In this document: positions 1 through 64,000 of the stretch, piece by piece | Position numbering within the stretch: the first letter of the stretch is position 1 | Layout of the letters: the number at the start of each line of letters is the position of its first letter | Assembly (NCBI RefSeq): GCF_000378605.1 | Contig: NZ_KB905157.1 | Span: forward strand, 62,001 to 126,000 | Reading direction: 5' to 3' | DNA length: 64,000 nt | From: Thioalkalivibrio sp. ALJ21 | GTDB lineage: Bacteria; Pseudomonadota; Gammaproteobacteria; Ectothiorhodospirales; Ectothiorhodospiraceae | The notes under the pieces: model-generated | Databases searched by the model: none | Told to the model about the DNA's origin: nothing | What the model saw: the letters and a program-made list of their open reading frames with translations, nothing else | Made by a program: the position numbers and the translations under genes

Positions 1-2
1 CG

Positions 3-404
3 GAGCTGCATGGCTATCCCGGTCCGCTCCATGTGCTGGAGGTGGCCGATCAACTGGATCTCAGTGCCGAGCAGCAGGCGGAAACCGAGCGGTTGTTCGA
101 TGCCATGCGCGAGCAGGCGCGGGAGCTGGGGCAGCGGATCGTCGATCTGGAGCGTGAGCTTGACGAGCGCTTTGCCTCGCGCGAGATCACTAGCGACCAG
201 ATCGAGGCGCTGACGGTCGAGATCGGCGAGCTGCGTGGGCGGCTACGCCACGTCCACCTCTCCTACCACCTGGAAATGGACGAGCTGCTGTCGGATGAGC
301 AGAAAGAGGCCTACCAGCGTGCCCGTGGCTACGAGGAGGATCGGTCTGGCGCGCACGGACATCAGCACGGCCACGGTCAACACCACGGCGGCCACGGTCA
401 CTGA
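3..404 (+). CDS. Spy/CpxP-like periplasmic metal-sensor family protein, 5'-truncated
   Basis: The reading frame is open to the left edge of the window, so only the C-terminal ~133 residues are seen. The visible part is a highly charged, helical protein with repeated Glu/Arg/Leu heptads ('LDLSAEQQAETERLFDAM', then 'YHLEMDELLSDEQKEAYQ'), which resembles the Spy/CpxP LTXXQ-type helical hairpins used by periplasmic chaperones and heavy-metal sensor proteins. The last ~20 residues are a His/Gly tail (HGHQHGHGQHHGGHGH) that probably binds metal ions. The signal peptide and true start lie outside the window. The family call rests on pattern and composition only; the metal-binding role is inferred from the His tail. 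Confidence 0.6.
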   Translation, partial: ELHGYPGPLHVLEVADQLDLSAEQQAETERLFDAMREQARELGQRIVDLERELDERFASREITSDQIEALTVEIGELRGRLRHVHLSYHLEMDELLSDEQKEAYQRARGYEEDRSGAHGHQHGHGQHHGGHGH

Positions 405-446
405 TCCGCGCCGTTCAAGGGCGCGCATCGGCGCCCCAGTGCTCGT

Positions 447-779
447 TTAGCGGCGCTTGCGGCGTTTGCGGCGTCCGAGCTTGATGCGCTTCAGGGCGGT
501 TTGCAGCTCGCCCTGCGCCTCGCGGGGGATGGAGCCGGAGGCGCGCAGGCGCGCGCCCTCGCGCGTGCGCATCGCGGTCACGCGCCCGCGCTGGATGCCG
601 TAGCGCCGGGCGACATCCCGGGCCGTGTGCTCGAAGTGCATGGGTACGTCGCCGCGCCGTGCCCGCGGCTTGCCGTCCACGATCTCGAGGCTGAACAGGA
701 TGCTGGCCTGCCAGATGATCAATGCCGCTGCGGACAGCAGCAGCGCAATCATCAGCAGTAACGCGGTGAGCATGGACAT
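447..779 (-). CDS. DUF3634 family small membrane protein (copy 1)
   Basis: A 110-residue protein with one N-terminal membrane segment (about residues 3-27, mostly Leu/Ala/Ile), then a short basic soluble domain containing 'LEIVDGKPRARRGDVP' and 'RYGIQRGRVTAMRT', and a very basic C-terminus (GRRKRRKRR). This arrangement matches DUF3634, a family of unknown function. It starts 6 bases after the stop codon of the M48 protease gene on the same strand, so the two are probably one transcript. A second 110-residue copy of the same family lies at 12836-13168. A second ATG two codons in (773) is an equally possible start. Confidence 0.7.
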   Translation of the reverse strand: MSMLTALLLMIALLLSAAALIIWQASILFSLEIVDGKPRARRGDVPMHFEHTARDVARRYGIQRGRVTAMRTREGARLRASGSIPREAQGELQTALKRIKLGRRKRRKRR

Positions 780-785
780 TTCGGT

Positions 786-1628
786 CTAATCCGACTCCGG
801 TTCCGGTAGTGCCTCGACCTCGCGGCGAAAGCGCTGGAAATCATCGCTGTCTCGCGCCAGCCCGTCCAGTGTTTCCTGCGGGAGCGCGTCGATCCGCGCC
901 TGGGTGTTCTCGACGCGCTCGCGGGTGGTGGGGTGCGTGGCGAAGAATTGCTCGACCCGGCCGGGATCCCGGTCGCGTTCGTCCAGCAGGGTCTCGAAGA
1001 ACGAGACGAGGCCGATGGGGTGGATGCCGGCATCCACTAGATAGCCAATCGCCACGTCGTCTGCCTCGCGCTCCGCCTCGCGACTGTAGCCCGCGAACAC
1101 CCCCGCTGCGCCGACCTGAACGGCCACTTGCTCCGCCGCGCCAGGGTCGCGTCCGAGAATCACGCCGTAGACGACGGCGAGCCCCATTTCCGCCTGCTGC
1201 GCGCGACGCCACTGGTCGATGCCATGGCGCTTCACCACATGCCCGACCTCATGTGCCAGCACGCCAGCCAGTTCGGACATGTCGTCGGCCCGCTCGATCA
1301 GGCCGCGGTAGACATAGATATGGCCGCCGGGCACGGCGAAGGCGTTTACGTCCGGCCCGTTGACGACATAGAAGGTGTAGTCGATCTCTTCGCGATCGTC
1401 GGCCACCGCCGCAATCGAGCGACCCAGCGAATTGATGTAGTCGTTGATGGCCGGCTCTTCGATGATGGGCAGCTCCGCGTTCAGGTCCGCGGCCAGCTCC
1501 TCGCCCAGCTGGCGTTCCTCCTGCACGGAGACCCGCGGTGCGCAGGCGCTTGACAGTACAAATAGACCGACCAGTGCCAGTACCGCAGTCAGTCGTCCGT
1601 ACACCGTGTGCATCCCAATGGCCGTCAT
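786..1628 (-). CDS. M48 family zinc metalloprotease, lipoprotein
   Basis: A 280-residue periplasmic metallopeptidase related to BepA/LoiP/YcaL-type quality-control proteases. The catalytic HEVGH motif is at residues 126-130 and the third zinc ligand is in 'REAEREAD'. The N-terminus is a lipoprotein signal with lipobox 'LSSAC' (Cys29), so it should be anchored to a membrane facing the periplasm. I chose the ATG at 1628 because an AGAGGG Shine-Dalgarno sits just upstream; in-frame ATGs at 1685 and 1661 would give a longer leader without a better ribosome site. It is followed at 6 bases by the DUF3634 gene. The substrate is unknown; outer-membrane protein turnover is the family expectation. Confidence 0.88.
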   Translation of the reverse strand: MTAIGMHTVYGRLTAVLALVGLFVLSSACAPRVSVQEERQLGEELAADLNAELPIIEEPAINDYINSLGRSIAAVADDREEIDYTFYVVNGPDVNAFAVPGGHIYVYRGLIERADDMSELAGVLAHEVGHVVKRHGIDQWRRAQQAEMGLAVVYGVILGRDPGAAEQVAVQVGAAGVFAGYSREAEREADDVAIGYLVDAGIHPIGLVSFFETLLDERDRDPGRVEQFFATHPTTRERVENTQARIDALPQETLDGLARDSDDFQRFRREVEALPEPESD

Positions 1629-1773
1629 ACCGTCCCTCTTTGTTTGTTGCGTCTGCTTCATCCCCAACATAGAGGGTTTTCTCATGGAGCGGGAGCCCCG
1701 TCACGCGGATGTGCGCCGGGTTCGTGACATCCCACCCGTTACGGAATGCGGGATGGCGTCACGGACCCTTGCC

Positions 1774-1816
1774 TGGCACGCTGAACCCTGTCGTTCTATA
1801 ATGTGCTATAAGCACA
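1774..1816 (+). promoter_or_regulatory. Promoter and perfect dyad operator ahead of the Xre/RES pair
   Basis: A TATAAT -10 box at 1797-1802 lies 17 bases from a TGGCAC -35-like hexamer at 1774-1779. A perfect inverted repeat TGTGCT-ATA-AGCACA (1802-1816) begins at the last base of the -10 box and covers the likely transcription start. A related half-site (TATGTGCATG) follows near 1830. This is the expected placement of an antitoxin autorepression operator. Confidence 0.65.
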
Positions 1817-1859
1817 AAAATATACGGTATGTGCATGTGGTCATCCCTGGAGGTTGCCC

Positions 1860-2219
1860 ATGAGTGTCGCAACAGTTGCAGCGCCGGAGCGCGCGGATGT
1901 CCTGCGCGAGGCACTGGTCAACGCCGGCAAGGCGCTGGGTCTTACCCAGGCGGATCTGGGCGAGGTCGTCGGGCGCGGACGCACGGATATCAGTCGAGGC
2001 AACATCGACCCGGCCAGCAAGCCGGGGGAGTTGGCGTTGCTGCTGATCCGCTGCTATCGCGCCTTGTACGTGTTGACCGGTGGGGATGCCGCGGCGATGA
2101 AGCACTGGATGCACACGCAGAACCACCACACCGGCGGCGTGCCGGCCGAGCAGATCCGTACCGTGCAGGGGCTGGTGGGCGTGCTGGAGTATCTCGACGC
2201 GATCCGCGGCAAGCTGTGA
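1860..2219 (+). CDS. Xre/MbcA/ParS-type antitoxin
   Basis: A 119-residue antitoxin of the family that pairs with RES-domain toxins. The N-terminal half contains a degenerate helix-turn-helix ('ALGLTQADLGEVVGRGRTDI'), and the C-terminal half ('LIRCYRALYVLTGGDAAAMK', then 'GLVGVLEYLDAIRGKL') matches the MbcA/ParS/Xre toxin-binding domain. The ATG at 1860 is chosen over an in-frame TTG at 1854 because GGAGG at 1849-1853 is ideally spaced for it. The toxin starts 6 bases after its stop codon, so the order antitoxin-toxin is standard. Autoregulation through the upstream dyad is inferred. Confidence 0.85.
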   Translation: MSVATVAAPERADVLREALVNAGKALGLTQADLGEVVGRGRTDISRGNIDPASKPGELALLLIRCYRALYVLTGGDAAAMKHWMHTQNHHTGGVPAEQIRTVQGLVGVLEYLDAIRGKL

Positions 2220-2225
2220 GCTTGA

Positions 2226-2981
2226 GTGGCTGACGTGCCGGACTGGAATGCGCTGGTGAAAGCCGCGCCGCGCGTCCCGCTGCGTGGCGAGGTCCTGCGT
2301 CTGGTGGAGAGCCAGGAACAGGTGGCCACCAACCAGATCGTTTCCTCGCTGGACCGCCAGGCCGTGCTGGAAGAGATGCTGGAGGCGACCAAGCCACCCC
2401 GGCGCGCCGGCACCGAACGGCTGCACTACCTGCTGGCGACCCCGTTTCGCTACCCCCCGCTGCGCCACGGCTCGCGCTTTGGCCGCCGTCACGAGCCCAG
2501 TCTTTTTTATGGCGCCCGGAGCGAGCGCACCGTACTGGCCGAGGCGGCCTTCTATCGCTTCGTCTTCTGGTACGGCATGGCCACGCCGCCGTCGCGCAAG
2601 CTCGACACCCAGCACACGTTATTCGCCGCGCGCTACCTGAGCCCCGAAGGCCTGCAGCTCCAGGAGCCGCCGTTCGCGCAGCACGCAGAACGGCTGCGCC
2701 ACCCTGCCGACTACCGGGCCACCCAGGCCCTGGGCGCGGTCCTGCGCGAGGCCGGGATCGACCTGTTCGAGTACACCTCCGCCCGCGATACCGGGGGCGG
2801 CATCAACCTCGCGCTCTACAACCCGCGGCCGTTTACCCGCAACAAGCCCACGCGCCAGGACCCCTGGCTGTGCCAGCTCAGCGCCGAACACGTCCGCTTC
2901 CTCAAGCCCCGCGACGGGACCCTGTACGATTTTCCTCTGAGTCCGTTCCTCTATCAGGGCCGCCTGCCGCTACCCGCCTGA
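2226..2981 (+). CDS. RES domain toxin, probable NAD+ phosphorylase
   Basis: A 251-residue RES-family protein. The family was named for conserved Arg, Glu and Ser residues; visible here are 'RYPPLRHGSRFGRRHEPSLF' with 'YGARSERTVLAEAAFYRF' (Arg and Glu region) and 'EYTSARDTGGGINLALYNPR' (Ser region). Characterised RES toxins deplete cellular NAD+ by phosphorolysis. The start is a GTG just after the antitoxin stop; no strong ribosome site is seen, consistent with coupled translation at a lower level than the antitoxin. The size is normal and no frameshift is evident, so it is probably intact. Confidence 0.88.
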   Translation: MADVPDWNALVKAAPRVPLRGEVLRLVESQEQVATNQIVSSLDRQAVLEEMLEATKPPRRAGTERLHYLLATPFRYPPLRHGSRFGRRHEPSLFYGARSERTVLAEAAFYRFVFWYGMATPPSRKLDTQHTLFAARYLSPEGLQLQEPPFAQHAERLRHPADYRATQALGAVLREAGIDLFEYTSARDTGGGINLALYNPRPFTRNKPTRQDPWLCQLSAEHVRFLKPRDGTLYDFPLSPFLYQGRLPLPA

Positions 2982-3029
2982 GTACCTTCCCCGTACGCCG
3001 ATCGGCACAGAGCAGGCCGGCCCCGGTAG

Positions 3030-3944
3030 TCAGGGCAGCGGGATGAACTCGTGTTCGTCGCCGGGGACCTTCGGGAAGCGGCCGTCCTGCCAGTCCTGCT
3101 TGGCCTGTTCGATGCGTTCGCGGCGGCTGGAGACGAAATTCCATTCGATGTGGCGCTCGCCCACGGGGGCGCCGCCGACCAGGGCGATGGTTGAGGCCGT
3201 GGTGGCGGTGACCGCAATTCCGGACTGGTGCGAGAAGATCGTCATCGAGTGGGTCGGCATTGCGGTGTCCTGCGCGCGCAGTTCGCCGGATACCACGTAG
3301 ACCGCGCGTTCGTCGGCATCGGGCAGAGTCAGGGTCTGGCCGGGCTGCAGGCGGGCCTCCAGATAGAGCGTCTCGGAGAACACCCGCACCGGCGACTGCT
3401 CGCCGTAGACGCTGCCCATCATCACGCGCACGGGGATTCCGTCGACGGTGACGGTCGGGATCGCCTGTTCCGGATAGTGATGAAACGCGGGGTCGGTTTC
3501 CTCGTCGGCCTCCGGCAGGGCGAGCCAGAGCTGCAGCCCGTGCTGGGTGTGTTCCCTGGCGCTGATCTCCGGGCGTTCGCGCTCGGAATGGACGATGCCG
3601 TGTCCGGCGACCATCAGGTTGAGGTCCCCGGGCCGAATCGCCTGCAGTGAACCCAGTGAATCGCGGTGCAGGATCTCGCCCTCGAACAGGTAGGTGACCG
3701 TTGCGATCCCGATATGCGGGTGCGGACGCACGTTGATCCCCTCGCCTGCGGGGAAGTGTGCCGGGCCCATGTGATCGAAAAAGATCCACGGCCCGACCAT
3801 TCGGCGCTGTGCGGTGGGCAGCACCCGGCGCACGGAGAAGCCGCCCAGGTCGCGCTCGCGGGGCTGCAGCACGGTCTCGATGGCCGCGCAGGGTGCGGGC
3901 GAGGCGGTGCAGGGCTGTTCGGTAGTCTCCAGGGTGTTGCTCAT
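3030..3944 (-). CDS. Pirin family protein
   Basis: A 304-residue bicupin. The N-terminal cupin holds the typical pirin metal site ('RPHPHIGIATVTYLFEGEI', then 'GHGIVHSER'), and a pirin C-terminal domain follows ('YVVSGELRAQ', 'GERHIEWNFVSSRRERIEQA'). Bacterial pirins bind iron, and some have quercetin dioxygenase activity. The ATG at 3944 shares its A with the TGA of the upstream FMN reductase gene (TGATG), so translation is probably coupled. It is the last gene of the doxX-pirin-reductase-pirin operon. The longer reading to 3995 would run back through the reductase gene and is not favoured. Confidence 0.9.
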   Translation of the reverse strand: MSNTLETTEQPCTASPAPCAAIETVLQPRERDLGGFSVRRVLPTAQRRMVGPWIFFDHMGPAHFPAGEGINVRPHPHIGIATVTYLFEGEILHRDSLGSLQAIRPGDLNLMVAGHGIVHSERERPEISAREHTQHGLQLWLALPEADEETDPAFHHYPEQAIPTVTVDGIPVRVMMGSVYGEQSPVRVFSETLYLEARLQPGQTLTLPDADERAVYVVSGELRAQDTAMPTHSMTIFSHQSGIAVTATTASTIALVGGAPVGERHIEWNFVSSRRERIEQAKQDWQDGRFPKVPGDEHEFIPLP

Positions 3945-4528
3945 CAGGGGGATTCCGTTGTCGTGTCGCGCATGGGCTGGAGGGCGCGGGCCCATTTCGC
4001 CAGTTCCTCCAGCATGCCCCGGGCGGAGTCATCGTGCATCGGTTCGGGCACGAATCGCCGCTCGTTGTCCAGGTGGTTCCAGGGCATCTGGATCATCACG
4101 CCCTCCGGGATCGGCATCATTTTGAGCGCCGTCACCATTTGCCGGGCCATCTGTGCCGAACGCAGCCCGCCGGAGGCGCCGCCGTAGCTCACGAACGCGC
4201 AGGGCTTGTAATTCCACTCTGTATAGACGTAATCGAGGGCATTGATCAGCGCGGGTGGAGCCGAGTAGTTGTACTCGGGGATCACGAACACGTAGGCGTC
4301 GGCGCTCGCGACGCTGCGCGACCAGGCCCGGGTGTGTTCGTGTTCGTACTGCTGTGTGCGCGGATGCTGGGGTTCGTCATAGACCGGCAGCTGGAAGTCC
4401 GCCAGATCGACCCGCTCGCTCTGGAACGCGCCCTGTTCGCTGGCCAGGGCATGAAACCAGTCGCCCACCGAGGGGCCGATACGGCCCGGGCGAGTGCTGG
4501 CGATGATCGTCTGAAGCTGCAGTGACAT
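3944..4528 (-). CDS. NADPH-dependent FMN reductase family protein
   Basis: A 194-residue flavodoxin-fold reductase. 'IIASTRPGRIGPSVGDWF' is the phosphate/FMN loop near the N-terminus, 'FVIPEYNYSAPPALINALDY' is the conserved second FMN-binding stretch, and 'FVSYGGASGGLRSAQ' is the third. Members transfer electrons from NADPH to FMN, quinones, azo dyes or metals. The start is the ATG at 4528, 26 bases after the upstream pirin gene. Lying between two pirin genes and near DoxX, it is likely to be part of a quinone/oxidant detoxification response; the real substrate cannot be read from sequence. Confidence 0.88.
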   Translation of the reverse strand: MSLQLQTIIASTRPGRIGPSVGDWFHALASEQGAFQSERVDLADFQLPVYDEPQHPRTQQYEHEHTRAWSRSVASADAYVFVIPEYNYSAPPALINALDYVYTEWNYKPCAFVSYGGASGGLRSAQMARQMVTALKMMPIPEGVMIQMPWNHLDNERRFVPEPMHDDSARGMLEELAKWARALQPMRDTTTESP

Positions 4529-4554
4529 TGGTGTGTCCTCGTCAGTGGGCGGCA

Positions 4555-5247
4555 TCAGCCGCCGCGCAGGTCGAACAGCAGGGCCTCGGCCTCGCCGTTG
4601 GTGATGAACTCGAGCTCGTGCTCCTGACGGATGGTGGCGCCGTCGCCGGCGGCCATCGTCTGGCCGTTCAGGCTCAGTTCGCCCCGGGTGATCTGTACGT
4701 AATAGACCCGGCCCGGGTCCGCCGGAAACCGCGTGGTCTCGTGTGCCAGCCGGAGCCTGTGGATGCAGGCGTCCTGCCGGATGGGCAGGGAGCCATCCCG
4801 ACCATCGGGCGAGACCAGCAGGGCGATCCCGCCGGCACCCGAAAAATCCTTCTGGGCATAGCGCGGTTCGCCACCCTTGCGATCCGGGATGATCCAGATC
4901 TGCAGGAAATGCAGCGGATCGGTGGTTGATGCGTTGAACTCGCTATGCCGGATCCCCGTGCCCGCACTCATCACCTGGACCTCGCCGGCGTGCAGCCGGG
5001 TCTGGTGGTCCATCGTGTCCCGGTGCTCGATGGCCCCGTCCAGCACACAGGTGATGATCTCCATGTCCCGATGCGGGTGGGCGCCGAAGCCGGCACCCGG
5101 GGCGACCCGGTCCTCGTTCAGCACGCGCAGGTCGGAGACCCCCATGTGCTCCGGGTCGAAGTAACTGGCAAACGAGAAGCTGTGGCGCGAATCCAGCCAG
5201 CCGTGCTGGGCGTGGCCGCGTTCGGCACTGGGGCGCAGGGTGATCAT
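4555..5247 (-). CDS. Pirin family protein (YhaK-like)
   Basis: A 230-residue single-cupin-type pirin relative like E. coli YhaK/YhhW. It shows 'GWLDSRHSFSFASYFDP' at the N-terminus, the metal-binding cupin segment 'FGAHPHRDMEIITCVLDG', and 'QVMSAGTGIRHSEFN'. The ATG at 5247 follows a GGAGGA ribosome site; the frame extends to 5286 without a better start. It is a different branch of the family from the pirin at 3030-3944, so the operon carries two unlike pirins rather than a duplication. YhaK responds to redox stress in E. coli; the role here is inferred. Confidence 0.88.
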   Translation of the reverse strand: MITLRPSAERGHAQHGWLDSRHSFSFASYFDPEHMGVSDLRVLNEDRVAPGAGFGAHPHRDMEIITCVLDGAIEHRDTMDHQTRLHAGEVQVMSAGTGIRHSEFNASTTDPLHFLQIWIIPDRKGGEPRYAQKDFSGAGGIALLVSPDGRDGSLPIRQDACIHRLRLAHETTRFPADPGRVYYVQITRGELSLNGQTMAAGDGATIRQEHELEFITNGEAEALLFDLRGG

Positions 5248-5320
5248 GGTGTCCTCCTCCCGGGTGCTACCGATCAAGTGACCCATGCCGAGCCCGATGG
5301 CCCGGCATGGGGAAGAGCGG

Positions 5321-5770
5321 CTAGCCGCGGTACGCCCCGGCGAGGCGGTTGTCGACCGAGGCCCGGCCGGCGCCGCTGATCGCCAGTGCGACGGAGACGG
5401 CCAGCAGCGACAGCGCGAACTCGTAGCCGTTGTTGCTCATGAACAGGCCATGTTCGAAGTGTACGGCGAAGATCGCCACGACCATGGTGAAGGCCAGCAC
5501 GGCCGCCGCCGGGCGCACCAGCAAACCGATGATCAGGGCCAGACCGCCGAAAAACTCGGCGCCACCGGCCAGCAGGGCCATCAGAAAGCCCGGCTCCAGC
5601 CCGATCGAGGCCATCCACTGGCCGGTCCCTTCCAGACCGTGACCGCCAAACCAGCCAAACAGTTTCTGCGCGCCATGCGCCATGAAGATGATCCCGACCG
5701 GGATGCGCAGGGCGAGGGCGGCCCAGCCGGCGTTGGTGCCAAACAGCTGCTGCATGAAGGACGAATTCAT
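5321..5770 (-). CDS. DoxX family membrane protein
   Basis: A 149-residue inner-membrane protein with about four hydrophobic segments. 'IFMAHGAQKLFGWFGGHGLE' and 'GAEFFGGLALIIGLLVRPAA' are hallmarks of the DoxX/YphA group. It is the first gene of the minus-strand operon with two pirins and the FMN reductase, and is read away from the LysR regulator. The ATG at 5770 follows a CAGGAGAG ribosome site. Some DoxX relatives act with thiol or quinone redox systems, which fits this neighbourhood, but the function of this one is not established. Confidence 0.88.
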   Translation of the reverse strand: MNSSFMQQLFGTNAGWAALALRIPVGIIFMAHGAQKLFGWFGGHGLEGTGQWMASIGLEPGFLMALLAGGAEFFGGLALIIGLLVRPAAAVLAFTMVVAIFAVHFEHGLFMSNNGYEFALSLLAVSVALAISGAGRASVDNRLAGAYRG

Positions 5771-5873
5771 TTTGACTCTCCTGGATGGTTTGCGAAGGCC
5801 GGCGGTTCTGGCCGGTTAGGGAGAGTCTGTCTATTTCCTCAGGAGCAATAAACGGCTATAAAAGGCACATATA

Positions 5874-5890
5874 GTTTCGGAAAGTGAAAC
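5874..5890 (+). promoter_or_regulatory. Inverted repeat in the doxX/LysR divergent region
   Basis: GTTTC-N7-GAAAC lies directly ahead of the LysR-type regulator ATG (5892) and contains a T-N11-A core, the usual recognition pattern of LysR proteins. It sits in the 121-base region shared by the two divergent promoters, so it is a candidate site for autoregulation and for control of doxX and the pirins. Confidence 0.5.
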
Positions 5891-5891
5891 A

Positions 5892-6797
5892 ATGAATCGT
5901 TTCCAGCAGATGCAGATCTTCGTGGCCGTGGTCGAGGCCGGGCACTTCGTGCATGCGGCGGAGGCGCTGGGTCTGTCCAAGGCGGCCGTCTCGCGCGCGG
6001 TGAACGGCCTGGAGGAACGGCTGGGTGCGCGGTTGCTGCACCGCACGACCCGGCGCCTGTCGCTGACCAGCGAGGGCGAGACCTTCTTTGGCCGCAGCAA
6101 GCTGCTGCTCGAGGAACTGGCCGCTGCCGAGGGCGAGATCAGCGAGCGCGGCACCGCCGTCAGCGGGCGGCTGCGGATCAATGTCCCGGTGAGCTACGGC
6201 ATCCAGCACCTGGCCCCGCTGTGGGGCGCATTCACGGCGCGGCATCCCCGGGTGGAACTGGACGTTACCCTGAACGACCGCTCGGTGGATCTGGTCGACG
6301 AAGGCTTCGACCTGGCTGTGCGCATCGGCACGCTCGACAGCTCCAGCCTGGTCGCGCGCCGCCTGGCGACCACGCGCATGCGCATCTGTGCCGCGCCGGA
6401 CTACCTGGCGGCCAGCGGTCTGCCCGCACACCCGTGCGAGCTGGCGGACCACGCCACCATCGCCTACAGCTACCACGCGACCGGCGACGACTGGACCCTC
6501 ACGGGCCCGGACGGGCCGGTCGCGGTCACGACCCGCCCCGTGCTGCGCAGCAACAACGGCGAGACCTGCGTCGCCGCGGCCCTGGCCGGGCAGGGCATCG
6601 TCTACCAGCCGGAGTTCCTGCTGCAGCCGCATCTGCAAACCGGCGCACTGCAGGCGCTGTTGCCGGACTGGGAAACCACCACGCTCGGCATCCACGCCGT
6701 CTACCCCAGCCGCCGCTACCTCCTGCCCAAGACCCGCGCCCTGATCGACTTCCTGGCGGAGCAGCTAGGTACGCCGAACGAGCTGGCGTCGCGGTAG
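5892..6797 (+). CDS. LysR family transcriptional regulator
   Basis: A 301-residue LysR-type regulator. The N-terminal winged helix-turn-helix is clear ('FVHAAEALGLSKAAVSRAVN', 'LEERLGARLLHRTTRRLSLT'), followed by a LysR substrate-binding domain ('LRINVPVSYGIQHLAPL', 'DLVDEGFDLAVRIGTL'). It belongs to the large subgroup resembling DsdC/AaeR/CrgA-like regulators with no predictable ligand. It is transcribed divergently from the doxX-pirin operon, the classic arrangement for a LysR protein and its target, so control of that operon by a redox or aromatic signal is the likely role. Confidence 0.92.
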   Translation: MNRFQQMQIFVAVVEAGHFVHAAEALGLSKAAVSRAVNGLEERLGARLLHRTTRRLSLTSEGETFFGRSKLLLEELAAAEGEISERGTAVSGRLRINVPVSYGIQHLAPLWGAFTARHPRVELDVTLNDRSVDLVDEGFDLAVRIGTLDSSSLVARRLATTRMRICAAPDYLAASGLPAHPCELADHATIAYSYHATGDDWTLTGPDGPVAVTTRPVLRSNNGETCVAAALAGQGIVYQPEFLLQPHLQTGALQALLPDWETTTLGIHAVYPSRRYLLPKTRALIDFLAEQLGTPNELASR

Positions 6798-6822
6798 GCC
6801 TGGCATCGGTTGGTCGGCGCAT

Positions 6823-6862
6823 GTCATCCCGGCCGCCGCGAAGCGAAGAGCCGGGATCTCCG
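6823..6862. repeat. Intergenic palindromic repeat (GTCATCCCGG family)
   Basis: An imperfect hairpin beginning GTCATCCCGGCCGC and ending GAGCCGGGATCTCCG. The same unit occurs twice, in opposite orientations, at 31357-31396 and 31418-31457. It is a dispersed REP-like element between the LysR gene and the MazG gene. Confidence 0.7.
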
Positions 6863-6987
6863 GCATATGAAGATCTCGGTGATGTCGCTCCTGCTACTCC
6901 GCGGGCCATTAGCAGGCGGATTACGGCGCCGCGAGAGTTCGTTACGGTGTCGAGTCCAGAGAGATGGATGCGACAGGAGTGATGGCT

Positions 6988-7350
6988 ATGGGGTCGAACA
7001 ACACGCGGGAGCTGGATGAGCTGGCGGCGCGGCTGGAGGCGTTCGTCGAAGAGCGCGACTGGGCGCAGTTCCATTCGCCGAAGAATCTCTCGATGGCGCT
7101 GGCGGGCGAGGTCGGCGAGCTGATCGAGCACTTCCAGTGGCTGACCGAGGAGCAGTCGCGTGGCCTGTCCGGCGAGGCGCTGGAAGAGGTTCGGGCCGAG
7201 ATCGCGGATGTGCAGATCTATCTGCTGATGCTGGCGCGCAAGCTGAACATCGACCTCGTGCAGGCCGCGAGCGACAAGCTGGAAACCAACGCGAAAAAAT
7301 ACCCGGTGGACAAGGCGCGAGGTCTCGCACGCAAGTACACGAACCTGTAA
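6988..7350 (+). CDS. MazG-like nucleotide pyrophosphohydrolase
   Basis: A 120-residue all-alpha NTP pyrophosphatase of the MazG/RS21-C6 (dCTPase) group. It has the metal-binding 'EVGELIEHFQW' (ExxE) and 'EVRAEIADVQIYLLMLARKL' (ExxD) helices. Such enzymes hydrolyse non-canonical or excess nucleoside triphosphates to monophosphates and pyrophosphate. The ATG at 6988 is 8 bases from an AGGAG site and is preferred to ATGs at 6964 and 6982. It stands alone, with an SDR gene following in the same direction after 143 bases. Confidence 0.88.
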   Translation: MGSNNTRELDELAARLEAFVEERDWAQFHSPKNLSMALAGEVGELIEHFQWLTEEQSRGLSGEALEEVRAEIADVQIYLLMLARKLNIDLVQAASDKLETNAKKYPVDKARGLARKYTNL

Positions 7351-7493
7351 ATCGCTCGTTCGGCTCGCCCCGAGGCGTATGCGGCGAGAGTCGTGACCCG
7401 GATCAAGATTCCTGGCCTTTGCCGGGCTGATAATGGTCTTGTCCGCGAGCGCCTTGCCGCGGTTCCCCGACTGCATGACGAAGGAGACACAGC

Positions 7494-8258
7494 ATGAGCC
7501 CCCTGGAAGGAAAAGTGATCGCAATCACCGGTGGCGCCGGTGGTATCGGCGAGAGCACGGCGCGCATGGCGTACGAGCAGGGTGCCAGTGTGGTGATTAT
7601 CGACCGCGAGGCCGGGCCGGTGGACGCCATCGCCCAGTCTCTGGGTGAGAGGGCGGTGGGTCTGGCCGTGGACGTCACGCGGCGCGAGGACAACGAGCGC
7701 ATGGTCGCGACCGCACTGGAAAGTTTCGGGCGCCTGGATGGCGTGTTCCTGAACGCCGGGATCGAGGGCGAGGTTGGCCCGTTCGACAGCCGCTCCGACG
7801 CGGCGTGGGAGAAGGTCTTTGCCGTCAACGTGCATGGCGTGCGCCTGGGCGCGGAGGCGGCCCTGCCGGCGCTGCGTCGCGGCAATGGCGGCAGCATTGT
7901 GATCACCTCCAGCGTGGCCGGGCTGCGCGGGGCGGCCGGCCTGTCGCCGTACGTGTCCAGCAAGCATGCGGTGGTGGGCATGATGAAGTGCCTGGCCGCC
8001 GAGCTGGGGCCGGAGAACATCCGCGTGAATACGCTCAACCCCGGCCCGGTCGCGAACCGCATGATGCAGTCCATCGAGGAACAGGCGAACCCGGGCCACG
8101 CCGACGAGGTGCACAAGTCCTTCGAGGCGCGTATCCCTCTCGGTCGATACGTCAGCAACGAGGAATGCGCCGGGATGGCGGTATTCCTGCTGTCCGACGC
8201 CGCCTCCGGCTGCACCGGCAATACCTACGTCGTGGACGGCGGCCTCTGCTCGCAGTAA
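7494..8258 (+). CDS. SDR family oxidoreductase
   Basis: A 254-residue classical short-chain dehydrogenase/reductase. It shows the NAD(P)-binding 'ITGGAGGIGEST' near residue 10, 'LNAGIEG' in place of the usual NNAG, the catalytic Ser in 'IVITSSVAGLRGAAG', the YxxxK pair in 'YVSSKHAVVG', and the C-terminal 'SGCTGNTYVVDGGL'. An acidic residue after the second beta strand ('VVIIDREAG') suggests NAD rather than NADP. The substrate cannot be predicted and the flanking genes give no pathway. Confidence 0.9.
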   Translation: MSPLEGKVIAITGGAGGIGESTARMAYEQGASVVIIDREAGPVDAIAQSLGERAVGLAVDVTRREDNERMVATALESFGRLDGVFLNAGIEGEVGPFDSRSDAAWEKVFAVNVHGVRLGAEAALPALRRGNGGSIVITSSVAGLRGAAGLSPYVSSKHAVVGMMKCLAAELGPENIRVNTLNPGPVANRMMQSIEEQANPGHADEVHKSFEARIPLGRYVSNEECAGMAVFLLSDAASGCTGNTYVVDGGLCSQ

Positions 8259-8465
8259 CCGCCTGGGTGTCCGTGCAGCGGGACCTGGGGAGCGCATCGC
8301 GGGTCCGGCCGGGCGGCACGCTGTCGAGCGTGTCCACATCGTCCGGAGAGCGTCTATATATCGAAAGATCCTGGCCGCTTTCCTGCGATCTCTCGAGTGG
8401 GTGCATGAAATGGCCATCGGGCGATTCCGTCGCCCTGGAGTCCACGCATCTTCAGGAGGTGGCAG

Positions 8466-8933
8466 ATGGACGAGGCACTCAGAAAGAAGATCCAGAGCCT
8501 GCTGGACGAACACCGGATCATGAGTATTGCCACCCTGCGCGAGGATGGCTGGCCCCAGGTGACGACGGTCGGCTACGTGCATGAAGGGATGACGCTCTAT
8601 TTCCTCTGCGGACTGGACAGCCAGAAGGCGCGAAACCTGGCGCACGACAACCGGGTTTCACTGACGATCGATCACGACACCTCCGACCTGATGGCGATCA
8701 CGGGGCTGTCCATGGCGGCGCACGCAGAGCCCGTGGTCGATCGGGATGAGGCACAGAAGGTACTGGACCTGCTCGCGCAGACCTATCCCGAGCAGGACTC
8801 CGCCAAGCTGGACATGGAGATGCCCAGCCCGGAGGACGTCCGGATTTTCCGTGTGACGCCAACGGTGATATCCGTCCTTGATTACTCGAAGGGGTTCGGG
8901 CACACGGATCTCGTGGACCTGAGCGCGGCATGA
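8466..8933 (+). CDS. Pyridoxamine 5'-phosphate oxidase-fold protein
   Basis: A 155-residue split-barrel flavin-binding protein. 'IMSIATLREDGWPQVTTVGY' and 'LYFLCGLDSQKARNLAHDNR' are typical of the PNPOx-like family, which bind FMN, F420 or haem and include many stress-related proteins of unknown substrate. An excellent AGGAGGT ribosome site lies at 8453-8459. It is too short to be the vitamin B6 enzyme PdxH itself. The flanking genes do not indicate a pathway. Confidence 0.85.
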   Translation: MDEALRKKIQSLLDEHRIMSIATLREDGWPQVTTVGYVHEGMTLYFLCGLDSQKARNLAHDNRVSLTIDHDTSDLMAITGLSMAAHAEPVVDRDEAQKVLDLLAQTYPEQDSAKLDMEMPSPEDVRIFRVTPTVISVLDYSKGFGHTDLVDLSAA

Positions 8934-8998
8934 GCGCACGGGCGACGTAACCGCGCGCCGACCTGCGCGAGTAATTCAGTACCGTCCGGAGCCCCGCA

Positions 8999-9664
8999 TC
9001 AGCGCCCCACGCAGTGGTTCGCAAAGGCGAAGGCGTCGTTCATCGTCCACTGGGCCTGGGGCGTGTTGGCCATGGCGTCGCACCATGCGGGACTGCCAAC
9101 CGTCTGCGCGCCACCGGCGAACGTGGCCTCCATCTGCCGTTCCAGCCGCTCGTTGGTCCGGGCGAAGTGCAGCCACGCCATCTCCAGTGCCGGTGTTGCA
9201 TGTGTGGTCTCGACACGCATGATGTTCTCTTCCAGTCGATCCAGCGACTGCTCCATGCGTCCTTCCAGTTCCAGCATGCGCTGGTGGTTTTCCGGAGCAT
9301 CAAACGATGCCTCCATGACCTCCATCTCGTGCTCCTCGATCGACTCCATGAAGACGATCATCTCGCCTGCCAGTTGTTCCAGGCGCGGCGTCAGTTCTTC
9401 GGTCAGCCAAGTGGCGTGCTCATTGGCGGCCTCCTGGCTGTCGACCCCGGCCAGTTCCGCACTCATGGTGTCGAACAACTCGATCCAGGACTCCAAAAAG
9501 CCGATCGCGCGCTCCATGGCCGGCGCTTCCGGTTCTTCCTGGATCATGGTGCTCTGTTCCGCGGCCTGGGCCGAGTCGTTCGACTGGCCGCAGCCGGAAA
9601 ACGTGATCAATGCGAACGCCAGCCCCGCGATGGCTGGCACGGTAAAGCTCGGTAGGGTGTTCAT
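8999..9664 (-). CDS. Lipoprotein with DUF3012-like C-terminus
   Basis: A 221-residue secreted protein with a lipoprotein signal ending in 'ITFSGCGQ' (Cys near residue 25). The middle is a long, acidic, mostly helical segment rich in Glu, Met and Leu, probably a helical bundle. The last ~30 residues ('VGSPAWCDAMANTPQAQWTM' then 'NDAFAFANHCVG') resemble DUF3012, normally a free-standing small lipoprotein with the same WC...W...HC pattern. The two C-terminal cysteines could form a disulfide. The match is from memory of the motif and the function is unknown. Confidence 0.7.
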   Translation of the reverse strand: MNTLPSFTVPAIAGLAFALITFSGCGQSNDSAQAAEQSTMIQEEPEAPAMERAIGFLESWIELFDTMSAELAGVDSQEAANEHATWLTEELTPRLEQLAGEMIVFMESIEEHEMEVMEASFDAPENHQRMLELEGRMEQSLDRLEENIMRVETTHATPALEMAWLHFARTNERLERQMEATFAGGAQTVGSPAWCDAMANTPQAQWTMNDAFAFANHCVGR

Positions 9665-9868
9665 GGCTGCCTCCCTCGGTTCCCCCTAACCGAACACAAA
9701 TCACTACAACAGGACGGGAACCGCGGCCAACAGCGAATGGAGTGCGAACAGGCGGCGATTACCTAGTTCATAGCAGCAAATGCGCGCGTTTGCGCTGGGT
9801 TTCGGGAGCCTCGGTGCATGTGCGAGTCCTGTGTGCGCGCCGCGCGGCTCCGAAGGGCCTTTCCGCCG

Positions 9869-10810
9869 CTATCTCGAGTTGGGAGGGAGGAACTCGAGGG
9901 CTTCGTGGTCCCATCCGCCATTGTCGGCAGCCGCCTGGTAGGTGCTCTGTAGAAAGCTCAGCAGCGCCGCATCGGGATCGGTCGACGCCCGAACAGCGTC
10001 GAATGGCAGGATGTATTCCCCGAGGCCTTCGTGGAAGCGGGCCGCGGCGGGCTGGATGGCGGCCTCGCGATATCCGTCAGGTTCTGGGTAGGCATATGCA
10101 TAGAAAGCCGCTTCACCCAGTCCCGTGCCGGGCCAGAAGCCGGCGCTCGCCAGCTCATGGGAATAAGCCTCTTCCATCACCCAGTCGGCACAGTTGGGGA
10201 CACCTCCGGGATGCTTCGGCGCCTCGCGGCCGGAAAAGCGCGTGACGGCCAGATCGAACGCACCCCAAAAAAAGTGCACGGGGCTGCACTTTCCCCGAAA
10301 GCCCGCACGGAACTGCGAGAACACCGTGTTCGCCTGCACCAGGGCCTGCCAGAAAGCGTGGATGGCATGGTGATCATAGCTGCGGTTTTGCGTGTTCCTG
10401 GCAAAGGGGGTGGCTTCCGGTACCTCCACAGGGCGCGCGAGGATGGCTACACGAATGCCGAGGAAGGCAAGTGCGCCAAAGATCTTGTCGTGAAAATCGG
10501 CAACGCTCATCGGTTCCAGCGAAAAGACCACCTTGCGGCCGTGCGATGTGGTGATGACCAGTTGGTGCGTGACGAAATTGAAGTCGATGGTGAAGGTCTG
10601 CCCCTGATAGGGAATCGGCGATGTCGTCAGCCCGGTGCTGGTGACATACAGCGTGGAACCCCACGAGTGATTCACCCAGGGCCCCAGTTCGAGACGGATC
10701 TTGCCGACAATCTGCGTCCACATGTGGACCGTGGTGCAGGTGTCCTCCCAATGATCAAGGGGTGGGAGTTCGGGCCAGTGGGTGGGTCCATTCTGCGAGT
10801 GGGCGGGCAT
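9869..10810 (-). CDS. DUF5996 family protein
   Basis: A 313-residue protein with the conserved stretches of DUF5996: 'LDHWEDTCTTVHMWTQIVGK', 'STLYVTSTGLTTSPIPYQG', 'SPVHFFWGAFDLAVTRFSGR', and a C-terminal 'GLGEYILPFDAVR'. The conserved Trp, His, Arg and Asp residues suggest an enzyme, but no activity is established that I know of. The ATG at 10810 is preceded by GGAGG at the right distance, which makes it a better start than the ATG at 10840. It is not tightly linked to its neighbours. Confidence 0.85.
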   Translation of the reverse strand: MPAHSQNGPTHWPELPPLDHWEDTCTTVHMWTQIVGKIRLELGPWVNHSWGSTLYVTSTGLTTSPIPYQGQTFTIDFNFVTHQLVITTSHGRKVVFSLEPMSVADFHDKIFGALAFLGIRVAILARPVEVPEATPFARNTQNRSYDHHAIHAFWQALVQANTVFSQFRAGFRGKCSPVHFFWGAFDLAVTRFSGREAPKHPGGVPNCADWVMEEAYSHELASAGFWPGTGLGEAAFYAYAYPEPDGYREAAIQPAAARFHEGLGEYILPFDAVRASTDPDAALLSFLQSTYQAAADNGGWDHEALEFLPPNSR

Positions 10811-10985
10811 GAGATCCTCCGGGGGCTGGTCCGAGGCCATTGCGAATCGAGCGGAAGCACTGGCAAGAGGGCGCGTCCATCAATCCCGAGTAACCTTCGA
10901 GGCCATCCTGAGGAGTGTAGACCCCCGCGAAGGGCTTGCTGTCGAACATCCCGCTTGTGATCCCGGCCGCGTACAACGCCGGTGC

Positions 10986-11615
10986 TCAGCCCAGCAGGCC
11001 GCTTTGCTCGAGGCCGTCGAATATGAACTGCATGGCCAGTGCGCATAGCAGCACGCCGAGGATGCGGGTCAGCACATGGGCGCCGGTAACGCCCAGCAGG
11101 TGCTGCAGGCGAGATGCGACCAGCAGGCAGATCAGGGCCAGCACCATGATCGCCGCCAGCGCGCCCAGCACCACGGCCTGGGCCATCCAGTCATCGCCGG
11201 CCCGGCTCATCAGCAGGATTGCCGCCCCCATCGCGCCCGGCCCGGCCAGCATGGGTGTCGCCAACGGGAACACCGAGATGTCGCCTCGGCTGCGCGCCTC
11301 GCTGGTTTCCGCCGGGGTTGCCGACACGCCGCCGGAACTGCGCGCGAAGACCATGTCGATCCCGATCAGCAACAGCAGGATGCCGCCGGCCGTGTACAGC
11401 GCCGGCATGGTGATGCCCAGTACCGAGAGCACGGCCTCGCCGAACAGCGCGAACAGCATCAGGATGCCGGTCGCCAGCAATGCCGCGCGCCAGGCCATCC
11501 GGCGTCGCTGGGCCCGTGTCATGCCCTGGCTCAGCACCGCGAACACGACCGCCACGTCCACGGGGCCTACGGTCACGAAGAAGGTCGCCAGTGCGACCAC
11601 ACCCAGTTCCAGCAT
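10986..11615 (-). CDS. MarC family integral membrane protein
   Basis: A 209-residue inner-membrane protein with six predicted hydrophobic segments. 'TFFVTVGPVDVAVVFAVLSQ' is the MarC-family N-terminus (NPxG-like 'VGPVD') and 'ISVFPLATPMLAGPGAMGAA' is the second family signature. MarC/YchE/YhgN proteins have no settled function; early claims of drug resistance were not upheld. It probably forms one transcript with the small membrane protein gene starting 30 bases upstream (11646-11918). Confidence 0.88.
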   Translation of the reverse strand: MLELGVVALATFFVTVGPVDVAVVFAVLSQGMTRAQRRRMAWRAALLATGILMLFALFGEAVLSVLGITMPALYTAGGILLLLIGIDMVFARSSGGVSATPAETSEARSRGDISVFPLATPMLAGPGAMGAAILLMSRAGDDWMAQAVVLGALAAIMVLALICLLVASRLQHLLGVTGAHVLTRILGVLLCALAMQFIFDGLEQSGLLG

Positions 11616-11645
11616 TGCTCTCCCCCGATGGCTCGGGTGACCGGA

Positions 11646-11918
11646 TTAGTCGTTGACGTCCCGACGGGATTCCCGGAATACGAATAGTGTCCGCACTAAG
11701 TAGGGGCTGACCAAAGTCAGGATCACCCATCCATTGAACAGCCATCCGGGCGCCCGGTCCACCTGCAGCCAGCTCCCCACTGCAAGGAGCGCAATCGGCG
11801 CCAGGATTGCGAGCACCGCATACGACGCGCGCGTACCGAAGCGCGCCCCATTCCCCGAAAAGACGATCGCGATAGCCATCCCAAGGAGAAAAACAGGAAG
11901 AAGTAGAGGCCACAACAT
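11646..11918 (-). CDS. Small hypothetical membrane protein
   Basis: A 90-residue protein with three probable membrane segments (about residues 2-20, 31-48 and 58-76) and a charged C-terminal tail (FRESRRDVND). I do not recognise a family. It precedes the marC-like gene by 30 bases on the same strand. Its ribosome site is poor, so the gene call is less certain than that of its neighbour. Confidence 0.55.
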   Translation of the reverse strand: MLWPLLLPVFLLGMAIAIVFSGNGARFGTRASYAVLAILAPIALLAVGSWLQVDRAPGWLFNGWVILTLVSPYLVRTLFVFRESRRDVND

Positions 11919-12094
11919 TCGCGCCTAACCCACCCGGATTCCGCGAATTTCAGCGCCTTCCATCTGCGCAGCTCCTGTTGGATGGCGAATCGCCATATCG
12001 TTCGCGGTTACGGCGCCATCGAACCCCGTTGGTTGGCGGTCCCTGTGACATCCTTTGAGCCAATGGCCCGGTCCTGTAATCACCCGTGGACCCA

Positions 12095-12394
12095 TTAGAA
12101 GTAGTCGTCCTCGCGCTGGTGCCGAAACGCCAGGAGGGAGACCGTCTCGGCATCGTCGATCTCGAACAGGGCGACATAACCCGAGCGGCCAAACGGAATC
12201 AGGAGTTCGCGGATGCGGGGGTGGGAGGCGTCGGGCATGCGGCAGCTCAGCGGAAAGCGCTCGAGTAGCGATACCGCCTCGCCGATGGCGGCCCGAGCAT
12301 GGGCCGCGGCCGTTGGGTCGCGCTCCGCGAGGAAAGCGACAAGCCGCAGGAGATCTTCGCGCGCCTGCGCTGTAAATCGTACCGAGTAACTCAT
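12095..12394 (-). CDS. ParE/RelE superfamily toxin
   Basis: A 99-residue toxin of the ParE/RelE fold. It has the family N-terminus 'YSVRFTAQAREDLLRLVAFL', the central 'IGEAVSLLERFPLSCRMPD', 'IRELLIPFGRSGYVALFEID' and the C-terminal 'VSLLAFRHQREDDY'. Members inhibit gyrase (ParE) or cut ribosome-bound mRNA (RelE); 'RELLIPFGRSGYV' and the HQRE end look more ParE-like. It lies 25 bases downstream of its putative antitoxin, in the normal order. The length is normal, so it is probably intact. Confidence 0.87.
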   Translation of the reverse strand: MSYSVRFTAQAREDLLRLVAFLAERDPTAAAHARAAIGEAVSLLERFPLSCRMPDASHPRIRELLIPFGRSGYVALFEIDDAETVSLLAFRHQREDDYF

Positions 12395-12419
12395 CCTTGA
12401 GACTCCAGCGGTTGGGCTA

Positions 12420-12671
12420 CTACTTGCTTAAGAGACGGTCGAGATCATCGAGTACCGATTGGGCCGGGTAGTACTCGCCCGTTTCCCGGGCGCTGCGTGC
12501 GGACTCCAGGCCGCGCGCCAGGAACTCGGCCCGGGCTCGTCGACGGTCAATCTCGTGGCGTACGGCATCCTCGATAAAGGCCGACAATGTCTCCCCCTCG
12601 CCAAGGGCTTGCTCCACCTGATGCCGAAAGCCATCGCTCACCCGCAGGGCTGGCAACGTCGTGTTTTTCAT
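12420..12671 (-). CDS. Antitoxin of the ParE/RelE-type pair (YlcI/YnfO-like)
   Basis: An 83-residue protein. The N-terminus ('LPALRVSDGFRHQVEQALGE') resembles a short ribbon-helix-helix DNA-binding unit; a charged helix ('SAFIEDAVRHEIDRRRARAE') and a C-terminal toxin-binding tail ('AQSVLDDLDRLLS') follow. This pattern is common in antitoxins paired with ParE-type toxins. The ATG at 12671 is preferred to one at 12716, because the longer reading would translate through the upstream dyad. Confidence 0.8.
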   Translation of the reverse strand: MKNTTLPALRVSDGFRHQVEQALGEGETLSAFIEDAVRHEIDRRRARAEFLARGLESARSARETGEYYPAQSVLDDLDRLLSK

Positions 12672-12696
12672 CCTGTGTCTCCGCAACCGCCTTCCC

Positions 12697-12719
12697 GTAT
12701 TGTATCGCAAATGCAATAC
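12697..12719. promoter_or_regulatory. Inverted repeat operator of the TA pair
   Basis: GTATTG-N11-CAATAC lies 26 bases upstream of the antitoxin ATG (read on the minus strand). It is AT-rich relative to its surroundings and in the right place for binding by the ribbon-helix-helix antitoxin. Confidence 0.55.
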
Positions 12720-12835
12720 AGAATGCTGGCCTGCATTCGAAGGCGTTATCGCCTGTCAGGGATAACGAGTGGCAAAGGAAGGTCTGGTGCTGAAGTCGTC
12801 ACTGCGAGACTGCGGCCATCCGCCGAACCGGCCAG

Positions 12836-13168
12836 CTATCCGGTCGCGCGCATGCCGCCGCCACCTCCGCCGCCCGGCGGGGGTGTCCAGACGTTGCGAA
12901 AGGCCTGGTGCGTCTTTTCCGGCAGATCGCGGGAGAAGCGCAGCTGAACACCCGTGTCGGTGCGCACCGCGGCGATCCGGCCCCGCTTGAGCCCGAACTG
13001 GCGTGCCACGTCCTCGCAGCCACGCACAAAGCCGGCCGGGGGCTTGCCGCGTCGCACGCGGGCCTTGCCATCGCGCAGCTCCACCGAGAACACCTGCCGC
13101 GCATGCCAGAGCATCAGCGCGACACCCAGGCCCAGCAACAAGAGCATGATCAACAGCGTAAGGAGCAT
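12836..13168 (-). CDS. DUF3634 family small membrane protein (copy 2)
   Basis: A 110-residue protein with one N-terminal membrane segment (about residues 1-22) and then 'VFSVELRDGKARVRRGKPPA' and 'VARQFGLKRGRIAAVRTDTG', which align with the copy at 447-779. The C-terminus differs: it ends in a proline/glycine run (PPPGGGGGGGMRATG) rather than a basic tail. The start at 13168 gives the same length as copy 1; the open frame to 13327 lacks family similarity. It stands alone, between the TA pair and the PilZ gene. Confidence 0.7.
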   Translation of the reverse strand: MLLTLLIMLLLLGLGVALMLWHARQVFSVELRDGKARVRRGKPPAGFVRGCEDVARQFGLKRGRIAAVRTDTGVQLRFSRDLPEKTHQAFRNVWTPPPGGGGGGGMRATG

Positions 13169-13393
13169 CACCGAATGGGGCGCCAAATGGGACGAGAATC
13201 GGCGCCCAGTGTAGCGCACGCCATCCTGCGTCGATCGCATGTCGCAGCGGCGAGCTGGGGTCTCCCGATGCGTGCGGGGCGAAGTGCGGACGGTTCCGCA
13301 TCGCCCGCGAGCCGGGGCCAGACGCATGTACTACAGTCCAAAGAAAGACACGAACATGCCGTAGCGGAATGAGCTGCGGGGGGAGTGTGGCCA

Positions 13394-13750
13394 ATGGAGC
13401 TTCGCGAAGGGCGTCGCAGGGCGATCGGCATGACCGCCGAGGTACAGACTCGATCCGGTGCCCCAGGGTATCGCGCCCGTGGACGGGTCCGGGATGTCAG
13501 CCTCAGCGGGTTGTACCTGGAGTTGCCGGTTTCAGGTCTCTCCGAGAATTCCAGAGTGCGGCTGATCGTAAGCCCGGAAGAAGCGCCCGACGGCCGGACC
13601 CATGTCTGGCATTGCATCGTCATGCGCCTGGACGAGAACGGCGCGGGCGTGATGTTCGAAACCGAAGACCCGACCAACGTCGACGGCCTCCTGGACCTAA
13701 TGCGGGAGCGCATCGGGCTCCCACCCGTGAAGCGTTCGTTTCGGAGCTGA
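13394..13750 (+). CDS. PilZ domain protein, probable c-di-GMP receptor
   Basis: A 118-residue single-domain PilZ protein. Both halves of the c-di-GMP site are present: an Arg-rich start ('ELREGRRRAIGMTAEV', RxxxR type) and 'DVSLSGLYLEL' (the D/NxSxxG motif). The rest is a beta barrel ending in 'GVMFETEDP'. Single PilZ domains act as adaptors in motility, adhesion or exopolysaccharide control. No partner gene lies beside it. The ATG at 13394 has a GGGGAG ribosome site, so the extra codons from 13385 are not needed. Confidence 0.85.
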   Translation: MELREGRRRAIGMTAEVQTRSGAPGYRARGRVRDVSLSGLYLELPVSGLSENSRVRLIVSPEEAPDGRTHVWHCIVMRLDENGAGVMFETEDPTNVDGLLDLMRERIGLPPVKRSFRS

Positions 13751-13845
13751 AATGCCCCGTTTAAGGCTGTTCCTACAGGGGGGGGGTTACCGTCGTGCGA
13801 CCCCGTCATGGGTGGTCCCATTGCTTCCAAAGCGAGACTTGTCCG

Positions 13846-14727
13846 CTATTTCTTGTAACTCATCAATGTGCCTAACGCTTTTGCGAGTGCAGCTTCGTCC
13901 TTAAGGGCCTGAGATAGTCGATCGGACAGTTCAGCCAATACAACCCGCACGCTACTAGCAATATCCAAGCACTCCTCATCCGATAATGCATGGATTCCTT
14001 CGCTAAGAGCACTATGCAGAAGCAATAATGGGCTGTGCCCATTAATCAGTAGGCTTTCCGGAATGGCGTCTTTTGCGTTCTTTAGTGCGGTGCTAAACTG
14101 GGTCTCTTCGGTTGCGTCTTTGAGGGTTTTGATTTGCTCCTGGGAGGCCCCAATTTTTTCCGACACTTTTATTATTTCGCTTAGGATCCTGTTTTTCTGG
14201 TTCTCTACTACTCTGCGGTAATAGATGAATGCGCCTACTCCAAGCCCCTGATTCTCACATCTACGGCCCTTTAAAAACTCGTCCCTATCTGGCCCGATTA
14301 GTTTGATCAATCGAGATGGAGTGGGTGGTCCAAAATTAGGCAGTTCCCCAAATTTGTAACACTCTCCAGTCTCAGAAAACGTACTATCCATTTTCGCGGC
14401 AAGCGAAAATGTCTTTTCTTCTTTTAAGCAGTTATAGCACCGGTATGTAGCATAAAAAAACGAGAAATCACCGCTGGTAATTACCGGCTTGTTTTGATCT
14501 ACGTAGCGAAAAAAACGCTCGCCGTTGCACGACTCGCTAGAGCAGTGAAGTTGAATTTGGGGTGCAATAAACTCATCAACCCACCCGCCATATTCGCTCC
14601 GGTATTCTTTTTGTGCTAGTTTTGATATTCGGGATACTTGATTCGGTGGGTGGGACTCCAGAAAATCGCTCAAGTGGTATTCTGGTTCGGCTTTCTTTAT
14701 TTTTTCGTTTTCAGCTCTCTCGGGCAT
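13846..14727 (-). CDS. AT-rich orphan gene, zinc-ribbon-like N-terminus and helical DUF4145-like C-terminus
   Basis: A 293-residue protein whose DNA is strikingly AT-rich compared with everything around it, which points to recent acquisition. Residues 62-67 (CSSESC) and 97-100 (CYNC) form two cysteine pairs like a zinc ribbon. The C-terminal half is helical: 'FIYYRRVVENQKNRILSEII' followed by 'HSALSEGIHALSDEECLDIA' and 'SSVRVVLAELSDRLSQALKD', which resembles DUF4145/HEPN-like proteins often found as single genes in accessory regions. Function is unknown; a defence role is possible but unproven. It ends convergently with the PilZ gene. Confidence 0.75.
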   Translation of the reverse strand: MPERAENEKIKKAEPEYHLSDFLESHPPNQVSRISKLAQKEYRSEYGGWVDEFIAPQIQLHCSSESCNGERFFRYVDQNKPVITSGDFSFFYATYRCYNCLKEEKTFSLAAKMDSTFSETGECYKFGELPNFGPPTPSRLIKLIGPDRDEFLKGRRCENQGLGVGAFIYYRRVVENQKNRILSEIIKVSEKIGASQEQIKTLKDATEETQFSTALKNAKDAIPESLLINGHSPLLLLHSALSEGIHALSDEECLDIASSVRVVLAELSDRLSQALKDEAALAKALGTLMSYKK

Positions 14728-17705
<2,978 letters not shown>

Positions 17706-17744
17706 GCACGGCCCGAGCCGGGTAACGCGCTCGGTTCAAGCAAA

Positions 17745-17775
17745 AGGCGCTCGGGGTGACCCGGGCGCCTTTTTT
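17745..17775 (+). terminator. Rho-independent terminator of katG
   Basis: AGGCGC-t-CGGG-GTGA-CCCG-g-GCGCCT forms a stem with a 4-base loop, followed by TTTTTT. It ends katG transcription 40 bases after the stop codon. Confidence 0.85.
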
Positions 17776-17787
17776 GTTTGGGCAGGG

Positions 17788-17816
17788 TCTTCGCGGGCGA
17801 GCCCGCTCCCACATGT
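17788..17816. repeat. REP-like repeat (CTTCGC...GCTCCCAC family)
   Basis: TCTTCGCGGGCGAGCCCGCTCCCACA is a small palindrome of the family also seen at 21893-21969 (as a pair) and 31281-31313. It resembles the REP sequences of Pseudomonas. It lies between katG and the end of corA. Confidence 0.7.
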
Positions 17817-17821
17817 TTTGG

Positions 17822-18895
17822 CTATAGCCAGCGGCGGCGGCGGAACAGGTAGAGCATGCCGAGGACGATGGCGAGCATGATGCCGAGCAGGACGGGATAG
17901 CCGTAATAGGTGTAGAGCTCGGGCATCGACCACGGGCTGTCGGGGTGGTCGAAGTTCATGCCGTAGATGCCGACGATGAACGTGAGCGGGATGAAGATGG
18001 TGGCGATGATGGTGAGTACACGGATCACGTCGTTGGAGCGCTGGTTGATGGCCGAGAGGTAGGCCTCGATCAGGCTGGAGGCCATTTCGCGGTAGGACTC
18101 GAGCAGATCCATGATCTGGATGGTGTGGTCATGGACATCGCGCAGCCAGGGCATCATCTCGGAGCCGAACGGGTCCTGGTCGTCGCGCATCAGGCGGGTG
18201 ATTACGTCGCGCGTGGGCCAGAGCTGGCGGCGCAGCACCAGCAGCTCGCGGCGCACGACATGGATGCGGCTCAGGGTGTCGTGGTTGGGCTGCGAGAGCA
18301 CGCGTTCTTCCAGATCTTCGATGCGGTCGCCGAGTTGTTCCATCAGCGGGAAGGCCTGGTCGACGACCACGTCCATCAGGGCGTAGGCCAGGTATGGGGC
18401 GCCCAGACGGTTGAAGTTGCGGTTGGTGCCGCGCATGCGCTGGCGGATCGGCTCGAACGGGTCGTCCTCGCCGCTATGCACGCTGATCACGAACTGCGGG
18501 TGCACGAACAGGTTGAACTGCTCCAGGCGCACGCTATCGCCGTCAAGTTGCGGCTGGTTGAGGATGATTACCGCGTAGTCGCCGAAGTAGTCGAGCTTGG
18601 GGCGCTGGCCGCGATGGCGCACGTCCTCCAGCGCCAGCGGGTGCAGCGCGAAGGCCTCGGCCAGTTGTTGCAGCTGGCGTGGGCCGGGTGTGCCCTGGAA
18701 GTGCAGCCAGACGAATCCGTCCGCCGGCGCGCCTTCATGCATCACGGTGTCCGGGTCCTGGGGGTTCAGTTGTTCGTTGTGGTAGTGCCAGGCGGAAACA
18801 ATGGCCTCGGAAGGATGGGGGTGTTCGTGAGCGTGCGCCCCGTGGCCCGGGGCTGTGCCGGGTTGCGGGTAGGTCTTCTCGAACAGTCGTGTCAT
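17822..18895 (-). CDS. corA: CorA family Mg2+/Co2+ transporter
   Basis: A 357-residue pentameric divalent cation channel. It has a large acidic cytoplasmic domain ('GFVWLHFQGTPGPRQLQQLA', 'FALHPLALEDVRHRGQRPKL'), a long stalk helix, and two C-terminal membrane helices. The signature 'YGMNF' sits at the end of the first membrane helix in 'TFIVGIYGMNFDHPDSPWSM'. A His-rich stretch near residue 20 ('GHGAHAHEHPHP') is unusual and may bind metal. The ATG at 18895 is the first codon consistent with the family; the frame stays open far upstream only as a shadow of the neighbouring genes. Confidence 0.93.
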   Translation of the reverse strand: MTRLFEKTYPQPGTAPGHGAHAHEHPHPSEAIVSAWHYHNEQLNPQDPDTVMHEGAPADGFVWLHFQGTPGPRQLQQLAEAFALHPLALEDVRHRGQRPKLDYFGDYAVIILNQPQLDGDSVRLEQFNLFVHPQFVISVHSGEDDPFEPIRQRMRGTNRNFNRLGAPYLAYALMDVVVDQAFPLMEQLGDRIEDLEERVLSQPNHDTLSRIHVVRRELLVLRRQLWPTRDVITRLMRDDQDPFGSEMMPWLRDVHDHTIQIMDLLESYREMASSLIEAYLSAINQRSNDVIRVLTIIATIFIPLTFIVGIYGMNFDHPDSPWSMPELYTYYGYPVLLGIMLAIVLGMLYLFRRRRWL

Positions 18896-19033
18896 GGGTT
18901 TTTCCGGGGCTGTGTTGTCCCGAGTATAGGGCGTTGACGGGCGCAGACGACACGCGGATGCGGTGGCGCGGCGACTCTGGCAGGCTGGACCACTGGGCCA
19001 GCGCGGTGGCCTGTTACGAGGAGCGCGGAGCCG

Positions 19034-19519
19034 ATGGAACTGAATACTATGCTGGTGCCGGTGGACGGCTCGGCCAATGCCTGGCGCGCGGTGGAAGTGG
19101 CAGCGGATTTGGCCGCCAAGTATCAGACGCGGGTGGTGCTGGTCAGCGTGCTGCTGCAGGGCGAGGTGCCGCCGCATATCCGCAAGCTGTCGGATCTGCC
19201 CGATCCGGACGACCCGCCCCTGGCGGTGGGGGGCGCCGCGGTGGGGGCATCGGTACCGCCGAAGGTTCTGCGCGATATCGCGAAGAAGCTGACCGAGCAG
19301 GCCCATGGCTACTTCACCGAACTGGGCGTGTCGGATATCGGACACCATATCGAGGACGGCTCGCCCGCGAAGGTGATCCTGCAGCAGGCCGAGTACCACG
19401 ATGTGGACATGATCGTGATGGGTTCGCGGGGGCTCGGCGGGTTGCAGGGACTGCTGGCCGGCAGTGTGTCGCACAAGGTGCAGCAGCTGGCGCGCTGCAT
19501 CGTGGTGACGGTGAACTGA
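19034..19519 (+). CDS. Universal stress protein (UspA family)
   Basis: A 161-residue UspA-type protein. The N-terminal 'MLVPVDGSANAWRAVEVAAD' and the ATP-binding loop 'GSRGLGGLQGLLAGSVSHKV' (G-2x-G-9x-G-S) are intact, so it belongs to the nucleotide-binding group. An extra loop near residues 45-75 ('PPHIRKLSDLPDPDDPPLAV') is longer than in E. coli UspA. The smr-like gene follows 16 bases later, suggesting a two-gene transcript. Confidence 0.92.
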   Translation: MELNTMLVPVDGSANAWRAVEVAADLAAKYQTRVVLVSVLLQGEVPPHIRKLSDLPDPDDPPLAVGGAAVGASVPPKVLRDIAKKLTEQAHGYFTELGVSDIGHHIEDGSPAKVILQQAEYHDVDMIVMGSRGLGGLQGLLAGSVSHKVQQLARCIVVTVN

Positions 19520-19535
19520 GCGCCGCTGGTTAGCG

Positions 19536-19790
19536 ATGTCACGACTGTCCATCGACCTGCACGAGTGCTTTCGCAACGGGCACAAGATCGATGCGGCGCT
19601 GAATGGCGCGATCGAAGAAGCCTGCGACAAGCGCATCAAGACCGTGGAGATCATCCACGGCAAGGGCAGCGGGCAGCTGAAAAAGCGCGTGCTGCGTTTC
19701 CTGCAGCAGCCGGAGATCAAACAGCGCTACCACCGGGTGGAGAAGGACTCGAAGAACCACGGCCGCCTGTTTGTGCATTTCAGGCACTGA
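19536..19790 (+). CDS. Smr domain protein
   Basis: An 84-residue stand-alone Small MutS-Related domain. 'LSIDLHECFRNGHKIDAALN' holds the N-terminal DLH-like motif, and 'TVEIIHGKGSGQLKKRVLRF' is the characteristic HGxGxG segment. Smr domains are nicking nucleases or RNA-binding modules; recent work links some to rescue of collided ribosomes. A free single domain of this size is unusual, as most are fused to MutS2 or have an N-terminal extension. It lies 16 bases after the usp gene. Confidence 0.85.
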   Translation: MSRLSIDLHECFRNGHKIDAALNGAIEEACDKRIKTVEIIHGKGSGQLKKRVLRFLQQPEIKQRYHRVEKDSKNHGRLFVHFRH

Positions 19791-19810
19791 GCAGGCCGCT
19801 CCCTCTTTCC

Positions 19811-19880
19811 TGTAGGAGGCCAGCCCTCTGGCCGATGGGTTTTTCCGGCGCCGGATCGGCCAGAGGGCTGGCCTCCTACA
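19811..19880. repeat. Perfect 26-bp stem hairpin between convergent genes
   Basis: The arms at 19811-19836 and 19855-19880 are perfectly complementary over 26 bases with an 18-base loop, starting TGTAGGAGGCCAGCCCTCTG. It lies between the smr and patatin genes, which converge, and could act as a bidirectional terminator or mRNA stabiliser. It is a different sequence from the other repeat families here. Confidence 0.85.
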
Positions 19881-19888
19881 AAGGCGGG

Positions 19889-20851
19889 CTAGCGTTGTTG
19901 GTCGCCCAGGCTGCGTTCGGCGAGGTGGTAGCCGAGTTCGATCATCTCGCGGGCGCGGTGGAAGTCGAAGATGCCGCAGGCGTTTACGGGTACCTCGATC
20001 AGGTGTTCGGGGTTGTAGGCGGCGATGCGAAAGCGCGCGATCGAGCCCTGCATGGCCTCGATCGAGTGGGAGACGACGTCGATCATACTGAGTGCCCGGG
20101 CCTCCTGCGCGCGGCTCATGCCGGCGGTGGTGGAGCCGAGGCCCAGCTTGCCTGGCCAGTCCTGCAGCCAGCCGCCGACCCGGTCCGGCAATACGCCCTG
20201 CAGCCGCTGATTCAGGCGGCTGCGCCCCAGTTTTTCGGCGTCGACGTCGTCGAAGGCATTGGGGCGGGTGACGCGCGTGAGTTCGTCGCCCATGCGCCCG
20301 TTCAGACTGACGGCTACGGTGATGTCGGTGTGGTCGTTCAGGGTTGGTGCGATGGGTACCGGGTTTAGCAGGGCGCCATCGACCAGCAGGCGGCCGCGAT
20401 GGCGCACGGGCGTGAACACCGTCGGGATGGCGATGGAGGCGCGAATCGCGTTGAACAGCGAGCCTGAGTTCAGCCAGACCTCGCGTTCGCGCTCGATGTC
20501 GGTGGCCACCGCGGTAAAGGAGATCGACAGCTCTTCGATGTCGATGTCGCCCAGCATGTCGCGCAGTTTGCCGATCAGGCGGTCGCCCCGGATCAGCCCG
20601 GCACCGCGAAACGAGAAGTCCAGCAGCCGCCAGACATCCTGACGGCGCAGCGTCTTTACCCAGTCCTCGTAGATATCCAGCTTGCCGGCAGCGTAGATGC
20701 CGCCGATCAGCGCGCCCATGGAGGCGCCCGAGATGGAGCGGATGCGATAGTCCGAATGCTCCTCCAGCCAGCGGATGACCCCAATCTGTGCCAGGCCGCG
20801 GGCCCCGCCACTGCCCAGTACCAGCGAAATCGACTGTTCGCGATCGTCCAT
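19889..20851 (-). CDS. Patatin-like phospholipase
   Basis: A 320-residue RssA-type patatin. The oxyanion glycine-rich loop is 'LVLGSGGARGLAQIG', the nucleophile Ser is in 'ISGASMGALIGG' (GxSxG), and the catalytic Asp is in 'LLVDGALLNPVPI' (DGA). These give the Ser-Asp dyad of phospholipase A-type hydrolases. There is no signal peptide, so it should be cytoplasmic. A small gene of unknown function precedes it by 10 bases on the same strand, probably in the same transcript. Confidence 0.92.
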   Translation of the reverse strand: MDDREQSISLVLGSGGARGLAQIGVIRWLEEHSDYRIRSISGASMGALIGGIYAAGKLDIYEDWVKTLRRQDVWRLLDFSFRGAGLIRGDRLIGKLRDMLGDIDIEELSISFTAVATDIEREREVWLNSGSLFNAIRASIAIPTVFTPVRHRGRLLVDGALLNPVPIAPTLNDHTDITVAVSLNGRMGDELTRVTRPNAFDDVDAEKLGRSRLNQRLQGVLPDRVGGWLQDWPGKLGLGSTTAGMSRAQEARALSMIDVVSHSIEAMQGSIARFRIAAYNPEHLIEVPVNACGIFDFHRAREMIELGYHLAERSLGDQQR

Positions 20852-20861
20852 CGCCGGGTCG

Positions 20862-21293
20862 CTAGGAGGAGGCGTCGCCTAGCAGGAAGTCGTGCAGCGC
20901 CCGGGCGGACTCCGTGGCCGACTCTTCCAGGCGCACCTGCCACACGGCTACCGGGTGTTCCGGCGACCATTCGCTGACCACCACCAGGCCCGAGTAGACG
21001 TTGGTGCCGCGGACCGTACCGACGGTGATGCGTCCGGTATCGTCGCCAAACAGGCGGACTTCGAACTCCGAACCGGGCGTAGGCAGGGACCAGTACCCGT
21101 TCTGGCCCGTCTCGCGGAATTCTTCGTCGGACGGATGTACCGCCTCGCCAAAGTGGCGGCGCAACAGTGGCACGGCGAGCCGGTGGGGCAGGCCCAGCAC
21201 GGTCTCGATCCCCGAGCGGCCGCGGTCGATCGCGCGCGCAGCCCCGGTCAGGGGGTCTTCTCGGCCCAGCCAGCGTTTTACGGCATTCAGCAT
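20862..21293 (-). CDS. Hypothetical protein ahead of the patatin gene
   Basis: A 143-residue soluble protein with no motif I recognise. It begins 'MLNAVKRWLGREDPLTGAAR', and its middle contains beta-strand-like stretches ('EFEVRLFGDDTGRITVGTVR', 'NVYSGLVVVSEWSPEH'). No signal peptide or membrane segment is visible. It ends 10 bases before the patatin start, so a functional link with that hydrolase is plausible. The ATG at 21293 is chosen over 21329; the choice is not certain. Confidence 0.6.
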   Translation of the reverse strand: MLNAVKRWLGREDPLTGAARAIDRGRSGIETVLGLPHRLAVPLLRRHFGEAVHPSDEEFRETGQNGYWSLPTPGSEFEVRLFGDDTGRITVGTVRGTNVYSGLVVVSEWSPEHPVAVWQVRLEESATESARALHDFLLGDASS

Positions 21294-21393
21294 GTCCTCG
21301 ATGATCCGCGTGACGGCGGGCGGCTGCAACCGGTTGGTGTGGGCCCGGGGTGCGCGTTAGGGTGGCGGGTACGTATTGATCAGGAGATTGGCG

Positions 21394-21870
21394 ATGGGTT
21401 TTGCACTGTCCGACATGCAGCTGTCCAGTTCCGCGTTCGGTCCGGGTCAGCCGATCCCGAAGCGCCATGCGGGCGACGGCGAGGACACCTCGCCAGCGCT
21501 CAAGTGGAGCAACGTCCCGCAGGAGACGCGCTCGCTGGCCGTCATCTGCCATGACCCGGATGCCCCACTGATCAAGTCCGGCACCTACGGCTTTGTGCAC
21601 TGGGTGCTGTACAACCTGCCGCCGGATACCGACGGCCTGCCCGAGGCGGCAAAGCTGGGCGATGTCGGCGAGAACGACTTTGGCGGCACCGGCTACGGCG
21701 GCCCGATGCCTCCCGAGGGCCACGGCAAGCATCATTATTTCTTCTGGCTGCTGGCGCTGGACCGCGACCTGCAGCTCCCCGCCGGCCTCACGCTCTGGCA
21801 GTTCCTGGAGCGTGCCGAACCCCACGTGATCGGCATGAACCGCTTGGTCGGCACTTACCAGCGCGACTAG
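21394..21870 (+). CDS. YbhB/YbcL family Raf kinase inhibitor-like (PEBP) protein
   Basis: A 158-residue phosphatidylethanolamine-binding-fold protein. The family signatures are 'NVPQETRSLAVICHDPDAP' (the DPDxP motif) and 'FVHWVLYNLPPDTDGLP', followed by 'GYGGPMPPEGHGKHHYFFWL' (the GxHR-like segment). Bacterial members have no settled role. There is no signal peptide. The ATG at 21394 has an AGGAGA site 8 bases upstream; codons from 21376 are not needed. Confidence 0.92.
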   Translation: MGFALSDMQLSSSAFGPGQPIPKRHAGDGEDTSPALKWSNVPQETRSLAVICHDPDAPLIKSGTYGFVHWVLYNLPPDTDGLPEAAKLGDVGENDFGGTGYGGPMPPEGHGKHHYFFWLLALDRDLQLPAGLTLWQFLERAEPHVIGMNRLVGTYQRD

Positions 21871-21892
21871 CCCTGGGCTCACAATTCTTGTT

Positions 21893-21969
21893 GTGGGAGC
21901 GTGCTTGCACGCGAAGCCCCTGCCGGCATCCGACTTTGGCGGGAGCTTCGCGTGCAAGCACGCTCCCAC
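21893..21969. repeat. Paired REP repeat
   Basis: Two perfect 25-base arms at 21893-21917 and 21945-21969 begin GTGGGAGCGTGCTTGCACGC and point at each other. Each arm is itself a palindrome of the family at 17788 and 31281. The pair forms a large hairpin in the transcript of the PEBP-family gene. Confidence 0.85.
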
Positions 21970-22002
21970 GGGGGCAGGGGTCGGAGCGGGTGCCATCCAC
22001 AA

Positions 22003-22040
22003 AAAAGGCCCGGACCGAGGAAACTCGGGCCGGGCCTTTT
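22003..22040. terminator. Bidirectional rho-independent terminator
   Basis: AAAAGGCCCGG-A-CCGAG, a GAAA tetraloop, then CTCGG-G-CCGGGCCTTTT form a 17-base stem with one mismatch. T-runs occur on both strands, so it can end the plus-strand PEBP gene and the minus-strand kinase gene. Confidence 0.88.
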
Positions 22041-22078
22041 GCGTTCCCGGGCGGGTGCCCGGGGCGGCGTGAGGTCGC

Positions 22079-23011
22079 TTAGTAGCGGTAGCCGAAGGCC
22101 TTTTCGAACTGGTCGGCGAACGCTTCCGGCGTGAAGTGGTGGTTCTGGGTGCCGGAGTGGGCAATCTTGATCGAGCCGATCAGCGAGGCGATGCGACCGG
22201 TGGTTTCCCAGTCATAGCCCTGTTCCAGGCCGAACAGGATGCCGGCGCGGTAGGAGTCGCCACAGCCGGTCGGGTCCTTGATCGCGGCCGGTTCGACCGA
22301 CGGGATGGTGATCTTTTTGCCGCCGGTGTAGATGTCGGAGCCCTCGCCACCACGGGTGACGATCATCGCGTCGACCATCTCGGCCATCTGCTCCAGGCTC
22401 AGGCCGGTGCGGTCGGCGGTCAGCTGCGCCTCGTAGTCATTGAACGCGGCATAGGTCGCCTGCTCCATGAAGCGCTTCAGGTCGTCGCCATCGAACATCG
22501 GCAGGCCCTGGCCCGGGTCGAACATGAACGGGATGCCGGCCTCGGCAAACTGCTGGGCGTGTTCGATCATGCCGTCACGGCCGTCCGGGGAAACGATGCC
22601 GACCTTGATGCCGTCGGCCTCGGTGACCTTCTGCTGGTGCGAGAAGCCCATCGCGCCCGGGTGGAAGGCGGTGATCTGGTTGTCGTCCTGGTCCGTGGTG
22701 ATGAACGCCTGACCGGTGTAGGTGTCGTTCAGCTCCTTGATGTGCTTGCGCGAGATGCCGTGCTTGTCCATCCAGTCGGCATAGGGGGCGAAGTCGCCGC
22801 CGACGGTGGCCATGATGGTCGGCTCGCCGCCCAGCAGTTTCATGTTGTAAGCGATGTTGCCGGCGCAACCGCCGAACTCGCGACGCATGTCCGGGACCAG
22901 GAAGGACACGTTCAGCATGTGCACCTTGTCCGGCAGGATGTGGTTCTTGAAGCGGTCGGGGAACACCATGATGGTGTCGTACGCGATGGACCCACAGATG
23001 AGTGCGGACAT
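22079..23011 (-). CDS. PfkB family carbohydrate (adenosine-type) kinase
   Basis: A 310-residue sugar or nucleoside kinase of the ribokinase/PfkB family. 'FGGCAGNIAYNMKLLGGEPT' is the family N-terminal glycine signature and 'DPTGCGDSYRAGILFGLEQG' holds the anion hole and catalytic Asp (GxGD). The N-terminus 'ALICGSIAYDTIMVFPDRFK' resembles bacterial adenosine kinase-like proteins. Its ATG (23011) is preferred to one 54 bases upstream. The specific substrate is uncertain; adenosine is the best guess from resemblance. Confidence 0.88.
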   Translation of the reverse strand: MSALICGSIAYDTIMVFPDRFKNHILPDKVHMLNVSFLVPDMRREFGGCAGNIAYNMKLLGGEPTIMATVGGDFAPYADWMDKHGISRKHIKELNDTYTGQAFITTDQDDNQITAFHPGAMGFSHQQKVTEADGIKVGIVSPDGRDGMIEHAQQFAEAGIPFMFDPGQGLPMFDGDDLKRFMEQATYAAFNDYEAQLTADRTGLSLEQMAEMVDAMIVTRGGEGSDIYTGGKKITIPSVEPAAIKDPTGCGDSYRAGILFGLEQGYDWETTGRIASLIGSIKIAHSGTQNHHFTPEAFADQFEKAFGYRY

Positions 23012-23187
23012 GTTGACTCCTTGCGTTGTTGAAACGGGTTGGCATGGCACCGATCGCGGTGCCAAAACGGCTCTGCGGCGCGCGATTTCGGGATGCTCGG
23101 CGCGTCTGCGGCAGGCCGGACGGTGCGCATAGGGTAAATATTTGGGCGCAAAACAACAAATCGGCGGTTCACATCACGCCCTTCGTG

Positions 23188-23333
23188 CCCCGTCATCGCG
23201 AGTCGCGAAGCTCTCGCCCTGTCATTGCGAGGAGCCGAAGGCGACGTAGCAATCGGCCAAAGCTGTCTGCACGCAGGAACAGGCGGCTTCGGATGGAGAT
23301 CGCCACGTCGCTTCGCGACTCCCGATGACGGGG
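23188..23333. repeat. Composite intergenic repeat (GTCATTGCGAGG family)
   Basis: Outer arms (23188-23211 and 23310-23333) are an inverted repeat starting CCCCGTCATCGCGAGTCGCG with one mismatch. Inside is a GTCATTGCGAGGAGCCGAAG unit and AGCAATCGGCC, the same unit found at 49073-49185. It fills most of the gap between the kinase gene and the ABC exporter genes. Confidence 0.75.
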
Positions 23334-23400
23334 CGGGGCAGCGCCGTGCCGGGGGCTTTGTGGCAGCATTGGGGTACTGCTGCGAGCGAGGGCCTGTCCG

Positions 23401-23559
23401 ATGAATCCGCGCGTACTGATTCCGATCCTGATCATTTTGCTGTTGCTGCTGAGCCTGTGGTCCATGAGCCTGGACGGCGAGGGCGGCATCCTGCCAAGCG
23501 CGCCCGAGCCGGGCGCCTCGGCGCCGCCGACCACGCACCTGGTAGCCGCACCCGCATGA
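23401..23559 (+). CDS. 52-residue membrane-anchored small protein at the head of the ABC exporter operon
   Basis: A 52-codon frame, [20 protein letters not shown] followed by a short Pro/Ala-rich tail, whose TGA overlaps the ATG of the ATPase gene (ATGA at 23556-23559). One membrane segment (about residues 5-23) is followed by a periplasmic tail rich in Ala and Pro. The overlap suggests translational coupling and a real gene rather than a random frame. I recognise no family. It could be an accessory subunit or a regulatory leader peptide. Confidence 0.6.
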
Positions 23560-24290
23560 GCGCGTCCCCGGCCCCCGTGGCCACTCGGGAGGTGATCTTC
23601 CGTGCGGCGGGGGTAACCAAGGTCTACCGCATGGGCGAGGTGACCATCCACGCCCTGCGCGGGGTGGACCTGGAGCTGTACACCGGCGAGCTGGTGGTGA
23701 TGCTGGGCGCCTCGGGCTCCGGCAAGTCGACGCTGCTGAACATCATGGGCGGGCTGGATACCGCGACCGAGGGCGAGGTGCGCTACCGCGATCAGGACCT
23801 GGCGCAGGCCTCCGAGCGCACGCTGACGGCCTTTCGCCGTGACCATGTCGGCTTCGTGTTCCAGTTCTACAACCTGATCGCCAGCCTGACCGCGCGCGAG
23901 AACGTGGCGATCGTCACCGAGATCTCGCGCGACCCCATGCCGCCGGAGGAGGCGCTGGCGCTGGTCGGGCTGGAGGACCGCATGGACCACTTCCCCTCGC
24001 AGCTCTCCGGCGGCGAACAGCAGCGCGTGGCCATCGCCCGTGCGATCGCCAAGCAGCCGGCGGTGCTGTTGTGCGACGAGCCGACCGGCGCGCTGGACTC
24101 GAAGACCGGCATCCGCGTGCTGGAGGTGCTGCAGCACATCAACGAGCGCCTGGACACGACCGTAGCGATCATCACCCACAACGCCGTCATTGGCGAGATG
24201 GCCGACCGGGTGATCCACCTGAGCGACGGCCGCGTGAGCGAGATCCTTGAGAACGGCGCGCGCCAGTCCCCGGCCGCGCTGCACTGGTAG
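23556..24290 (+). CDS. ABC transporter ATP-binding protein (MacB/LolD type)
   Basis: A 244-residue ABC ATPase. Walker A '[18 protein letters not shown]', Q-loop '[18 protein letters not shown]', signature '[20 protein letters not shown]', Walker B '[12 protein letters not shown]' and the switch His ('IITHN') are all present. This subgroup works with FtsX-type permeases in exporters such as MacAB, LolCDE and DevBCA. The large FtsX-type permease gene follows after 15 bases and a HlyD-like adaptor lies further downstream, indicating a tripartite exporter. The ATG overlaps the stop of the preceding small gene. Confidence 0.95.
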
Positions 24291-24305
24291 CGACCGCGGC
24301 CGGCC

Positions 24306-26666
24306 ATGCGCGCGCTGAACCGCAAGATCCTGCGTGATCTCGGTCACCTGAAGGGGCAGGCGGCCGCGATCGCGCTGGTGATCGCCAGCGGCGTGATGAC
24401 GCTGGTGATCGCCGTGACCAGCCTCGATGCTCTCACGATCACCAAGGACCGCTTCTACTCGGAATACCAGTTCGCCGACGTGTTCGCGGAGATCAAGCGC
24501 GCGCCGGAGAGCGCGGTGGAACGCTTTCGCGATACGCCGGGGATCAACCAGATCGAGACCCGGGTGCGGGCCCCGGTGCGCCTGGAGGTCGCCGATTTTG
24601 ACGACCCGATCCGCGGCACCGTGCTCTCGATACCGGACGGGGGCGAGCCACTGCTGAACCGGCTCTACCTGCGCGAGGGGCGGTTGCCGGAGGCCGGGCG
24701 CGAGCGCGAAGTGGTCGTCAGCGAGGCCTTCGCGGAGGCCCACGATCTGCGGGCCGGCGACTCCCTGCGCGCGATCATCGACGGGCGCCTGACCGATCTG
24801 CAGATCAGTGGCATCGCGCTGTCGCCGGAGTTTGTCTATCAGATCAGCCCCACCGATCTGCTGCCGGACTACGAGCGCTACGGCATCCTGTGGATGAACC
24901 GCCGCGCGCTGGCCGCCGCCTACGGGATGGAGGGGGCATTCAACTCGGTGGCCGTGAGTCTGGAGGCGGGTGCGGACCCGGCACCCGTGATCGAGGCGAT
25001 GGACCGGGAACTGGCGCGCTACGGCGGCATGGGGGCCTATGGCCGCGACGACCAGTTCTCGCATCGCTTTCTGTCCGAGGAGCTGACCCAGCTGCGGGCG
25101 CAGGCGGCGATCCTGCCGACCATCTTCCTGGCCGTTGCGGCCTTTCTGCTGAACGTCGTCGTCGGCCGCATCATCCGCTCCCAGCGCGAGCCGATCGCCG
25201 TGCTCAAGGCCTTCGGCTACGGCAACGGCGCGATCGCCGGGCACTATGCCCTGCTGACCGGCGGCATCGTGCTGGTGGGCTGCGCGCTGGGGCTCGCATT
25301 CGGGGCCTGGGCCGCGCAGGGCCTGGCCGGGATCTACGCGGAGTACTTCCGCTTCCCCGAGATGAGCTTTCGTCTGCAGGGCTGGGTGATGGTGCTGGCC
25401 GTGGGCGTGGCCATGGGCGCGGCCATGCTCGGCACCTTCCGCGCGGTTTGGCAGGCGGTGCGCATGCAGCCGGCCGAGGCCATGCGTCCGCCGGCCCCGG
25501 AGCGTTTTCACCGCGGCTGGCTGGAGCGCTCGGCGGCCTGGGGCGCGTTTGACCAGCCGACCCGGATCATCCTGCGCAACCTCGCGCGCCACCGGCTCAA
25601 GTCCGTGCTGTCGGTGATCGGCATCGGCCTGTCCGGCGGTCTGCTGCTGATGGGCGCCTACCAGCTGAACGCGGTGACCCAGATGCTGGACACCCAGTAC
25701 GGGCAGGTGCTGCAGATGGACATCGACCTGCAGTTCACCGACCCGGTGCCGGCGCGCGCGGCCGGCGAGCTGCGCCACGAGCCAGGCGTGCTGGCGGTGG
25801 AGACCTTCCGCGCGGTACCGGTGCGGCTGATCGGCGTGAACCGCGAGGAGCGCGTGCGCCTGCTGGGCCTGGATGCCGAGCCGCGCCTGCGGCAACTGCC
25901 GATGGGCGGCGGGCGCGGCCGACTGCCCGACGAGGGCATCCTGCTGACCGACTACCTGGCCGAACAGCTCGGGCTGCGCGTGGGCGACCCGGTGGAGGTA
26001 GAGATCCTGGAAGGCCGTCGCCGCACGGTCACGGTGCCGCTGGCCGGTGTGGTAGAGGAACCCATCGGTGTCGGCGCCTATATGTACCGCCCGGCGCTGA
26101 ACCGCCTGATCGGCGAGGGTCCGGCGGTCTCCGGCGCCTGGCTGCTGACCGACCGCGCACAGGAGGATGCGCTGTTCCGCAGCCTGTCCGACCGCCCGCG
26201 GGTCGCCAGCGTCGGACTGATCGCCGAGGCCGAGCGCAACATCCGCCAGTACATCGGCGAGACCGTCATCGTGTTCGCGATGGTGTTCGTCGCGCTGGCC
26301 GTGTCCATCGCCTTTGCCGTGACCTACAACAACGCGCGCATCACCTATGCCGAACGCGCCCGGGATCTGGCCACGCTGGAGGTGCTCGGGTACTCGCGCG
26401 GCCAGGTCAGCTGGATCCTGCTCGGCGAGATCGCGGTGCTGACCCTGGCCGCGATCCCGGTCGCCTGGCTGACCGGAACGGGCTTCGCCTGGCTGCTGAA
26501 CCAGGCCTTTGCGATGGATCTGTTCCGCGTGCCGCTGGTGATCACGCCGCAGGCCTACGGCTTCGCCGCCCTCGGTATCCTGGTCGCGGCCAGTCTGACC
26601 GCCTTCCTCGCCTGGCGGCGCCTGCAGCAGCTCGACCGCGTACAGGCCCTGAAGGCGGCGGAGTAG
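24306..26666 (+). CDS. FtsX-type ABC transporter permease (double FtsX domain)
   Basis: A 786-residue permease. The N-terminal membrane helix ('AAIALVIASGVMTLVIAVTS') is followed by a large extracytoplasmic MacB-PCD domain, a first FtsX domain with three helices (about residues 265-400, 'FLAVAAFLLNVVVGRIIRSQ'), a second helix and periplasmic domain (from 'HRLKSVLSVIGIGLSGGLLL'), and a second FtsX domain ('VFAMVFVALAVSIAFAVTYN' to the C-terminus). This 4+4 helix type is used with HlyD-like adaptors. No outer-membrane TolC partner is encoded here, so a shared TolC is assumed. Substrate unknown. Confidence 0.92.
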   Translation: MRALNRKILRDLGHLKGQAAAIALVIASGVMTLVIAVTSLDALTITKDRFYSEYQFADVFAEIKRAPESAVERFRDTPGINQIETRVRAPVRLEVADFDDPIRGTVLSIPDGGEPLLNRLYLREGRLPEAGREREVVVSEAFAEAHDLRAGDSLRAIIDGRLTDLQISGIALSPEFVYQISPTDLLPDYERYGILWMNRRALAAAYGMEGAFNSVAVSLEAGADPAPVIEAMDRELARYGGMGAYGRDDQFSHRFLSEELTQLRAQAAILPTIFLAVAAFLLNVVVGRIIRSQREPIAVLKAFGYGNGAIAGHYALLTGGIVLVGCALGLAFGAWAAQGLAGIYAEYFRFPEMSFRLQGWVMVLAVGVAMGAAMLGTFRAVWQAVRMQPAEAMRPPAPERFHRGWLERSAAWGAFDQPTRIILRNLARHRLKSVLSVIGIGLSGGLLLMGAYQLNAVTQMLDTQYGQVLQMDIDLQFTDPVPARAAGELRHEPGVLAVETFRAVPVRLIGVNREERVRLLGLDAEPRLRQLPMGGGRGRLPDEGILLTDYLAEQLGLRVGDPVEVEILEGRRRTVTVPLAGVVEEPIGVGAYMYRPALNRLIGEGPAVSGAWLLTDRAQEDALFRSLSDRPRVASVGLIAEAERNIRQYIGETVIVFAMVFVALAVSIAFAVTYNNARITYAERARDLATLEVLGYSRGQVSWILLGEIAVLTLAAIPVAWLTGTGFAWLLNQAFAMDLFRVPLVITPQAYGFAALGILVAASLTAFLAWRRLQQLDRVQALKAAE

Positions 26667-26680
26667 TGGTGGTTATTGCC

Positions 26681-27416
26681 CGCCTCTTTGTGGCTGGCCC
26701 TGGTTCGTCGTCTAGTGTTTACGTGCCTTCGTCCGGCCGCCTGCCAAGCGCTGTCTCGGCAGCGCACCCCGAGGTACTTTCTTGCTTGCCCAAGAAAGTA
26801 CCCAACGAAGGGCACCCGGATTCCGCCCGGGGACCTTGCTCCAGGGCCCTCGGGCCGGCGGCGCTGAAACTCGCTGCGCCTTCGGCTTCGCTCAGACAGT
26901 CAGCGCCTCTTTTCCGTCCCGAGGACCCTTCCGCAAGGGGCTTCATACGGGGGGGGGATGAAGGTCAAGACAACGGCGGTTCTGACGTTCGTGCCACTGG
27001 ATGGAGGCCAGGTGTCCCGACATCTTGGGCACGCGCGGCCTGCGGCCATGGCGTGCCGCGCCCGCGAGCGGGCGCCAAGGGCCTTCTCTCTACGTCTTGG
27101 GTAAGTGCCTGGCTCTTCGCCGGAATACCGCCTGTTTTGACCTACCCTCCCGATATGAGCCCCTTGTGGAGGGCGTGACAGGCCGGGAGAAGGCGCTGAC
27201 TGTCTGAGCGGAGCGTAGCGCAGCGAGTTTCAGCGCCGCCGGCCTGGCGCGGCCGGAGCAAGGTTCCTGGGCGAATCCCGGGCGTGTTTCTTGGTTACTT
27301 CTTTGCACGAGCAAAGAAGTAACTCGTGGCGCGCTGCCGAAACAGCGCATGGCAGGCGGCGGACAGAAGCCACCGTAAACACCGGATGCCGGACCATGCC
27401 CAGCCTCACAGCGGCT
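26681..27416. repeat. ~736-bp inverted-repeat element between the permease and adaptor genes
   Basis: Two arms of roughly 300 bases (about 26681-26990 and 27112-27416) are inverted copies of each other, diverged but clearly alignable: both carry GTGTTTAC near the outer end, then the segment around 'CGGCGGCGCTGAAACTCGCT' (26862 on the plus strand, 27236 on the minus), and end near GGTCAA. The central ~120 bases are unique. No transposase or convincing gene is present. A much shorter relative lies at 38061-38172. It separates the exporter permease from its adaptor gene. Confidence 0.75.
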
Positions 27417-27532
27417 GGTTGCCAACCACCGTTCAGGTGATAACCGAGGGTGGCACTTTGCAGATATACGCTCCGACACGCCGGGCGATGAGGGGGGAAG
27501 CGCGGAGTGGCGGGATTTGCGAGACTGAGCCT

Positions 27533-28726
27533 ATGGCGATGAAAAAGCGAATCACGGTTGGGCTCATCGTGCTGGCGGGGGTGGCCGCGCTGGTATGGGC
27601 GCTGCGCCCGCAGCCGGTACCGGTGTCGCTGACCACGGTCGAGGCCGGCCCGTTCGAGGAGACCGTGCGCGAGGAAGGCCGCACGCGGCTGCGCGACACC
27701 TTTACCGTGTCGGCGCCGATCGCCGGCTTCCTGCATCGCGTCGAGCTGGAAGAGGGGGACGCGGTCGCGCTCGGCGACACATTGTTCCGCATGGAGCCAC
27801 TGCCGACCCCGGCGCTGGATGTGCGCTCGCGCGAACAGGCGCGCGAGAACCTGGCCGCTGCACGGTCGCGCCTGCAGAGCGCCGAGGCGAACCTCGAGAA
27901 CCTGCGGGCTGAAGCTCGCTTCGCCGAGTCCGAATATCGCCGGCACCAGGAGCTGTTCGAGCGCGGGGCGGTTTCGGCCACCGAGGTGGAGCGTATGGAG
28001 ACCGCACGCGACCGCGCGCGCTCGGCGGTGCGCGCCGGCGAGTCCGCGGTGGAGGTCGCACGCAGCGAGATCGAGGGTGCCCGGATCGTGCTGGAGATCG
28101 CCAGCGGCCAGATGCCGGAATCCGAGGCCGAGACCCTGTCCGTGCGTTCGCCGGCCTCGGGCGTGGTGCTGGAGCGCTATCGCTGCTGCGAGGGCACGAT
28201 CGGGGCCGGGGAGGCGGTGCTGGTCGTGGGCGATCTCGATGATCTCGAGGTGCAGGTGGACCTGCTGTCCATGGACGCGGTGCGTGTAGTGCCGGGCATG
28301 CGCGTGCGCCTGACCGACTGGGGCCGCGATGCGGAGCTCGAGGGCACCGTACGCCGGGTGCAGCCGTTCGGCTTTACCAGGATCTCCGCGCTGGGCGTGG
28401 ACGAGCAGCGCGTGCCGGTGATCCTCGACCTCGACGCGGTGGAGGCCCGCATGGCCGGGCTCGCGGTGGGCTACCGCGTGGAGGCCGAGTTCCTGCTGTG
28501 GGAAGGGGATGAGGTGCTGCAGGTTCCGACCAGCGCGCTGTTCCGCGACCGCGGCGAGTGGTCGGTGTTCGTGGTCGAGGACGGCCGTGCCGAGCCGCGC
28601 CGGGTCGAGGTGGGGCGTCGCTCGGGTTTCGCCACACAGATCCTCGAGGGCCTGGAGGCGGGCGAGCGTGTGGTCACCCGCCCGGGGGACCGGGTGCGGG
28701 CCGGCACGCGGGTTACCGAGAACTGA
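27533..28726 (+). CDS. HlyD family periplasmic adaptor of the ABC exporter
   Basis: A 397-residue membrane fusion protein. A single N-terminal membrane anchor ('ITVGLIVLAGVAALVWALRP') is followed by a biotinyl-lipoyl-like half ('FTVSAPIAGFLHRVELEEGD'), a coiled-coil hairpin (about residues 95-180, heptads of Ala, Glu, Arg), the second lipoyl half ('LSVRSPASGVVLERY') and beta-barrel domains ('VVTRPGDRVRAGTRV'). The start ATG at 27533 comes after the inverted-repeat element. Two adjacent cysteines (YRCCEG) are unusual for a periplasmic adaptor. It probably links the FtsX permease to an outer-membrane channel. Confidence 0.9.
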   Translation: MAMKKRITVGLIVLAGVAALVWALRPQPVPVSLTTVEAGPFEETVREEGRTRLRDTFTVSAPIAGFLHRVELEEGDAVALGDTLFRMEPLPTPALDVRSREQARENLAAARSRLQSAEANLENLRAEARFAESEYRRHQELFERGAVSATEVERMETARDRARSAVRAGESAVEVARSEIEGARIVLEIASGQMPESEAETLSVRSPASGVVLERYRCCEGTIGAGEAVLVVGDLDDLEVQVDLLSMDAVRVVPGMRVRLTDWGRDAELEGTVRRVQPFGFTRISALGVDEQRVPVILDLDAVEARMAGLAVGYRVEAEFLLWEGDEVLQVPTSALFRDRGEWSVFVVEDGRAEPRRVEVGRRSGFATQILEGLEAGERVVTRPGDRVRAGTRVTEN

Positions 28727-28735
28727 CCGCTGTAG

Positions 28736-31261
28736 ATGGCCACAGAGTTGAATGAGGCGCAGCAGGCCCGGGCGCTGGAAAATCTGCTAACCCCCCTCGA
28801 TGCCGCGCTGCAGACGCGCGGTGCCGCCGTGCTGGTGGCCGAGCCAGGCGCGGGCAAGACCACCCGCATACCGCTGCATCTGGCCTCCGCCAACCCCGAG
28901 GATCGCGTGATTGTGCTGCAGCCACGGAGGCTGGCCGCGCGTATGGCGGCCACCTACATGGCCGGACAGCTGGGTGAATCGGCCGGGCAGACGGTCGGCT
29001 ACCGCGTGCGCGACGAGCAGAAGGTCTCGGAGCGCACCTGGGTGGAGCTGGTCACCGATGGGCTGTTCCTGCGGCGCATCCAGGGTGACCCGCTGCTGGA
29101 AGGGGTCGGCACCGTGGTCTTCGACGAATTCCACCTGCGCCGGCCGGAGGCCGAGCTGGCGCTGGCCTTTGCGCTGCAGGTGCGCCGGCTGCTGCGCCCG
29201 GAGCTGCGCATCGTGGTGATGTCGGCAACCCTCGACGACGAGGCCGTGGCGCGGCTGCTGGCCGGCCCGGAGGAGGATGCCGTGCCGGTGCTGCGGGCGC
29301 GCGGGCGGCAGTTTCCGGTCGAGGTGCGCTACGCGCCTCCGGCCAAGGATGCGCCGCTGGCCGACGGCGTGGCGCAGGCGGTGCGGGATGCGCTGGCGGC
29401 GGAGACGGGCTCGGTTCTGGTCTTCCTGCCCGGTGAGCGCGAGATCCGCGAGGTGGCCGCGCGTCTGGGCGAGGGGGTGGGTGACGGCGTGGATACGCCC
29501 GCCGGCCCCGCGCGCATCGCGCCGCTGTTCGGGCGGCTGTCGGCGCAGGAGCAGGCCCGGGCCGTGCGCCCGGCGCCCGCGGGCGAGCGCAAGGTGGTGC
29601 TGGCGACCGACATCGCCGAGACCAGCCTGACCATCGAGGGCGTGCGCGTGGTGATCGACGCGGGGCTCTCCCGCGAGCCGCGCTTCGATGCGGCGACCGG
29701 GCTCTCGCGGCTGGTGACGCTGCCGGCCTCGAAGGCCGCCGCCGAGCAGCGGGCCGGGCGTGCTGGTCGCACCGAACCGGGGGTGGCAATCCGCTTGTGG
29801 TCGCGGGCCGACGAGGTCGCGCGCCCGGACTACGCGACCCCGGGGATGCAGCAGGTGGATCTGCTGCCGCTGGCCCTGGAACTGGCCGGCTGGGGCGAAG
29901 CGGTGGCCGAACTCGACTGGCTGGAACCGCCGCCCGCGCAGGGTCTGGCCTCGGCACAGGCCATACTCGCCGAACTGGGTGCGGTGGATGCCGACGGACG
30001 GATGACCGGGCACGGCCGTGTCCTGCTGCGCCTCCCGACCCACCCGCGTCTGGCCCACATGCTGTTGCGGGGCCGGGAACGGGGGCTGGCGCGCCTGGCC
30101 TGCGAACTGGCGGTAGCCGTGGAGGAACCTGGTGTGGCCGGGCCGGAGGCGCCGCTGGAGCTGGGTGCGCGCCTGGAGCGCGCGCGGCGTTCGGGTGGCC
30201 GGGCCTGGCAATCCGGGCTGCGGCGTCTGGAGCAGGCGCTGGCGCGAGCCGGGGACCGCCCCGCCGCTGTGGATGCGGTACTGGACGAAAGCACGGCGCT
30301 GGGCGTGCTGGCGGCGCTGGCCTGGCCGGAGCGCATCGCGCGCCGCCGTGGCGAGGTGGCCGGGCGCTTCGTGATGGGGAACGGCCGCGGCGCGTGGCTG
30401 CCGGAGCGCGAGCGTCTGGCGCATGCCGACTACCTGGTGGCGGTGGACTGCACGGATGCCGACCGCGAGGCCCGCATCCGCTGTGCGGTGGTGCTGGACC
30501 TGACGGCACTGGAGCAGGAGGCCCCGGAACTCTTCCACCGCGAGACGCGCTGCGACTGGGTGGAGGATGGCGCGCGGCTGGAAAACGCGCGGGTTCGGCG
30601 GATCGGCACGCTGGTGGTGGAACGGCAGATGGTCGCGCTGGATGACCCCGCCGCCACCATCCCGCGCTGGTGCGAGCGGCTGCGCCGCGAGGGCCTTGCG
30701 CTGCTGCCCTGGGATGACGCGGCGACCCAGTTGCGTGCGCGTATCCAGCTGCTGCACGACGCGATGCCCGCGGCGGGCTTTCCGGATCTGCGCGACGCCG
30801 CGCTACTGGTGACCCTGGAGGACTGGCTGGGGCCGTACCTGGCCGGGATTACACGGCGCCGGGATCTGGAGCGGCTGGATCTGGCGGCGATCCTGCGCGC
30901 GCGGCTCGACTGGGACCACCAGCAGCAACTGGAGCGGGAGGCACCGGCGCGCATCGAGGTCCCCTCCGGCTCTGCCCACCGTATTGATTACACGCAGGAC
31001 CCGCCGGTGCTGGCGGTCAAACTGCAGGAGCTGTTCGGTCTGGGCGAGACGCCCCGGGTGGCGGGCGGCCGCGTGGCGCTGGTGCTGCACCTGCTGTCGC
31101 CGGCGCGGCGGCCGGTGCAGGTTACGCAGGATCTCGCCAGCTTCTGGGAGAATGGCTATCCGGAGGTGCGCCGCGAGCTGAAGGGGCGTTATCCCAAGCA
31201 CCCCTGGCCGGAGGATCCGTGGAATGCGCCGGCCACGCGGCATACCAAGCGGCGTGGGTAG
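28736..31261 (+). CDS. hrpB: ATP-dependent helicase HrpB
   Basis: An 841-residue DEAH-box-type helicase. It has Walker A 'VAEPGAGKTTRIPLHLA', motif II 'VVFDEFHLRRPEAELALAFA' (DEFH as in HrpB), motif III 'VVMSATLD', motif V 'VLATDIAETSLTIEGVRVVI' and motif VI 'QRAGRAGRTEPGVAIRLW', then the long HrpB-specific C-terminus. The length is normal. It starts 9 bases after the adaptor gene, so it may be co-transcribed, though it has no known link to export. Its biological role is poorly defined in any organism. Confidence 0.95.
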   Translation: MATELNEAQQARALENLLTPLDAALQTRGAAVLVAEPGAGKTTRIPLHLASANPEDRVIVLQPRRLAARMAATYMAGQLGESAGQTVGYRVRDEQKVSERTWVELVTDGLFLRRIQGDPLLEGVGTVVFDEFHLRRPEAELALAFALQVRRLLRPELRIVVMSATLDDEAVARLLAGPEEDAVPVLRARGRQFPVEVRYAPPAKDAPLADGVAQAVRDALAAETGSVLVFLPGEREIREVAARLGEGVGDGVDTPAGPARIAPLFGRLSAQEQARAVRPAPAGERKVVLATDIAETSLTIEGVRVVIDAGLSREPRFDAATGLSRLVTLPASKAAAEQRAGRAGRTEPGVAIRLWSRADEVARPDYATPGMQQVDLLPLALELAGWGEAVAELDWLEPPPAQGLASAQAILAELGAVDADGRMTGHGRVLLRLPTHPRLAHMLLRGRERGLARLACELAVAVEEPGVAGPEAPLELGARLERARRSGGRAWQSGLRRLEQALARAGDRPAAVDAVLDESTALGVLAALAWPERIARRRGEVAGRFVMGNGRGAWLPERERLAHADYLVAVDCTDADREARIRCAVVLDLTALEQEAPELFHRETRCDWVEDGARLENARVRRIGTLVVERQMVALDDPAATIPRWCERLRREGLALLPWDDAATQLRARIQLLHDAMPAAGFPDLRDAALLVTLEDWLGPYLAGITRRRDLERLDLAAILRARLDWDHQQQLEREAPARIEVPSGSAHRIDYTQDPPVLAVKLQELFGLGETPRVAGGRVALVLHLLSPARRPVQVTQDLASFWENGYPEVRRELKGRYPKHPWPEDPWNAPATRHTKRRG

Positions 31262-31280
31262 GCAGGGTCGGGCGGGTCTG

Positions 31281-31313
31281 GCAGGGGCTTCGCCTGCAAA
31301 CAGGCTCCCACAG
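31281..31313. repeat. REP-like repeat
   Basis: GGGGCTTCGCCTGCAAACAG followed by GCTCCCACAGGG, an imperfect member of the CTTCGC...GCTCCCAC family seen at 17788 and 21893. It lies directly after hrpB. Confidence 0.65.
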
Positions 31314-31356
31314 GGACTCGGGTAATACGGGACGCCGTGCATTAGCTTCTGTGTTG

Positions 31357-31457
31357 TCATCCTGGAAACCGCGCAGCGGTTATCCGGGATCTCGGGCGTT
31401 GGGGTGGTGCATGGCCGCGGAGATCCCGGCTCTTCGCTGTGCTGCGGCCGGGATGAC
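31357..31457. repeat. Two head-to-head GTCATCC repeats
   Basis: The unit at 31357-31396 (GTCATCCTGG...ATCCGGGATCTCGG) and the one at 31418-31457 (CGGAGATCCCGG...GGCCGGGATGAC) face each other across 21 bases. The second is nearly identical, inverted, to the copy at 6823-6862. The paired layout is like a BIME. Confidence 0.75.
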
Positions 31458-31518
31458 GGAGTGGGGTGCTGCGGCGGGATGACGATGCGGCGGGTGGCGT
31501 TCTCGGGTAGTGTCGCGT

Positions 31519-31533
31519 TCAGTGTTTCCCTAA
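31519..31533. repeat. Fragment of the 51.9-kb element terminus
   Basis: TCAGTGTTTCCCTAA, 15 bases identical to the right end of the element at 51933-52236. No second terminus is found nearby, so it is an isolated end, 25 bases before a small membrane-protein gene. Confidence 0.5.
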
Positions 31534-31558
31534 GTCCCGTACGAGGAAGCGAACCGCG

Positions 31559-31780
31559 ATGCTGAAGTTCCTGACCGTTGTCCTGATCCTGCTGTTTGTC
31601 TGGTGGCGGGTATCGCGCTGGCTGGAGGTGCGGCGGCGGCGGGCGCGCGGCGAGGATGTCTCCTACGAGGTGCGGGTGAAGGGCTTTCGCCCGATCACGA
31701 TCCTTAGCGTTATTTTCCTGATTCTCTACGGGGGCTACGTGATCTGGTTTGCCCTGACGGAGTGGGCGGACTTGTTCTAG
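31559..31780 (+). CDS. Small hypothetical membrane protein
   Basis: A 73-residue protein with two membrane segments (about residues 2-17 and 48-68) joined by a basic, then mixed-charge loop ('RWLEVRRRRARGEDVSYEVR'). I do not recognise a family. It stands alone between hrpB and the AI-2E-type permease gene. Confidence 0.6.
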   Translation: MLKFLTVVLILLFVWWRVSRWLEVRRRRARGEDVSYEVRVKGFRPITILSVIFLILYGGYVIWFALTEWADLF

Positions 31781-31919
31781 GGATTGAATAGCGTCCCTCT
31801 GGCGCGGGCCAGGGTCGAGCGCCATATTTTTGTGATGCAGTACCTGAAACGGTGGTGTGCACCGTGGCAGATCATGGCCGGGTGGTTACGGTCGAACGAT
31901 CCCCTCATGCGAGCCCTCC

Positions 31920-33140
31920 GTGGAAAACCAGCCGCAATCGAATATCGAATTCAGCGCCTTCGAGCGGACCTTGTTCCGCTATGTCGCCGTGCTCGCCGCA
32001 TTCATGGTGCTGACCGGGCTGGTGGCCCTGCTGGTCTGGTTGCTGGGGCAGGTGGTGTCGTTTTTCTACGCGCTGCTCTTGCCGTTGTCAGTGGCCGGCG
32101 TGCTGAGCCTGATCCTCTACCCGGTAGTGCACTGGCTGCAGCGGATTGCGGGATTCTCGCGGATGGGGGCGGTGAGCTCGCTGTTCGGTGTGGTGTTGAT
32201 CGCGCTGGTGATTATCGCGGTACTGGTGGTGCCCACGGCGAGCCATCAGGTTCAGGAGTTCATCAAGGGGGCTCCGGAGCTGGCGGAGAATGCCTATGAG
32301 TCATTCTCGCGCAATTTCCCTAACGCCACCGAGCGCGTGGCCTCGATGCTGGAGGAGCTGGACCTCCAGAGCATCATGCCGAACCTGGAAGGTGTGGGCT
32401 CGCAGCTGATGCACTACGTGACGGTGGTCGTCGGGCTGGCCTTTGTGCCCTTGTATCTGTTCTTTGCCCTGTTGTCCGGGGAACGCCTGAAGGAGGGTGG
32501 GCGCGAGGTCCTGTCGGTCTTTCGGCCCCAGACCCAGCGTGAGCTGATGTTCCTGGGTCGCCTGTTTGTCGGCTACGTGACGGCGTTTTTCCAGGGGCAG
32601 GTGGTGATTGCCCTGATCATGGGGGTTCTGCTGGCCGTCGGGTTTTCGTTGATCGGCCTGCAGGCGGCGATCCTGTTCGGGTTGATGCTGGGGTTTCTCA
32701 ATATCGTGCCCTATCTGGGGACGATCGTCGGCTTGACGCTGGCTCTGCCGGTGGCCTATCTCCAGCCTGAGGGCGGCGGACTGACGCTGGTCGCGCTGGT
32801 GCTTGTGGTGTTTGCCGTGGTGCAGCTGATCGAGAGCTGGCTGCTGACGCCGAAGATCATGGCGGATCGCTCCGGGCTGCATCCGGCGATTGTCGTGATC
32901 TCGATCTTCTTCTGGGGGACGGCGCTGGGCGGCATTATCGGCATGATCCTGGCTGTGCCGTTGTCGGCGTTTGTGGCCAGCCTCTGGAAGCACTTCAGGG
33001 TCAAGTGGAGTACAGCCCTGGTGGATACCTCGGAGGTGATTGAGGAAGACCCGGAAATCCTGACGGGGTTGAGTGATTTCGACGACCCTGCAACCAATTC
33101 CGCGGGGGAGGGGTCGGAAGATGATCCAGGCCCGCGATAA
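31920..33140 (+). CDS. AI-2E family transporter (PerM/YdiK type)
   Basis: A 406-residue inner-membrane protein with about eight membrane segments and the family's central hydrophilic domain. 'GFLNIVPYLGTIVGLTLALP' is the strongest signature, supported by 'FFALLSGERLKEGGREVLSV' and 'GLHPAIVVISIFFWGTALGG'. Some relatives export autoinducer-2; others are sodium/proton antiporters, which suits a halophile. The GTG at 31920 is preferred to an ATG at 31857, because the extra codons are not membrane-protein-like, but its ribosome site is weak. Three small envelope genes follow closely. Confidence 0.9.
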   Translation: MENQPQSNIEFSAFERTLFRYVAVLAAFMVLTGLVALLVWLLGQVVSFFYALLLPLSVAGVLSLILYPVVHWLQRIAGFSRMGAVSSLFGVVLIALVIIAVLVVPTASHQVQEFIKGAPELAENAYESFSRNFPNATERVASMLEELDLQSIMPNLEGVGSQLMHYVTVVVGLAFVPLYLFFALLSGERLKEGGREVLSVFRPQTQRELMFLGRLFVGYVTAFFQGQVVIALIMGVLLAVGFSLIGLQAAILFGLMLGFLNIVPYLGTIVGLTLALPVAYLQPEGGGLTLVALVLVVFAVVQLIESWLLTPKIMADRSGLHPAIVVISIFFWGTALGGIIGMILAVPLSAFVASLWKHFRVKWSTALVDTSEVIEEDPEILTGLSDFDDPATNSAGEGSEDDPGPR

Positions 33141-33152
33141 GGAGTGCATGTA

Positions 33153-33470
33153 ATGGCAACGACGAAAAGCAGCAGTGCGAAGAAGCAGGACGAAGCGGAA
33201 CACGAGGCCTCCACCACCGAGCGCGTGGCGGCCCAGGCCCACGAGGCCGTGGACCGCGTGGCGGAACATGCCGGCACGGCCGAGGAACGCATCCGCGAGG
33301 GTCTGTCGCACGCGGATGAAGAGGTTCGCGAACGGGCGGAGAAGGCGCGTCAGAGTTCCGAGGACGTCCTGCGCGTGGTCGGCAACTACGTACGCGATAA
33401 CCCGCTGACCGCGATCGGCCTGGCCTTTGTGGCGGGGACCCTGTTCTCGGCCTTGACCCGCCGCAAGTAG
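33153..33470 (+). CDS. DUF883 family (ElaB/YqjD-like) protein
   Basis: A 105-residue tail-anchored protein. A long, highly charged Ala/Glu/Arg helix (about residues 10-78) is followed by a single membrane segment near the C-terminus ('DNPLTAIGLAFVAGTLFSAL'), the hallmark of ElaB/YqjD/YgaM. E. coli YqjD and ElaB anchor ribosomes to the inner membrane in stationary phase. AAGGAG lies 8 bases upstream of the ATG. It is the first gene of a YqjD-YqjE-like set. Confidence 0.85.
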   Translation: MATTKSSSAKKQDEAEHEASTTERVAAQAHEAVDRVAEHAGTAEERIREGLSHADEEVRERAEKARQSSEDVLRVVGNYVRDNPLTAIGLAFVAGTLFSALTRRK

Positions 33471-33473
33471 GCC

Positions 33474-33887
33474 ATGGCCGCGCAGGACGACGGGCCGGCG
33501 CGCGAGCGACCGGGTTCCGATACCGCCGACCCCGGGGATGTGATGCAGGACCTCGGCCGCATCCTGGGGGATTCGCGCGAGTTGTTGGGGACCGAGACCC
33601 GGCAACTGGTGCGCAATGCGGTGGGGGTTATCGTGTTCGCGGTGGTGCTGGGGCTGCTGCTGGTCACGGTGTGGCTGGCGTTGGTCGCGGCCGTGGTAAT
33701 GCTGCTGCAGGCCTACGCGGGCGTGTCGCCGGCGTTGTCGCTGGTGATCGTGGCGGCGCTGACCGGTGTGCTGGCGTGGCTGGTTGCGCGTGGCATTGGC
33801 CGGCTGCTGCACGGCATGACCTACCCGGAGACGCGTGCACTGGTGCGGAATCTGGTCGCACGGCCCGAGAGCCGGGATACCGAGTAG
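33474..33887 (+). CDS. Phage holin family (YqjE-like) membrane protein
   Basis: A 137-residue protein with two adjacent membrane helices in the middle ('VGVIVFAVVLGLLLVTVWLA' and 'ALSLVIVAALTGVLAWLVAR'), an acidic N-terminus and a basic C-terminus. This is the YqjE/holin-X family layout. Despite the family name there are no phage genes around. It starts 3 bases after the YqjD-like gene stop and is followed at 3 bases by another small gene, so the three are co-transcribed. Confidence 0.8.
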   Translation: MAAQDDGPARERPGSDTADPGDVMQDLGRILGDSRELLGTETRQLVRNAVGVIVFAVVLGLLLVTVWLALVAAVVMLLQAYAGVSPALSLVIVAALTGVLAWLVARGIGRLLHGMTYPETRALVRNLVARPESRDTE

Positions 33888-33890
33888 CCC

Positions 33891-34193
33891 ATGGCTGGCA
33901 CCTGGCTGGGCCTGCGGGGCCGTTCTCGCGAACTGCGCCTGCGGCTGCAGGGCGAGGTCGACGAACTGCGCGACGATGTGCGTGCCACCGGCTGGTGGCG
34001 CGCGCTGCAGCGTCTGGGTTCACCGGAGATGATCCCCAGGGCGTTCCTGCTGGGGTTTGCGGTCGACCAGCTGCGCGGACTGCGCCTGCTGCGGCCCGTG
34101 AAGGCACTGACAGCGGGTGTGCTGGCGGTGACGAAGCTGAGCTGGCTGACCCGGCGCTGGTGGTGGAAGGAGCGGGCCCACCCGCCGGAGTGA
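33891..34193 (+). CDS. Hypothetical protein, third member of the YqjD-YqjE-like set
   Basis: A 100-residue basic protein. The N-terminal ~40 residues are Arg-rich ('GLRGRSRELRLRLQGEVDEL'), the middle has a weakly hydrophobic segment ('IPRAFLLGFAVDQLRGLRLL'), and the end is Trp/Arg-rich ('SWLTRRWWWKER'). In E. coli the third gene at this position is yqjK; I see the positional match but not clear sequence identity. Translation is probably coupled to the YqjE-like gene. Confidence 0.65.
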   Translation: MAGTWLGLRGRSRELRLRLQGEVDELRDDVRATGWWRALQRLGSPEMIPRAFLLGFAVDQLRGLRLLRPVKALTAGVLAVTKLSWLTRRWWWKERAHPPE

Positions 34194-34214
34194 TGCCGAG
34201 CCCAGGCTTTTTCT

Positions 34215-34694
34215 TCAGCCGCTCTTGAGGATGCGCGCGCGCTCGCGCTGCCAGTCCTTGTCCTTCTTGGCGGCCCGCTTGTCGAAATCCTTCTTGCCCT
34301 TGGCCAGCCCGATTTCCAGCTTGGCGCGGCCATGTTTCCAGTACAGGGCCATGGGGACCAGGGTATAGCCCTTGCGCTCCACCGCGCCGATCAGGCGGTT
34401 GATCTCCGAGCGGTGCAGCAGCAGCTTGCGCGTGCGGCTCGGGTCCGGGTTGATATGGGTGGAGGCGGTGGGCAGTGGGGTGATATGGGCCCCGAACAAG
34501 AACGCCTCGCCCTTGCGCAGCAGCACGTACGCCTCGCTGAGCTGGGCGCGCCCGGCCCGCATGGACTTGACCTCCCAGCCTTGCAGTTCCAGCCCCGCCT
34601 CCAGGCGGTCCTCGATAAAGAAATCGTGGCGCGCCTTGCGGTTCAGCGCGATGGTGTTGGAACCGGCGTCCTTTTTCTTGTTTGGCTTTCCCAT
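34215..34694 (-). CDS. smpB: SsrA-binding protein SmpB
   Basis: A 159-residue tmRNA-binding protein needed for trans-translation of stalled ribosomes. The family hallmarks are present: '[20 protein letters not shown]', '[20 protein letters not shown]', '[20 protein letters not shown]' and the basic C-terminal tail '[20 protein letters not shown]' that mimics an anticodon arm. The ATG at 34694 matches the family start. It lies opposite the SNF transporter, ratA and rnfH genes, as in many gammaproteobacteria. tmRNA itself (ssrA) is not in this window. Confidence 0.97.
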
Positions 34695-34928
34695 GGCCCG
34701 CGCAGTGTACTGCACGCGCGGGGCGAAAGCCGAGGAAACACGCACGAACGTACAGGATCGCGCCCGCGTCGCGGGTTGGCGTTTGCCGCGTACAGTTGAG
34801 CCCGCGGGAAGCCTGCCCCACAATTCCGGGCGACTCGAAGCCCTGCTTGTGCCGCCATGTGCCGTTGACCGTGCATCGATCTGGCTGCGCCGAGCGATGG
34901 AACGGGTACCACCAACAAGGAGCCGCTG

Positions 34929-36287
34929 ATGCCTGCCACGACTTCCATCCACGGTCAGTGGACGACCCGCCTGGCCTTTATCCTTGCGGCCACCGGGTCG
35001 GCTGTCGGACTCGGCAACATCTGGCGTTTTCCCTATATCGCCGGTGATAACGGGGGCGGGGCCTTTGTGCTGGTCTACCTCGGCTGCATCCTGCTGATCG
35101 GCCTGCCGGTGATGATGGCGGAGATCCTGCTGGGGCGGCGCGGCCGCCAGAGCCCGATCAACACGATGGTGACGCTGGCGCGCGAGGAGGGCCTGAGCCG
35201 TGGCTGGGGCATGATCGGGTGGATCGGTGTGCTCGCCGGATTCCTGATCCTGTCGTTCTACAGCGTAGTGGCCGGCTGGTCGCTGTCCTATGTGTTCAAG
35301 TCCGGCAGTGGCGGTTTCATGGGCCTGGATGCGGATGGCTCGGAGGCCATGTTCGATGGCCTGCTCTCCAATCCCGAGGCCCTGCTGGCCTGGCATACGA
35401 TCTTCATGGTGATGACCGCGATGGTGGTTGCACGTGGGGTGCAGTCCGGTCTGGAGAAGGCCGTGACCATCCTGATGCCGCTGCTGTTCGTGATGCTGGT
35501 GGTGATGGTCGGCTACGCGATGGTGGAAGGGCGCTTTATCGCGGGGCTGGAGTTCCTGCTGTATCCGGATTTCTCGGCGTTGACGGCCAACGCGGTGCTA
35601 TTGGCGATGGGGCAGGCGTTCTTCACGCTGAGCCTCGGCATGGGCGCGATCATGATCTACGGCAGCTACCTGCAGAGCGAGGCCTCGATCGCGCGGACCT
35701 CGGCGGCCGTGGTGGGGGCCGACACCCTGGTGGCGATCATGGCCGGGCTGGCGATCTTCCCGATCGTGCTGGGGGCGGGGCTTTCGCCGGAGCAGGGGCC
35801 GGGGCTGATCTTCGTCACGCTGCCGCTGTCGTTCGCGGAGATGCCGGGTGGGCTCTACTTCGGGACGATGTTCTTCGTGCTGCTGGTGTTCGCGGCCTGG
35901 ACGTCGTCGATCTCCATCATCGAGCCGGCGGTCGCCTATCTGGTGGAGAATGTCGGCATGACGCGCGTGGCCGCGAGCGCCAGCATTGCCATCGCCGCCT
36001 GGCTGCTGGGGATCGGCGCGTTGCTGTCGCTGAACGTCTGGTCGGATTACACCCTGTTCAACATGGGGATCCTGGACCTGCTGGACTATGTGACTGCTAA
36101 CATCCTGCTCCCGCTGGGCGGGTTTCTGATCGCGGTATTTGTGGGCTGGCGCATGACCGAGCGCTCGGTCCAGTCCGAGCTGCGCATGAAACTCGGGGGT
36201 CTGTACCAGATCTGGTATTTCCTGGTGCGCTTCGTGGCCCCGATTGCCATCCTGTTTGTGTTCCTGCGCGCGGTGGAGCTTATTTGA
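34929..36287 (+). CDS. Sodium-dependent transporter, SNF family
   Basis: A 452-residue LeuT-fold transporter. The N-terminal signature '[20 protein letters not shown]' holds the unwound first helix that binds sodium and substrate, and '[20 protein letters not shown]' follows. About 11-12 membrane helices are expected. Bacterial members import amino acids or related compounds using the sodium gradient; the exact substrate is not readable. AAGGAG precedes the ATG. Its stop overlaps the ratA start (TGATG), which couples an importer to ratA in an arrangement I do not regard as functionally obvious. Confidence 0.93.
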
Positions 36288-36727
36288 TGTCCTCGACAGT
36301 CCGGCGCTCGGCGGAGGTCCCGTATACCCGCGAGCAGATGTTCGACCTCGTCAATGACGTGGATTCCTACTCGGAATTTCTGCCGGGTTGCCGCAGTTCG
36401 CGTGCGCGCATGCGTGGAGAGAATGAGGTGGAGGGGACCATCGAGATGGCCAAGGGCGCCCTGCACAAGTCGTTTACCACGCGCAATCGCGTGCAGCGCC
36501 CCGAGCGCATCGACATCCGACTGGCGGACGGGCCGTTTCGTCGCCTGCACGGCACCTGGAGCTTCACCGAGCTGGACAATGGTCAGACGCGCATCGCGCT
36601 GGAGCTGGAATTCGAGTTTGCCAGCCGGCTGATGTCGTTCGCGATCGGGCCGATCTTCCACCAGCTGGCCAACTCCTTTGTCGACGCCTTTGTGCGGCGC
36701 GCACGCGAGGTCTACGGTGCCCGATGA
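36287..36727 (+). CDS. ratA: RatA family protein (START-like)
   Basis: A 146-residue coenzyme Q-binding START-like domain. 'EVPYTREQMFDLVNDVDSYS' and 'FLPGCRSSRARMRGENEVEG' are typical, with 'FASRLMSFAIGPIFHQLANS' at the C-terminus. E. coli RatA was described as a toxin that blocks ribosome association; homologues of Coq10 bind ubiquinone, so the physiological role is debated. It is followed with an 11-base overlap by rnfH, the usual pairing. Confidence 0.93.
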   Translation: MSSTVRRSAEVPYTREQMFDLVNDVDSYSEFLPGCRSSRARMRGENEVEGTIEMAKGALHKSFTTRNRVQRPERIDIRLADGPFRRLHGTWSFTELDNGQTRIALELEFEFASRLMSFAIGPIFHQLANSFVDAFVRRAREVYGAR

Positions 36728-37133
36728 TCGGGAGGCCGTCAGCCCCGAGGCGGGGGACGGCACAATCCGTATCGAGGTCGCCTATGCGCGCCCCGACCGC
36801 CAGGTGATCCTGCCGCTGGTCGTGCCCGAGGGCACGACCGTGGACGCGGCCCTGCGCCAGTCGGAGATCGACGCGCAGTTTCCCGAGATCGATCTGGACA
36901 ACGCCAAGGTGGGGATCTTCGGCAAGCTCACCCGACGCGACACGGTGTTGCGCCCGAAGGATCGCATCGAGATCTATCGGCCGTTGATCGCCGATCCGAA
37001 AGAGGTGCGTCGTCAGCGGGCCGGCAAGAACCGGAAGAAGCCCGGCAAGGGGGGCGATCAGGCTTCCGAAAAGCCCGCGGGCGAGAAGCCGGAGGGCGGG
37101 GCCGGGAGCGGGAAGGATTCGGCCGGCGATTGA
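36717..37133 (+). CDS. rnfH: RnfH family protein (RatB)
   Basis: A 138-residue ubiquitin-like-fold protein. The family core 'RIEVAYARPDRQVILPLVVP' and 'IDLDNAKVGIFGKLTRRDTV' followed by 'LRPKDRIEIYRPLIADPKEV' is clear. The GTG at 36717 overlaps ratA by 11 bases. After residue ~95 there is a long Lys/Gly/Glu-rich low-complexity tail that is longer than usual. The function of RnfH is not known. Confidence 0.88.
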   Translation: MPDDREAVSPEAGDGTIRIEVAYARPDRQVILPLVVPEGTTVDAALRQSEIDAQFPEIDLDNAKVGIFGKLTRRDTVLRPKDRIEIYRPLIADPKEVRRQRAGKNRKKPGKGGDQASEKPAGEKPEGGAGSGKDSAGD

Positions 37134-37148
37134 GCCGGCCGGTCGCGA

Positions 37149-37511
37149 TCAGTTGTCGTCGAGCTCGACCGGGTACTCGTCCAGCGCGATTGGCTGCGGC
37201 ACGTCGGAGTCGACGTAGCTGACTACGCCATTCTCGAAGAACACCGTTACGCGTCGCTGCTCCGTCGGCCCGATCCCGGGGCGGCGATAGTAGACGTAGT
37301 CCCAGCGGTCCTCGCGTTTGAACGCGCCGTCGATTTGCGGCGAACCCATCAGAAAGCGGACTTGCTGCGGGGTCATGCCGGGCTGGATCTGGGCGACCTG
37401 TGTCGCGTCGATGACGTTGCCCTGCTGTACATCGAGGCGGAACTGATTGAAGCCACTGCAGGCGGTGAGCAGGCTTGCAGCCACGGCAATAGAAATGAGA
37501 ATCTTGATCAT
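37149..37511 (-). CDS. bamE: Outer-membrane assembly lipoprotein BamE
   Basis: A 120-residue lipoprotein of the Bam complex that folds beta-barrel proteins into the outer membrane. The signal peptide ends in lipobox 'LLTAC', followed by 'IQPGMTPQQVRFLMGSPQID' and 'RWDYVYYRRPGIGPTEQRRV', the hallmarks of SmpA/OmlA (BamE). The ATG at 37511 gives the usual length. It is divergent from fur, the standard arrangement in this class. Confidence 0.95.
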   Translation of the reverse strand: MIKILISIAVAASLLTACSGFNQFRLDVQQGNVIDATQVAQIQPGMTPQQVRFLMGSPQIDGAFKREDRWDYVYYRRPGIGPTEQRRVTVFFENGVVSYVDSDVPQPIALDEYPVELDDN

Positions 37512-37611
37512 CGAGCCGGCGGGTCCCCAGAAGTCGGATGGGCCGTTGAACGCGCATGGTACACCAAAGCGTCCGGATGCTCTCAAGCAATCGGGTGACG
37601 GGAATCGAAGG

Positions 37612-38037
37612 ATGGAAACAAGCGATCTCAAGAAAGCGGGGCTCAAGGTCACGCTGCCACGCATGAAGATCCTCGAGATCCTCGAGAACTCGGAAACGCG
37701 TCACCTGACCGCCGAGGCCATTTACCGCGAGCTGCTCGACTCGGGCGAGGAGATCGGGCTGGCCACGGTCTACCGCGTGCTGACTCAGTTCGAGGCCGCT
37801 GGGCTGGTCTGCCGGCTCCACCTGGAGGGCAACCAGGCCGTGTTCGAGCTGGAACGTGGCGGGCACCACGATCACATCGTCTGCAACCAGTGCGGCCGCG
37901 TCGAAGAGTTCTTTGACGAGACCATCGAGAATCGCCAGCGGGAGGTCGCGCGCCAGCACGGCTTCTCCATCAAGGACCACGCCCTGGTCCTGTACGGTGA
38001 CTGCAGCGACAGCGCCTGCCCCCACCGCCCCGTCTGA
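37612..38037 (+). CDS. fur: Ferric uptake regulator Fur
   Basis: A 141-residue iron-responsive repressor. The winged helix ('LKVTLPRMKILEILENSETR', 'EIGLATVYRVLTQFEAAGLV') is followed by the metal sites: 'HHDHIVCNQCGRVEEFFDE' and the second cysteine pair 'CSDSACPH'. The full set of zinc and regulatory ligands is present. It is transcribed divergently from bamE with a 100-base shared promoter region; I did not find a convincing Fur box there. Confidence 0.97.
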   Translation: METSDLKKAGLKVTLPRMKILEILENSETRHLTAEAIYRELLDSGEEIGLATVYRVLTQFEAAGLVCRLHLEGNQAVFELERGGHHDHIVCNQCGRVEEFFDETIENRQREVARQHGFSIKDHALVLYGDCSDSACPHRPV

Positions 38038-38060
38038 CGCGCCCTCGCGCGGCTTTTCAG

Positions 38061-38172
38061 TCCGGCCGCTTTGTAGCTGGGCCCGGTTGGTCATCCTGTG
38101 TTTACGGTGGCTTCGGCCGGCCGAAAGCACGTGAACACCGGATGCCGAACCAGAGCCGGCCACAGAGACGTG
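38061..38172. repeat. Short relative of the 26.7-kb inverted-repeat element
   Basis: The left part (CCGGCCGCTTTGTAGCTGGG ... TGTGTTTACGGTGGCTTC) and right part (GTGAACACCGGATGCCGAAC ... CGGCCACAGAGACG) match the outer ends of the element at 26681-27416, joined without the interior, so they form a ~112-base imperfect palindrome after fur. Confidence 0.7.
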
Positions 38173-38214
38173 TGCTATTGCCACGTCCGACCCGGCGGGG
38201 CCCCGGGCCTGGCC

Positions 38215-38904
38215 TCAGGCCGTATCGGCGAGACGCGAGGCGATGTGCGCCGGGGCGAAGCCTTTCTGTGCGCGCAGGTAGGCGGCCAGACGCGCCGCAA
38301 AGTCGGCGGGGACCGAGGTGGAGACCGCGTCCATGTCGCGCAGCGTTTCCCAGCGCTCGGCCAGGCGCGGAAACGCCTCCGGCTCCCAGGGATTGTCGAT
38401 GTCGTCGATCAGGCTGTAGCGCAGCAGGATCGGCGCGAGGGTGGCGTCGATCAGGGTGAAGGCATGCCCCGTGAGCAGCGGATCGGCCGCCAGTTCCCGT
38501 TCCAGCCGCTCCAGCCCGCGCGAGGCTGCATGGCGCTCCATCTCGAAGGCCTCTTCGTCGCCCGCTGTCATCCAGCGGTACTGCGTCATGGTCTGCTCGC
38601 CCAGATATTCGATCCAGGCGCGCGTGCGGGCCTGCTGTAGCGGCGTGTCCGGCATCAGAGGGGGTGGGGTGATGGCATCGACGTATTCGTTGATCACCGC
38701 CGACTCGAACAGCACAGTGTCGTGATCGACCTTCAGGAGCGGTACCTTGCCGAGCGGGGACTGTTCGCGAAACCAGTCCGGCGGGTCCGCGAGATCGATA
38801 TAGGTCACTTCGAACGGGGCCTGCTTGTATTTCAGCGTGATCACGCTACGCTGAACGAAAGGACAAAGGTCAAAGCTGATCAGGTGCAGATGCGGGAGTT
38901 TCAT
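38215..38904 (-). CDS. Glutathione S-transferase family protein
   Basis: A 229-residue GST. The thioredoxin-like N-terminal domain has 'ISFDLCPFVQRSVITLKYKQ' (a CPF motif as in omega/DHAR-type and SspA-like enzymes), 'SPLGKVPLLKVDHDTVLFES' with the conserved cis-Pro and Glu-Ser. The C-terminal helical domain holds 'LTGHAFTLIDATLAPIL'. A CPxx active site suggests a thiol transferase rather than classical conjugation. The ATG at 38904 is the family start. Confidence 0.9.
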   Translation of the reverse strand: MKLPHLHLISFDLCPFVQRSVITLKYKQAPFEVTYIDLADPPDWFREQSPLGKVPLLKVDHDTVLFESAVINEYVDAITPPPLMPDTPLQQARTRAWIEYLGEQTMTQYRWMTAGDEEAFEMERHAASRGLERLERELAADPLLTGHAFTLIDATLAPILLRYSLIDDIDNPWEPEAFPRLAERWETLRDMDAVSTSVPADFAARLAAYLRAQKGFAPAHIASRLADTA

Positions 38905-39013
38905 GACGTATCGAAGCCCCATGCGGGGCCCCATCCTCTGATGGTGGAAAGCCGCGCATTGTCCATGCCCGCGATCCGGCGGGAAAGCCCAGTGTCTCCA
39001 ATGCGAGGGCCTC

Positions 39014-39439
39014 TTGGCCGGGGCTGAGGCGCGCGCAGCGCCCGCCGGCGGGTTGCGCATCGACAAGTGGCTTTGGGCCGCGCGCTTCTTCAAGACTCGC
39101 GCGCTGGCCACCGAGGCCGTCAGTGGTGGCAAGGTCCATGTGAACGGCGAGCGCTGCAAGCCGGCGCGCCGGGTGCACCCGGGCGATCGCCTGACGATTC
39201 ATCGCGGCCAGCAGACCTGGGAGATCGACGTGCGGGCGCTGAATGATCAGCGTCGGCCCGCCCCCGAGGCGCGCGAGTTGTATGCCGAGACGTCGGAGAG
39301 CGAGGCCCGGCGCGAGGCCGAGTCCGAACGCCGGCGCTCGGAACGGGCGGTGGCCGACAGCGCCCCCAGTCGCCGCCCGGACAAGCGCCAGCGCCGCCAG
39401 ATCCGGCGTTTCATCCGCCAGGACGGTCAAGACGAATGA
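39014..39439 (+). CDS. hslR: Heat shock protein 15-like S4 RNA-binding protein
   Basis: A 141-residue S4-domain protein. 'LRIDKWLWAARFFKTRALAT' and 'GKVHVNGERCKPARRVHPGD' form the S4 RNA-binding fold, and the C-terminus is very basic ('RRPDKRQRRQIRRFIRQ'). Hsp15 binds 50S subunits carrying nascent peptide and helps recycle them. No ATG fits; the start given is a TTG, with TTG at 39053 as alternative, so the first ~13 residues are uncertain. Its stop overlaps the nudix gene ATG. Confidence 0.88.
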   Translation: MAGAEARAAPAGGLRIDKWLWAARFFKTRALATEAVSGGKVHVNGERCKPARRVHPGDRLTIHRGQQTWEIDVRALNDQRRPAPEARELYAETSESEARREAESERRRSERAVADSAPSRRPDKRQRRQIRRFIRQDGQDE

Positions 39440-39906
39440 GTGGCCCACCCCAAACCCCCTTGCTGGCCGCGGATGTGGTGATCCATCACCCCGCCCACCC
39501 TGGCCGTGTTCTGGTGATCGAGCGACGCAACCCGCCCCATGGCTGGGCCCTCCCCGGGGGCTTCGTGGATGTCGGCGAGTCGGTCGAGCAGGCCGCCGTG
39601 CGCGAGGCCCTGGAGGAGACGGGTCTGGAGGTCACGCTCGAGGCCCTGCTGGGTGTTTACTCCGATCCCGCGCGGGATCCGCGCGGGCACACCGTCAGTG
39701 CTGTATTCGTGGCGCGCGGCGCGGGCGAGGCCCGTGCGGCCGATGACGCGGCGGACTGTGCCTGGCTGGATCCCGACGATCAGGGACAGCCGCTGGTCTT
39801 TGACCACCGGCGCATCCTCGATGACTATCTGCGTTACCGCCTGACCGGCGAAACGGCGCCGCTGCGCCTGGGGTCGCCGGGGGCGGGGCGAGGGGGCGGG
39901 ACATGA
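39436..39906 (+). CDS. Nudix hydrolase
   Basis: A 156-residue Nudix enzyme. The complete Nudix box is 'GGFVDVGESVEQAAVREALE' continuing 'ETGLEV', with the REUXEE core. The N-terminus ('VVIHHPAHPGRVLVIERRNP') and 'PHGWALPGG' resemble ADP-ribose pyrophosphatase/MutT-like housecleaning enzymes. The ATG overlaps the stop of hslR. The substrate is not predictable from the motif alone. Confidence 0.92.
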   Translation: MSGPPQTPLLAADVVIHHPAHPGRVLVIERRNPPHGWALPGGFVDVGESVEQAAVREALEETGLEVTLEALLGVYSDPARDPRGHTVSAVFVARGAGEARAADDAADCAWLDPDDQGQPLVFDHRRILDDYLRYRLTGETAPLRLGSPGAGRGGGT

Positions 39907-39982
39907 TGTCCGAACCTCCGGTCCTTTCCCGTACCGGCTTGCTGTTACCATACTGCGCTTTCGTTCACGGAACCCGAACCGA

Positions 39983-41368
39983 GTGACCCAGGCCGATCCC
40001 GCAACCCCGTCCGCCGCGATCCCCGAACCGCGCGTGTATTCACGCGAGGAGCATGGCATTTCGCGCGCCGCGATCGACGATAATGCCCTGAAGGTGCTCT
40101 ATCGCCTGCGCGATGCGGGCTACCGTGCCTGTCTGGTGGGCGGGGGAGTGCGCGATCTGCTGCTGGGGCGCGAGCCGAAGGACTTCGACATCGCGACCGA
40201 TGCCACGCCGGATCAGGTACGCGGGCTGTTCCGCAACTGTCGTCTGATCGGGCGGCGTTTCCGCCTGGCCCATGTTCTGTTCGGCCGCGAGGTGATCGAG
40301 GTCGCCACCTTCCGCGCGCCGCATGACGAGGACGACGACAGCGACGGGCAGGTGGCGCTGAGCGAAGAGGGTCGCATCCTGCGCGACAACCGCTACGGCA
40401 CGATCGAGCAGGATGCGGTGCGGCGGGACTTCAGCGTGAACGCGCTGTACTACGACATCGACGACTTCTCGGTGCTCGACTACACCGGCGGGGTCGAGGA
40501 CCTGCGCGAGGGCGTGTTGCGCCTGATCGGGGACGATGTCGAGACGCGGCTGCGCGAGGACCCGGTACGCATGCTGCGCGCCGTGCGCTTCTCCGCGAAG
40601 CTGGGGCTGCGCATTGCGCCCGAGGTCGAGGCCGGGATCCGCGAGCTCGCGGGCTTGATGCAGACGGTGGCCCCGGCACGGTTGTTCGACGAGGTGATCA
40701 AGCTGTTCCACAGTGGTGCGGCGGTCACCTGTCTGGACGAGCTGGAGCGCTTCGGGCTGTTCGCGCCGATGTTCCCGGAGGCGGCCGAGTGCTTTGCCGA
40801 TCCGGATCTGGGTGCCGAGCGGCGGCAATTCCTGGTCGAGTCGCTGCTCAATACTGACAAGCGCATTAACGAAGAACTTGGGGTCAACCCGGCGTTTCTC
40901 TATGCCGCGATCCTGTGGGCCCCGGTGCAGGTGGCGGCGGCCCGGCGCATCGAGGATGGCGAGCAGGAGATCCCGGCCTGGCAGCAGGCGATGGCCGAGG
41001 TGCTGGATCGCCAGGTCAAGACGGTCTCGATTCCCAAGCGCTTCAGCCTGGTTGTGCGCGAGATCTGGGAGCTGCAGGCGCGGCTGGAACGGGCACGGGG
41101 CGGCCGCGCGCTGCGCCTGCTGACGCACCCGCGTTTCCGTGCGGGTTACGATTTTCTCTGCCTGCGCGCCCGCGCGGGCGATGCCGATCCGGAACTGTGC
41201 CGCTGGTGGACCGAGTTCCAGGAGAAGGACGAGGGCGAGCAGAAGCAGATGGCCGGGGGCGGCGGCAAGGGCAAGAGCCGTGCCCGCCGTGGCGGGCGTC
41301 GTCGCAAACGCCGGCGCAAGGGCGATGGCGAGGTCGGTGGCTCGAATGACGGAGGGGATGCGGCATGA
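39983..41368 (+). CDS. pcnB: Poly(A) polymerase I
   Basis: A 461-residue nucleotidyltransferase that adds 3' poly(A) tails to RNA and promotes its decay. The N-terminal catalytic domain carries 'CLVGGGVRDLLLGREPKDFD' with the DFD metal ligands and 'RDFSVNALYYDIDDFSVLDY'; the PcnB-type RNA-binding region follows, and the last ~30 residues are strongly basic ('KSRARRGGRRRKRRRKGDGE'). The RDFSVNAL segment favours pcnB over a tRNA nucleotidyltransferase together with the basic tail. The start is a GTG. Its stop overlaps folK (ATGA). Confidence 0.93.
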   Translation: MTQADPATPSAAIPEPRVYSREEHGISRAAIDDNALKVLYRLRDAGYRACLVGGGVRDLLLGREPKDFDIATDATPDQVRGLFRNCRLIGRRFRLAHVLFGREVIEVATFRAPHDEDDDSDGQVALSEEGRILRDNRYGTIEQDAVRRDFSVNALYYDIDDFSVLDYTGGVEDLREGVLRLIGDDVETRLREDPVRMLRAVRFSAKLGLRIAPEVEAGIRELAGLMQTVAPARLFDEVIKLFHSGAAVTCLDELERFGLFAPMFPEAAECFADPDLGAERRQFLVESLLNTDKRINEELGVNPAFLYAAILWAPVQVAAARRIEDGEQEIPAWQQAMAEVLDRQVKTVSIPKRFSLVVREIWELQARLERARGGRALRLLTHPRFRAGYDFLCLRARAGDADPELCRWWTEFQEKDEGEQKQMAGGGGKGKSRARRGGRRRKRRRKGDGEVGGSNDGGDAA

Positions 41369-41895
41369 CCGATGCCGGCTTGCAGGTATTCGTGGGCATC
41401 GGCGCCAATCTTGGCGACCCCGAGGCCCAGGTGCGCGAGGCCTTCCGGCGCCTGGCCGGTGATGTGCCCGAGACGCGGCTGACGGGGCAGTCGCGGTTGT
41501 ACCGCAACCCGCCGATGGGCCCACAGGATCAGCCGGACTACGTGAACGCCGTCGCCCGGCTGCACACCCGGCTCGAACCCCTGGATCTGCTGCATGCGCT
41601 ACAGGCGATCGAAGCCGACTGTGGCCGCGAGCGCGATGGCACCCGCTGGGGGCCGCGCCTGCTCGATCTGGATATCCTGCTGTTCGGGGACCAGGTGCTG
41701 GATCTGCCCGGTCTGCATGTTCCCCATCCCGGGCTGGCCGAGCGCGATTTCGTGGTTCTGCCGCTGGCCGAGCTGGCACCGGGCCTGAAGATTCCAGGCG
41801 AGGGCCTGATCGAGCGACTCGCCCGCCGCTTCGATGGCGCCTCGCTGGTCGCGCTGGAGGACCCGAACGTCGCCCGTGCCGGAGGGCAGCGGTGA
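41365..41895 (+). CDS. folK: 2-amino-4-hydroxy-6-hydroxymethyldihydropteridine pyrophosphokinase
   Basis: A 176-residue HPPK that transfers pyrophosphate from ATP to the pterin in folate synthesis. 'VFVGIGANLGDPEAQVREAF' and the signature 'RWGPRLLDLDILLFGDQVLD' with both metal-binding Asp residues are intact, as is 'VPHPGLAERDFVVLPLAEL'. It overlaps pcnB upstream and the deoxynucleoside kinase downstream by 4 bases each, so the three are translated together. Confidence 0.96.
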   Translation: MTDAGLQVFVGIGANLGDPEAQVREAFRRLAGDVPETRLTGQSRLYRNPPMGPQDQPDYVNAVARLHTRLEPLDLLHALQAIEADCGRERDGTRWGPRLLDLDILLFGDQVLDLPGLHVPHPGLAERDFVVLPLAELAPGLKIPGEGLIERLARRFDGASLVALEDPNVARAGGQR

Positions 41896-42542
41896 GTCTG
41901 AGCGACTTCGACTTTGTTGCGGTGGAAGGGCCGATCGGGGTGGGCAAGTCCAGCCTCGCACGTCTGCTGTCGGAGCACCTGCGGGCCGAGGGGATTTTCG
42001 AGGCGCCGGACGAGAATCCGTTCCTCGAGCGCTTCTACCAGGAGCCGGACAAGCACGCCCTGGCCACGCAGCTGCATTTTCTGGTGCAGCGTGTGCGGCA
42101 GCTGACGCCGGTCAGCCAGAAGGGCCTGTTCGAGCAGCGCCACGTGGCCGACTACGTCATGGACAAGGACCCGCTGTTCGCCGAGCTCAACCTGCACCCC
42201 GACGAGCTGGAGATCTATCGCGAGATGTTCCGGCATCTGCGCGCGGGTCTGCCACGGCCGGATCTGGTGATCTACCTGCAGGCGCCGGTTGAGGTCCTGC
42301 TGGACCGCATCCGTCAGCGCGCGCGACCGTACGAACGTCACATCGAGGCGCATTATCTGGAGCGCCTGAACGCGGCTTATGCAGAATTCTTCTATCATTT
42401 CGAAGGGGCGGCACTGGTGATCGTGAACGCCACCGAGATCGACTGGGTGAACAATCCGGCCGACTTCGAACAGCTGGTGCAGTTCCTGGAGCCGATCCAG
42501 GGTGGCCGACACTATTTCAATCCGCTGCCGATCACGCTCTGA
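41892..42542 (+). CDS. Deoxynucleoside kinase family protein
   Basis: A 216-residue P-loop kinase. Walker A is 'VAVEGPIGVGKSSLARLL', followed by 'DENPFLERFYQEPDKHALAT' and the lid region 'RIRQRARPYERHIEAHYLER'. It resembles deoxyadenosine/deoxyguanosine kinases that salvage deoxynucleosides. In gammaproteobacteria a gene of this type is often found between folK and panB, but no role in folate or pantothenate synthesis is established. The start is a GTG overlapping folK. Confidence 0.88.
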   Translation: MSLSDFDFVAVEGPIGVGKSSLARLLSEHLRAEGIFEAPDENPFLERFYQEPDKHALATQLHFLVQRVRQLTPVSQKGLFEQRHVADYVMDKDPLFAELNLHPDELEIYREMFRHLRAGLPRPDLVIYLQAPVEVLLDRIRQRARPYERHIEAHYLERLNAAYAEFFYHFEGAALVIVNATEIDWVNNPADFEQLVQFLEPIQGGRHYFNPLPITL

Positions 42543-42578
42543 CGTGCGGCAGATCGACCCCGCCCGGGAGGCAGACTG

Positions 42579-43373
42579 ATGCGGCCGATCACGGTCAATA
42601 CGCTGGCCAGGCGCAAGCAGGCCGGTGAACCGATTACCTGTCTGACGGCCTATGACGCGTCCTTTGCCGCGCTACTGGATCGCTGCGGCGTGGATGTCAT
42701 CCTGGTCGGGGATTCCCTGGGCATGGTGGTGCAGGGGCACCCGACCACGCTGCCGGTGACGATCGACGACATGTGCTATCACGTCGCCAGTGTCGCGCGG
42801 GTGACCCACAACGCGATGATCATGGCGGATCTGCCGTTTCTCGGAGACGCCGATGCCCCGACTGCCTTGCAGCAGTCCGGGGCATTGCTGCGCGCCGGCG
42901 CGCATATGGTCAAGGTCGAGTGCGGCCTGGCCGAGCTGCCGATCGTCGAGCGGCTGGTGGCCGCTGGTATTCCTGTATGCGCCCATCTGGGCCTGACGCC
43001 GCAGGCCGTGCATCGCATGGGGGGCTTCCGGGTGCAGGGTCGCGACCCGCACGCCGCTGCCGAGATGGAATCGCTGGCCGCGCGGCTGGAAGCCGCCGGT
43101 GCCCAGGGCCTGCTCCTGGAGAGCGTACCGGAGGAACTGGCCGACGCGATCGTGCGCGCGACCGATATCCCTGTGATCGGGATCGGCGCCAGCCCGCGCT
43201 GTGATGGCCAGGTCCTGGTGATCCAGGACGTGATTGGCCTGACGCCCGAGCCGCCACGCTTCGCCCGCGACTTTCTGGGCGAGGGTGGCTCGCTGGAGGG
43301 CGCGGTGCGCGCCTATTGCGAGGCAGTGCGGGCGCGTACGTTCCCTGAATCCGGCGTGCATACTTTCCGTTAG
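42579..43373 (+). CDS. panB: 3-methyl-2-oxobutanoate hydroxymethyltransferase
   Basis: A 264-residue enzyme that makes ketopantoate from 2-oxoisovalerate and methylene-tetrahydrofolate, the first committed step of pantothenate synthesis. 'CLTAYDASFAALLDRCGVDV', 'LVGDSLGMVVQGHPTTLPVT' and 'MVKVECG' (metal and substrate ligands) are present, with 'AHLGLTPQAVHRMGGFRVQG'. The ATG follows a GGGAGG ribosome site. It is followed by panC and panD; the folK neighbour supplies the folate branch that feeds its one-carbon donor. Confidence 0.97.
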   Translation: MRPITVNTLARRKQAGEPITCLTAYDASFAALLDRCGVDVILVGDSLGMVVQGHPTTLPVTIDDMCYHVASVARVTHNAMIMADLPFLGDADAPTALQQSGALLRAGAHMVKVECGLAELPIVERLVAAGIPVCAHLGLTPQAVHRMGGFRVQGRDPHAAAEMESLAARLEAAGAQGLLLESVPEELADAIVRATDIPVIGIGASPRCDGQVLVIQDVIGLTPEPPRFARDFLGEGGSLEGAVRAYCEAVRARTFPESGVHTFR

Positions 43374-43424
43374 TTCGTTCATTGTTCCGTCCATGAGGAC
43401 CCCGGCCCAAGAGACCCCTGGCCC

Positions 43425-44306
43425 ATGAGAATCCTGCGTGACCGGCCCCAGTTGGTGGCCATGCATCGAGAATGGGCCCGCAAGGGCCGTGGAACCATTG
43501 CCCTGATCCCCACGATGGGGCACCTGCACGAGGGTCACATGACGCTGATCCGGCACGCCCGGGCCCGTGCGCAGCGCGTGGTGGTATCGATCTTCGTGAA
43601 TCCGATGCAGTTCGATCGCCCCGAGGACCTGGAGCGCTATCCGCGCACCCTGGAGGAAGACTCGCGCCTGCTGACCGAGGCGGGTGTGGACGCGGTGTTC
43701 TGCCCGTCGGAGGAGGACATGTACCCGGACGACGGCATGCCTCCAGTGCGGGTGGTTGTGCCGGGACTGTCGGAGATGCTGGAGGGGGCCTTCCGCCCGG
43801 GGCACTTCGATGGCGTGGCTACGGTGGTGACCAAGCTGTTCAATCTCGTGCGGCCGGATATCGCGCTGTTTGGCGAGAAGGACTACCAGCAGTTCAAGCT
43901 GGTCGAGCGCATGGTGCAGGGGCTGGATATCCCGGTACGGGTCGAGGCGATCCCGACCGTACGCGAGAAGGATGGCCTGGCCTGCAGTTCGCGCAACGAC
44001 CAGCTTCCCGAGGAGGCACGGGCGATCGCGCCGGAGCTCAAGCGTGTTCTGGACGAGGTGGCCACGGTCTGCCGGGGTGCGACGGTCTTCGATGCCGAGC
44101 GCATCCCCGAGGTCGAGGGGCGTGCCTGCGATCGCCTGCGCGAGGCCGGCTTCGATCCCGAATACCTGTCCATCCGGCGCGCGGAGGACCTGGCCGAGCC
44201 GGAGCATGGCGTGGCGCTGGCCGACCAGGATCTGGTCGTTCTGGCCGCCGCGTGGCTGGCGGAAGTCCGCCTGATCGACAACGTCCGCACCCGCCCGACG
44301 AACTGA
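43425..44306 (+). CDS. panC: Pantothenate synthetase
   Basis: A 293-residue ATP-dependent ligase joining pantoate and beta-alanine. '[20 protein letters not shown]' holds the HxGH-type nucleotide motif, '[20 protein letters not shown]' the pantoate site, '[20 protein letters not shown]' and '[13 protein letters not shown]' complete the family. Length is normal. It lies 51 bases after panB and 92 bases before panD. Confidence 0.97.
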
Positions 44307-44398
44307 TCCGTGCCCGATTCGGGGTGGGGCATTTGCCGCGCCTGGCACAATCGCGGATAATTTTGCGCCCCCAGAGGTTATCGCCGGGAAAATCGCCG

Positions 44399-44779
44399 AT
44401 GCACGTCACCATGCTCAAGGGCAAGCTGCACAAGGCCCAGGTCACTCATTGTGAGCTGGAGTACGAGGGCTCGTGCGCCATCGATACGCGGCTGCTGGAA
44501 GCCGCCGGCATCCTGCCGTTCGAGCAGATCCAGATCTACAACGTGGACAACGGCGAGCGCTTTACCACCTATGCGATCGAGGGCGAGCCGGGCTCCGGCA
44601 TCGTCTCGGTCAATGGCGCGGCCGCGCACAAGGCGGCGGTGGGCCATCGCGTGATCATCTGCGCGTACGCACAGATGGAGGCCGCCGAGGCCCGCGAATT
44701 CACCCCGAATCTCGTGTATCTCGACGCCCGCAACGCGATCGTGCGCACCGGCCACGGCATCCCGGTGCAGGCCGCCTGA
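44399..44779 (+). CDS. panD: Aspartate 1-decarboxylase
   Basis: A 126-residue pyruvoyl enzyme that makes beta-alanine for pantothenate. The proenzyme cleaves itself at Gly24-Ser25 ('[17 protein letters not shown]'), and Ser25 becomes the pyruvoyl group. The key '[20 protein letters not shown]' segment is intact. The ATG at 44399 puts the cleavage Ser at the usual position 25. It completes panB-panC-panD in one direction. Confidence 0.97.
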
Positions 44780-44846
44780 GAAGCTACTCCCTAGCGCTCG
44801 CCTCCGCAGTTGTCGGGCAACGGGCGCACCGCTATCCTCCACACCC

Positions 44847-46007
44847 ATGAATCTCCACGAATTTCAGGCCAAGGCGCGCTTTCGCGACGCCGGCATCCCC
44901 GTTCCCGACGGACAGGTGATCACCCACGCCGATGAGCTCCCCGCAGCCTGGCAGGCCCTGGGCGGCGAGCGCGTGCTGGTCAAGGCCCAGGTACACTCCG
45001 GCGGGCGCGGCAAGGCCGGTGGCGTGGTCATGGCGGATTCCCCCGAGGCCGCGCGCGAGGCGGCGGAGAAGCTGCTGGGCTCGCGCCTGGTCACCGGGCA
45101 GAGCGGCCCCGAGGGTCTGCCGGTGGATCAGCTCCTGCTGGAGCCGGCCGCCGACATCGCCCGCGAGTTCTATTTCGCCCTGCTGGTGGACCGGGCTCGT
45201 GAGCGCCTGGCGCTGGTGGTCTCCGCCGAGGGGGGTATGGACATCGAGACCCTGGCCGCCGAGCGGCCCGAGGCGGTGATCACCCTGCCGATCCACCCGG
45301 CCACGGGCGTGATGCCGTTTCACGGGCGGCGGGTCGCCTTTGCCCTCGGGCTGTCGGGCGAGTCGGCCAAGGCGATGGCCCAGCTGGTGACCAATGCCCA
45401 TGCCCTGTTCCAGCAGGTGGATGCGCAGCTGCTGGAGATCAACCCGCTGGTGCTGACTGCTGACGACCAGCTGCTGGCCATCGACGCCAAGCTGACCGTG
45501 GACGACTCCGCCGCCTACCGCCAGAAGGCGCTGATGGCCGAACGCGACGCGCGCCAGCGCGACCCGGCCGAGGAAGAGGCGCACGAATACGACCTCAACT
45601 ACATCCGCCTGGACGGCTCGATCGGCTGCATGGTGAACGGTGCAGGGCTGGCCATGGCCACGATGGACCTGATCAAGCACCACGGCGGCGAGCCGGCCAA
45701 CTTCCTGGATGTCGGCGGCGGCACGACGGTGGAGCGGGTCACGGCCGCGTTCAAGCTGATCCTCTCGGACGCTTCGGTGAAGGCGGTGCTGGTGAATATC
45801 TTTGGCGGCATCGTGCGCTGCGACCTGATCGCCGAGGGCATCATCGCTGCGATCCGCGAGGTGCAGGTCCAGGTGCCGGTGGTGGTGCGGCTGGAAGGCA
45901 CGAATGCCGAGCAGGGCCGCGAGGCCCTGGCCAGTTCCGGTCTGGACGTGATCCCGGCCGCGGACCTCGACCGCGCGGCGCGCACCGTGGTGGAGGCCGT
46001 GGCATGA
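44847..46007 (+). CDS. sucC: Succinate-CoA ligase (ADP-forming) subunit beta
   Basis: A 386-residue ATP-grasp subunit of the TCA-cycle enzyme that interconverts succinyl-CoA and succinate with nucleotide phosphorylation. '[20 protein letters not shown]', '[20 protein letters not shown]' (nucleotide site), '[20 protein letters not shown]' (metal site) and '[20 protein letters not shown]' are conserved. It overlaps sucD by 4 bases. The 2-oxoglutarate dehydrogenase genes that usually precede sucCD are absent here. Confidence 0.97.
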
Positions 46008-46879
46008 GTATCCTCGTCGATCACGATACGAAGGTGATCTGCCAGGGCTTTACCGGCAAGCAGGGCAGCTTCCACTCCGAGCAGGCGATCGCCTACGGCA
46101 CCCGTCTGGTCGGGGGTGTGACGCCCGGCAAGGGCGGACAGACACATCTGGACCGTCCGGTGTTCGACACTGTTGCCGATGCGGTGGCGCAGACCGGTGC
46201 GACCGTCAGCATGATCTATGTCCCGGCCCCGTTCGCGGCCGATGCGATCTGCGAGGCGGCGGATGCCAGCATCGAGCTGGCCGTGTGCATCACCGAGGGC
46301 ATCCCGGTGCAGGACATGATCCGGGTGAAGCAGGTCCTCGCCGGCAGCCCGACCCGCCTGATCGGCCCGAACTGCCCCGGCATCATCACCCCGGATGCCT
46401 GCAAGGTCGGCATCATGCCCGGCTATATCCACCAGCGCGGGCGCATCGGCATCATCTCGCGCTCCGGCACCCTGACCTACGAGGCGGTCAAGCAGACCTC
46501 GGATCGGGGCCTGGGCCAGAGCACCTGTATCGGCATCGGTGGTGATCCGATCCAGGGGCTCGACTTCGTCGACTGCCTGCGGCTGTTCCGCGACGATCCG
46601 GAGACCGACGGCGTGCTGCTGGTCGGCGAGATCGGCGGTGATGCCGAGGAGCGCGCCGCGCGCTATATCGAAAGTGAATTCGACAAGCCGGTGGCGGCCT
46701 ATATCGCGGGCGCCACCGCACCGCCCGGACGTCGCATGGGCCATGCCGGGGCGATTATCGCCGGTGGCCAGGGTACGGCCGAACAGAAGATGGCGGCCCT
46801 GCGCGCGGCGGGTGCGAGCGTGGCCGAGAGCCCGGCCGAACTCGGCCAGGCCATGCAGTCCGCGCTCGATCGCGCCTGA
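46004..46879 (+). CDS. sucD: Succinate-CoA ligase subunit alpha
   Basis: A 291-residue subunit carrying the CoA-binding Rossmann domain ('[20 protein letters not shown]') and the phosphorylated histidine His247 ('[20 protein letters not shown]'). '[20 protein letters not shown]' is also typical. It follows sucC with an ATGA overlap and precedes nadE by 9 bases, so sucC, sucD and nadE are probably one transcript. Confidence 0.97.
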
Positions 46880-46888
46880 CCCGCCACG

Positions 46889-48583
46889 ATGGCGTCCGCC
46901 GATGACCTGCCGCTGGCTCTGGCCCAGATCAACCCGATCGTGGGCGGGCTGGACACGAACCGCCACCTGATCGAGGACGCGATCGAACAGGCCCGTGCCG
47001 CTGGTGCACGCGCGGTGGTCTTCCCCGAACTCGCCATGACCGGATACCCCCCGGAGGACCTGCTGCTGCGCCCGGCCTTCCTGCGCGCGGTGGAGCATTC
47101 CCTGGCCGCGATCACGCGCGCCGTGCAGGGCATCGATGTGATCCTCGGCGCGCCGGTTACCACCGAGCAGGGCCTGGTGAATGCCGCGCTATGGCTGCGC
47201 GACGGCCGCGAGGTCGCGCGCTATGCCAAGCGGGTATTGCCCAACTATTCGGTATTCGACGAACAGCGCTATTTCGTCGCGGGCGATCAGGCCTGCGTGG
47301 TCGAGCTGGCGGGCTGGCGGATTGGTCTCACCGTCTGCGAGGATATCTGGCAGCCGGCGCCGGCCGCTGCCGCAAAGGCGGCCGGCGCCGAACTGATCCT
47401 GAACCTGAATGCCTCGCCCTATCACCGTGGCAAGGCCGAGGAGCGTCTGCAGGTGGTCGGGGCGCGCGTGTCCGAGACCGGCTGCCCGGTGGTCTACGTG
47501 AACCAGGTGGGCGGCCAGGACGAGTTGGTGTTCGACGGTCGCTCCTTCGTGCACGACGCCGCACACGGGGCGCGTGCGGTGCTACCGGCCTGGGCGACCG
47601 GGTATGCCCTGATGGAGGCCCGGCGCGGACCGTCGGGGGTCGAACTGCAGCCGCGGCCCGAGACCATGCACCTGTCCGCCTGCGGGATCCGCCCGACACT
47701 GACCGACCCCGGCCCGGAGCCGGACGAGGCGGACGCCCGCGACCTCTACCAGGCCCTGATGATCGGCATCCGCGACTATGTCGCCAAGAATGGTTTTCCC
47801 GGGGTTCTGCTGGGCCTGTCCGGTGGTATCGACTCGGGGCTGACGGCCGCGCTGGCCGTGGATGCGCTGGGTCCGGCTGCGGTGACCGCGGTGATGATGC
47901 CGTATCGCTACACCGCGTCGATGAGCATCGAGGACGCCGAGGCCCAAGCCCGGCTGCTGGGTATCGAATACCACGAGATCGCGATTGAGCCGATGGTGCG
48001 GGACTTTCTCGATGGGCTGTCACCGGCGTTTGACGCTATGCCCGCCCATGCGGGGGATGTGACCGAGGAGAACCTGCAGTCGCGCGCCCGCGGGGTGCTG
48101 CTGATGGCGCTGTCGAACCGCAGCGGCAAGCTGCTGCTGGCGACCGGTAACAAGTCGGAGATGGCCGTGGGCTATTCCACGCTGTACGGCGATATGAACG
48201 GCGGCTTCGCCCCGCTCAAGGATGTCTCCAAGCAGTGGGTGTACCGCCTGGCGCGCTGGCGCAACACGCGCGGTGCGGCGATCCCCGAGCGGGTGATCGA
48301 GCGCCCGCCCAGCGCCGAACTGGCGCCCGACCAGAAGGATGCCGACTCGCTGCCCCCCTACGAGGTGCTGGACGCGGTGCTCGAGGCCTTCGTCGAACAG
48401 GAGCGCTCGGTGGAGGAGATCGCGGCCGAAGGCTTTGATCGGGCCACCGTGGAGCGCATCGCGCGGCTGGTGTTTCGGGCCGAGTACAAGCGCCGCCAGG
48501 CCCCGCCCGGTGTGCGCGTCAGCCGCCGCGCCTTCGGCCGCGACCGGCGCTACCCGATCACCTCCGGTTACCGCCCGGACTGA
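46889..48583 (+). CDS. nadE: Glutamine-dependent NAD+ synthetase
   Basis: A 564-residue two-domain enzyme. The N-terminal nitrilase-like glutaminase has the Glu of 'VVFPELAMTGYPPEDLLLR', a Lys in 'RYAKRVLPNYSVFDEQ' and the nucleophile Cys in 'LTVCEDIW', so it can use glutamine as nitrogen source. The C-terminal synthetase has the ATP loop 'LLGLSGGIDSGLTAALAVDA' and 'LATGNKSEMAVGYSTLYGDM'. It makes NAD from nicotinate adenine dinucleotide. The PII gene 126 bases downstream suggests a link with nitrogen status. Confidence 0.97.
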   Translation: MASADDLPLALAQINPIVGGLDTNRHLIEDAIEQARAAGARAVVFPELAMTGYPPEDLLLRPAFLRAVEHSLAAITRAVQGIDVILGAPVTTEQGLVNAALWLRDGREVARYAKRVLPNYSVFDEQRYFVAGDQACVVELAGWRIGLTVCEDIWQPAPAAAAKAAGAELILNLNASPYHRGKAEERLQVVGARVSETGCPVVYVNQVGGQDELVFDGRSFVHDAAHGARAVLPAWATGYALMEARRGPSGVELQPRPETMHLSACGIRPTLTDPGPEPDEADARDLYQALMIGIRDYVAKNGFPGVLLGLSGGIDSGLTAALAVDALGPAAVTAVMMPYRYTASMSIEDAEAQARLLGIEYHEIAIEPMVRDFLDGLSPAFDAMPAHAGDVTEENLQSRARGVLLMALSNRSGKLLLATGNKSEMAVGYSTLYGDMNGGFAPLKDVSKQWVYRLARWRNTRGAAIPERVIERPPSAELAPDQKDADSLPPYEVLDAVLEAFVEQERSVEEIAAEGFDRATVERIARLVFRAEYKRRQAPPGVRVSRRAFGRDRRYPITSGYRPD

Positions 48584-48616
48584 GGGGCTTCACGCTGTCG
48601 TGGCCCCGCGCAATGA

Positions 48617-49048
<432 letters not shown>

Positions 49049-49072
49049 CCCTCGCCCTTCGGGCTTTGTCCC

Positions 49073-49185
49073 GTCATTGCGAGGAGCGCAGCGACGAAGC
49101 AATCGGCCGGGCCCGGTGACCCCGGATTCAGGCCTGCGGGTTCAGGAAACCGGTTGCCGCGTCGCCTTCGGTACCTCGCAATGAC
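49073..49185. repeat. Intergenic repeat (GTCATTGCGAGG family), second locus
   Basis: Outer ends GTCATTGCGAGG and CCTCGCAATGAC are inverted; the inner GAAGCAATCGGCC matches the unit in the composite repeat at 23188-23333. It lies between PII and bamD, which converge. Confidence 0.75.
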
Positions 49186-49225
49186 AGTTTGATTGCGAAG
49201 CCGGGGGAGTACGGATGCTCCCCGG

Positions 49226-50065
49226 TCAGTTCGTGAAGAACGGCAGGCGGTCGAACACGCGCCACAGGCCGCCGCGCTGCTCGCGGGTTTCGATCGGTTC
49301 GCCGGCACGTACCGCGGCGGCCGCGTCGGGGTAGTTCAGCTCCAGCACCATCATCGTCGCGTCGGCGTAATCCTCGAGCCCCAGTTCGGTATAGGCACGC
49401 CACAGCACCCCCAGGGCCTGTGGCTGGACCTCGGCACCGGGGTAGGTGGCCAGCAGGTGACGCGCGCGCTCGGCGCCCGCGACCCAGGCGGTGCGCTCCA
49501 TGTAGAACTCGGCCACGCGCAGTTCGTAGGCCGCCAGCGCATTGCGGATATAGACCATCCGCAGGTAGGAGTCCTGCGCGTAGCGGCTGTCGGGGAATTC
49601 TCGGATCAGGCGGTCGAAATCCTGGAAGGCCTGCTCGAAGGGCTCCGGGTCCATCTCTGCCGGATCCCGCGGGAACAGGTTGGCGAGGAAGCCCTGCTGG
49701 CGGTTGAAGTTGATCAGCCCGCGCAGGTAGTACGCATAATCCAGGTTCGGGTGGCGCGGATTGAGCTGGATGAAGCGGTCCACCGCGGCGATGGCGGCCT
49801 CCGGCTCGCGCGCCTTGTAGTAGGCGTACGGGATCTCGATCTGCGCCTGCTGGGCGTAGCGGCCGAACGGGTAGCGCGCCTCGAGTTTTTCGTAGTATTC
49901 GACGGCCTGATCGTAGTTCCCCTCGTTCAGGGCGTTCTTCGCCTCGCCGTAGAGCTGACTGGCGGACCAGCCCAGCGTCGGGTCCTCGCGTCCGGCACAA
50001 CCGGCAATAACAAGTGCCAGGAGCAGGACGGCGAGCAGGCGCAGCAGGTTTGGAGCAGAAATCAC
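49226..50065 (-). CDS. bamD: Outer-membrane assembly lipoprotein BamD
   Basis: A 279-residue TPR lipoprotein (ComL/YfiO). The signal ends in lipobox 'VIAGCAG', followed by TPR helices such as 'LYGEAKNALNEGNYDQAVEY' and 'EKLEARYPFGRYAQQAQIEI', with 'DPEPFEQAFQDFDRLIREFP'. It is an essential scaffold of the Bam complex, here ~12 kb from bamE. It is divergent from rluD, the standard arrangement. Confidence 0.95.
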   Translation of the reverse strand: MISAPNLLRLLAVLLLALVIAGCAGREDPTLGWSASQLYGEAKNALNEGNYDQAVEYYEKLEARYPFGRYAQQAQIEIPYAYYKAREPEAAIAAVDRFIQLNPRHPNLDYAYYLRGLINFNRQQGFLANLFPRDPAEMDPEPFEQAFQDFDRLIREFPDSRYAQDSYLRMVYIRNALAAYELRVAEFYMERTAWVAGAERARHLLATYPGAEVQPQALGVLWRAYTELGLEDYADATMMVLELNYPDAAAAVRAGEPIETREQRGGLWRVFDRLPFFTN

Positions 50066-50163
50066 GATGGGGCCTCGCAGATGAAGCGGTGTCCGCGGAT
50101 TCTACAACATCATGCCGTGCCTGGCCGTTCGCGGGTGCGGGAAAATCGAGACGAGTATCGCCA

Positions 50164-51123
50164 ATGAACGAACCGCGATCTGCGGAACTCCCCGAGGAAG
50201 AAGCCGGCCAGCGACTGGATGCCGCGCTGGCGCGGCTGTTCCCCGACTATTCACGCAGCCAGCTGACCCAGTGGCTGAAGGATGGGGCCCTGACCGTGAA
50301 CGGTGGCCAGCCGAAACCGCGCACGCCGGTGCAGGGCGGCGAGCATGTCGTGCTGGAGCCCCCGGAGGCCCCGGTCCTGGAGGCCGAACCCGAGCCCATT
50401 GCGCTGGATATCGTCCATGAGGACCCCGCCATGCTGGTGATCAACAAGCCGGCAGGGCTGGTCGTGCACCCGGCGGCGGGACATCGGGCCGGCACCCTGG
50501 TGAATGCCCTGCTGCACCATGATCCGAACCTCTCCCGGCTGCCGCGCGCCGGGGTGGTGCACCGGCTGGACAAGGACACCACCGGGCTGATGGTGGTCGC
50601 GCGTACGCCGCAGGCGCAGACCGCGCTGGTGCGCCAGTTGCAGGAGCGTACGGTGCACCGCGAGTACCGGGCACTGGTGCAGGGTCGCGTGATCAGCGGT
50701 GCCACCATCGAAGAGCCGATCGGCCGCCATCCGGTGGATCGCAAGCGCCAGGCGGTCACGGGCGGTGGCAAGCCGGCGGTGACCCACTACCGGGTGGCGG
50801 AGCGTTTCCCGGCTCATACCCTGCTGAATGTGCGTCTGGAGACCGGGCGCACCCACCAGATCCGCGTGCACATGGCGCACATTCGACACCCGATCGTGGG
50901 TGACCCCGCCTATGGGGGACGCCCGCGCCCGGTGCGTGGCATGGGCGAGGCGGCGAAGGGGGCGCTCACGGCCTTTCGCCGCCAGGCCCTGCATGCGGCA
51001 CGGCTGGAATTCGAGCATCCTGACAGTGGCGAAGTGCTCGCCTTCGAGGCCCCCGTGCCCGAGGATTTCGAGGCGCTGCTCGCCGCCCTGCGTACCGACC
51101 GGGAGACCGAGAATGACCGCTGA
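50164..51123 (+). CDS. rluD: 23S rRNA pseudouridine synthase RluD
   Basis: A 319-residue enzyme that makes pseudouridines in helix 69 of 23S rRNA. An N-terminal S4 domain ('AGQRLDAALARLFPDYSRSQ') precedes the catalytic domain with 'GVVHRLDKDTTGLMVVARTP', where Asp136 is the catalytic residue. 'ETGRTHQIRVHMAHIRHPIV' is also conserved. The ATG at 50164 gives the normal length. It overlaps pgeF by 11 bases and is divergent from bamD. Confidence 0.96.
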   Translation: MNEPRSAELPEEEAGQRLDAALARLFPDYSRSQLTQWLKDGALTVNGGQPKPRTPVQGGEHVVLEPPEAPVLEAEPEPIALDIVHEDPAMLVINKPAGLVVHPAAGHRAGTLVNALLHHDPNLSRLPRAGVVHRLDKDTTGLMVVARTPQAQTALVRQLQERTVHREYRALVQGRVISGATIEEPIGRHPVDRKRQAVTGGGKPAVTHYRVAERFPAHTLLNVRLETGRTHQIRVHMAHIRHPIVGDPAYGGRPRPVRGMGEAAKGALTAFRRQALHAARLEFEHPDSGEVLAFEAPVPEDFEALLAALRTDRETENDR

Positions 51124-51898
51124 ACTGATCCCCACGCTCGCGCCGGACTTCGGCGACCTTCCGTCGGGTGTCTGGGCGGTACAGAGCACCCGCGAGGGGG
51201 GCGTGAGCACGGGCCCCTGGCACTCGCTGAATCTCGCCCTGCATACCGGCGATGACCCCGAACATGTAGCCGAGAACCGCTACCGCCTGGAACACAGCCT
51301 GGGGATCGCGGAGCCCGTCGCCTGGCCGCGTCAGGTCCACGGCACGCGCGTCATCCGTGCCGAGGATCTGCTGGAAGCGTGGGAGCAGGACGAGGTACTC
51401 GAAGCCGATGCGGTATTCACCGACGTCCCTGGTGTGATCTGTGCCGTGCAGACAGCCGACTGCCTGCCCGTCGTACTGGCGACCGACGATGGCGGGGCGG
51501 TGGCCGTGGCCCATGCCGGTTGGCGCGGGCTGGCCGACGGGGTGCTCGAAGCGGCCGTCGAGGCCCTGCGCATCACGCGTCCCGAGGCGGAGATCCGCGC
51601 CTGGATGGGGGCGGCCATCGGGCCGGAGGCCTTCGAGGTCGGGCCAGAGGTGCGCGATACCTTCCTCGATCACGATGTCGAGGCCGCGCCCGCCTTCCGC
51701 CCCGGCCCGACCGGGCATTTGCACGCGGACATCTACGCGCTGGCCCGGCATCGTCTGGAACGTGTCGATGTCGTGCATGTGGCGGGCGGCGGGCGCTGCA
51801 CCTATTCGGAGGCCGGGCGGTTCTACTCCTACCGCCGGGACGGCGAGACCGGGCGCATGGGGACGCTGGCCTGGATCGGGCATCTGGACGAGGATTGA
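51113..51898 (+). CDS. pgeF: Purine nucleoside phosphorylase / laccase-domain protein PgeF (YfiH)
   Basis: A 261-residue protein of the YfiH/DUF152 family. The zinc ligands are in 'AVQTADCLPVVLATDDGGAV' and 'AVAHAGWRGLADGVLEAAVE', with a third in 'GHLHADIYALARHRLERV'. The family edits peptidoglycan precursors (PgeF) and has been shown to phosphorylate or deaminate purine nucleosides. It overlaps rluD, as in E. coli, and is followed by the structured element at 51933. Confidence 0.93.
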   Translation: MTAELIPTLAPDFGDLPSGVWAVQSTREGGVSTGPWHSLNLALHTGDDPEHVAENRYRLEHSLGIAEPVAWPRQVHGTRVIRAEDLLEAWEQDEVLEADAVFTDVPGVICAVQTADCLPVVLATDDGGAVAVAHAGWRGLADGVLEAAVEALRITRPEAEIRAWMGAAIGPEAFEVGPEVRDTFLDHDVEAAPAFRPGPTGHLHADIYALARHRLERVDVVHVAGGGRCTYSEAGRFYSYRRDGETGRMGTLAWIGHLDED

Positions 51899-51932
51899 AG
51901 ATACCCGACTGGGCAGCCTCTGATTTCGGCGT

Positions 51933-52236
51933 TTAGGGAAACACTGATTAATGTACGCGCTCGCGTTGGTGCCCCAGGTTTTCCGAGACAAGGCGCGGTG
52001 CGCAGCCGGTAGTGGTTCTACCGGCAAGGACCGCAACGCAGGATCGGAGAACATGGGGCACCAACCCCACAAACCATTCAATGCAGGGGCTCGGCCGCCC
52101 GTTTTCGATCAACAACGGGCGCGGGAACGGCGTTGCGGCTCCTTTGTGCAGAATGACTGCACGGCAGTCGCCGCGCCTTGTTCGCACGCAAAAGCGACTC
52201 GAGCGCGAGCGTGTACATTAATCAGTGTTTCCCTAA
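51933..52236. repeat. 304-bp element with 33-bp terminal inverted repeats and nested internal stems
   Basis: The ends (51933-51965 and 52204-52236, TTAGGGAAACACTGATTAAT...) are inverted copies with one mismatch in 33. Inside are at least six further pairings: 51968-51986 with 52044-52062 (17 of 19), 51988-51998 with 52171-52181 (11 of 11), 52031-52039 with 52130-52138 (9 of 9), and hairpins 52005-52025, 52097-52120 and 52146-52162. No gene fits. A TA dinucleotide lies at each junction if GGGAAAC is taken as the true end, as in many small transposable elements. A 15-base end fragment is at 31519. Confidence 0.8.
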
Positions 52237-52237
52237 C

Positions 52238-52263
52238 CTTGAAGCGACGGGCATTGCCCCCAT
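52238..52263 (+). promoter_or_regulatory. Sigma-32 (RpoH) type promoter of clpB
   Basis: CTTGAAG at 52238-52244 and CCCCAT at 52258-52263 are separated by 13 bases, close to the heat-shock consensus (CTTGAAA, 13-15 bases, CCCCAT). Transcription would start near 52271, about 35 bases before the clpB ATG. The -35 box begins one base after the structured element ends. Confidence 0.7.
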
Positions 52264-52305
52264 CGTTCGTGTCAGTTCATACAGGTTTGACCGAGGGGTT
52301 TCCCA

Positions 52306-54894
<2,589 letters not shown>

Positions 54895-54923
54895 TCCTGC
54901 CCGTTTCGTTCCGCAACCGACAA

Positions 54924-54948
54924 GGCCCGCCTAGTGCGGGCCTTTTTT
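54924..54948 (+). terminator. Rho-independent terminator of clpB
   Basis: GGCCCGC-CTAGT-GCGGGCC followed by TTTTTT, 30 bases after the clpB stop codon. Confidence 0.9.
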
Positions 54949-55094
54949 GTTGGTAGCACGCAGGGCGGCGGGCCCCGTAACGGTGGGTAACAAGAGGCGA
55001 TCTGGTGCATGCGCCGCTATCCTGAGAGGGACAGGTGGGCGGCGAGACGCAAGAGCCGCTTGTTGGACTGATCCGGGCGGGCAGGAAGGCGGAC

Positions 55095-56363
55095 ATGGAC
55101 GGAGCAAGGATTGCCGCACTGGTGCTGGCGGCGTGGTGGCTGACGGGCTGCGGGCTGTGGGATGCGCGCGGACAGATGCAGATGATGGGCCAGGCCTGCA
55201 CGATCGCCGGAACCGTGGTGGCGGATGACGAGGTCCCGGGGCCGTATGTGGTCGCGGTATTCCGCGCGCCGATGGAGGAGGGTTCGGTGCCGGAACCGAT
55301 GGACCATGTCGTGAGCGCCGGTGGTGGCGAGTGGTTCTTCGGCCTGGCGCCGGGGCGTTACCAGATCCTGGCCTTTGCCGACCCCGAGCGTGACGGGCGC
55401 CACGAGGCGGGGGCCCCGGTGTACCTGGCCAACGAGGGTGGGGTGCTGGAGTGCCCCGCGGGTACGCGTTTTGGCGATCTGGAGATCCGGATCGAGGGTG
55501 AAGAGGTCGCCGCCCATGCGATCGCGTTGTCGCCCGAGCGCGAACGGGGCGACGATGGCGGCCCGCTAAGCGTCGGGGGCGTCACGGTGTTCGGGGAGGT
55601 GACCACGCTGGATGATCCCCGCTTCGACGACGATGTGGCGCGCGGGAGCCAGTGGCGGCCGCTGGATTTCATGCTGGCCGGTTATGCCGGGATCTATTTT
55701 CTCGAGCCCTACGACCCCGACCGTATCCCGGTGCTGTTCGTGCATGGCATGAACGGTTCGCCACGGGGGTTCGCCGAACTGATTGACCACCTCGATCGCG
55801 AGCGTTACCAGGCTTGGCTGTACTACTACCCGTCCGGGCTGCCCCTGCAATCCGTCGCGGCACACCTGGCACAGACCCTGGAAGAGCTGGAGCTGCGCTA
55901 TGACGTGGAGTCCCTGCCGGTTGTGGCGCACAGCATGGGTGGCCTGGTGGCGAAGGGCTTTTTGCACGAGCGCGAGCGGCGCGCCGCGCCGGCCCGGATC
56001 CCGCGCATGATTGCGCTGTCCACCCCCTGGCACGGGCATGCCGCCGCGCAGTCGGGGGTGGATCGCTCGCCGGTGGTGATCCCGGTCTGGCGCGACATGG
56101 CGCCCGGCAGCGAGTACCAGCGCCGACTGTTCGAGTCGGAGCTGTCGGGGAAGACGGAGCTGCACCTGCTGTTCAGCTTTCGCCGCCCGGACAGCGGTGG
56201 GCGTGCGGGGACGGACGGGGTGGTCACCCTGTCGACCATGCTCTACCCCCCGATACAGGGGATGGCGAGCAGTATTTACGGCGTGAATACCACGCATGCG
56301 GGCATTCTGACAGACCCGCTCGCGCTGAAACGAGTGCAGATGCTGCTCGAACCAGACCCCTGA
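55095..56363 (+). CDS. Lipoprotein alpha/beta hydrolase (lipase/esterase-like)
   Basis: A 422-residue exported protein. The signal ends in 'WWLTGCGLW' (lipobox, Cys near residue 19). Residues ~30-180 form a domain of unknown type; from ~210 an alpha/beta hydrolase follows with 'VLFVHGMNGSPRGFAELIDH' (oxyanion region) and the nucleophile 'LPVVAHSMGGLVAKGFLHER'; a possible catalytic Asp is in 'GTDGVVTLSTML' and a His in 'NTTHAGILTDPL'. This is the usual layout of membrane-anchored acyl hydrolases acting on lipids. The substrate and the role of the N-terminal domain are unknown. Confidence 0.8.
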   Translation: MDGARIAALVLAAWWLTGCGLWDARGQMQMMGQACTIAGTVVADDEVPGPYVVAVFRAPMEEGSVPEPMDHVVSAGGGEWFFGLAPGRYQILAFADPERDGRHEAGAPVYLANEGGVLECPAGTRFGDLEIRIEGEEVAAHAIALSPERERGDDGGPLSVGGVTVFGEVTTLDDPRFDDDVARGSQWRPLDFMLAGYAGIYFLEPYDPDRIPVLFVHGMNGSPRGFAELIDHLDRERYQAWLYYYPSGLPLQSVAAHLAQTLEELELRYDVESLPVVAHSMGGLVAKGFLHERERRAAPARIPRMIALSTPWHGHAAAQSGVDRSPVVIPVWRDMAPGSEYQRRLFESELSGKTELHLLFSFRRPDSGGRAGTDGVVTLSTMLYPPIQGMASSIYGVNTTHAGILTDPLALKRVQMLLEPDP

Positions 56364-56465
56364 GAAGGCCTTGAGGGCAGTCGCATGCGCGACGCATGCA
56401 GCAGTTTTGGCGTAGGCTGAAAGGCGTGCCACGAATCGCGGCGGCACGCTTTCCGGGAGGTCGCA

Positions 56466-57629
56466 ATGCAGCTGTTCGAGTGTGAAGGCTGCGGTAGTGT
56501 CATTTATTTCGACAATACCTACTGCAATGGTTGTGGACGGCGGCTGGGCTTTCTGCCCGACCGCCTGGAACTGTCTGCGCTGGAAATGGCCGGGGATGCG
56601 CTGGACGCCTCGGGGCAGCCGATCCCGGGCGGGTTGTGGCAGGTTGCGGGTGATCCGGATGGGCCAGTCTATCGCCAGTGCCGCCACTATGCGGTGGACG
56701 CGGTCTGCAACTGGATGGTGCGCCACGACGACCCGGAAACCTACTGCCGCGCCTGCCGGTTGAACCGCACCATCCCCGATCTGACAGTGCCCGGCAATGC
56801 GCGCCTGTGGGAGCGACTGGAGACGGAGAAACGGCGGCTGGTATACAGCCTGCTGCGCCTGGGGCTTCCGGTCGTCTCCAAGCAGACGGACTCCGCCGGC
56901 CTGGCATTCAACTTTCTGGCCGATCCGAACCCCGATTTCCACGAGGGCGGAGGCGTGGTGACCGGGCATGCGAATGGTGTGATCACCCTGAACATCGCCG
57001 AGGCGGATCCGGCCGTGCGCGAAAGCATGCGCGAGGCGATGGCCGAGCCCTATCGCACGATCCTGGGGCACTTTCGCCACGAGTCGGCGCATTACTACTG
57101 GGATCGCCTGATCCGTGACACGCGCTGGCACGAGCCGTTCCGCGAATGCTTTGGGGATGAGCGGGCCGATTATGATGCGGCTTTGCGCCAGCACTATGAG
57201 CAGGGGCCGCCGAGTGATTGGCAAGACCACTTTGTATCGGCCTATGCCAGCTCCCATCCCTGGGAGGACTGGGCCGAGACCTGGGCGCATTACCTGCACA
57301 TCGTGGATGCCCTGGACACCGCCGCTGCCTACGGCATGGATGTTGCCCCGAGCGTGGGAGCGGCCGCGAGGCTGGGCCCGCAGGGCGGTCAGTCACACTT
57401 CAATGCCTATGCCACGGATGACCCCGATGCGCTGGTGGCGCACTGGCTACCGCTGGCGGCGGCCCTGAACAGCCTCAACCGCAGCATGGGGCATGCCCAT
57501 GTCTATCCATTCGTACTGACCCCGGAGGCGATCGCCAAGCTGCGTTTCGTGCACCGGGTGATTCAGGATTTCCGCACGGGTAATCGTTCCGCCGGCGAGC
57601 GGGAACTGTTGCAGGCTCATCGCGTCTGA
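56466..57629 (+). CDS. Putative zinc-binding metallopeptidase (Peptidase_Mx family)
   Basis: A 387-residue cytoplasmic protein. Cys6, Cys9, Cys20 and Cys23 ('CEGCG' and 'CNGCG') make an N-terminal zinc ribbon, 'CRHYAVDAVCNWMV' and 'YCRACRLNRTIPDLTVPGN' add more cysteines, and 'ILGHFRHESAHYYWDRLIRD' supplies the HxxxH zinc site of the peptidase-like domain; 'HPWEDWAETWAHYLHIVDAL' is the other conserved block. The family (PF15887) is widespread but uncharacterised. It is not obviously coupled to its neighbours. Confidence 0.85.
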   Translation: MQLFECEGCGSVIYFDNTYCNGCGRRLGFLPDRLELSALEMAGDALDASGQPIPGGLWQVAGDPDGPVYRQCRHYAVDAVCNWMVRHDDPETYCRACRLNRTIPDLTVPGNARLWERLETEKRRLVYSLLRLGLPVVSKQTDSAGLAFNFLADPNPDFHEGGGVVTGHANGVITLNIAEADPAVRESMREAMAEPYRTILGHFRHESAHYYWDRLIRDTRWHEPFRECFGDERADYDAALRQHYEQGPPSDWQDHFVSAYASSHPWEDWAETWAHYLHIVDALDTAAAYGMDVAPSVGAAARLGPQGGQSHFNAYATDDPDALVAHWLPLAAALNSLNRSMGHAHVYPFVLTPEAIAKLRFVHRVIQDFRTGNRSAGERELLQAHRV

Positions 57630-57656
57630 CGGCCCAGCCTTTCACGGAGGAAGCGG

Positions 57657-59333
57657 ATGTACAACGTCGCGACCCGAGGCCCGTTCAAGGGGCTGAACCC
57701 GCGCGTAGCGCCGATCGCATTGATGCTGGTGGTGATGATCGCGCTGTTCGCGATCTACCGTACCGAGCAGCTCGAGCAGGCCGTCTTTGATGCCCGCGAT
57801 TTCCTGACACCCTTTCTCGAGTGGTACTACGTCGTCGCGATGGCCTTTTTCCTGGTCATCGTGATCTGGCTGGGGGTCGGACGCTACAAGGACGTGCGCC
57901 TGGGGCGCGACGACGAGGTGCCGGAGTTCACCACGCTCTCCTGGCTGGCGATGCTGTTTGCCGCCGGCATGGGCGTGGGCCTCCTGTTCTGGGCGGTGGC
58001 CGAGCCGCTCAGTCACTACGGGGGCAACCCGTTCCTGCTGGACAATGGCGAGACGGCCGAGGCCGCCGACATGTCCATGGTGCTGACCTATTTTCACTGG
58101 GGTTTGAACGCCTGGGCGGTGTTCGCCCTGCTGGCGCTCATCCTTGCCTATTTCGGCTTTCGCAAGGGGCAACCGCTGGCGCTGCGCTCCGCGCTGCATC
58201 CGCTGATCGGGAAATACAGCCACGGCTGGCCCGGCGACATCGTTGATCTGCTGGCCATCCTCGCCACGGTGTTCGGGATCGCGACCACCCTGGGGCTGGG
58301 CATTCAGCAGCTGGATACCGGGCTGGTGCACACCCTGGGGATTTCCGGCGGCGAAAACGGGCAGCTGTTCCTGGCGGCACTGCTCACGGTGATCGCGATT
58401 GTCTCGGTCATTACCGGCGTCCAGGTCGGTGTGCAGCGGGTCTCGCAGGCCAATATGTGGTTGAGCGTGGCCCTGATGGGCCTGCTGCTGATCTGGGGGC
58501 CGACCCAGTATCTGCTGGCGCTGTTCGTGCAGTCCTCCGGCAGCTACCTGCAGAACCTGCTGGGGCTGTCGCTGTACACCCACGCCCACCAGACGGACCC
58601 CTGGCACTCCGACTGGACGGTGTTCTACTGGGGCTGGTGGCTGGCCTGGGCCCCGTTTGTCGGGCTGTTTATTGCGCGCATCTCGCGCGGTCGCACGCTG
58701 CGCGAGTTCGTCCTGGGCGTGCTGCTGGTGCCCACGGTGATCACCTTTTTCTGGCTGGCGATGCTCGGTGGTACCGCGCTGCATGCCGAGGTCGAGGGGA
58801 TTGCGGATATTGCCGACAAGGTCTCCGAGGACCTGACCATGGCCACCTTCGCGACCATGGATACGCTGGAACCCTGGCTGGTGGCCAAGGTCGGTGGCGG
58901 GCTGATCACAATCCTGATTGCGACCTACCTGCTGACCTCCGCCAACGCCGGGATCGTCGTGATCAATACCCTGCTGGCCCACGGTTCCACAGAGCACCGC
59001 AAGCGGCATCTGACCATCTGGGGTGCGCTGATCGGCCTGATCACTGCGGTGCTGCTACTGGCGGGTGGGCTCGAGGTCCTGCAAAGCGCGGTTATTCTTG
59101 CGGCCCTGCCGTTTTCGCTGGTGATCCTGATGATGATCGTGGGGCTGATCCGGGGACTGGAGCAGGAGCGCTGGGCACCGCGTCCGGGCGAGAGGACGAT
59201 TCTGCCCAGCGAGCCCTGGCAGGTGCCGGCAGATCGCATGCACGAGGACTACGACACCGAGGATGATGCCCCCGAATCCGGCCCGGACGACGACAATCCG
59301 GAAGATCGGGAACCACCGCCGCGGCCGTGGTGA
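57657..59333 (+). CDS. BCCT family transporter (betaine/choline/carnitine)
   Basis: A 558-residue transporter with about twelve membrane segments. 'AAGMGVGLLFWAVAEPLSHY' is the glycine-rich family motif, 'FYWGWWLAWAPFVGLFIARI' is the Trp-rich substrate-binding helix 8 and 'SRGRTLREFVLGVLLVPTVI' follows it. The C-terminal ~50 residues are strongly acidic (DYDTEDDAPESGPDDDNPED). Members take up glycine betaine, choline, ectoine or carnitine; an osmolyte transporter suits a halophile. It starts 27 bases after the metallopeptidase gene with a GGAGG site. Confidence 0.93.
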   Translation: MYNVATRGPFKGLNPRVAPIALMLVVMIALFAIYRTEQLEQAVFDARDFLTPFLEWYYVVAMAFFLVIVIWLGVGRYKDVRLGRDDEVPEFTTLSWLAMLFAAGMGVGLLFWAVAEPLSHYGGNPFLLDNGETAEAADMSMVLTYFHWGLNAWAVFALLALILAYFGFRKGQPLALRSALHPLIGKYSHGWPGDIVDLLAILATVFGIATTLGLGIQQLDTGLVHTLGISGGENGQLFLAALLTVIAIVSVITGVQVGVQRVSQANMWLSVALMGLLLIWGPTQYLLALFVQSSGSYLQNLLGLSLYTHAHQTDPWHSDWTVFYWGWWLAWAPFVGLFIARISRGRTLREFVLGVLLVPTVITFFWLAMLGGTALHAEVEGIADIADKVSEDLTMATFATMDTLEPWLVAKVGGGLITILIATYLLTSANAGIVVINTLLAHGSTEHRKRHLTIWGALIGLITAVLLLAGGLEVLQSAVILAALPFSLVILMMIVGLIRGLEQERWAPRPGERTILPSEPWQVPADRMHEDYDTEDDAPESGPDDDNPEDREPPPRPW

Positions 59334-59445
59334 GGATCGGACGCTGCGCCGGTCGTGGCGGAAAGTCCCGCCGGCTTTGCGTTCACTTTTGGACGCGGCG
59401 GCCTTGCCTTAGCCTGTGCACACATTTGATAACCGAGAGAGCATC

Positions 59446-59733
59446 ATGAGCGACGACACCCTGCAGCTGTCCGGCGACCTGATCCAGAAGATCCAGGACG
59501 TGCTGGTCGAGACCGATCCCAAGGCCCAGCAGCCCATCGTGGCCGTGCAGTATCTGAGCGCGATCACCGGTTTTCTGGTGGCGCAGATGCCGGAGTCGGT
59601 GAACGAGCGCAAGGAGTATCTGAAACAGCTCTCGCAGTTCACCGAGTCGGTGTTCGTGGATATGGAGAGCCGCAAGCAGGCCGCCCCGCCGCCGCAGGAG
59701 GCCAGTGGCGTCTGGCGCCCGGGCGATAACTAA
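59446..59733 (+). CDS. Hypothetical protein
   Basis: A 95-residue soluble acidic protein. The helical core 'QQPIVAVQYLSAITGFLVAQ' and 'NERKEYLKQLSQFTESVFVD' is well formed, and the C-terminus is Pro/Ala-rich. I recognise no family. The ATG at 59446 is preferred to 59416 because the longer version adds only unconserved-looking residues. A hairpin without a T-run follows at 59744-59763. Confidence 0.65.
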   Translation: MSDDTLQLSGDLIQKIQDVLVETDPKAQQPIVAVQYLSAITGFLVAQMPESVNERKEYLKQLSQFTESVFVDMESRKQAAPPPQEASGVWRPGDN

Positions 59734-59743
59734 AGTCCGTTTG

Positions 59744-59763
59744 TGCCCGCCTGAGTGCGGGCA
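59744..59763. terminator. Hairpin between convergent genes
   Basis: TGCCCGC-CTGAGT-GCGGGCA is a perfect 7-base stem. There is no T-run, so termination by this hairpin alone is uncertain. Confidence 0.4.
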
Positions 59764-59782
59764 TGAAGCCGGAGGCTGGGGC

Positions 59783-60361
59783 TCAGTCGTCCCCGGCCTC
59801 GTCCTTCTTGCGTGAGCGCATCTGGCGCAGCATGGCCTCCTGCTCGTTGAAGCTTGGCATGCGCCGCTTGCCGCCCACGTCGCGATCGCGCTCATTCGCC
59901 CCGGCGGGACCCGGGTGCCCGGCGCGCTCGCCTTCCTTGATCGACTGGTATTCAGTCAGTTCGCGCTGGGCGTCCTCGTCGCTGGTGTAGCGGCCGCGAT
60001 AATCCTGCGGCGGCTTGTGCCCCTTGCGCAGGAACACCTGCTTGCGCAGTTCCTTGTTGTAGTCGGTCACGCGGCGGTCGATCCAGATCAGATCAAACGC
60101 CGCCCAGGCGGCGATGGCACCCGCCGGGATCAGCCACCACCAGCCAGCCATAAGCCAGGCCGTGATCAGAATTGCCGCGCTCAGGCCGATGTAGCCGGCG
60201 CCCCCCAGGGGCTCACGCAGATAGAAGCGGTGCAGTCCCAGCGGAAACAGGACCCAGGCGATGTAGGCGGGCGGGCGCGCGCGCATCTCGGCCGCGAGTT
60301 TCGCGTTGATCGCTTGCAGGCCGCCGCCCTCGAGATCCAGTTCCTTCCACGCCTTGCGCAT
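59783..60361 (-). CDS. TM2 domain-containing membrane protein
   Basis: A 192-residue protein. 'PAYIAWVLFPLGLHRFYLRE' and 'PLGGAGYIGLSAAILITAWL' form a TM2-type pair of membrane helices with the Gly-Leu-His-Arg-Phe-Tyr turn motif, then a third hydrophobic stretch, and a long hydrophilic C-terminal tail from residue ~100 that is rich in Arg, Asp and Glu. The function of TM2 proteins in bacteria is not known. The ATG at 60361 is chosen over 60394. Confidence 0.75.
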   Translation of the reverse strand: MRKAWKELDLEGGGLQAINAKLAAEMRARPPAYIAWVLFPLGLHRFYLREPLGGAGYIGLSAAILITAWLMAGWWWLIPAGAIAAWAAFDLIWIDRRVTDYNKELRKQVFLRKGHKPPQDYRGRYTSDEDAQRELTEYQSIKEGERAGHPGPAGANERDRDVGGKRRMPSFNEQEAMLRQMRSRKKDEAGDD

Positions 60362-60468
60362 GGATGCCTCCCAGCTGTTAGCGTTTGATCCCACGGTAAC
60401 GAACCGCGCGGGCGGGTGCGATTGCGCGGGTTCGGCTCGGGGTTACCGGGCGCTGCGGCCGTGTTTCC

Positions 60469-61467
60469 TTAAGCGGTGGGGTTCTCGTGTGCCGGGTCGC
60501 GCTCCAGCAGGCGGCGTGCGGCCTCGCGCACGGGGCGACCCTGATAGAGCACGGCGTGGACCTCCGCACAGATGGGCATGTCCACCGACAGGGTCTTGGC
60601 GCGGGCGTTGATTTGCCGCGCGGTCTCCACGCCCTCGACCGACTGGCCGATACGGGCACGAGCTGTCTCCAAGTCATAGCCCTGGCCCAGCAGACGGCCC
60701 AGGCGGCGGTTGCGCGACTGGTCATCGGTACAAGTGAGGATCAAGTCGCCCAGCCCGGACAGCCCGGTCAGGGTGCCCGGCTGGGCACCGACCGCCTCGC
60801 CCAGGCGCTGCATCTCGGCCAGTCCCCGCGTCATCAGTGCCGCACGGGCGTTGGCGCCGTAGCCGGCGCCGTCGGCGATCCCGGTCGCGACGGCGAGCAC
60901 GTTCTTCAATGCGCCACCGAGCTCCACGCCGATCACGTCGGGATTGCGATAGATGCGCAGGGCCTCGCCATGCAGGGCCCCGGCCAGCCGGTCCAGGCTG
61001 CGCTCGCTCTGCGAGGCCGCCGTCAGCGCGGTGGGCTGGCCGCGGGCCACCTCTGCGGCGAAGGACGGCCCGGAGATCAGTGCGGGCGGGAAGCCGTCAC
61101 CCAGTTCTTCCTCGGCGATCTCGTGCAGCCAGGCCCCGCTGGAGGTCTCGAGCCCCTTGGTGGCCCAGGCGACCGTCTGGCCTTCACGCAGGCGCGGCTG
61201 CATCCAGCGCAGGGTCTCGCGAAAGGCCCCGGACGGCACCGCGATCAGCACCAGGTCCACATCGTCGATTACGCCAGGGTCGGCGCTGATGGACAGGTTT
61301 TCCGGGAAGGGGATGCCGGGCAGGTAGCGGGCGTTCTCGCGCTCGCGGCTCAGCCGCTCGGCGACCTCGTCCTTGCGGCCCCAGAGCACGACGTCCTGGT
61401 GCAGGCGCGCGGCATGGATCGCCAGCGCGGTGCCCCAGGAGCCGCCACCCAGGAGTGCGATACGCAC
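60469..61467 (-). CDS. gpsA: Glycerol-3-phosphate dehydrogenase [NAD(P)+]
   Basis: A 332-residue enzyme that makes sn-glycerol-3-phosphate for phospholipid synthesis. The Rossmann motif is 'VRIALLGGGSWGTALAIHAA', with 'AVPSGAFRETLRWMQPRLRE', 'ISGPSFAAEVARGQPTALTA' and 'GIADGAGYGANARAALMTRG' conserved. The start is a GTG at 61467, 16 bases downstream of secB. It ends the rhodanese-grxC-secB-gpsA operon. Confidence 0.96.
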   Translation of the reverse strand: MRIALLGGGSWGTALAIHAARLHQDVVLWGRKDEVAERLSRERENARYLPGIPFPENLSISADPGVIDDVDLVLIAVPSGAFRETLRWMQPRLREGQTVAWATKGLETSSGAWLHEIAEEELGDGFPPALISGPSFAAEVARGQPTALTAASQSERSLDRLAGALHGEALRIYRNPDVIGVELGGALKNVLAVATGIADGAGYGANARAALMTRGLAEMQRLGEAVGAQPGTLTGLSGLGDLILTCTDDQSRNRRLGRLLGQGYDLETARARIGQSVEGVETARQINARAKTLSVDMPICAEVHAVLYQGRPVREAARRLLERDPAHENPTA

Positions 61468-61483
61468 GGGTGCGAGTCCCGGA

Positions 61484-62020
61484 TCAGGCCTGGGAGGTCG
61501 ACTCCGGCGCGTCCGCCTGCGCGTCGCCGGACGCCTTTTTCTGGTCTTCCAGGTGTTGCTGGTACAGCGCCTCGAAGTTGACCGGCTGCAGCAGCAACTG
61601 CGGGAAGCCGCCCTTGAGTACCAGGTCCGCAACCGTTTCGCGGGCGAACGGGAACAGCAGGTTCGGGCAGTAGGAGCCCAGCAGCTGGTTGAGCTGGTCG
61701 CGGGGGAAGCCGCGGACGATGAACACACCGGCCTGGTTGATTTCGACCAGGTAGGCGGTCTTGCCGTTGGACTCGGTGGTCACGGTCAGTTTCAGCTCGA
61801 CCTCGAACACGCCCTCTTCTTCGCGAATCGGGCGGGCGTTGGTGTTCAGCTGAATGTTGGTGTCGCCCTTCCACTCGTTCAGAAAGATCTCGGGGGCATC
61901 CGGCGACTCGAACGAGATGTCCTTGATGAACACCTTCTGGATGGAGAAGCCGGGGTTGTCCTGGGAGTTGCCCTGCGCGCCCGCGCTGTTACCGCTGGTG
62001 TTGGAGGTTTCTTCAGCCAT
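61484..62020 (-). CDS. secB: Protein-export chaperone SecB
   Basis: A 178-residue chaperone that keeps precursors unfolded for SecA. 'FSIQKVFIKDISFESPDAPE', 'VFIVRGFPRDQLNQLLGSYC' and 'PNLLFPFARETVADLVLKGG' are the core, with an acidic N-terminal extension and a long C-terminal tail. It lies between grxC and gpsA as in most gammaproteobacteria. Confidence 0.97.
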   Translation of the reverse strand: MAEETSNTSGNSAGAQGNSQDNPGFSIQKVFIKDISFESPDAPEIFLNEWKGDTNIQLNTNARPIREEEGVFEVELKLTVTTESNGKTAYLVEINQAGVFIVRGFPRDQLNQLLGSYCPNLLFPFARETVADLVLKGGFPQLLLQPVNFEALYQQHLEDQKKASGDAQADAPESTSQA

Positions 62021-62129
62021 GATGTTGTTCCGAGTCGTGGAGAATGGGATTGGTGTGCGGGAATCGTAAAGGAATGTGGCGCCGGATAGGAGTCAAGAGG
62101 CGGGTGAGTTTTCCCGTCGTCCTGGGGGT

Positions 62130-62408
62130 TCAGGCGTCGCTGGTGCGCGCGATGCCGGCCGCTTCGGCCATCCGGTGCAGTTCACCGGAGCGATCCAGCG
62201 CCTGCAGCTCGTCGTATCCGCCGATATGGGTGTCACCCAGGAAGATCTGTGGCACCGAGCTGCGACCGGCCCGCTGTTCCATGTCCGCACGCGCCCCGGG
62301 TTCGCGATCCACCGGGTGGTCGTCGAAGGGGTAACCGTGGTGGATCAGCAGCCGGCGGGCCAGCAGGCAGAACGGGCAGCGGACCGTGCCATAGACCTCG
62401 AAGCGCAT
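62130..62408 (-). CDS. grxC: Glutaredoxin 3
   Basis: A 92-residue dithiol glutaredoxin. The active site is 'GTVRCPFCLLARRLL' (CPFC instead of the usual CPYC), with 'SSVPQIFLGDTHIGGYDELQ' holding the cis-Pro and glutathione site. It shares one base with the stop of the rhodanese gene (TAATG), so it is translationally coupled to it. Confidence 0.94.
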   Translation of the reverse strand: MRFEVYGTVRCPFCLLARRLLIHHGYPFDDHPVDREPGARADMEQRAGRSSVPQIFLGDTHIGGYDELQALDRSGELHRMAEAAGIARTSDA

Positions 62409-62836
62409 TACTTCTTCTTGATCGGCATGCCCGCGGATTGCCAGGCCTGGATGCCGCCCTGGAGGTTCACGACATCCTGGAAACCCGCGGCGGTCAGCTG
62501 CGAGGCGGCCATCGCGGAGCGGTTGCCGCTACGGCAGTACACCACCACGGGCTTGTCCTTGTACTTGGCGATGTCGTCCATGCGCTTTTGCAGGCTGCCC
62601 ACCGGGATGTGCTTGGCCCCACCAATGCGGCCGGAGGCGATCTCGTTGTCCTCGCGCACGTCCAGCACCAGGCTGTCGTCCTGATTGATCACGCGCACGG
62701 CCTCGTTCGGCGAAAGGGTGCGGTACTTGCGGGTCAGTCGGCGGAACTCGGTGAACAGAATCATCCCGACAACCGCCAGCAGGGCACCGGTCAGGATCGG
62801 GTGATTGGACAGGAATTCAGGGAGTCTTTCGAGCAT
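62408..62836 (-). CDS. Membrane-anchored rhodanese-domain protein (YibN-like)
   Basis: A 142-residue protein. A single N-terminal membrane helix ('LTGALLAVVGMILFTEFRRL') anchors one rhodanese domain with 'VVVYCRSGNRSAMAASQLTA', where the Cys in CRSGNR is the persulfide-carrying nucleophile. E. coli YibN has the same architecture and gene order. It should handle sulfane sulfur or persulfides at the inner membrane. It is followed by grxC. Confidence 0.93.
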   Translation of the reverse strand: MLERLPEFLSNHPILTGALLAVVGMILFTEFRRLTRKYRTLSPNEAVRVINQDDSLVLDVREDNEIASGRIGGAKHIPVGSLQKRMDDIAKYKDKPVVVYCRSGNRSAMAASQLTAAGFQDVVNLQGGIQAWQSAGMPIKKK

Positions 62837-62864
62837 TCAGGCCGCCGCGTCGGTCAGGGAGATG

Positions 62865-63200
62865 TCAGGAGCTGCAGAAAACGTCCTGCATCATACCGAT
62901 CAGGCGCAGCGTGCGGGAGTCCCCCACTCGGTAGTAGACACGGTTCGCATCCTTGCGGGTCGCCAGGATGCCCTTGTCGCGCAGGATGCCCAGGTGCTGC
63001 GAAATGTTGCTCTGCGAAGTCCCGACCTGATCGACGATTTCCTGTACGCTGATCTCGCGATCGCCGAGAATGCAGAGGATCTTGAGCCGCAGGGGGTGGG
63101 ACATGGCCTTGAGCGAGCGCGAGGCCCGCTCGATGTCCTCGTCCTGGGACATCAGTTCTTCTTCGACCATCTTTTCTTCTTCGACCGCTTCGTTGCTCAC
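62865..63200 (-). CDS. ArsR family regulator, two-cysteine BigR/YgaV/SqrR-like
   Basis: A 111-residue winged helix-turn-helix repressor. The DNA-binding unit is 'VQEIVDQVGTSQSNISQHLG', and the wing 'ATRKDANRVYYRV' follows. Cys43 ('RLKILCILGD') and Cys109 ('MMQDVFCSS') sit where the persulfide-sensing cysteines of YgaV and BigR/SqrR lie, so a sulfide or redox signal is likely rather than a metal. The GTG at 63200 has AGAGG 7 bases upstream. It is next to the rhodanese gene on the same strand and divergent from envC. Confidence 0.85.
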   Translation of the reverse strand: MSNEAVEEEKMVEEELMSQDEDIERASRSLKAMSHPLRLKILCILGDREISVQEIVDQVGTSQSNISQHLGILRDKGILATRKDANRVYYRVGDSRTLRLIGMMQDVFCSS

Positions 63201-63251
63201 GGCATGCCTCTTTATTGTTTTGCGAAACAGCAAGCCCGTAACCGGGTGAGA

Positions 63252-63279
63252 ATATAAGTACCTAAACGTACCCCGATAT
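63252..63279. promoter_or_regulatory. AT-rich dyad between the ArsR gene and envC
   Basis: ATAT-N2-GTAC-N6-GTAC-N4-ATAT is an imperfect symmetrical site in the only AT-rich stretch of the region, overlapping the envC ATG. It is a candidate for binding by the two-cysteine ArsR protein. It does not match the ATTC-N8-GAAT operator of BigR/SqrR. Confidence 0.35.
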
Positions 63280-64000
63280 GCGAATTTGCGCAATCTTGAC
63301 TTCCCGATACCCCTTACTGCTTGTTCTGGCGGCATTTTTGCTGGTACCCGCGGGCAGCCTCTCGGCGTTTGAGCCGGAGGCCGAGCTGGAGGAGACGCTG
63401 GAGGCGATCCGTGACCTGGAGCGCAGCCAGGAGGAGCGCCACGCGGCGCTCGAACGCCTGGAGGATGAGCTCGCGCGCGCGGCGCGAGGCAGCAGCGAGT
63501 CGCGGCGCGAATTGCGCGAGCTGGAGGCCCAGCGCGCGCAGCAGTCCGAGGTGATCGCCGAGCACGAGGCGCGCGTTGAACAGGAAGAAGAGCGGCTGCG
63601 CGAGGAACGCGTGCAGGCGGGGCGCCTGCTGCGCGACCAGTGGCAGCGCGACCGGCACCCGGGGCGCGTTCCGGGAACCGGGGGCGAGGGCGAGCTGAGC
63701 CGGTTGCACCCGGAGATCGCCGCGCGCCTGCGGGAGGCGCGGGCCGAGGCGCTGGTCGCCCTGGGGGAGCAGCTTGAAGTGCTGCGCGCCGCCCGCGACG
63801 ACCTGGAACGCGAGCAGGCGGTACTGGCCGAACAGGAGGCGGCGCTGCGCGAGGTGGTGGCGGATCTCGAACGCGAGGAGGAACGGCAGCGTGCGGCGAT
63901 GGAGGAACTGGAACGGGCGATCGAGGACGAGGCACTGGAGCTGGCACGGCTGGAACGTAACGCGGAGACCCTGGAGGATCTGATTCGCGAGGTGGAGCGC
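63278..64000 (+). CDS. envC: Murein hydrolase activator EnvC-like protein, 3'-truncated
   Basis: The frame runs off the right edge, giving 241 residues of the N-terminal part. A signal peptide ('YPLLLVLAAFLLVPAGSLSA') is followed by a long coiled coil of Glu/Arg/Leu heptads, as in EnvC (YibP), which activates the amidases AmiA and AmiB in cell division. The LytM domain that would confirm the call is outside the window. The location next to the rhodanese-grxC-secB-gpsA operon matches E. coli. A different coiled-coil protein cannot be excluded. Confidence 0.75.
   Translation, partial: MRICAILTSRYPLLLVLAAFLLVPAGSLSAFEPEAELEETLEAIRDLERSQEERHAALERLEDELARAARGSSESRRELRELEAQRAQQSEVIAEHEARVEQEEERLREERVQAGRLLRDQWQRDRHPGRVPGTGGEGELSRLHPEIAARLREARAEALVALGEQLEVLRAARDDLEREQAVLAEQEAALREVVADLEREEERQRAAMEELERAIEDEALELARLERNAETLEDLIREVER

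Follow-up and report, generated by a model that had tools for sequence, protein, structure and literature searches.

A lone, AT-rich gene on a GC-rich Thioalkalivibrio chromosome raises the question of where it came from and whether it provides, as a sequence-only reading of the locus proposed, a single-gene defence function. Here, we report a computational analysis of this gene (its 293-aa protein is referred to as P0001) within a 64-kb window, the whole stretch of 64,000 nucleotides under analysis. The gene is a one-gene unit of a widespread, unnamed and apparently mobile family. The gene, the segment that carries it and the two genes that border the variable slot are as follows:

13846..14727, minus strand: the gene (open reading frame, 293 aa, ATG start)
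13810..14856, no strand: foreign AT-rich segment, set by the ends of homology (genome G025 on the left, genome G020 on the right; composition fit, 13819-14864)
13385..13750, plus strand: PilZ-domain gene (PF07238, E 1.2e-6), left border of the variable slot (context, outside the unit)
15513..17705, plus strand: haem peroxidase gene, katG-like (PF00141, E 1.3e-68), right border of the variable slot (context)

The gene has a GC content of 45.5%, whereas 882-bp stretches taken across the window average 66.3% (z -5.7), and its GC at third codon positions is 47%, versus 90% in katG. All 882-bp stretches below 52% GC (starts 13529-13531 and 13534-14310) overlap the gene's AT-rich segment, and those clear of it fall no lower than 59.5%. 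A two-state likelihood composition fit placed the segment at 13819-14864, with the gene as its sole content, while left-side homology with sister genome G025 ends at 13809 and right-side homology with G020 restarts at 14857 (with G025, weak similarity begins at 15007 and strong similarity at 15167). The composition fit and the independent homology ends nearly coincide, and the foreign piece therefore extends only a little beyond the gene, by about 36 bp on its downstream side and 129 bp on its upstream side. The sharp change of composition noticed at both ends of the gene was thus confirmed, with the small correction that the foreign piece is slightly longer than the gene.

The gene is single-copy in its own genome. 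No repeats flanking the segment were found in 13700-15520, where the repeats seen were short and two-copy; tRNA genes numbered 0 in the window, and a promoter scan of 13600-15200 gave 0 sites. Terminator-like sites in 13600-15200 numbered 5, versus 2.2 expected (SD, 1.5), with 4 lying within the gene, and the hairpins in the coding region were at 14389-14411, 14026-14044, 14473-14488 and 14521-14533. Elsewhere in the window, 12098-12394 and 12423-12716 (both minus strand) hold a ParE toxin gene (PF05016, E 8.1e-15) and a small adjoining antitoxin-like gene (weak PSK_trans_fac match, E 0.017).

P0001 matched PHROG 25239 (PHROGs v4, unknown function) over nearly its whole length (residues 15-291 to profile positions 13-289 of 294; E 5.1e-83); that family comes without an assigned function, and the P0001 copy is chromosomal. 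Scans of P0001 against Pfam and NCBIfam returned no significant match, PADLOC-DB 2.0.0 returned 0 families at E<=10, and a sequence search of the PDB returned no significant match, the best being an eL42 zinc ribbon (E 0.3). Weak matches were set aside, comprising DndD (E 0.039) and DUF4315 (E 0.18) for P0001, YqaH (0.0023; 7 of 29 relatives), SLX1_C (0.0043; 6 of 29 relatives) and Csn2 (PADLOC, at most 3 of 29 aligned proteins, best E 2.7e-4). The family went unrecognised in the Pfam, NCBIfam and PADLOC scans, and it is coherent, crosses phyla and has a confident structure model.

A scan of species genomes identified relatives at 28 loci (27 at 41-67% identity and one at 73% over a portion of the protein) in Cyanobacteria, Campylobacterota, Pseudomonadota, Thermodesulfobacteriota, Acidobacteriota, Poribacteria and other phyla; most are full-length, with up to 67% identity over nearly the whole length in other phyla. 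The plasmid search gave two records with relatives, both from Leptospira. In the phage collection, searched at the protein level, a single record held a relative, the temperate Rhizobium phage TRX32-1 (induced from a lysogen), and no other did. Viral contigs held relatives at 15 loci with the widest query (weakest, 29% identity). Across the class, 4 of 369 genomes matched at 1e-10 (own genome included), two of them through distant relatives. Within the genus, the 29 other genomes searched (7 of them <90% complete) contained no match, and about 18 of these keep the peroxidase region without the gene. E. coli genomes had no DNA match to the Pseudomonas relative. The description of the gene as an orphan therefore holds locally, where it stands alone in its AT-rich segment, and fails overall, given its many relatives in other bacteria, plasmids and phages. 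One distant relative, on a 9.7-kb Pelagovum plasmid (L110:5918-6715), is annotated as a short-chain dehydrogenase, probably wrongly, and adjoins a gene annotated as super-infection exclusion protein B.

Relatives were more than 3 GC points poorer than their own surroundings in 28 of the 35 cases measured and more than 3 points richer in 1 (comparison without L011, the rows omitted from the tree described below and loci having <3 kb of flank). The family tree (38 rows) omits the duplicates L001, L048, L049 and L037, the pairs L045/L087, L046/L088 and L047/L089, and L002, L018, L026, L030 and L041; viral loci L106-L109 stand outside the tree, the residue-count alignment and the GC comparison. 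The five Pseudomonadota rows require 5 label changes, and a Pseudomonas row pairs with a Desulfobacteraceae row with starred support; 12 of 35 inner branches are open, and long branches meet. All 11 phylum labels together require 13 changes, versus a shuffle mean of 17.0, a value as low being reached in 0 of 200 shuffles. Since the rows are more clustered by phylum than in the shuffles, part of the spread is vertical, and descent and transfer are mixed.

The AlphaFold2 model of P0001 (35-row alignment; mean pLDDT, 91.8; pTM, 0.79) is built of strands as far as residue 129 and of helices over residues 138-292, with an N-terminal beta/zinc-ribbon domain at about residues 15-130 and a helical domain at about 134-292. 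The former carries four cysteines:

14428..14544, minus strand: zinc-ribbon cysteines C62, C67, C97 and C100 (codon span, by codon arithmetic from the open reading frame)

Their spacing is C62-x4-C67 and C97-x2-C100. C62, C67 and C97 are kept in all 35 aligned proteins and C100 in 34, so that two conserved cysteine pairs lie on a beta-rich domain; across the alignment, the zinc-ribbon-like CxxxxC/CxxC pattern seen by the sequence-only reading was borne out. Modelled alone, the N-terminal domain again formed strands (pLDDT, 95.1), for which Foldseek returned nothing at E<=0.001 and VIA-align no row above Z 3.7. The eL42/L44e ribosomal zinc ribbon weakly matches the cysteine ribbon (sequence E 0.3; fold Z 3.7, rmsd 3.3, 55 aligned), and the resemblance recurs, but it is far below significance, and the remainder of the P0001 N-terminal domain differs.

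Foldseek of the model against the PDB and viral models gave nothing at E<=0.001. The top VIA-align rows for the helical part were a designed protein (Z 8.3), 2q00 (Z 7.6; rmsd 3.0, 107 of 120 aligned) and then rhodopsins (up to 7.3) and designs among HEPN proteins, these being 2hsb (Z 7.0), 1o3u (6.6), sacsin 3o10 (6.4) and RnlA 6y2p (6.2). The best natural soluble PDB chains are thus 2q00, 2hsb, 1o3u, 3o10 and 6y2p, all HEPN and all at Z<8, a level at which, by the tool's own warning, a bundle match may represent a common arrangement; vinculin and FAT-domain rows (about 6) tie with the lower HEPN rows. Judged from the model, the helical domain quite probably has a HEPN-type fold. The helical HEPN-like region suggested earlier stands insofar as the model contains a helical bundle whose best matches include HEPN proteins (a predicted structure lacking any such bundle, the outcome that would have spoken against it, was not seen) and is qualified by every HEPN Z lying below 8, with designs and rhodopsins scoring equally. 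The HEPN-T Parep1/8 family, represented by 2q00, keeps the histidine without conserving the arginine (PMC3710099), as the P0001 family does; against this, identity to P0001 is 17%, Z is below the trusted level of the tool, and the 120-residue chain of 2q00 has no room for a zinc-ribbon domain, unlike P0001.

The conserved residues of the bundle form a putative active site:

13990..14016, minus strand: H238-x3-S242-x3-H246, at the R-x3-N-x3-H spacing of DUF4145 as judged by eye
14203..14217, minus strand: R171, R172 and E175 (35/35 each), carried by helix 2 of the bundle

H246 and S242 are found in all 35 aligned proteins and H238 in 33. HEPN RNases are marked by Rx4-6H (PMC3710099), a motif absent from P0001, in which S239, A240 and L241 occupy the positions 5-7 before H246. 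An arginine stands at the Rx4-6H place in only 2 of 35 proteins (L032 and L016), so the HEPN arginine is not conserved; R or K occurs at 239 in 5 of 35. HEPN families with the histidine kept and the arginine lost exist, notably that of 2q00, and other conserved basic residues may substitute (PMC3710099).

DUF4145 (PF13643), which the sequence-only reading had named, belongs to HEPN, and some of its proteins have a zinc ribbon fused to them (PMC3710099). Like P0001, it has a cysteine ribbon followed by a helical bundle, with the same site spacing by eye and a weakly aligning R..E helix; in P0001, however, H replaces R, S replaces N, the bundle is longer, and Pfam gave no match to PF13643, either with P0001 (E<=10) or with 29 members (E<=1). 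Of 114 genomes, 13 had DUF4145 places. There were 16 such places, and 13 of them were aligned (omitting L101, despite its passing the cut-off, and L102 and L105, which fell short of it); counting back from the histidine, the R at eight residues is kept in 9 of the aligned places, the N at four in 13 and the H itself in 13, and this R lies outside the Rx4-6H spacing. Comparison with DUF4145 by hhalign (13 and 4 rows) gave insignificant scores (probability, 1.1% and 2.3%; E 0.051 and 0.02), with the R171/R172/E175 helix lined up against the R..LE helix of DUF4145. By eye, H238/S242/H246 share the R-x3-N-x3-H spacing of DUF4145, to which the profile comparison adds no significant support, and the proposed DUF4145 likeness was not upheld by any sequence or profile match. 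P0001 may nevertheless work like a HEPN protein, though it falls outside both DUF4145 and canonical HEPN membership. BxaP, a BREX-associated protein with a predicted DUF4145/HEPN domain, was tested against phage T4 (PMC10799925); its likeness to P0001 lies in the predicted HEPN-type domain, whereas BxaP is tied to BREX and has a different C-terminal domain.

The place that the gene occupies holds something else in the sister genome, as does the place of its relative in sister phages:

L079:4492-5301, plus strand: lone TIR-domain gene in the same slot of sister genome G025 (PF10137; PADLOC PDC-S35)
L111:1533-1603 and L112:1593-1666: tRNA-Asn of phages RHEph01 and RHEph21, at the place of the TRX32-1 homologue

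G025 is 97% identical to the window over 12000-13768 and 93% identical over 15167-17774 (95% on the left and 92% on the right over shorter stretches). The 1.4 kb between these shared flanks carry a different single gene, encoding a 269-aa protein with a CAP12/Pycsar-type TIR domain (PF10137, E 6.9e-34) that matches PADLOC profile PDC-S35 (E 2.2e-68). PDC-S35/CAP12-PCTIR proteins of this sort resemble our gene in being encoded by a lone gene in the shared chromosomal slot and differ in being of another kind (TIR domain, PF10137). With its nearly identical flanks and different single gene, G025 is a clean natural comparison. PDC stands for phage defence candidate, i.e., a prediction (PMC11514479). 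The PDC-S35 gene in the equivalent slot, a single instance (n = 1) and itself a candidate, suggests a defence role more strongly than any other clue.

The relative in Rhizobium phage TRX32-1 adjoins the major capsid gene and is encoded on the opposite strand; in its place, RHEph01 (88% identity over the aligned parts) and RHEph21 (85%) carry a tRNA-Asn. The TRX32-1 paper discusses variable and acquired genes, and its available part makes no mention of the relative (PMC8631192).

Neighbours of the relatives were clustered from 575 ORFs at 45 loci, called with a simple longest-ORF caller, so some of these ORFs are spurious. No neighbour family occurred in more than 3 of 45 loci; homologues are thus not consistently placed in a metabolic operon, which would have spoken against a defence function, and the gene apparently works by itself or with an unlinked partner. 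The largest clusters, of 3 loci each, were L006/L007/L008, L015/L016/L018 and L031/L043/L044, the last read as an integrase. Many two-locus clusters join L033 to L037, which are one and the same Leptospira plasmid, or L035 to L042, from related phages, and the cluster of L018 and L026 consists of fragments of the homologue itself and is no neighbour. Pfam tallies among near ORFs included aconitase, HSP90, DprA and amino-acid kinase once each, and on our reading some relatives, several chromosomal copies among them, sit amid ordinary genes. Of 48 loci scanned for tRNA genes, 6 contained one each.

Ten neighbours were picked by eye, of which 6 matched PADLOC at 1e-5 or better and the other 4 matched nothing. 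The gene next door matched PDC-S15 at L012, PDC-S28 at L044 and, where the copy is a distant relative, PDC-S31 at L089. At L015 it encodes a type IIG restriction enzyme and at L016 a specificity subunit, each ending about 15 bp before the homologue, and at L032 a PD-T7-1/Mrr-type protein, whose PD-T7-1 match is confined to profile positions 1-97 of 452. The third gene from the Leptospira copy L033 is annotated as Shedu family. Near ORFs (138 of 139, one L018 ORF omitted; L037, L042, L088, L089 and homologue fragments dropped) matched 235 PADLOC profiles and far ORFs (138 of 203) matched 19, counting profiles and not proteins; because restriction profiles inflate the near count, no enrichment beside defence genes is claimed.

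The foreign composition, patchy spread, lack of a recurring partner, slot swap in G025, restriction or PADLOC-candidate genes beside some relatives and HEPN-like model lead us to read the gene as encoding a conflict protein that is complete in one gene and moves horizontally, directed most probably against phages or, on behalf of one mobile element, against other elements, a reading to which we give an even chance; the lack of a PADLOC match, Z values below 8, the unconserved arginine and the ordinary neighbours at some relatives weaken it. The sequence-only reading had picked out a real feature and placed it in a reasonable class. That the gene has some role in defence or inter-element conflict is somewhat probable. 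The predicted architecture is an N-terminal beta/zinc-ribbon domain plus a C-terminal HEPN-like bundle with a non-canonical site (H238/S242/H246, with R171/R172/E175), and the protein may be an active RNase, at rather less than even chance. In such a protein, the zinc-ribbon domain would recognise either a signal induced by the phage or a target associated with RNA or the ribosome; RNA would then be cleaved by the HEPN-like domain or, were that domain catalytically dead, bound and blocked by it; and phage growth would stop, probably at a cost to the infected cell. A bolder and improbable version posits a novel family of single immune genes whose eL42-like ribbon would steer a non-canonical (H-S-H) HEPN ribonuclease to tRNA or rRNA, halting translation on infection, and which would spread bare through exchangeable one-gene slots, an idea drawn from the TIR gene in the equivalent slot of G025 and the tRNA gene in that of the sister Rhizobium phages. 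If it protects against phages, the gene would add a one-gene system with an unusual HEPN-like site.

The rarity of the Rx4-6H arginine (2 of 35 proteins) also suits another reading, in which P0001 would be a catalytically inactive HEPN-like nucleic-acid binder serving its mobile element (in superinfection exclusion, lysogeny or plasmid maintenance), found in this chromosome by chance and no defence nuclease. The occurrence of relatives in a phage, plasmids and viral contigs fits, as does the exclusion protein B gene annotated beside the distant relative on the small plasmid; yet a dead site would be expected to keep fewer residues than the five kept throughout (S242, H246, R171, R172 and E175; 35 of 35) plus H238 (33 of 35), and several chromosomal copies appear to sit amid ordinary genes. 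We consider this binder unlikely. A stand-alone toxin, or half of a toxin-antitoxin pair, kept through stabilising DNA segments has in its favour the toxin RnlA (6y2p) among the structural matches and the ParE toxin gene about 1.5 kb off in the window, but the latter lies outside the AT-rich segment, within the flank common to G025, and no recurrent partner gene stands beside the relatives; a toxin is accordingly hard to sustain here.

Position next to a peroxidase gene would suit a host metabolic or regulatory function (zinc sensing, or oxidative stress via the adjoining peroxidase). This is very improbable, as the 29 other genomes of the genus have no match and about 18 of them retain the peroxidase region regardless, the slot content of G025 differs, the neighbours of relatives vary, and the distribution is not tied to the peroxidase gene. 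Unusual composition, taken alone, could reflect an AT-rich non-coding stretch with a chance ORF, which near-full-length relatives (up to 67% identity, other phyla) and a confident structure model refute almost beyond doubt. We thus return to the conflict protein as the preferred reading. Among the papers searched, none named phrog_25239 or PDC-S35 and none joined zinc ribbon, HEPN, anti-phage and single-gene.

Two minor observations concern the family and its slot. Homologues in Hymenobacter (L026:7953-8859), Poribacteria (L018:8001-8894) and a viral contig (L041:515-1413) are split into two reading frames. In two other genomes of the genus (L083 and L084), a glutathione-peroxidase-like ORF, by our reading of the sequence, adjoins the katG-like gene at the place of the variable slot.

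Follow-up and report, generated by a model that had tools for sequence, protein, structure and literature searches.

A MITE is usually classed by the transposon with which it shares its ends, and is seen as a leftover of internal deletion. Integron attC sites are imperfect hairpins that can be read as folded single-stranded DNA of one polarity. Among other dispersed bacterial repeats, the movement of RUP has been inferred to occur in trans (PMC2229807), and REP/REPIN sequences have been reported in Thioalkalivibrio (PMC3733652). Here we describe a 304-bp element directly ahead of clpB in the window, that is, the whole 64,000-nucleotide stretch of Thioalkalivibrio sp. ALJ21 DNA that was analysed. 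We put the probability of its anatomy, mobilisation and conserved core, taken together as presented below, at roughly 0.7.

The two arms of the element (51933-51965 and 52204-52236) are 33 nt long and 97% complementary, in agreement with the near-perfect 33-bp terminal inverted repeats claimed in a sequence-only reading of the same DNA, and the inverted-repeat listing of the region places five more inverted pairs inside the 304 bp. When folded as RNA, the plus strand reached -185.3 kcal/mol (z -15.2) and the minus strand -176.8 kcal/mol (z -11.4), with 0 of 100 shuffles as good for either, and the DNA fold gave a z of -14.0. The internal stems proposed earlier are borne out by these further inverted pairs and by folds 11-15 SD better than those of the shuffles. 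A distant pairing proposed between 51988-51998 and 52171-52181 did not stand: these segments mostly form no helix, and are instead one conserved box (CAAGGCGC) found in inverted orientation in two homologous hairpins. The exact boundaries are GGGAAAC...GTTTCCC (51936-52233), with TA on either flank. The open reading frames overlapping the element are mechanical only and a transposase gene is absent inside; its interior is kept as a hairpin, not as a protein. The features are collected in Table 1.

Table 1. Features of the clpB-site element and its right flank, in window positions; R1 is a covariance model built on the left hairpin.
Feature	Position	Strand	Basis
Left target-site remnant TTAG (TA at 51934-51935)	51933..51936	.	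Filled/empty-site alignment
Left terminal inverted repeat, type A (GGGAAACACTGATTAATGTAC...)	51936..51965	+	Type is that of one end of the sister-genome IS5
Left hairpin, 102 nt, conserved core module	51964..52065	+	R1 match 119.7 bits; 43 genera
Box CAAGGCGC, left hairpin, conserved	51989..51996	+	1.8-2 bits/column in most columns, 133 hairpins
Apical stem-loop GCCGGTAG-TGGTT-CTACCGGC	52005..52025	+	Inverted pair I6; covaries
Box GCAACGC, left hairpin, conserved	52033..52039	+	Column conservation, 133 hairpins
Spacer with optional 14-16-nt module (CACAAACCATTCAATGC)	52066..52095	+	Present or absent among copies and orthologues
Optional hairpin module (CGCCCGTTTTCGATCAACAACGGGCG)	52096..52121	+	Inverted pair I4; TTTT instead in other copies/orthologues
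Right hairpin, inverted diverged copy of left-hairpin module	52119..52190	-	R1 25.2 bits, E 9e-4
Box GCAACGC, right hairpin (GCGTTGC on +)	52130..52136	-	Sequence
Box CAAGGCGC, right hairpin (GCGCCTTG on +)	52173..52180	-	Sequence
Right terminal inverted repeat	52204..52233	-	Inverted-repeat listing
Right target-site copy CTAA (TA at 52234-52235)	52233..52236	.	Filled/empty-site alignment
Sigma32-like clpB promoter CTTGAA N14 CCCCAT, outside element	52238..52263	+	Sequence, sister-genome conservation

In sister genomes the clpB site is either empty or filled. The site reads GGCGTCTAACCTTGAA in G020 and GGCGTTTAG-element-CTAACCTTGAA in the window, from which it follows that the original site was CTAA and that the insert lies between two TAs. 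The site is also empty in G025, and G004 carries the same insertion as the window. TA is present on both sides of this insert, and a full 4-bp duplication is clear in some copies only, one of them (L002) reading CTAA/CTAA; the insertion sites of the family are TA-centred (CTAG, TTAA, CTAA). The element ends at 52236, and after a single base the sequence CTTGAA N14 CCCCAT starts at 52238 (CCCCAT at 52258-52263). We take this sequence upstream of clpB to be a sigma32-type promoter; it is conserved in the aligned sister genomes and, because the element ends before it starts, the element is outside the clpB mRNA made from it. A riboswitch or thermosensor leader of clpB, which the position just ahead of the gene could suggest, has next to no probability and is refuted for transcripts made from this conserved sigma32-like promoter, since the element is upstream of it, sister genomes without the element at the site still have clpB, and the same family occupies about 50 other loci. 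In addition, independent elements of type B were seen in the intergenic region upstream of clpB in G022 and G026 (L095, L097), indicating that this region has been hit more than once.

The element belongs to a large family. A DNA search of the host genome (G000) found 40 places at 78-100% identity, a search with the end sequences found 93 sites, mostly as facing pairs, and at least 48 copies are full-length, in addition to fragments, all of these numbers being minima. The presence or absence of three modules, each about 15 nt long, places copy lengths near 271, 286, 301 and 316. The family was found in 17 of the 58 relatives searched, 16 of them in the same genus (29 genomes of the genus were sampled); outside the genus there was a single weak whole-element match elsewhere in the class, and the seven genomes sampled from other genera of the taxonomic family all lacked the element in the same search. 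The sequence-only reading had proposed looking for the element and for empty sites in related genomes, and both turned up, as copies in 16 other genomes of the genus and as the empty clpB site of G020 and G025. The plasmid and phage collections searched for the element gave no match, and the viral contigs gave one match to the core pattern. Two reduced forms were also seen in the host: a bare palindrome, AAGGGAAACACTGATCAGTGTTTCCCT, at L058:1497-1524 (G000:C1 ~761,648), in which the two ends are joined without an interior and which is perhaps a deletion or excision scar, and a short version of about 130 bp at L050:1500-1631 (G000:C2 ~25,490), with both ends and a truncated interior.

No PF01609 (DDE_Tnp_1), PF13358 (DDE_3) or IS5 protein match was found in the host genome, so that the clpB-site copy can probably not move in this genome. 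An IS5-family element roughly 1.2 kb long occurs in sister genomes (NCBIfam IS5_4, 269.9 bits, cutoff 140), and its transposase lies between matching ends in G012, G029 (three times), G022 and G010, and beside one matching end in G021. The ends of this element are TAGGGAAACGCTGATCAATG and TAGGG(A/G)(A/G)AC(A/G)CTGATTTA(A/T)T. Each MITE copy has the same type of end on both sides, either GGGAAACACTGATCAATG or GGGAGACGCTGATTTAATC, and these two types correspond to the two dissimilar ends of the IS5 element. Judged from its sequence, the clpB-site element is a MITE, probably of the IS5-mobilised kind, which is a known kind, and the non-autonomous transposable element proposed earlier is supported by its many copies, by the empty site and by a relative in which a transposase lies between the same ends. 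Mobilisation by IS630 rather than IS5 was also considered because IS630 copies lie directly against elements at CTAG sites in G029, G012 and G026; it is very improbable, as the IS630 terminal inverted repeats (TAGTGTC-TTTAACAAAAGTTCG) are unlike those of the element (GGGAAACACTGATYAATG ends), CTAG at element edges is merely a common target, and the IS5 ends are those that match.

At L079, L073, L083 and L075 (G029, G026, G012), IS630 is inserted exactly at the CTAG edge of MITEs, and one IS5 copy in G029 (L122) sits likewise at a MITE edge. MITE edges serve as landing sites, and new ends may be captured in that way. A 2.2-kb unit bounded by terminal inverted repeats (L323) was rejected as an autonomous element: it holds an open reading frame that we read as desaturase-like and no evident transposase, and is probably two separate MITE ends.

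The left hairpin has a far wider distribution than the whole element. In the class, R1 matched 54 of 370 genomes, belonging to 43 of 272 genera, usually along all 102 positions and often in many copies, with E values down to 1e-16 outside the genus. Seventeen outside-genus loci were fetched and read, and 14 of them are MITE-like units with quite different ends. At L226, L235 and L236 the position displayed looked coding or unrelated; these loci start at a contig end, and the display was displaced for L226, which does hold a true core, and may be for the other two. A strict sequence pattern matched at least 120 stretches, in Halomonas, Stutzerimonas, other Pseudomonas, Nitrosomonas, Thiobacillus, Sideroxydans, Sedimenticola, Colwellia and others. 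A looser pattern matched 15 of 397 genomes across the phylum, several with 5-25 copies, against three single matches for the reversed control, though those in G761 are perhaps coding. Typically, a unit is about 270 bp long and consists of an end, the hairpin, a short spacer, the same hairpin inverted and an end, and the right half of the element in the window is such a second, diverged hairpin; members with one hairpin only were found at L221, L224 and L303. As far as these matches tell, the core module is older and more widespread than the clpB-site element. In G213, G061, G097 and other drafts, many core matches lie no more than about 120 bases from the end of a contig, and the repeats therefore appear to break assemblies.

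For three further end types, a complete insertion sequence whose ends match was found. The first is an IS630 of 1097 bp with ends TTATTAACCCGGCAA (L388), whose host genome (G379) also has core units with similar ends (L223). The second is an IS5_4 element with ends TTAGGGAACCTCTGATTAATTCGG (L359), with a core unit (L234) in the same genome. The third is a two-ORF element of the IS5_3 type with ends TAGGGCGTGTTAACACTAA (L360), the two halves of its transposase each scoring just below the NCBIfam cutoff, and its ends match a core unit (L288) of another organism. The IS630 and IS5 matches together indicate that one core travels with the ends of two unrelated transposase families.

Within the genus, the ends vary among copies yet agree within a copy. 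The genus alignment (135 distinct rows) has 45 pairs that are predicted alike from both strands, 25 of them with more than one Watson-Crick state. At these strand-neutral pairs the departures were 88 A.C cells and 86 G.U cells; pairs chosen by folding one strand are biased for such a strand test, and the plus/minus counts were left unused. Equal G.U and A.C points to the DNA level, because an RNA strand under selection would be expected to retain G.U rather than A.C, and the covariation of the long outer stems and terminal inverted repeats looks DNA-level. This symmetry, together with the terminal inverted repeats, the target sites and the IS5 partner, is also what an ordinary IS5-derived MITE would show, in which meaningless filler lies between the ends and all internal pairing arises incidentally as palindromes are homogenised. 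We consider this improbable: the interior has invariant boxes in 43 genera and lies between the ends of other IS families, as filler would not. The sequence-only reading had reasoned that a transposase-bearing relative with the same ends and no covariation of the internal stems would make this an ordinary MITE; such a relative was found, and the stems covary. Its claim that the internal pairings go beyond a plain MITE is upheld by a core that is conserved across genera and covaries.

For the core, 133 hairpins (127 distinct) were aligned (A2); the alignment was fitted to R1 and so leans towards the R1 structure. In it, 92.7% of cells are paired, compared with 57.4% when shuffled and 36-40% when slid, and covariation is 0.785 (0.176 shuffled), with change on both sides in 36 of 37 pairs. 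The boxes CAAGGCGC and GCAACGC form mismatched internal loops that are nearly invariant in the 133 hairpins, partly by selection, as most loci were fetched with a box-containing pattern; the loci found with R1, fetched without this pattern, carry the same boxes. Between clusters (80% identity), G.U and A.C departures are about equal in the far outer stem (19:20), but G.U greatly outnumbers A.C near the boxes (60:3) and in the inner (22:3) and apical (32:5) stems. Furthermore, the G.U excess near the boxes holds in left and right hairpins separately, each in its own sense, and these are on opposite strands.

A folded RNA, which the sequence-only reading had allowed for, finds part of its support here. 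Such a structured RNA would be carried on MITEs whose plus strand is transcribed with the neighbouring genes, the transcript acting as an mRNA stabiliser, processing site or attenuator. G.U exceeds A.C near the boxes, and the element strand tends to be that of tandem flanking genes, at 17:4 for the host copies and 16:3 for those of other genomes with orthologues left out, or 33 agreeing and 7 disagreeing over the two independent sets, genes being called by codon usage rather than annotation. This co-orientation counts against a purely DNA-level role, which would not predict it, and could come from transcription or from replication direction. However, the right hairpin has the same polarity on the opposite strand, the long stems have no strand bias, the copy at clpB is outside the transcript from clpB's own promoter, and Rfam gives no match. 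In a single transcript one hairpin would be sense and the other antisense, whereas in two inverted DNA sites both are in sense; as the wobble polarities of the hairpins are on opposite strands, folded DNA is preferred over RNA. We regard the structured RNA as unlikely, and a folded single-strand DNA site as fitting the sequences better, which is an argument and not proof. The stems covary, as they also would in a DNA hairpin; the wobble signature is symmetric in the long stems and, near the boxes, polar in opposite directions in the two hairpins.

Alignment of 13 orthologous pairs showed ends that are mostly retained and interior alleles that are exchanged whole, with TTTT for a 22-nt hairpin, or CCGG...CCGG for CGGG...CCCG. 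These swaps suggest, at the level of aligned alleles, frequent exchange between copies. Modules of about 15 nt differ between species at the same site in L003/L182, L025/L143, L049/L180 and other orthologues. Changes in the terminal inverted repeats of orthologue pairs are mostly one-sided, indicating that the arms are not corrected rapidly. Template switching is a published route to uniform arms and paired changes (PMC8794818, PMC8604942); an inverted apical loop, another of its possible products, was seen in 0 of 48 host copies.

According to the mechanism that we propose, IS5 transposase acting in trans would cut and paste the element, copies would exchange interior modules by gene conversion, and the arms would be kept complementary through hairpin-templated copying (template switching) in replication. 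The inverted hairpins with CAAGGCGC and GCAACGC would be putative recognition sites, read as folded single-stranded DNA by a host or transposition factor. This is the weakest step, and taken alone we hold it at a little under even odds; it would explain why the hairpins are kept despite freely drifting stems and how they can be carried between ends from different transposon families. An end newly acquired on one side could be template-switched to the other. More broadly, and as a tentative proposal short of even odds, this would be a widespread proteobacterial mobile module, defined by its core rather than its ends, in which an inverted pair of polarity-bearing hairpins, read as folded single-stranded DNA or RNA and kept up across great sequence divergence, repeatedly gains ends from unrelated transposon families (IS5, IS630) and so behaves as a hyper-parasite of insertion sequences.

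Across dozens of genera, one core, conserved in its boxes and its covarying structure, occurs with ends from no fewer than two unrelated transposase families. If this holds, selection acts on the core as its unit and the ends can be exchanged, and the cell or the transposition reaction must contain something that recognises the core. In addition, strong covariation, usually taken to prove an RNA, is seen here in stems that include transposon ends and have no RNA-strand signature, and covariation alone would have misfiled the element as a noncoding RNA.

A structured, end-swapping core common to several families is apparently undescribed. No Rfam family scored above gathering for the window, the element or 14 relatives in other genera, and no description was found in the open-access literature on Thioalkalivibrio repeats, IS5 MITEs and shared-core MITEs, although one may exist elsewhere, or of this element in that on Stutzerimonas, Halomonas and Nitrosomonas MITEs. 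The Thiomargarita MITEs (PMC4853749) were rejected as the same element, a different origin being described for them. The attC sites are hairpins that could work alike; the element here lacks the GTTRRRY core, is not arrayed, is flanked by transposon ends and is not a member. REP/REPIN sequences with RAYT transposases are alike in being inverted dispersed hairpins, but REPs are 20-40 bp long and tagged with GTAG/CGTC, whereas the element here has the terminal inverted repeats and target sites of DDE transposons; membership was rejected, as no 20-40 bp stem carries a GTAG/CGTC tag at its foot and the GTAG that does occur is part of the apical stem. The CIR repeats of Caulobacter and relatives (PMC2229807) share two long inverted repeats, a linker and conservation between species, but are about 110 bp long, carry a GANTC motif and belong to alphaproteobacteria, and no CAAGGCGC/GCAACGC boxes are described for them. 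The IS630-linked MITEs of the RUP (pneumococcus) and Correia types are alike in their TA target, palindromic form, about 100 copies and movement inferred in trans, but differ in sequence, and no core common to other families is reported for them in PMC2229807. Lastly, IS5-family MITEs are alike in having no gene, terminal inverted repeats in common with an IS5-family element, a TA-centred target and multiple copies; the difference is that the interior here is a folded module common to MITEs of other genera and other IS families.
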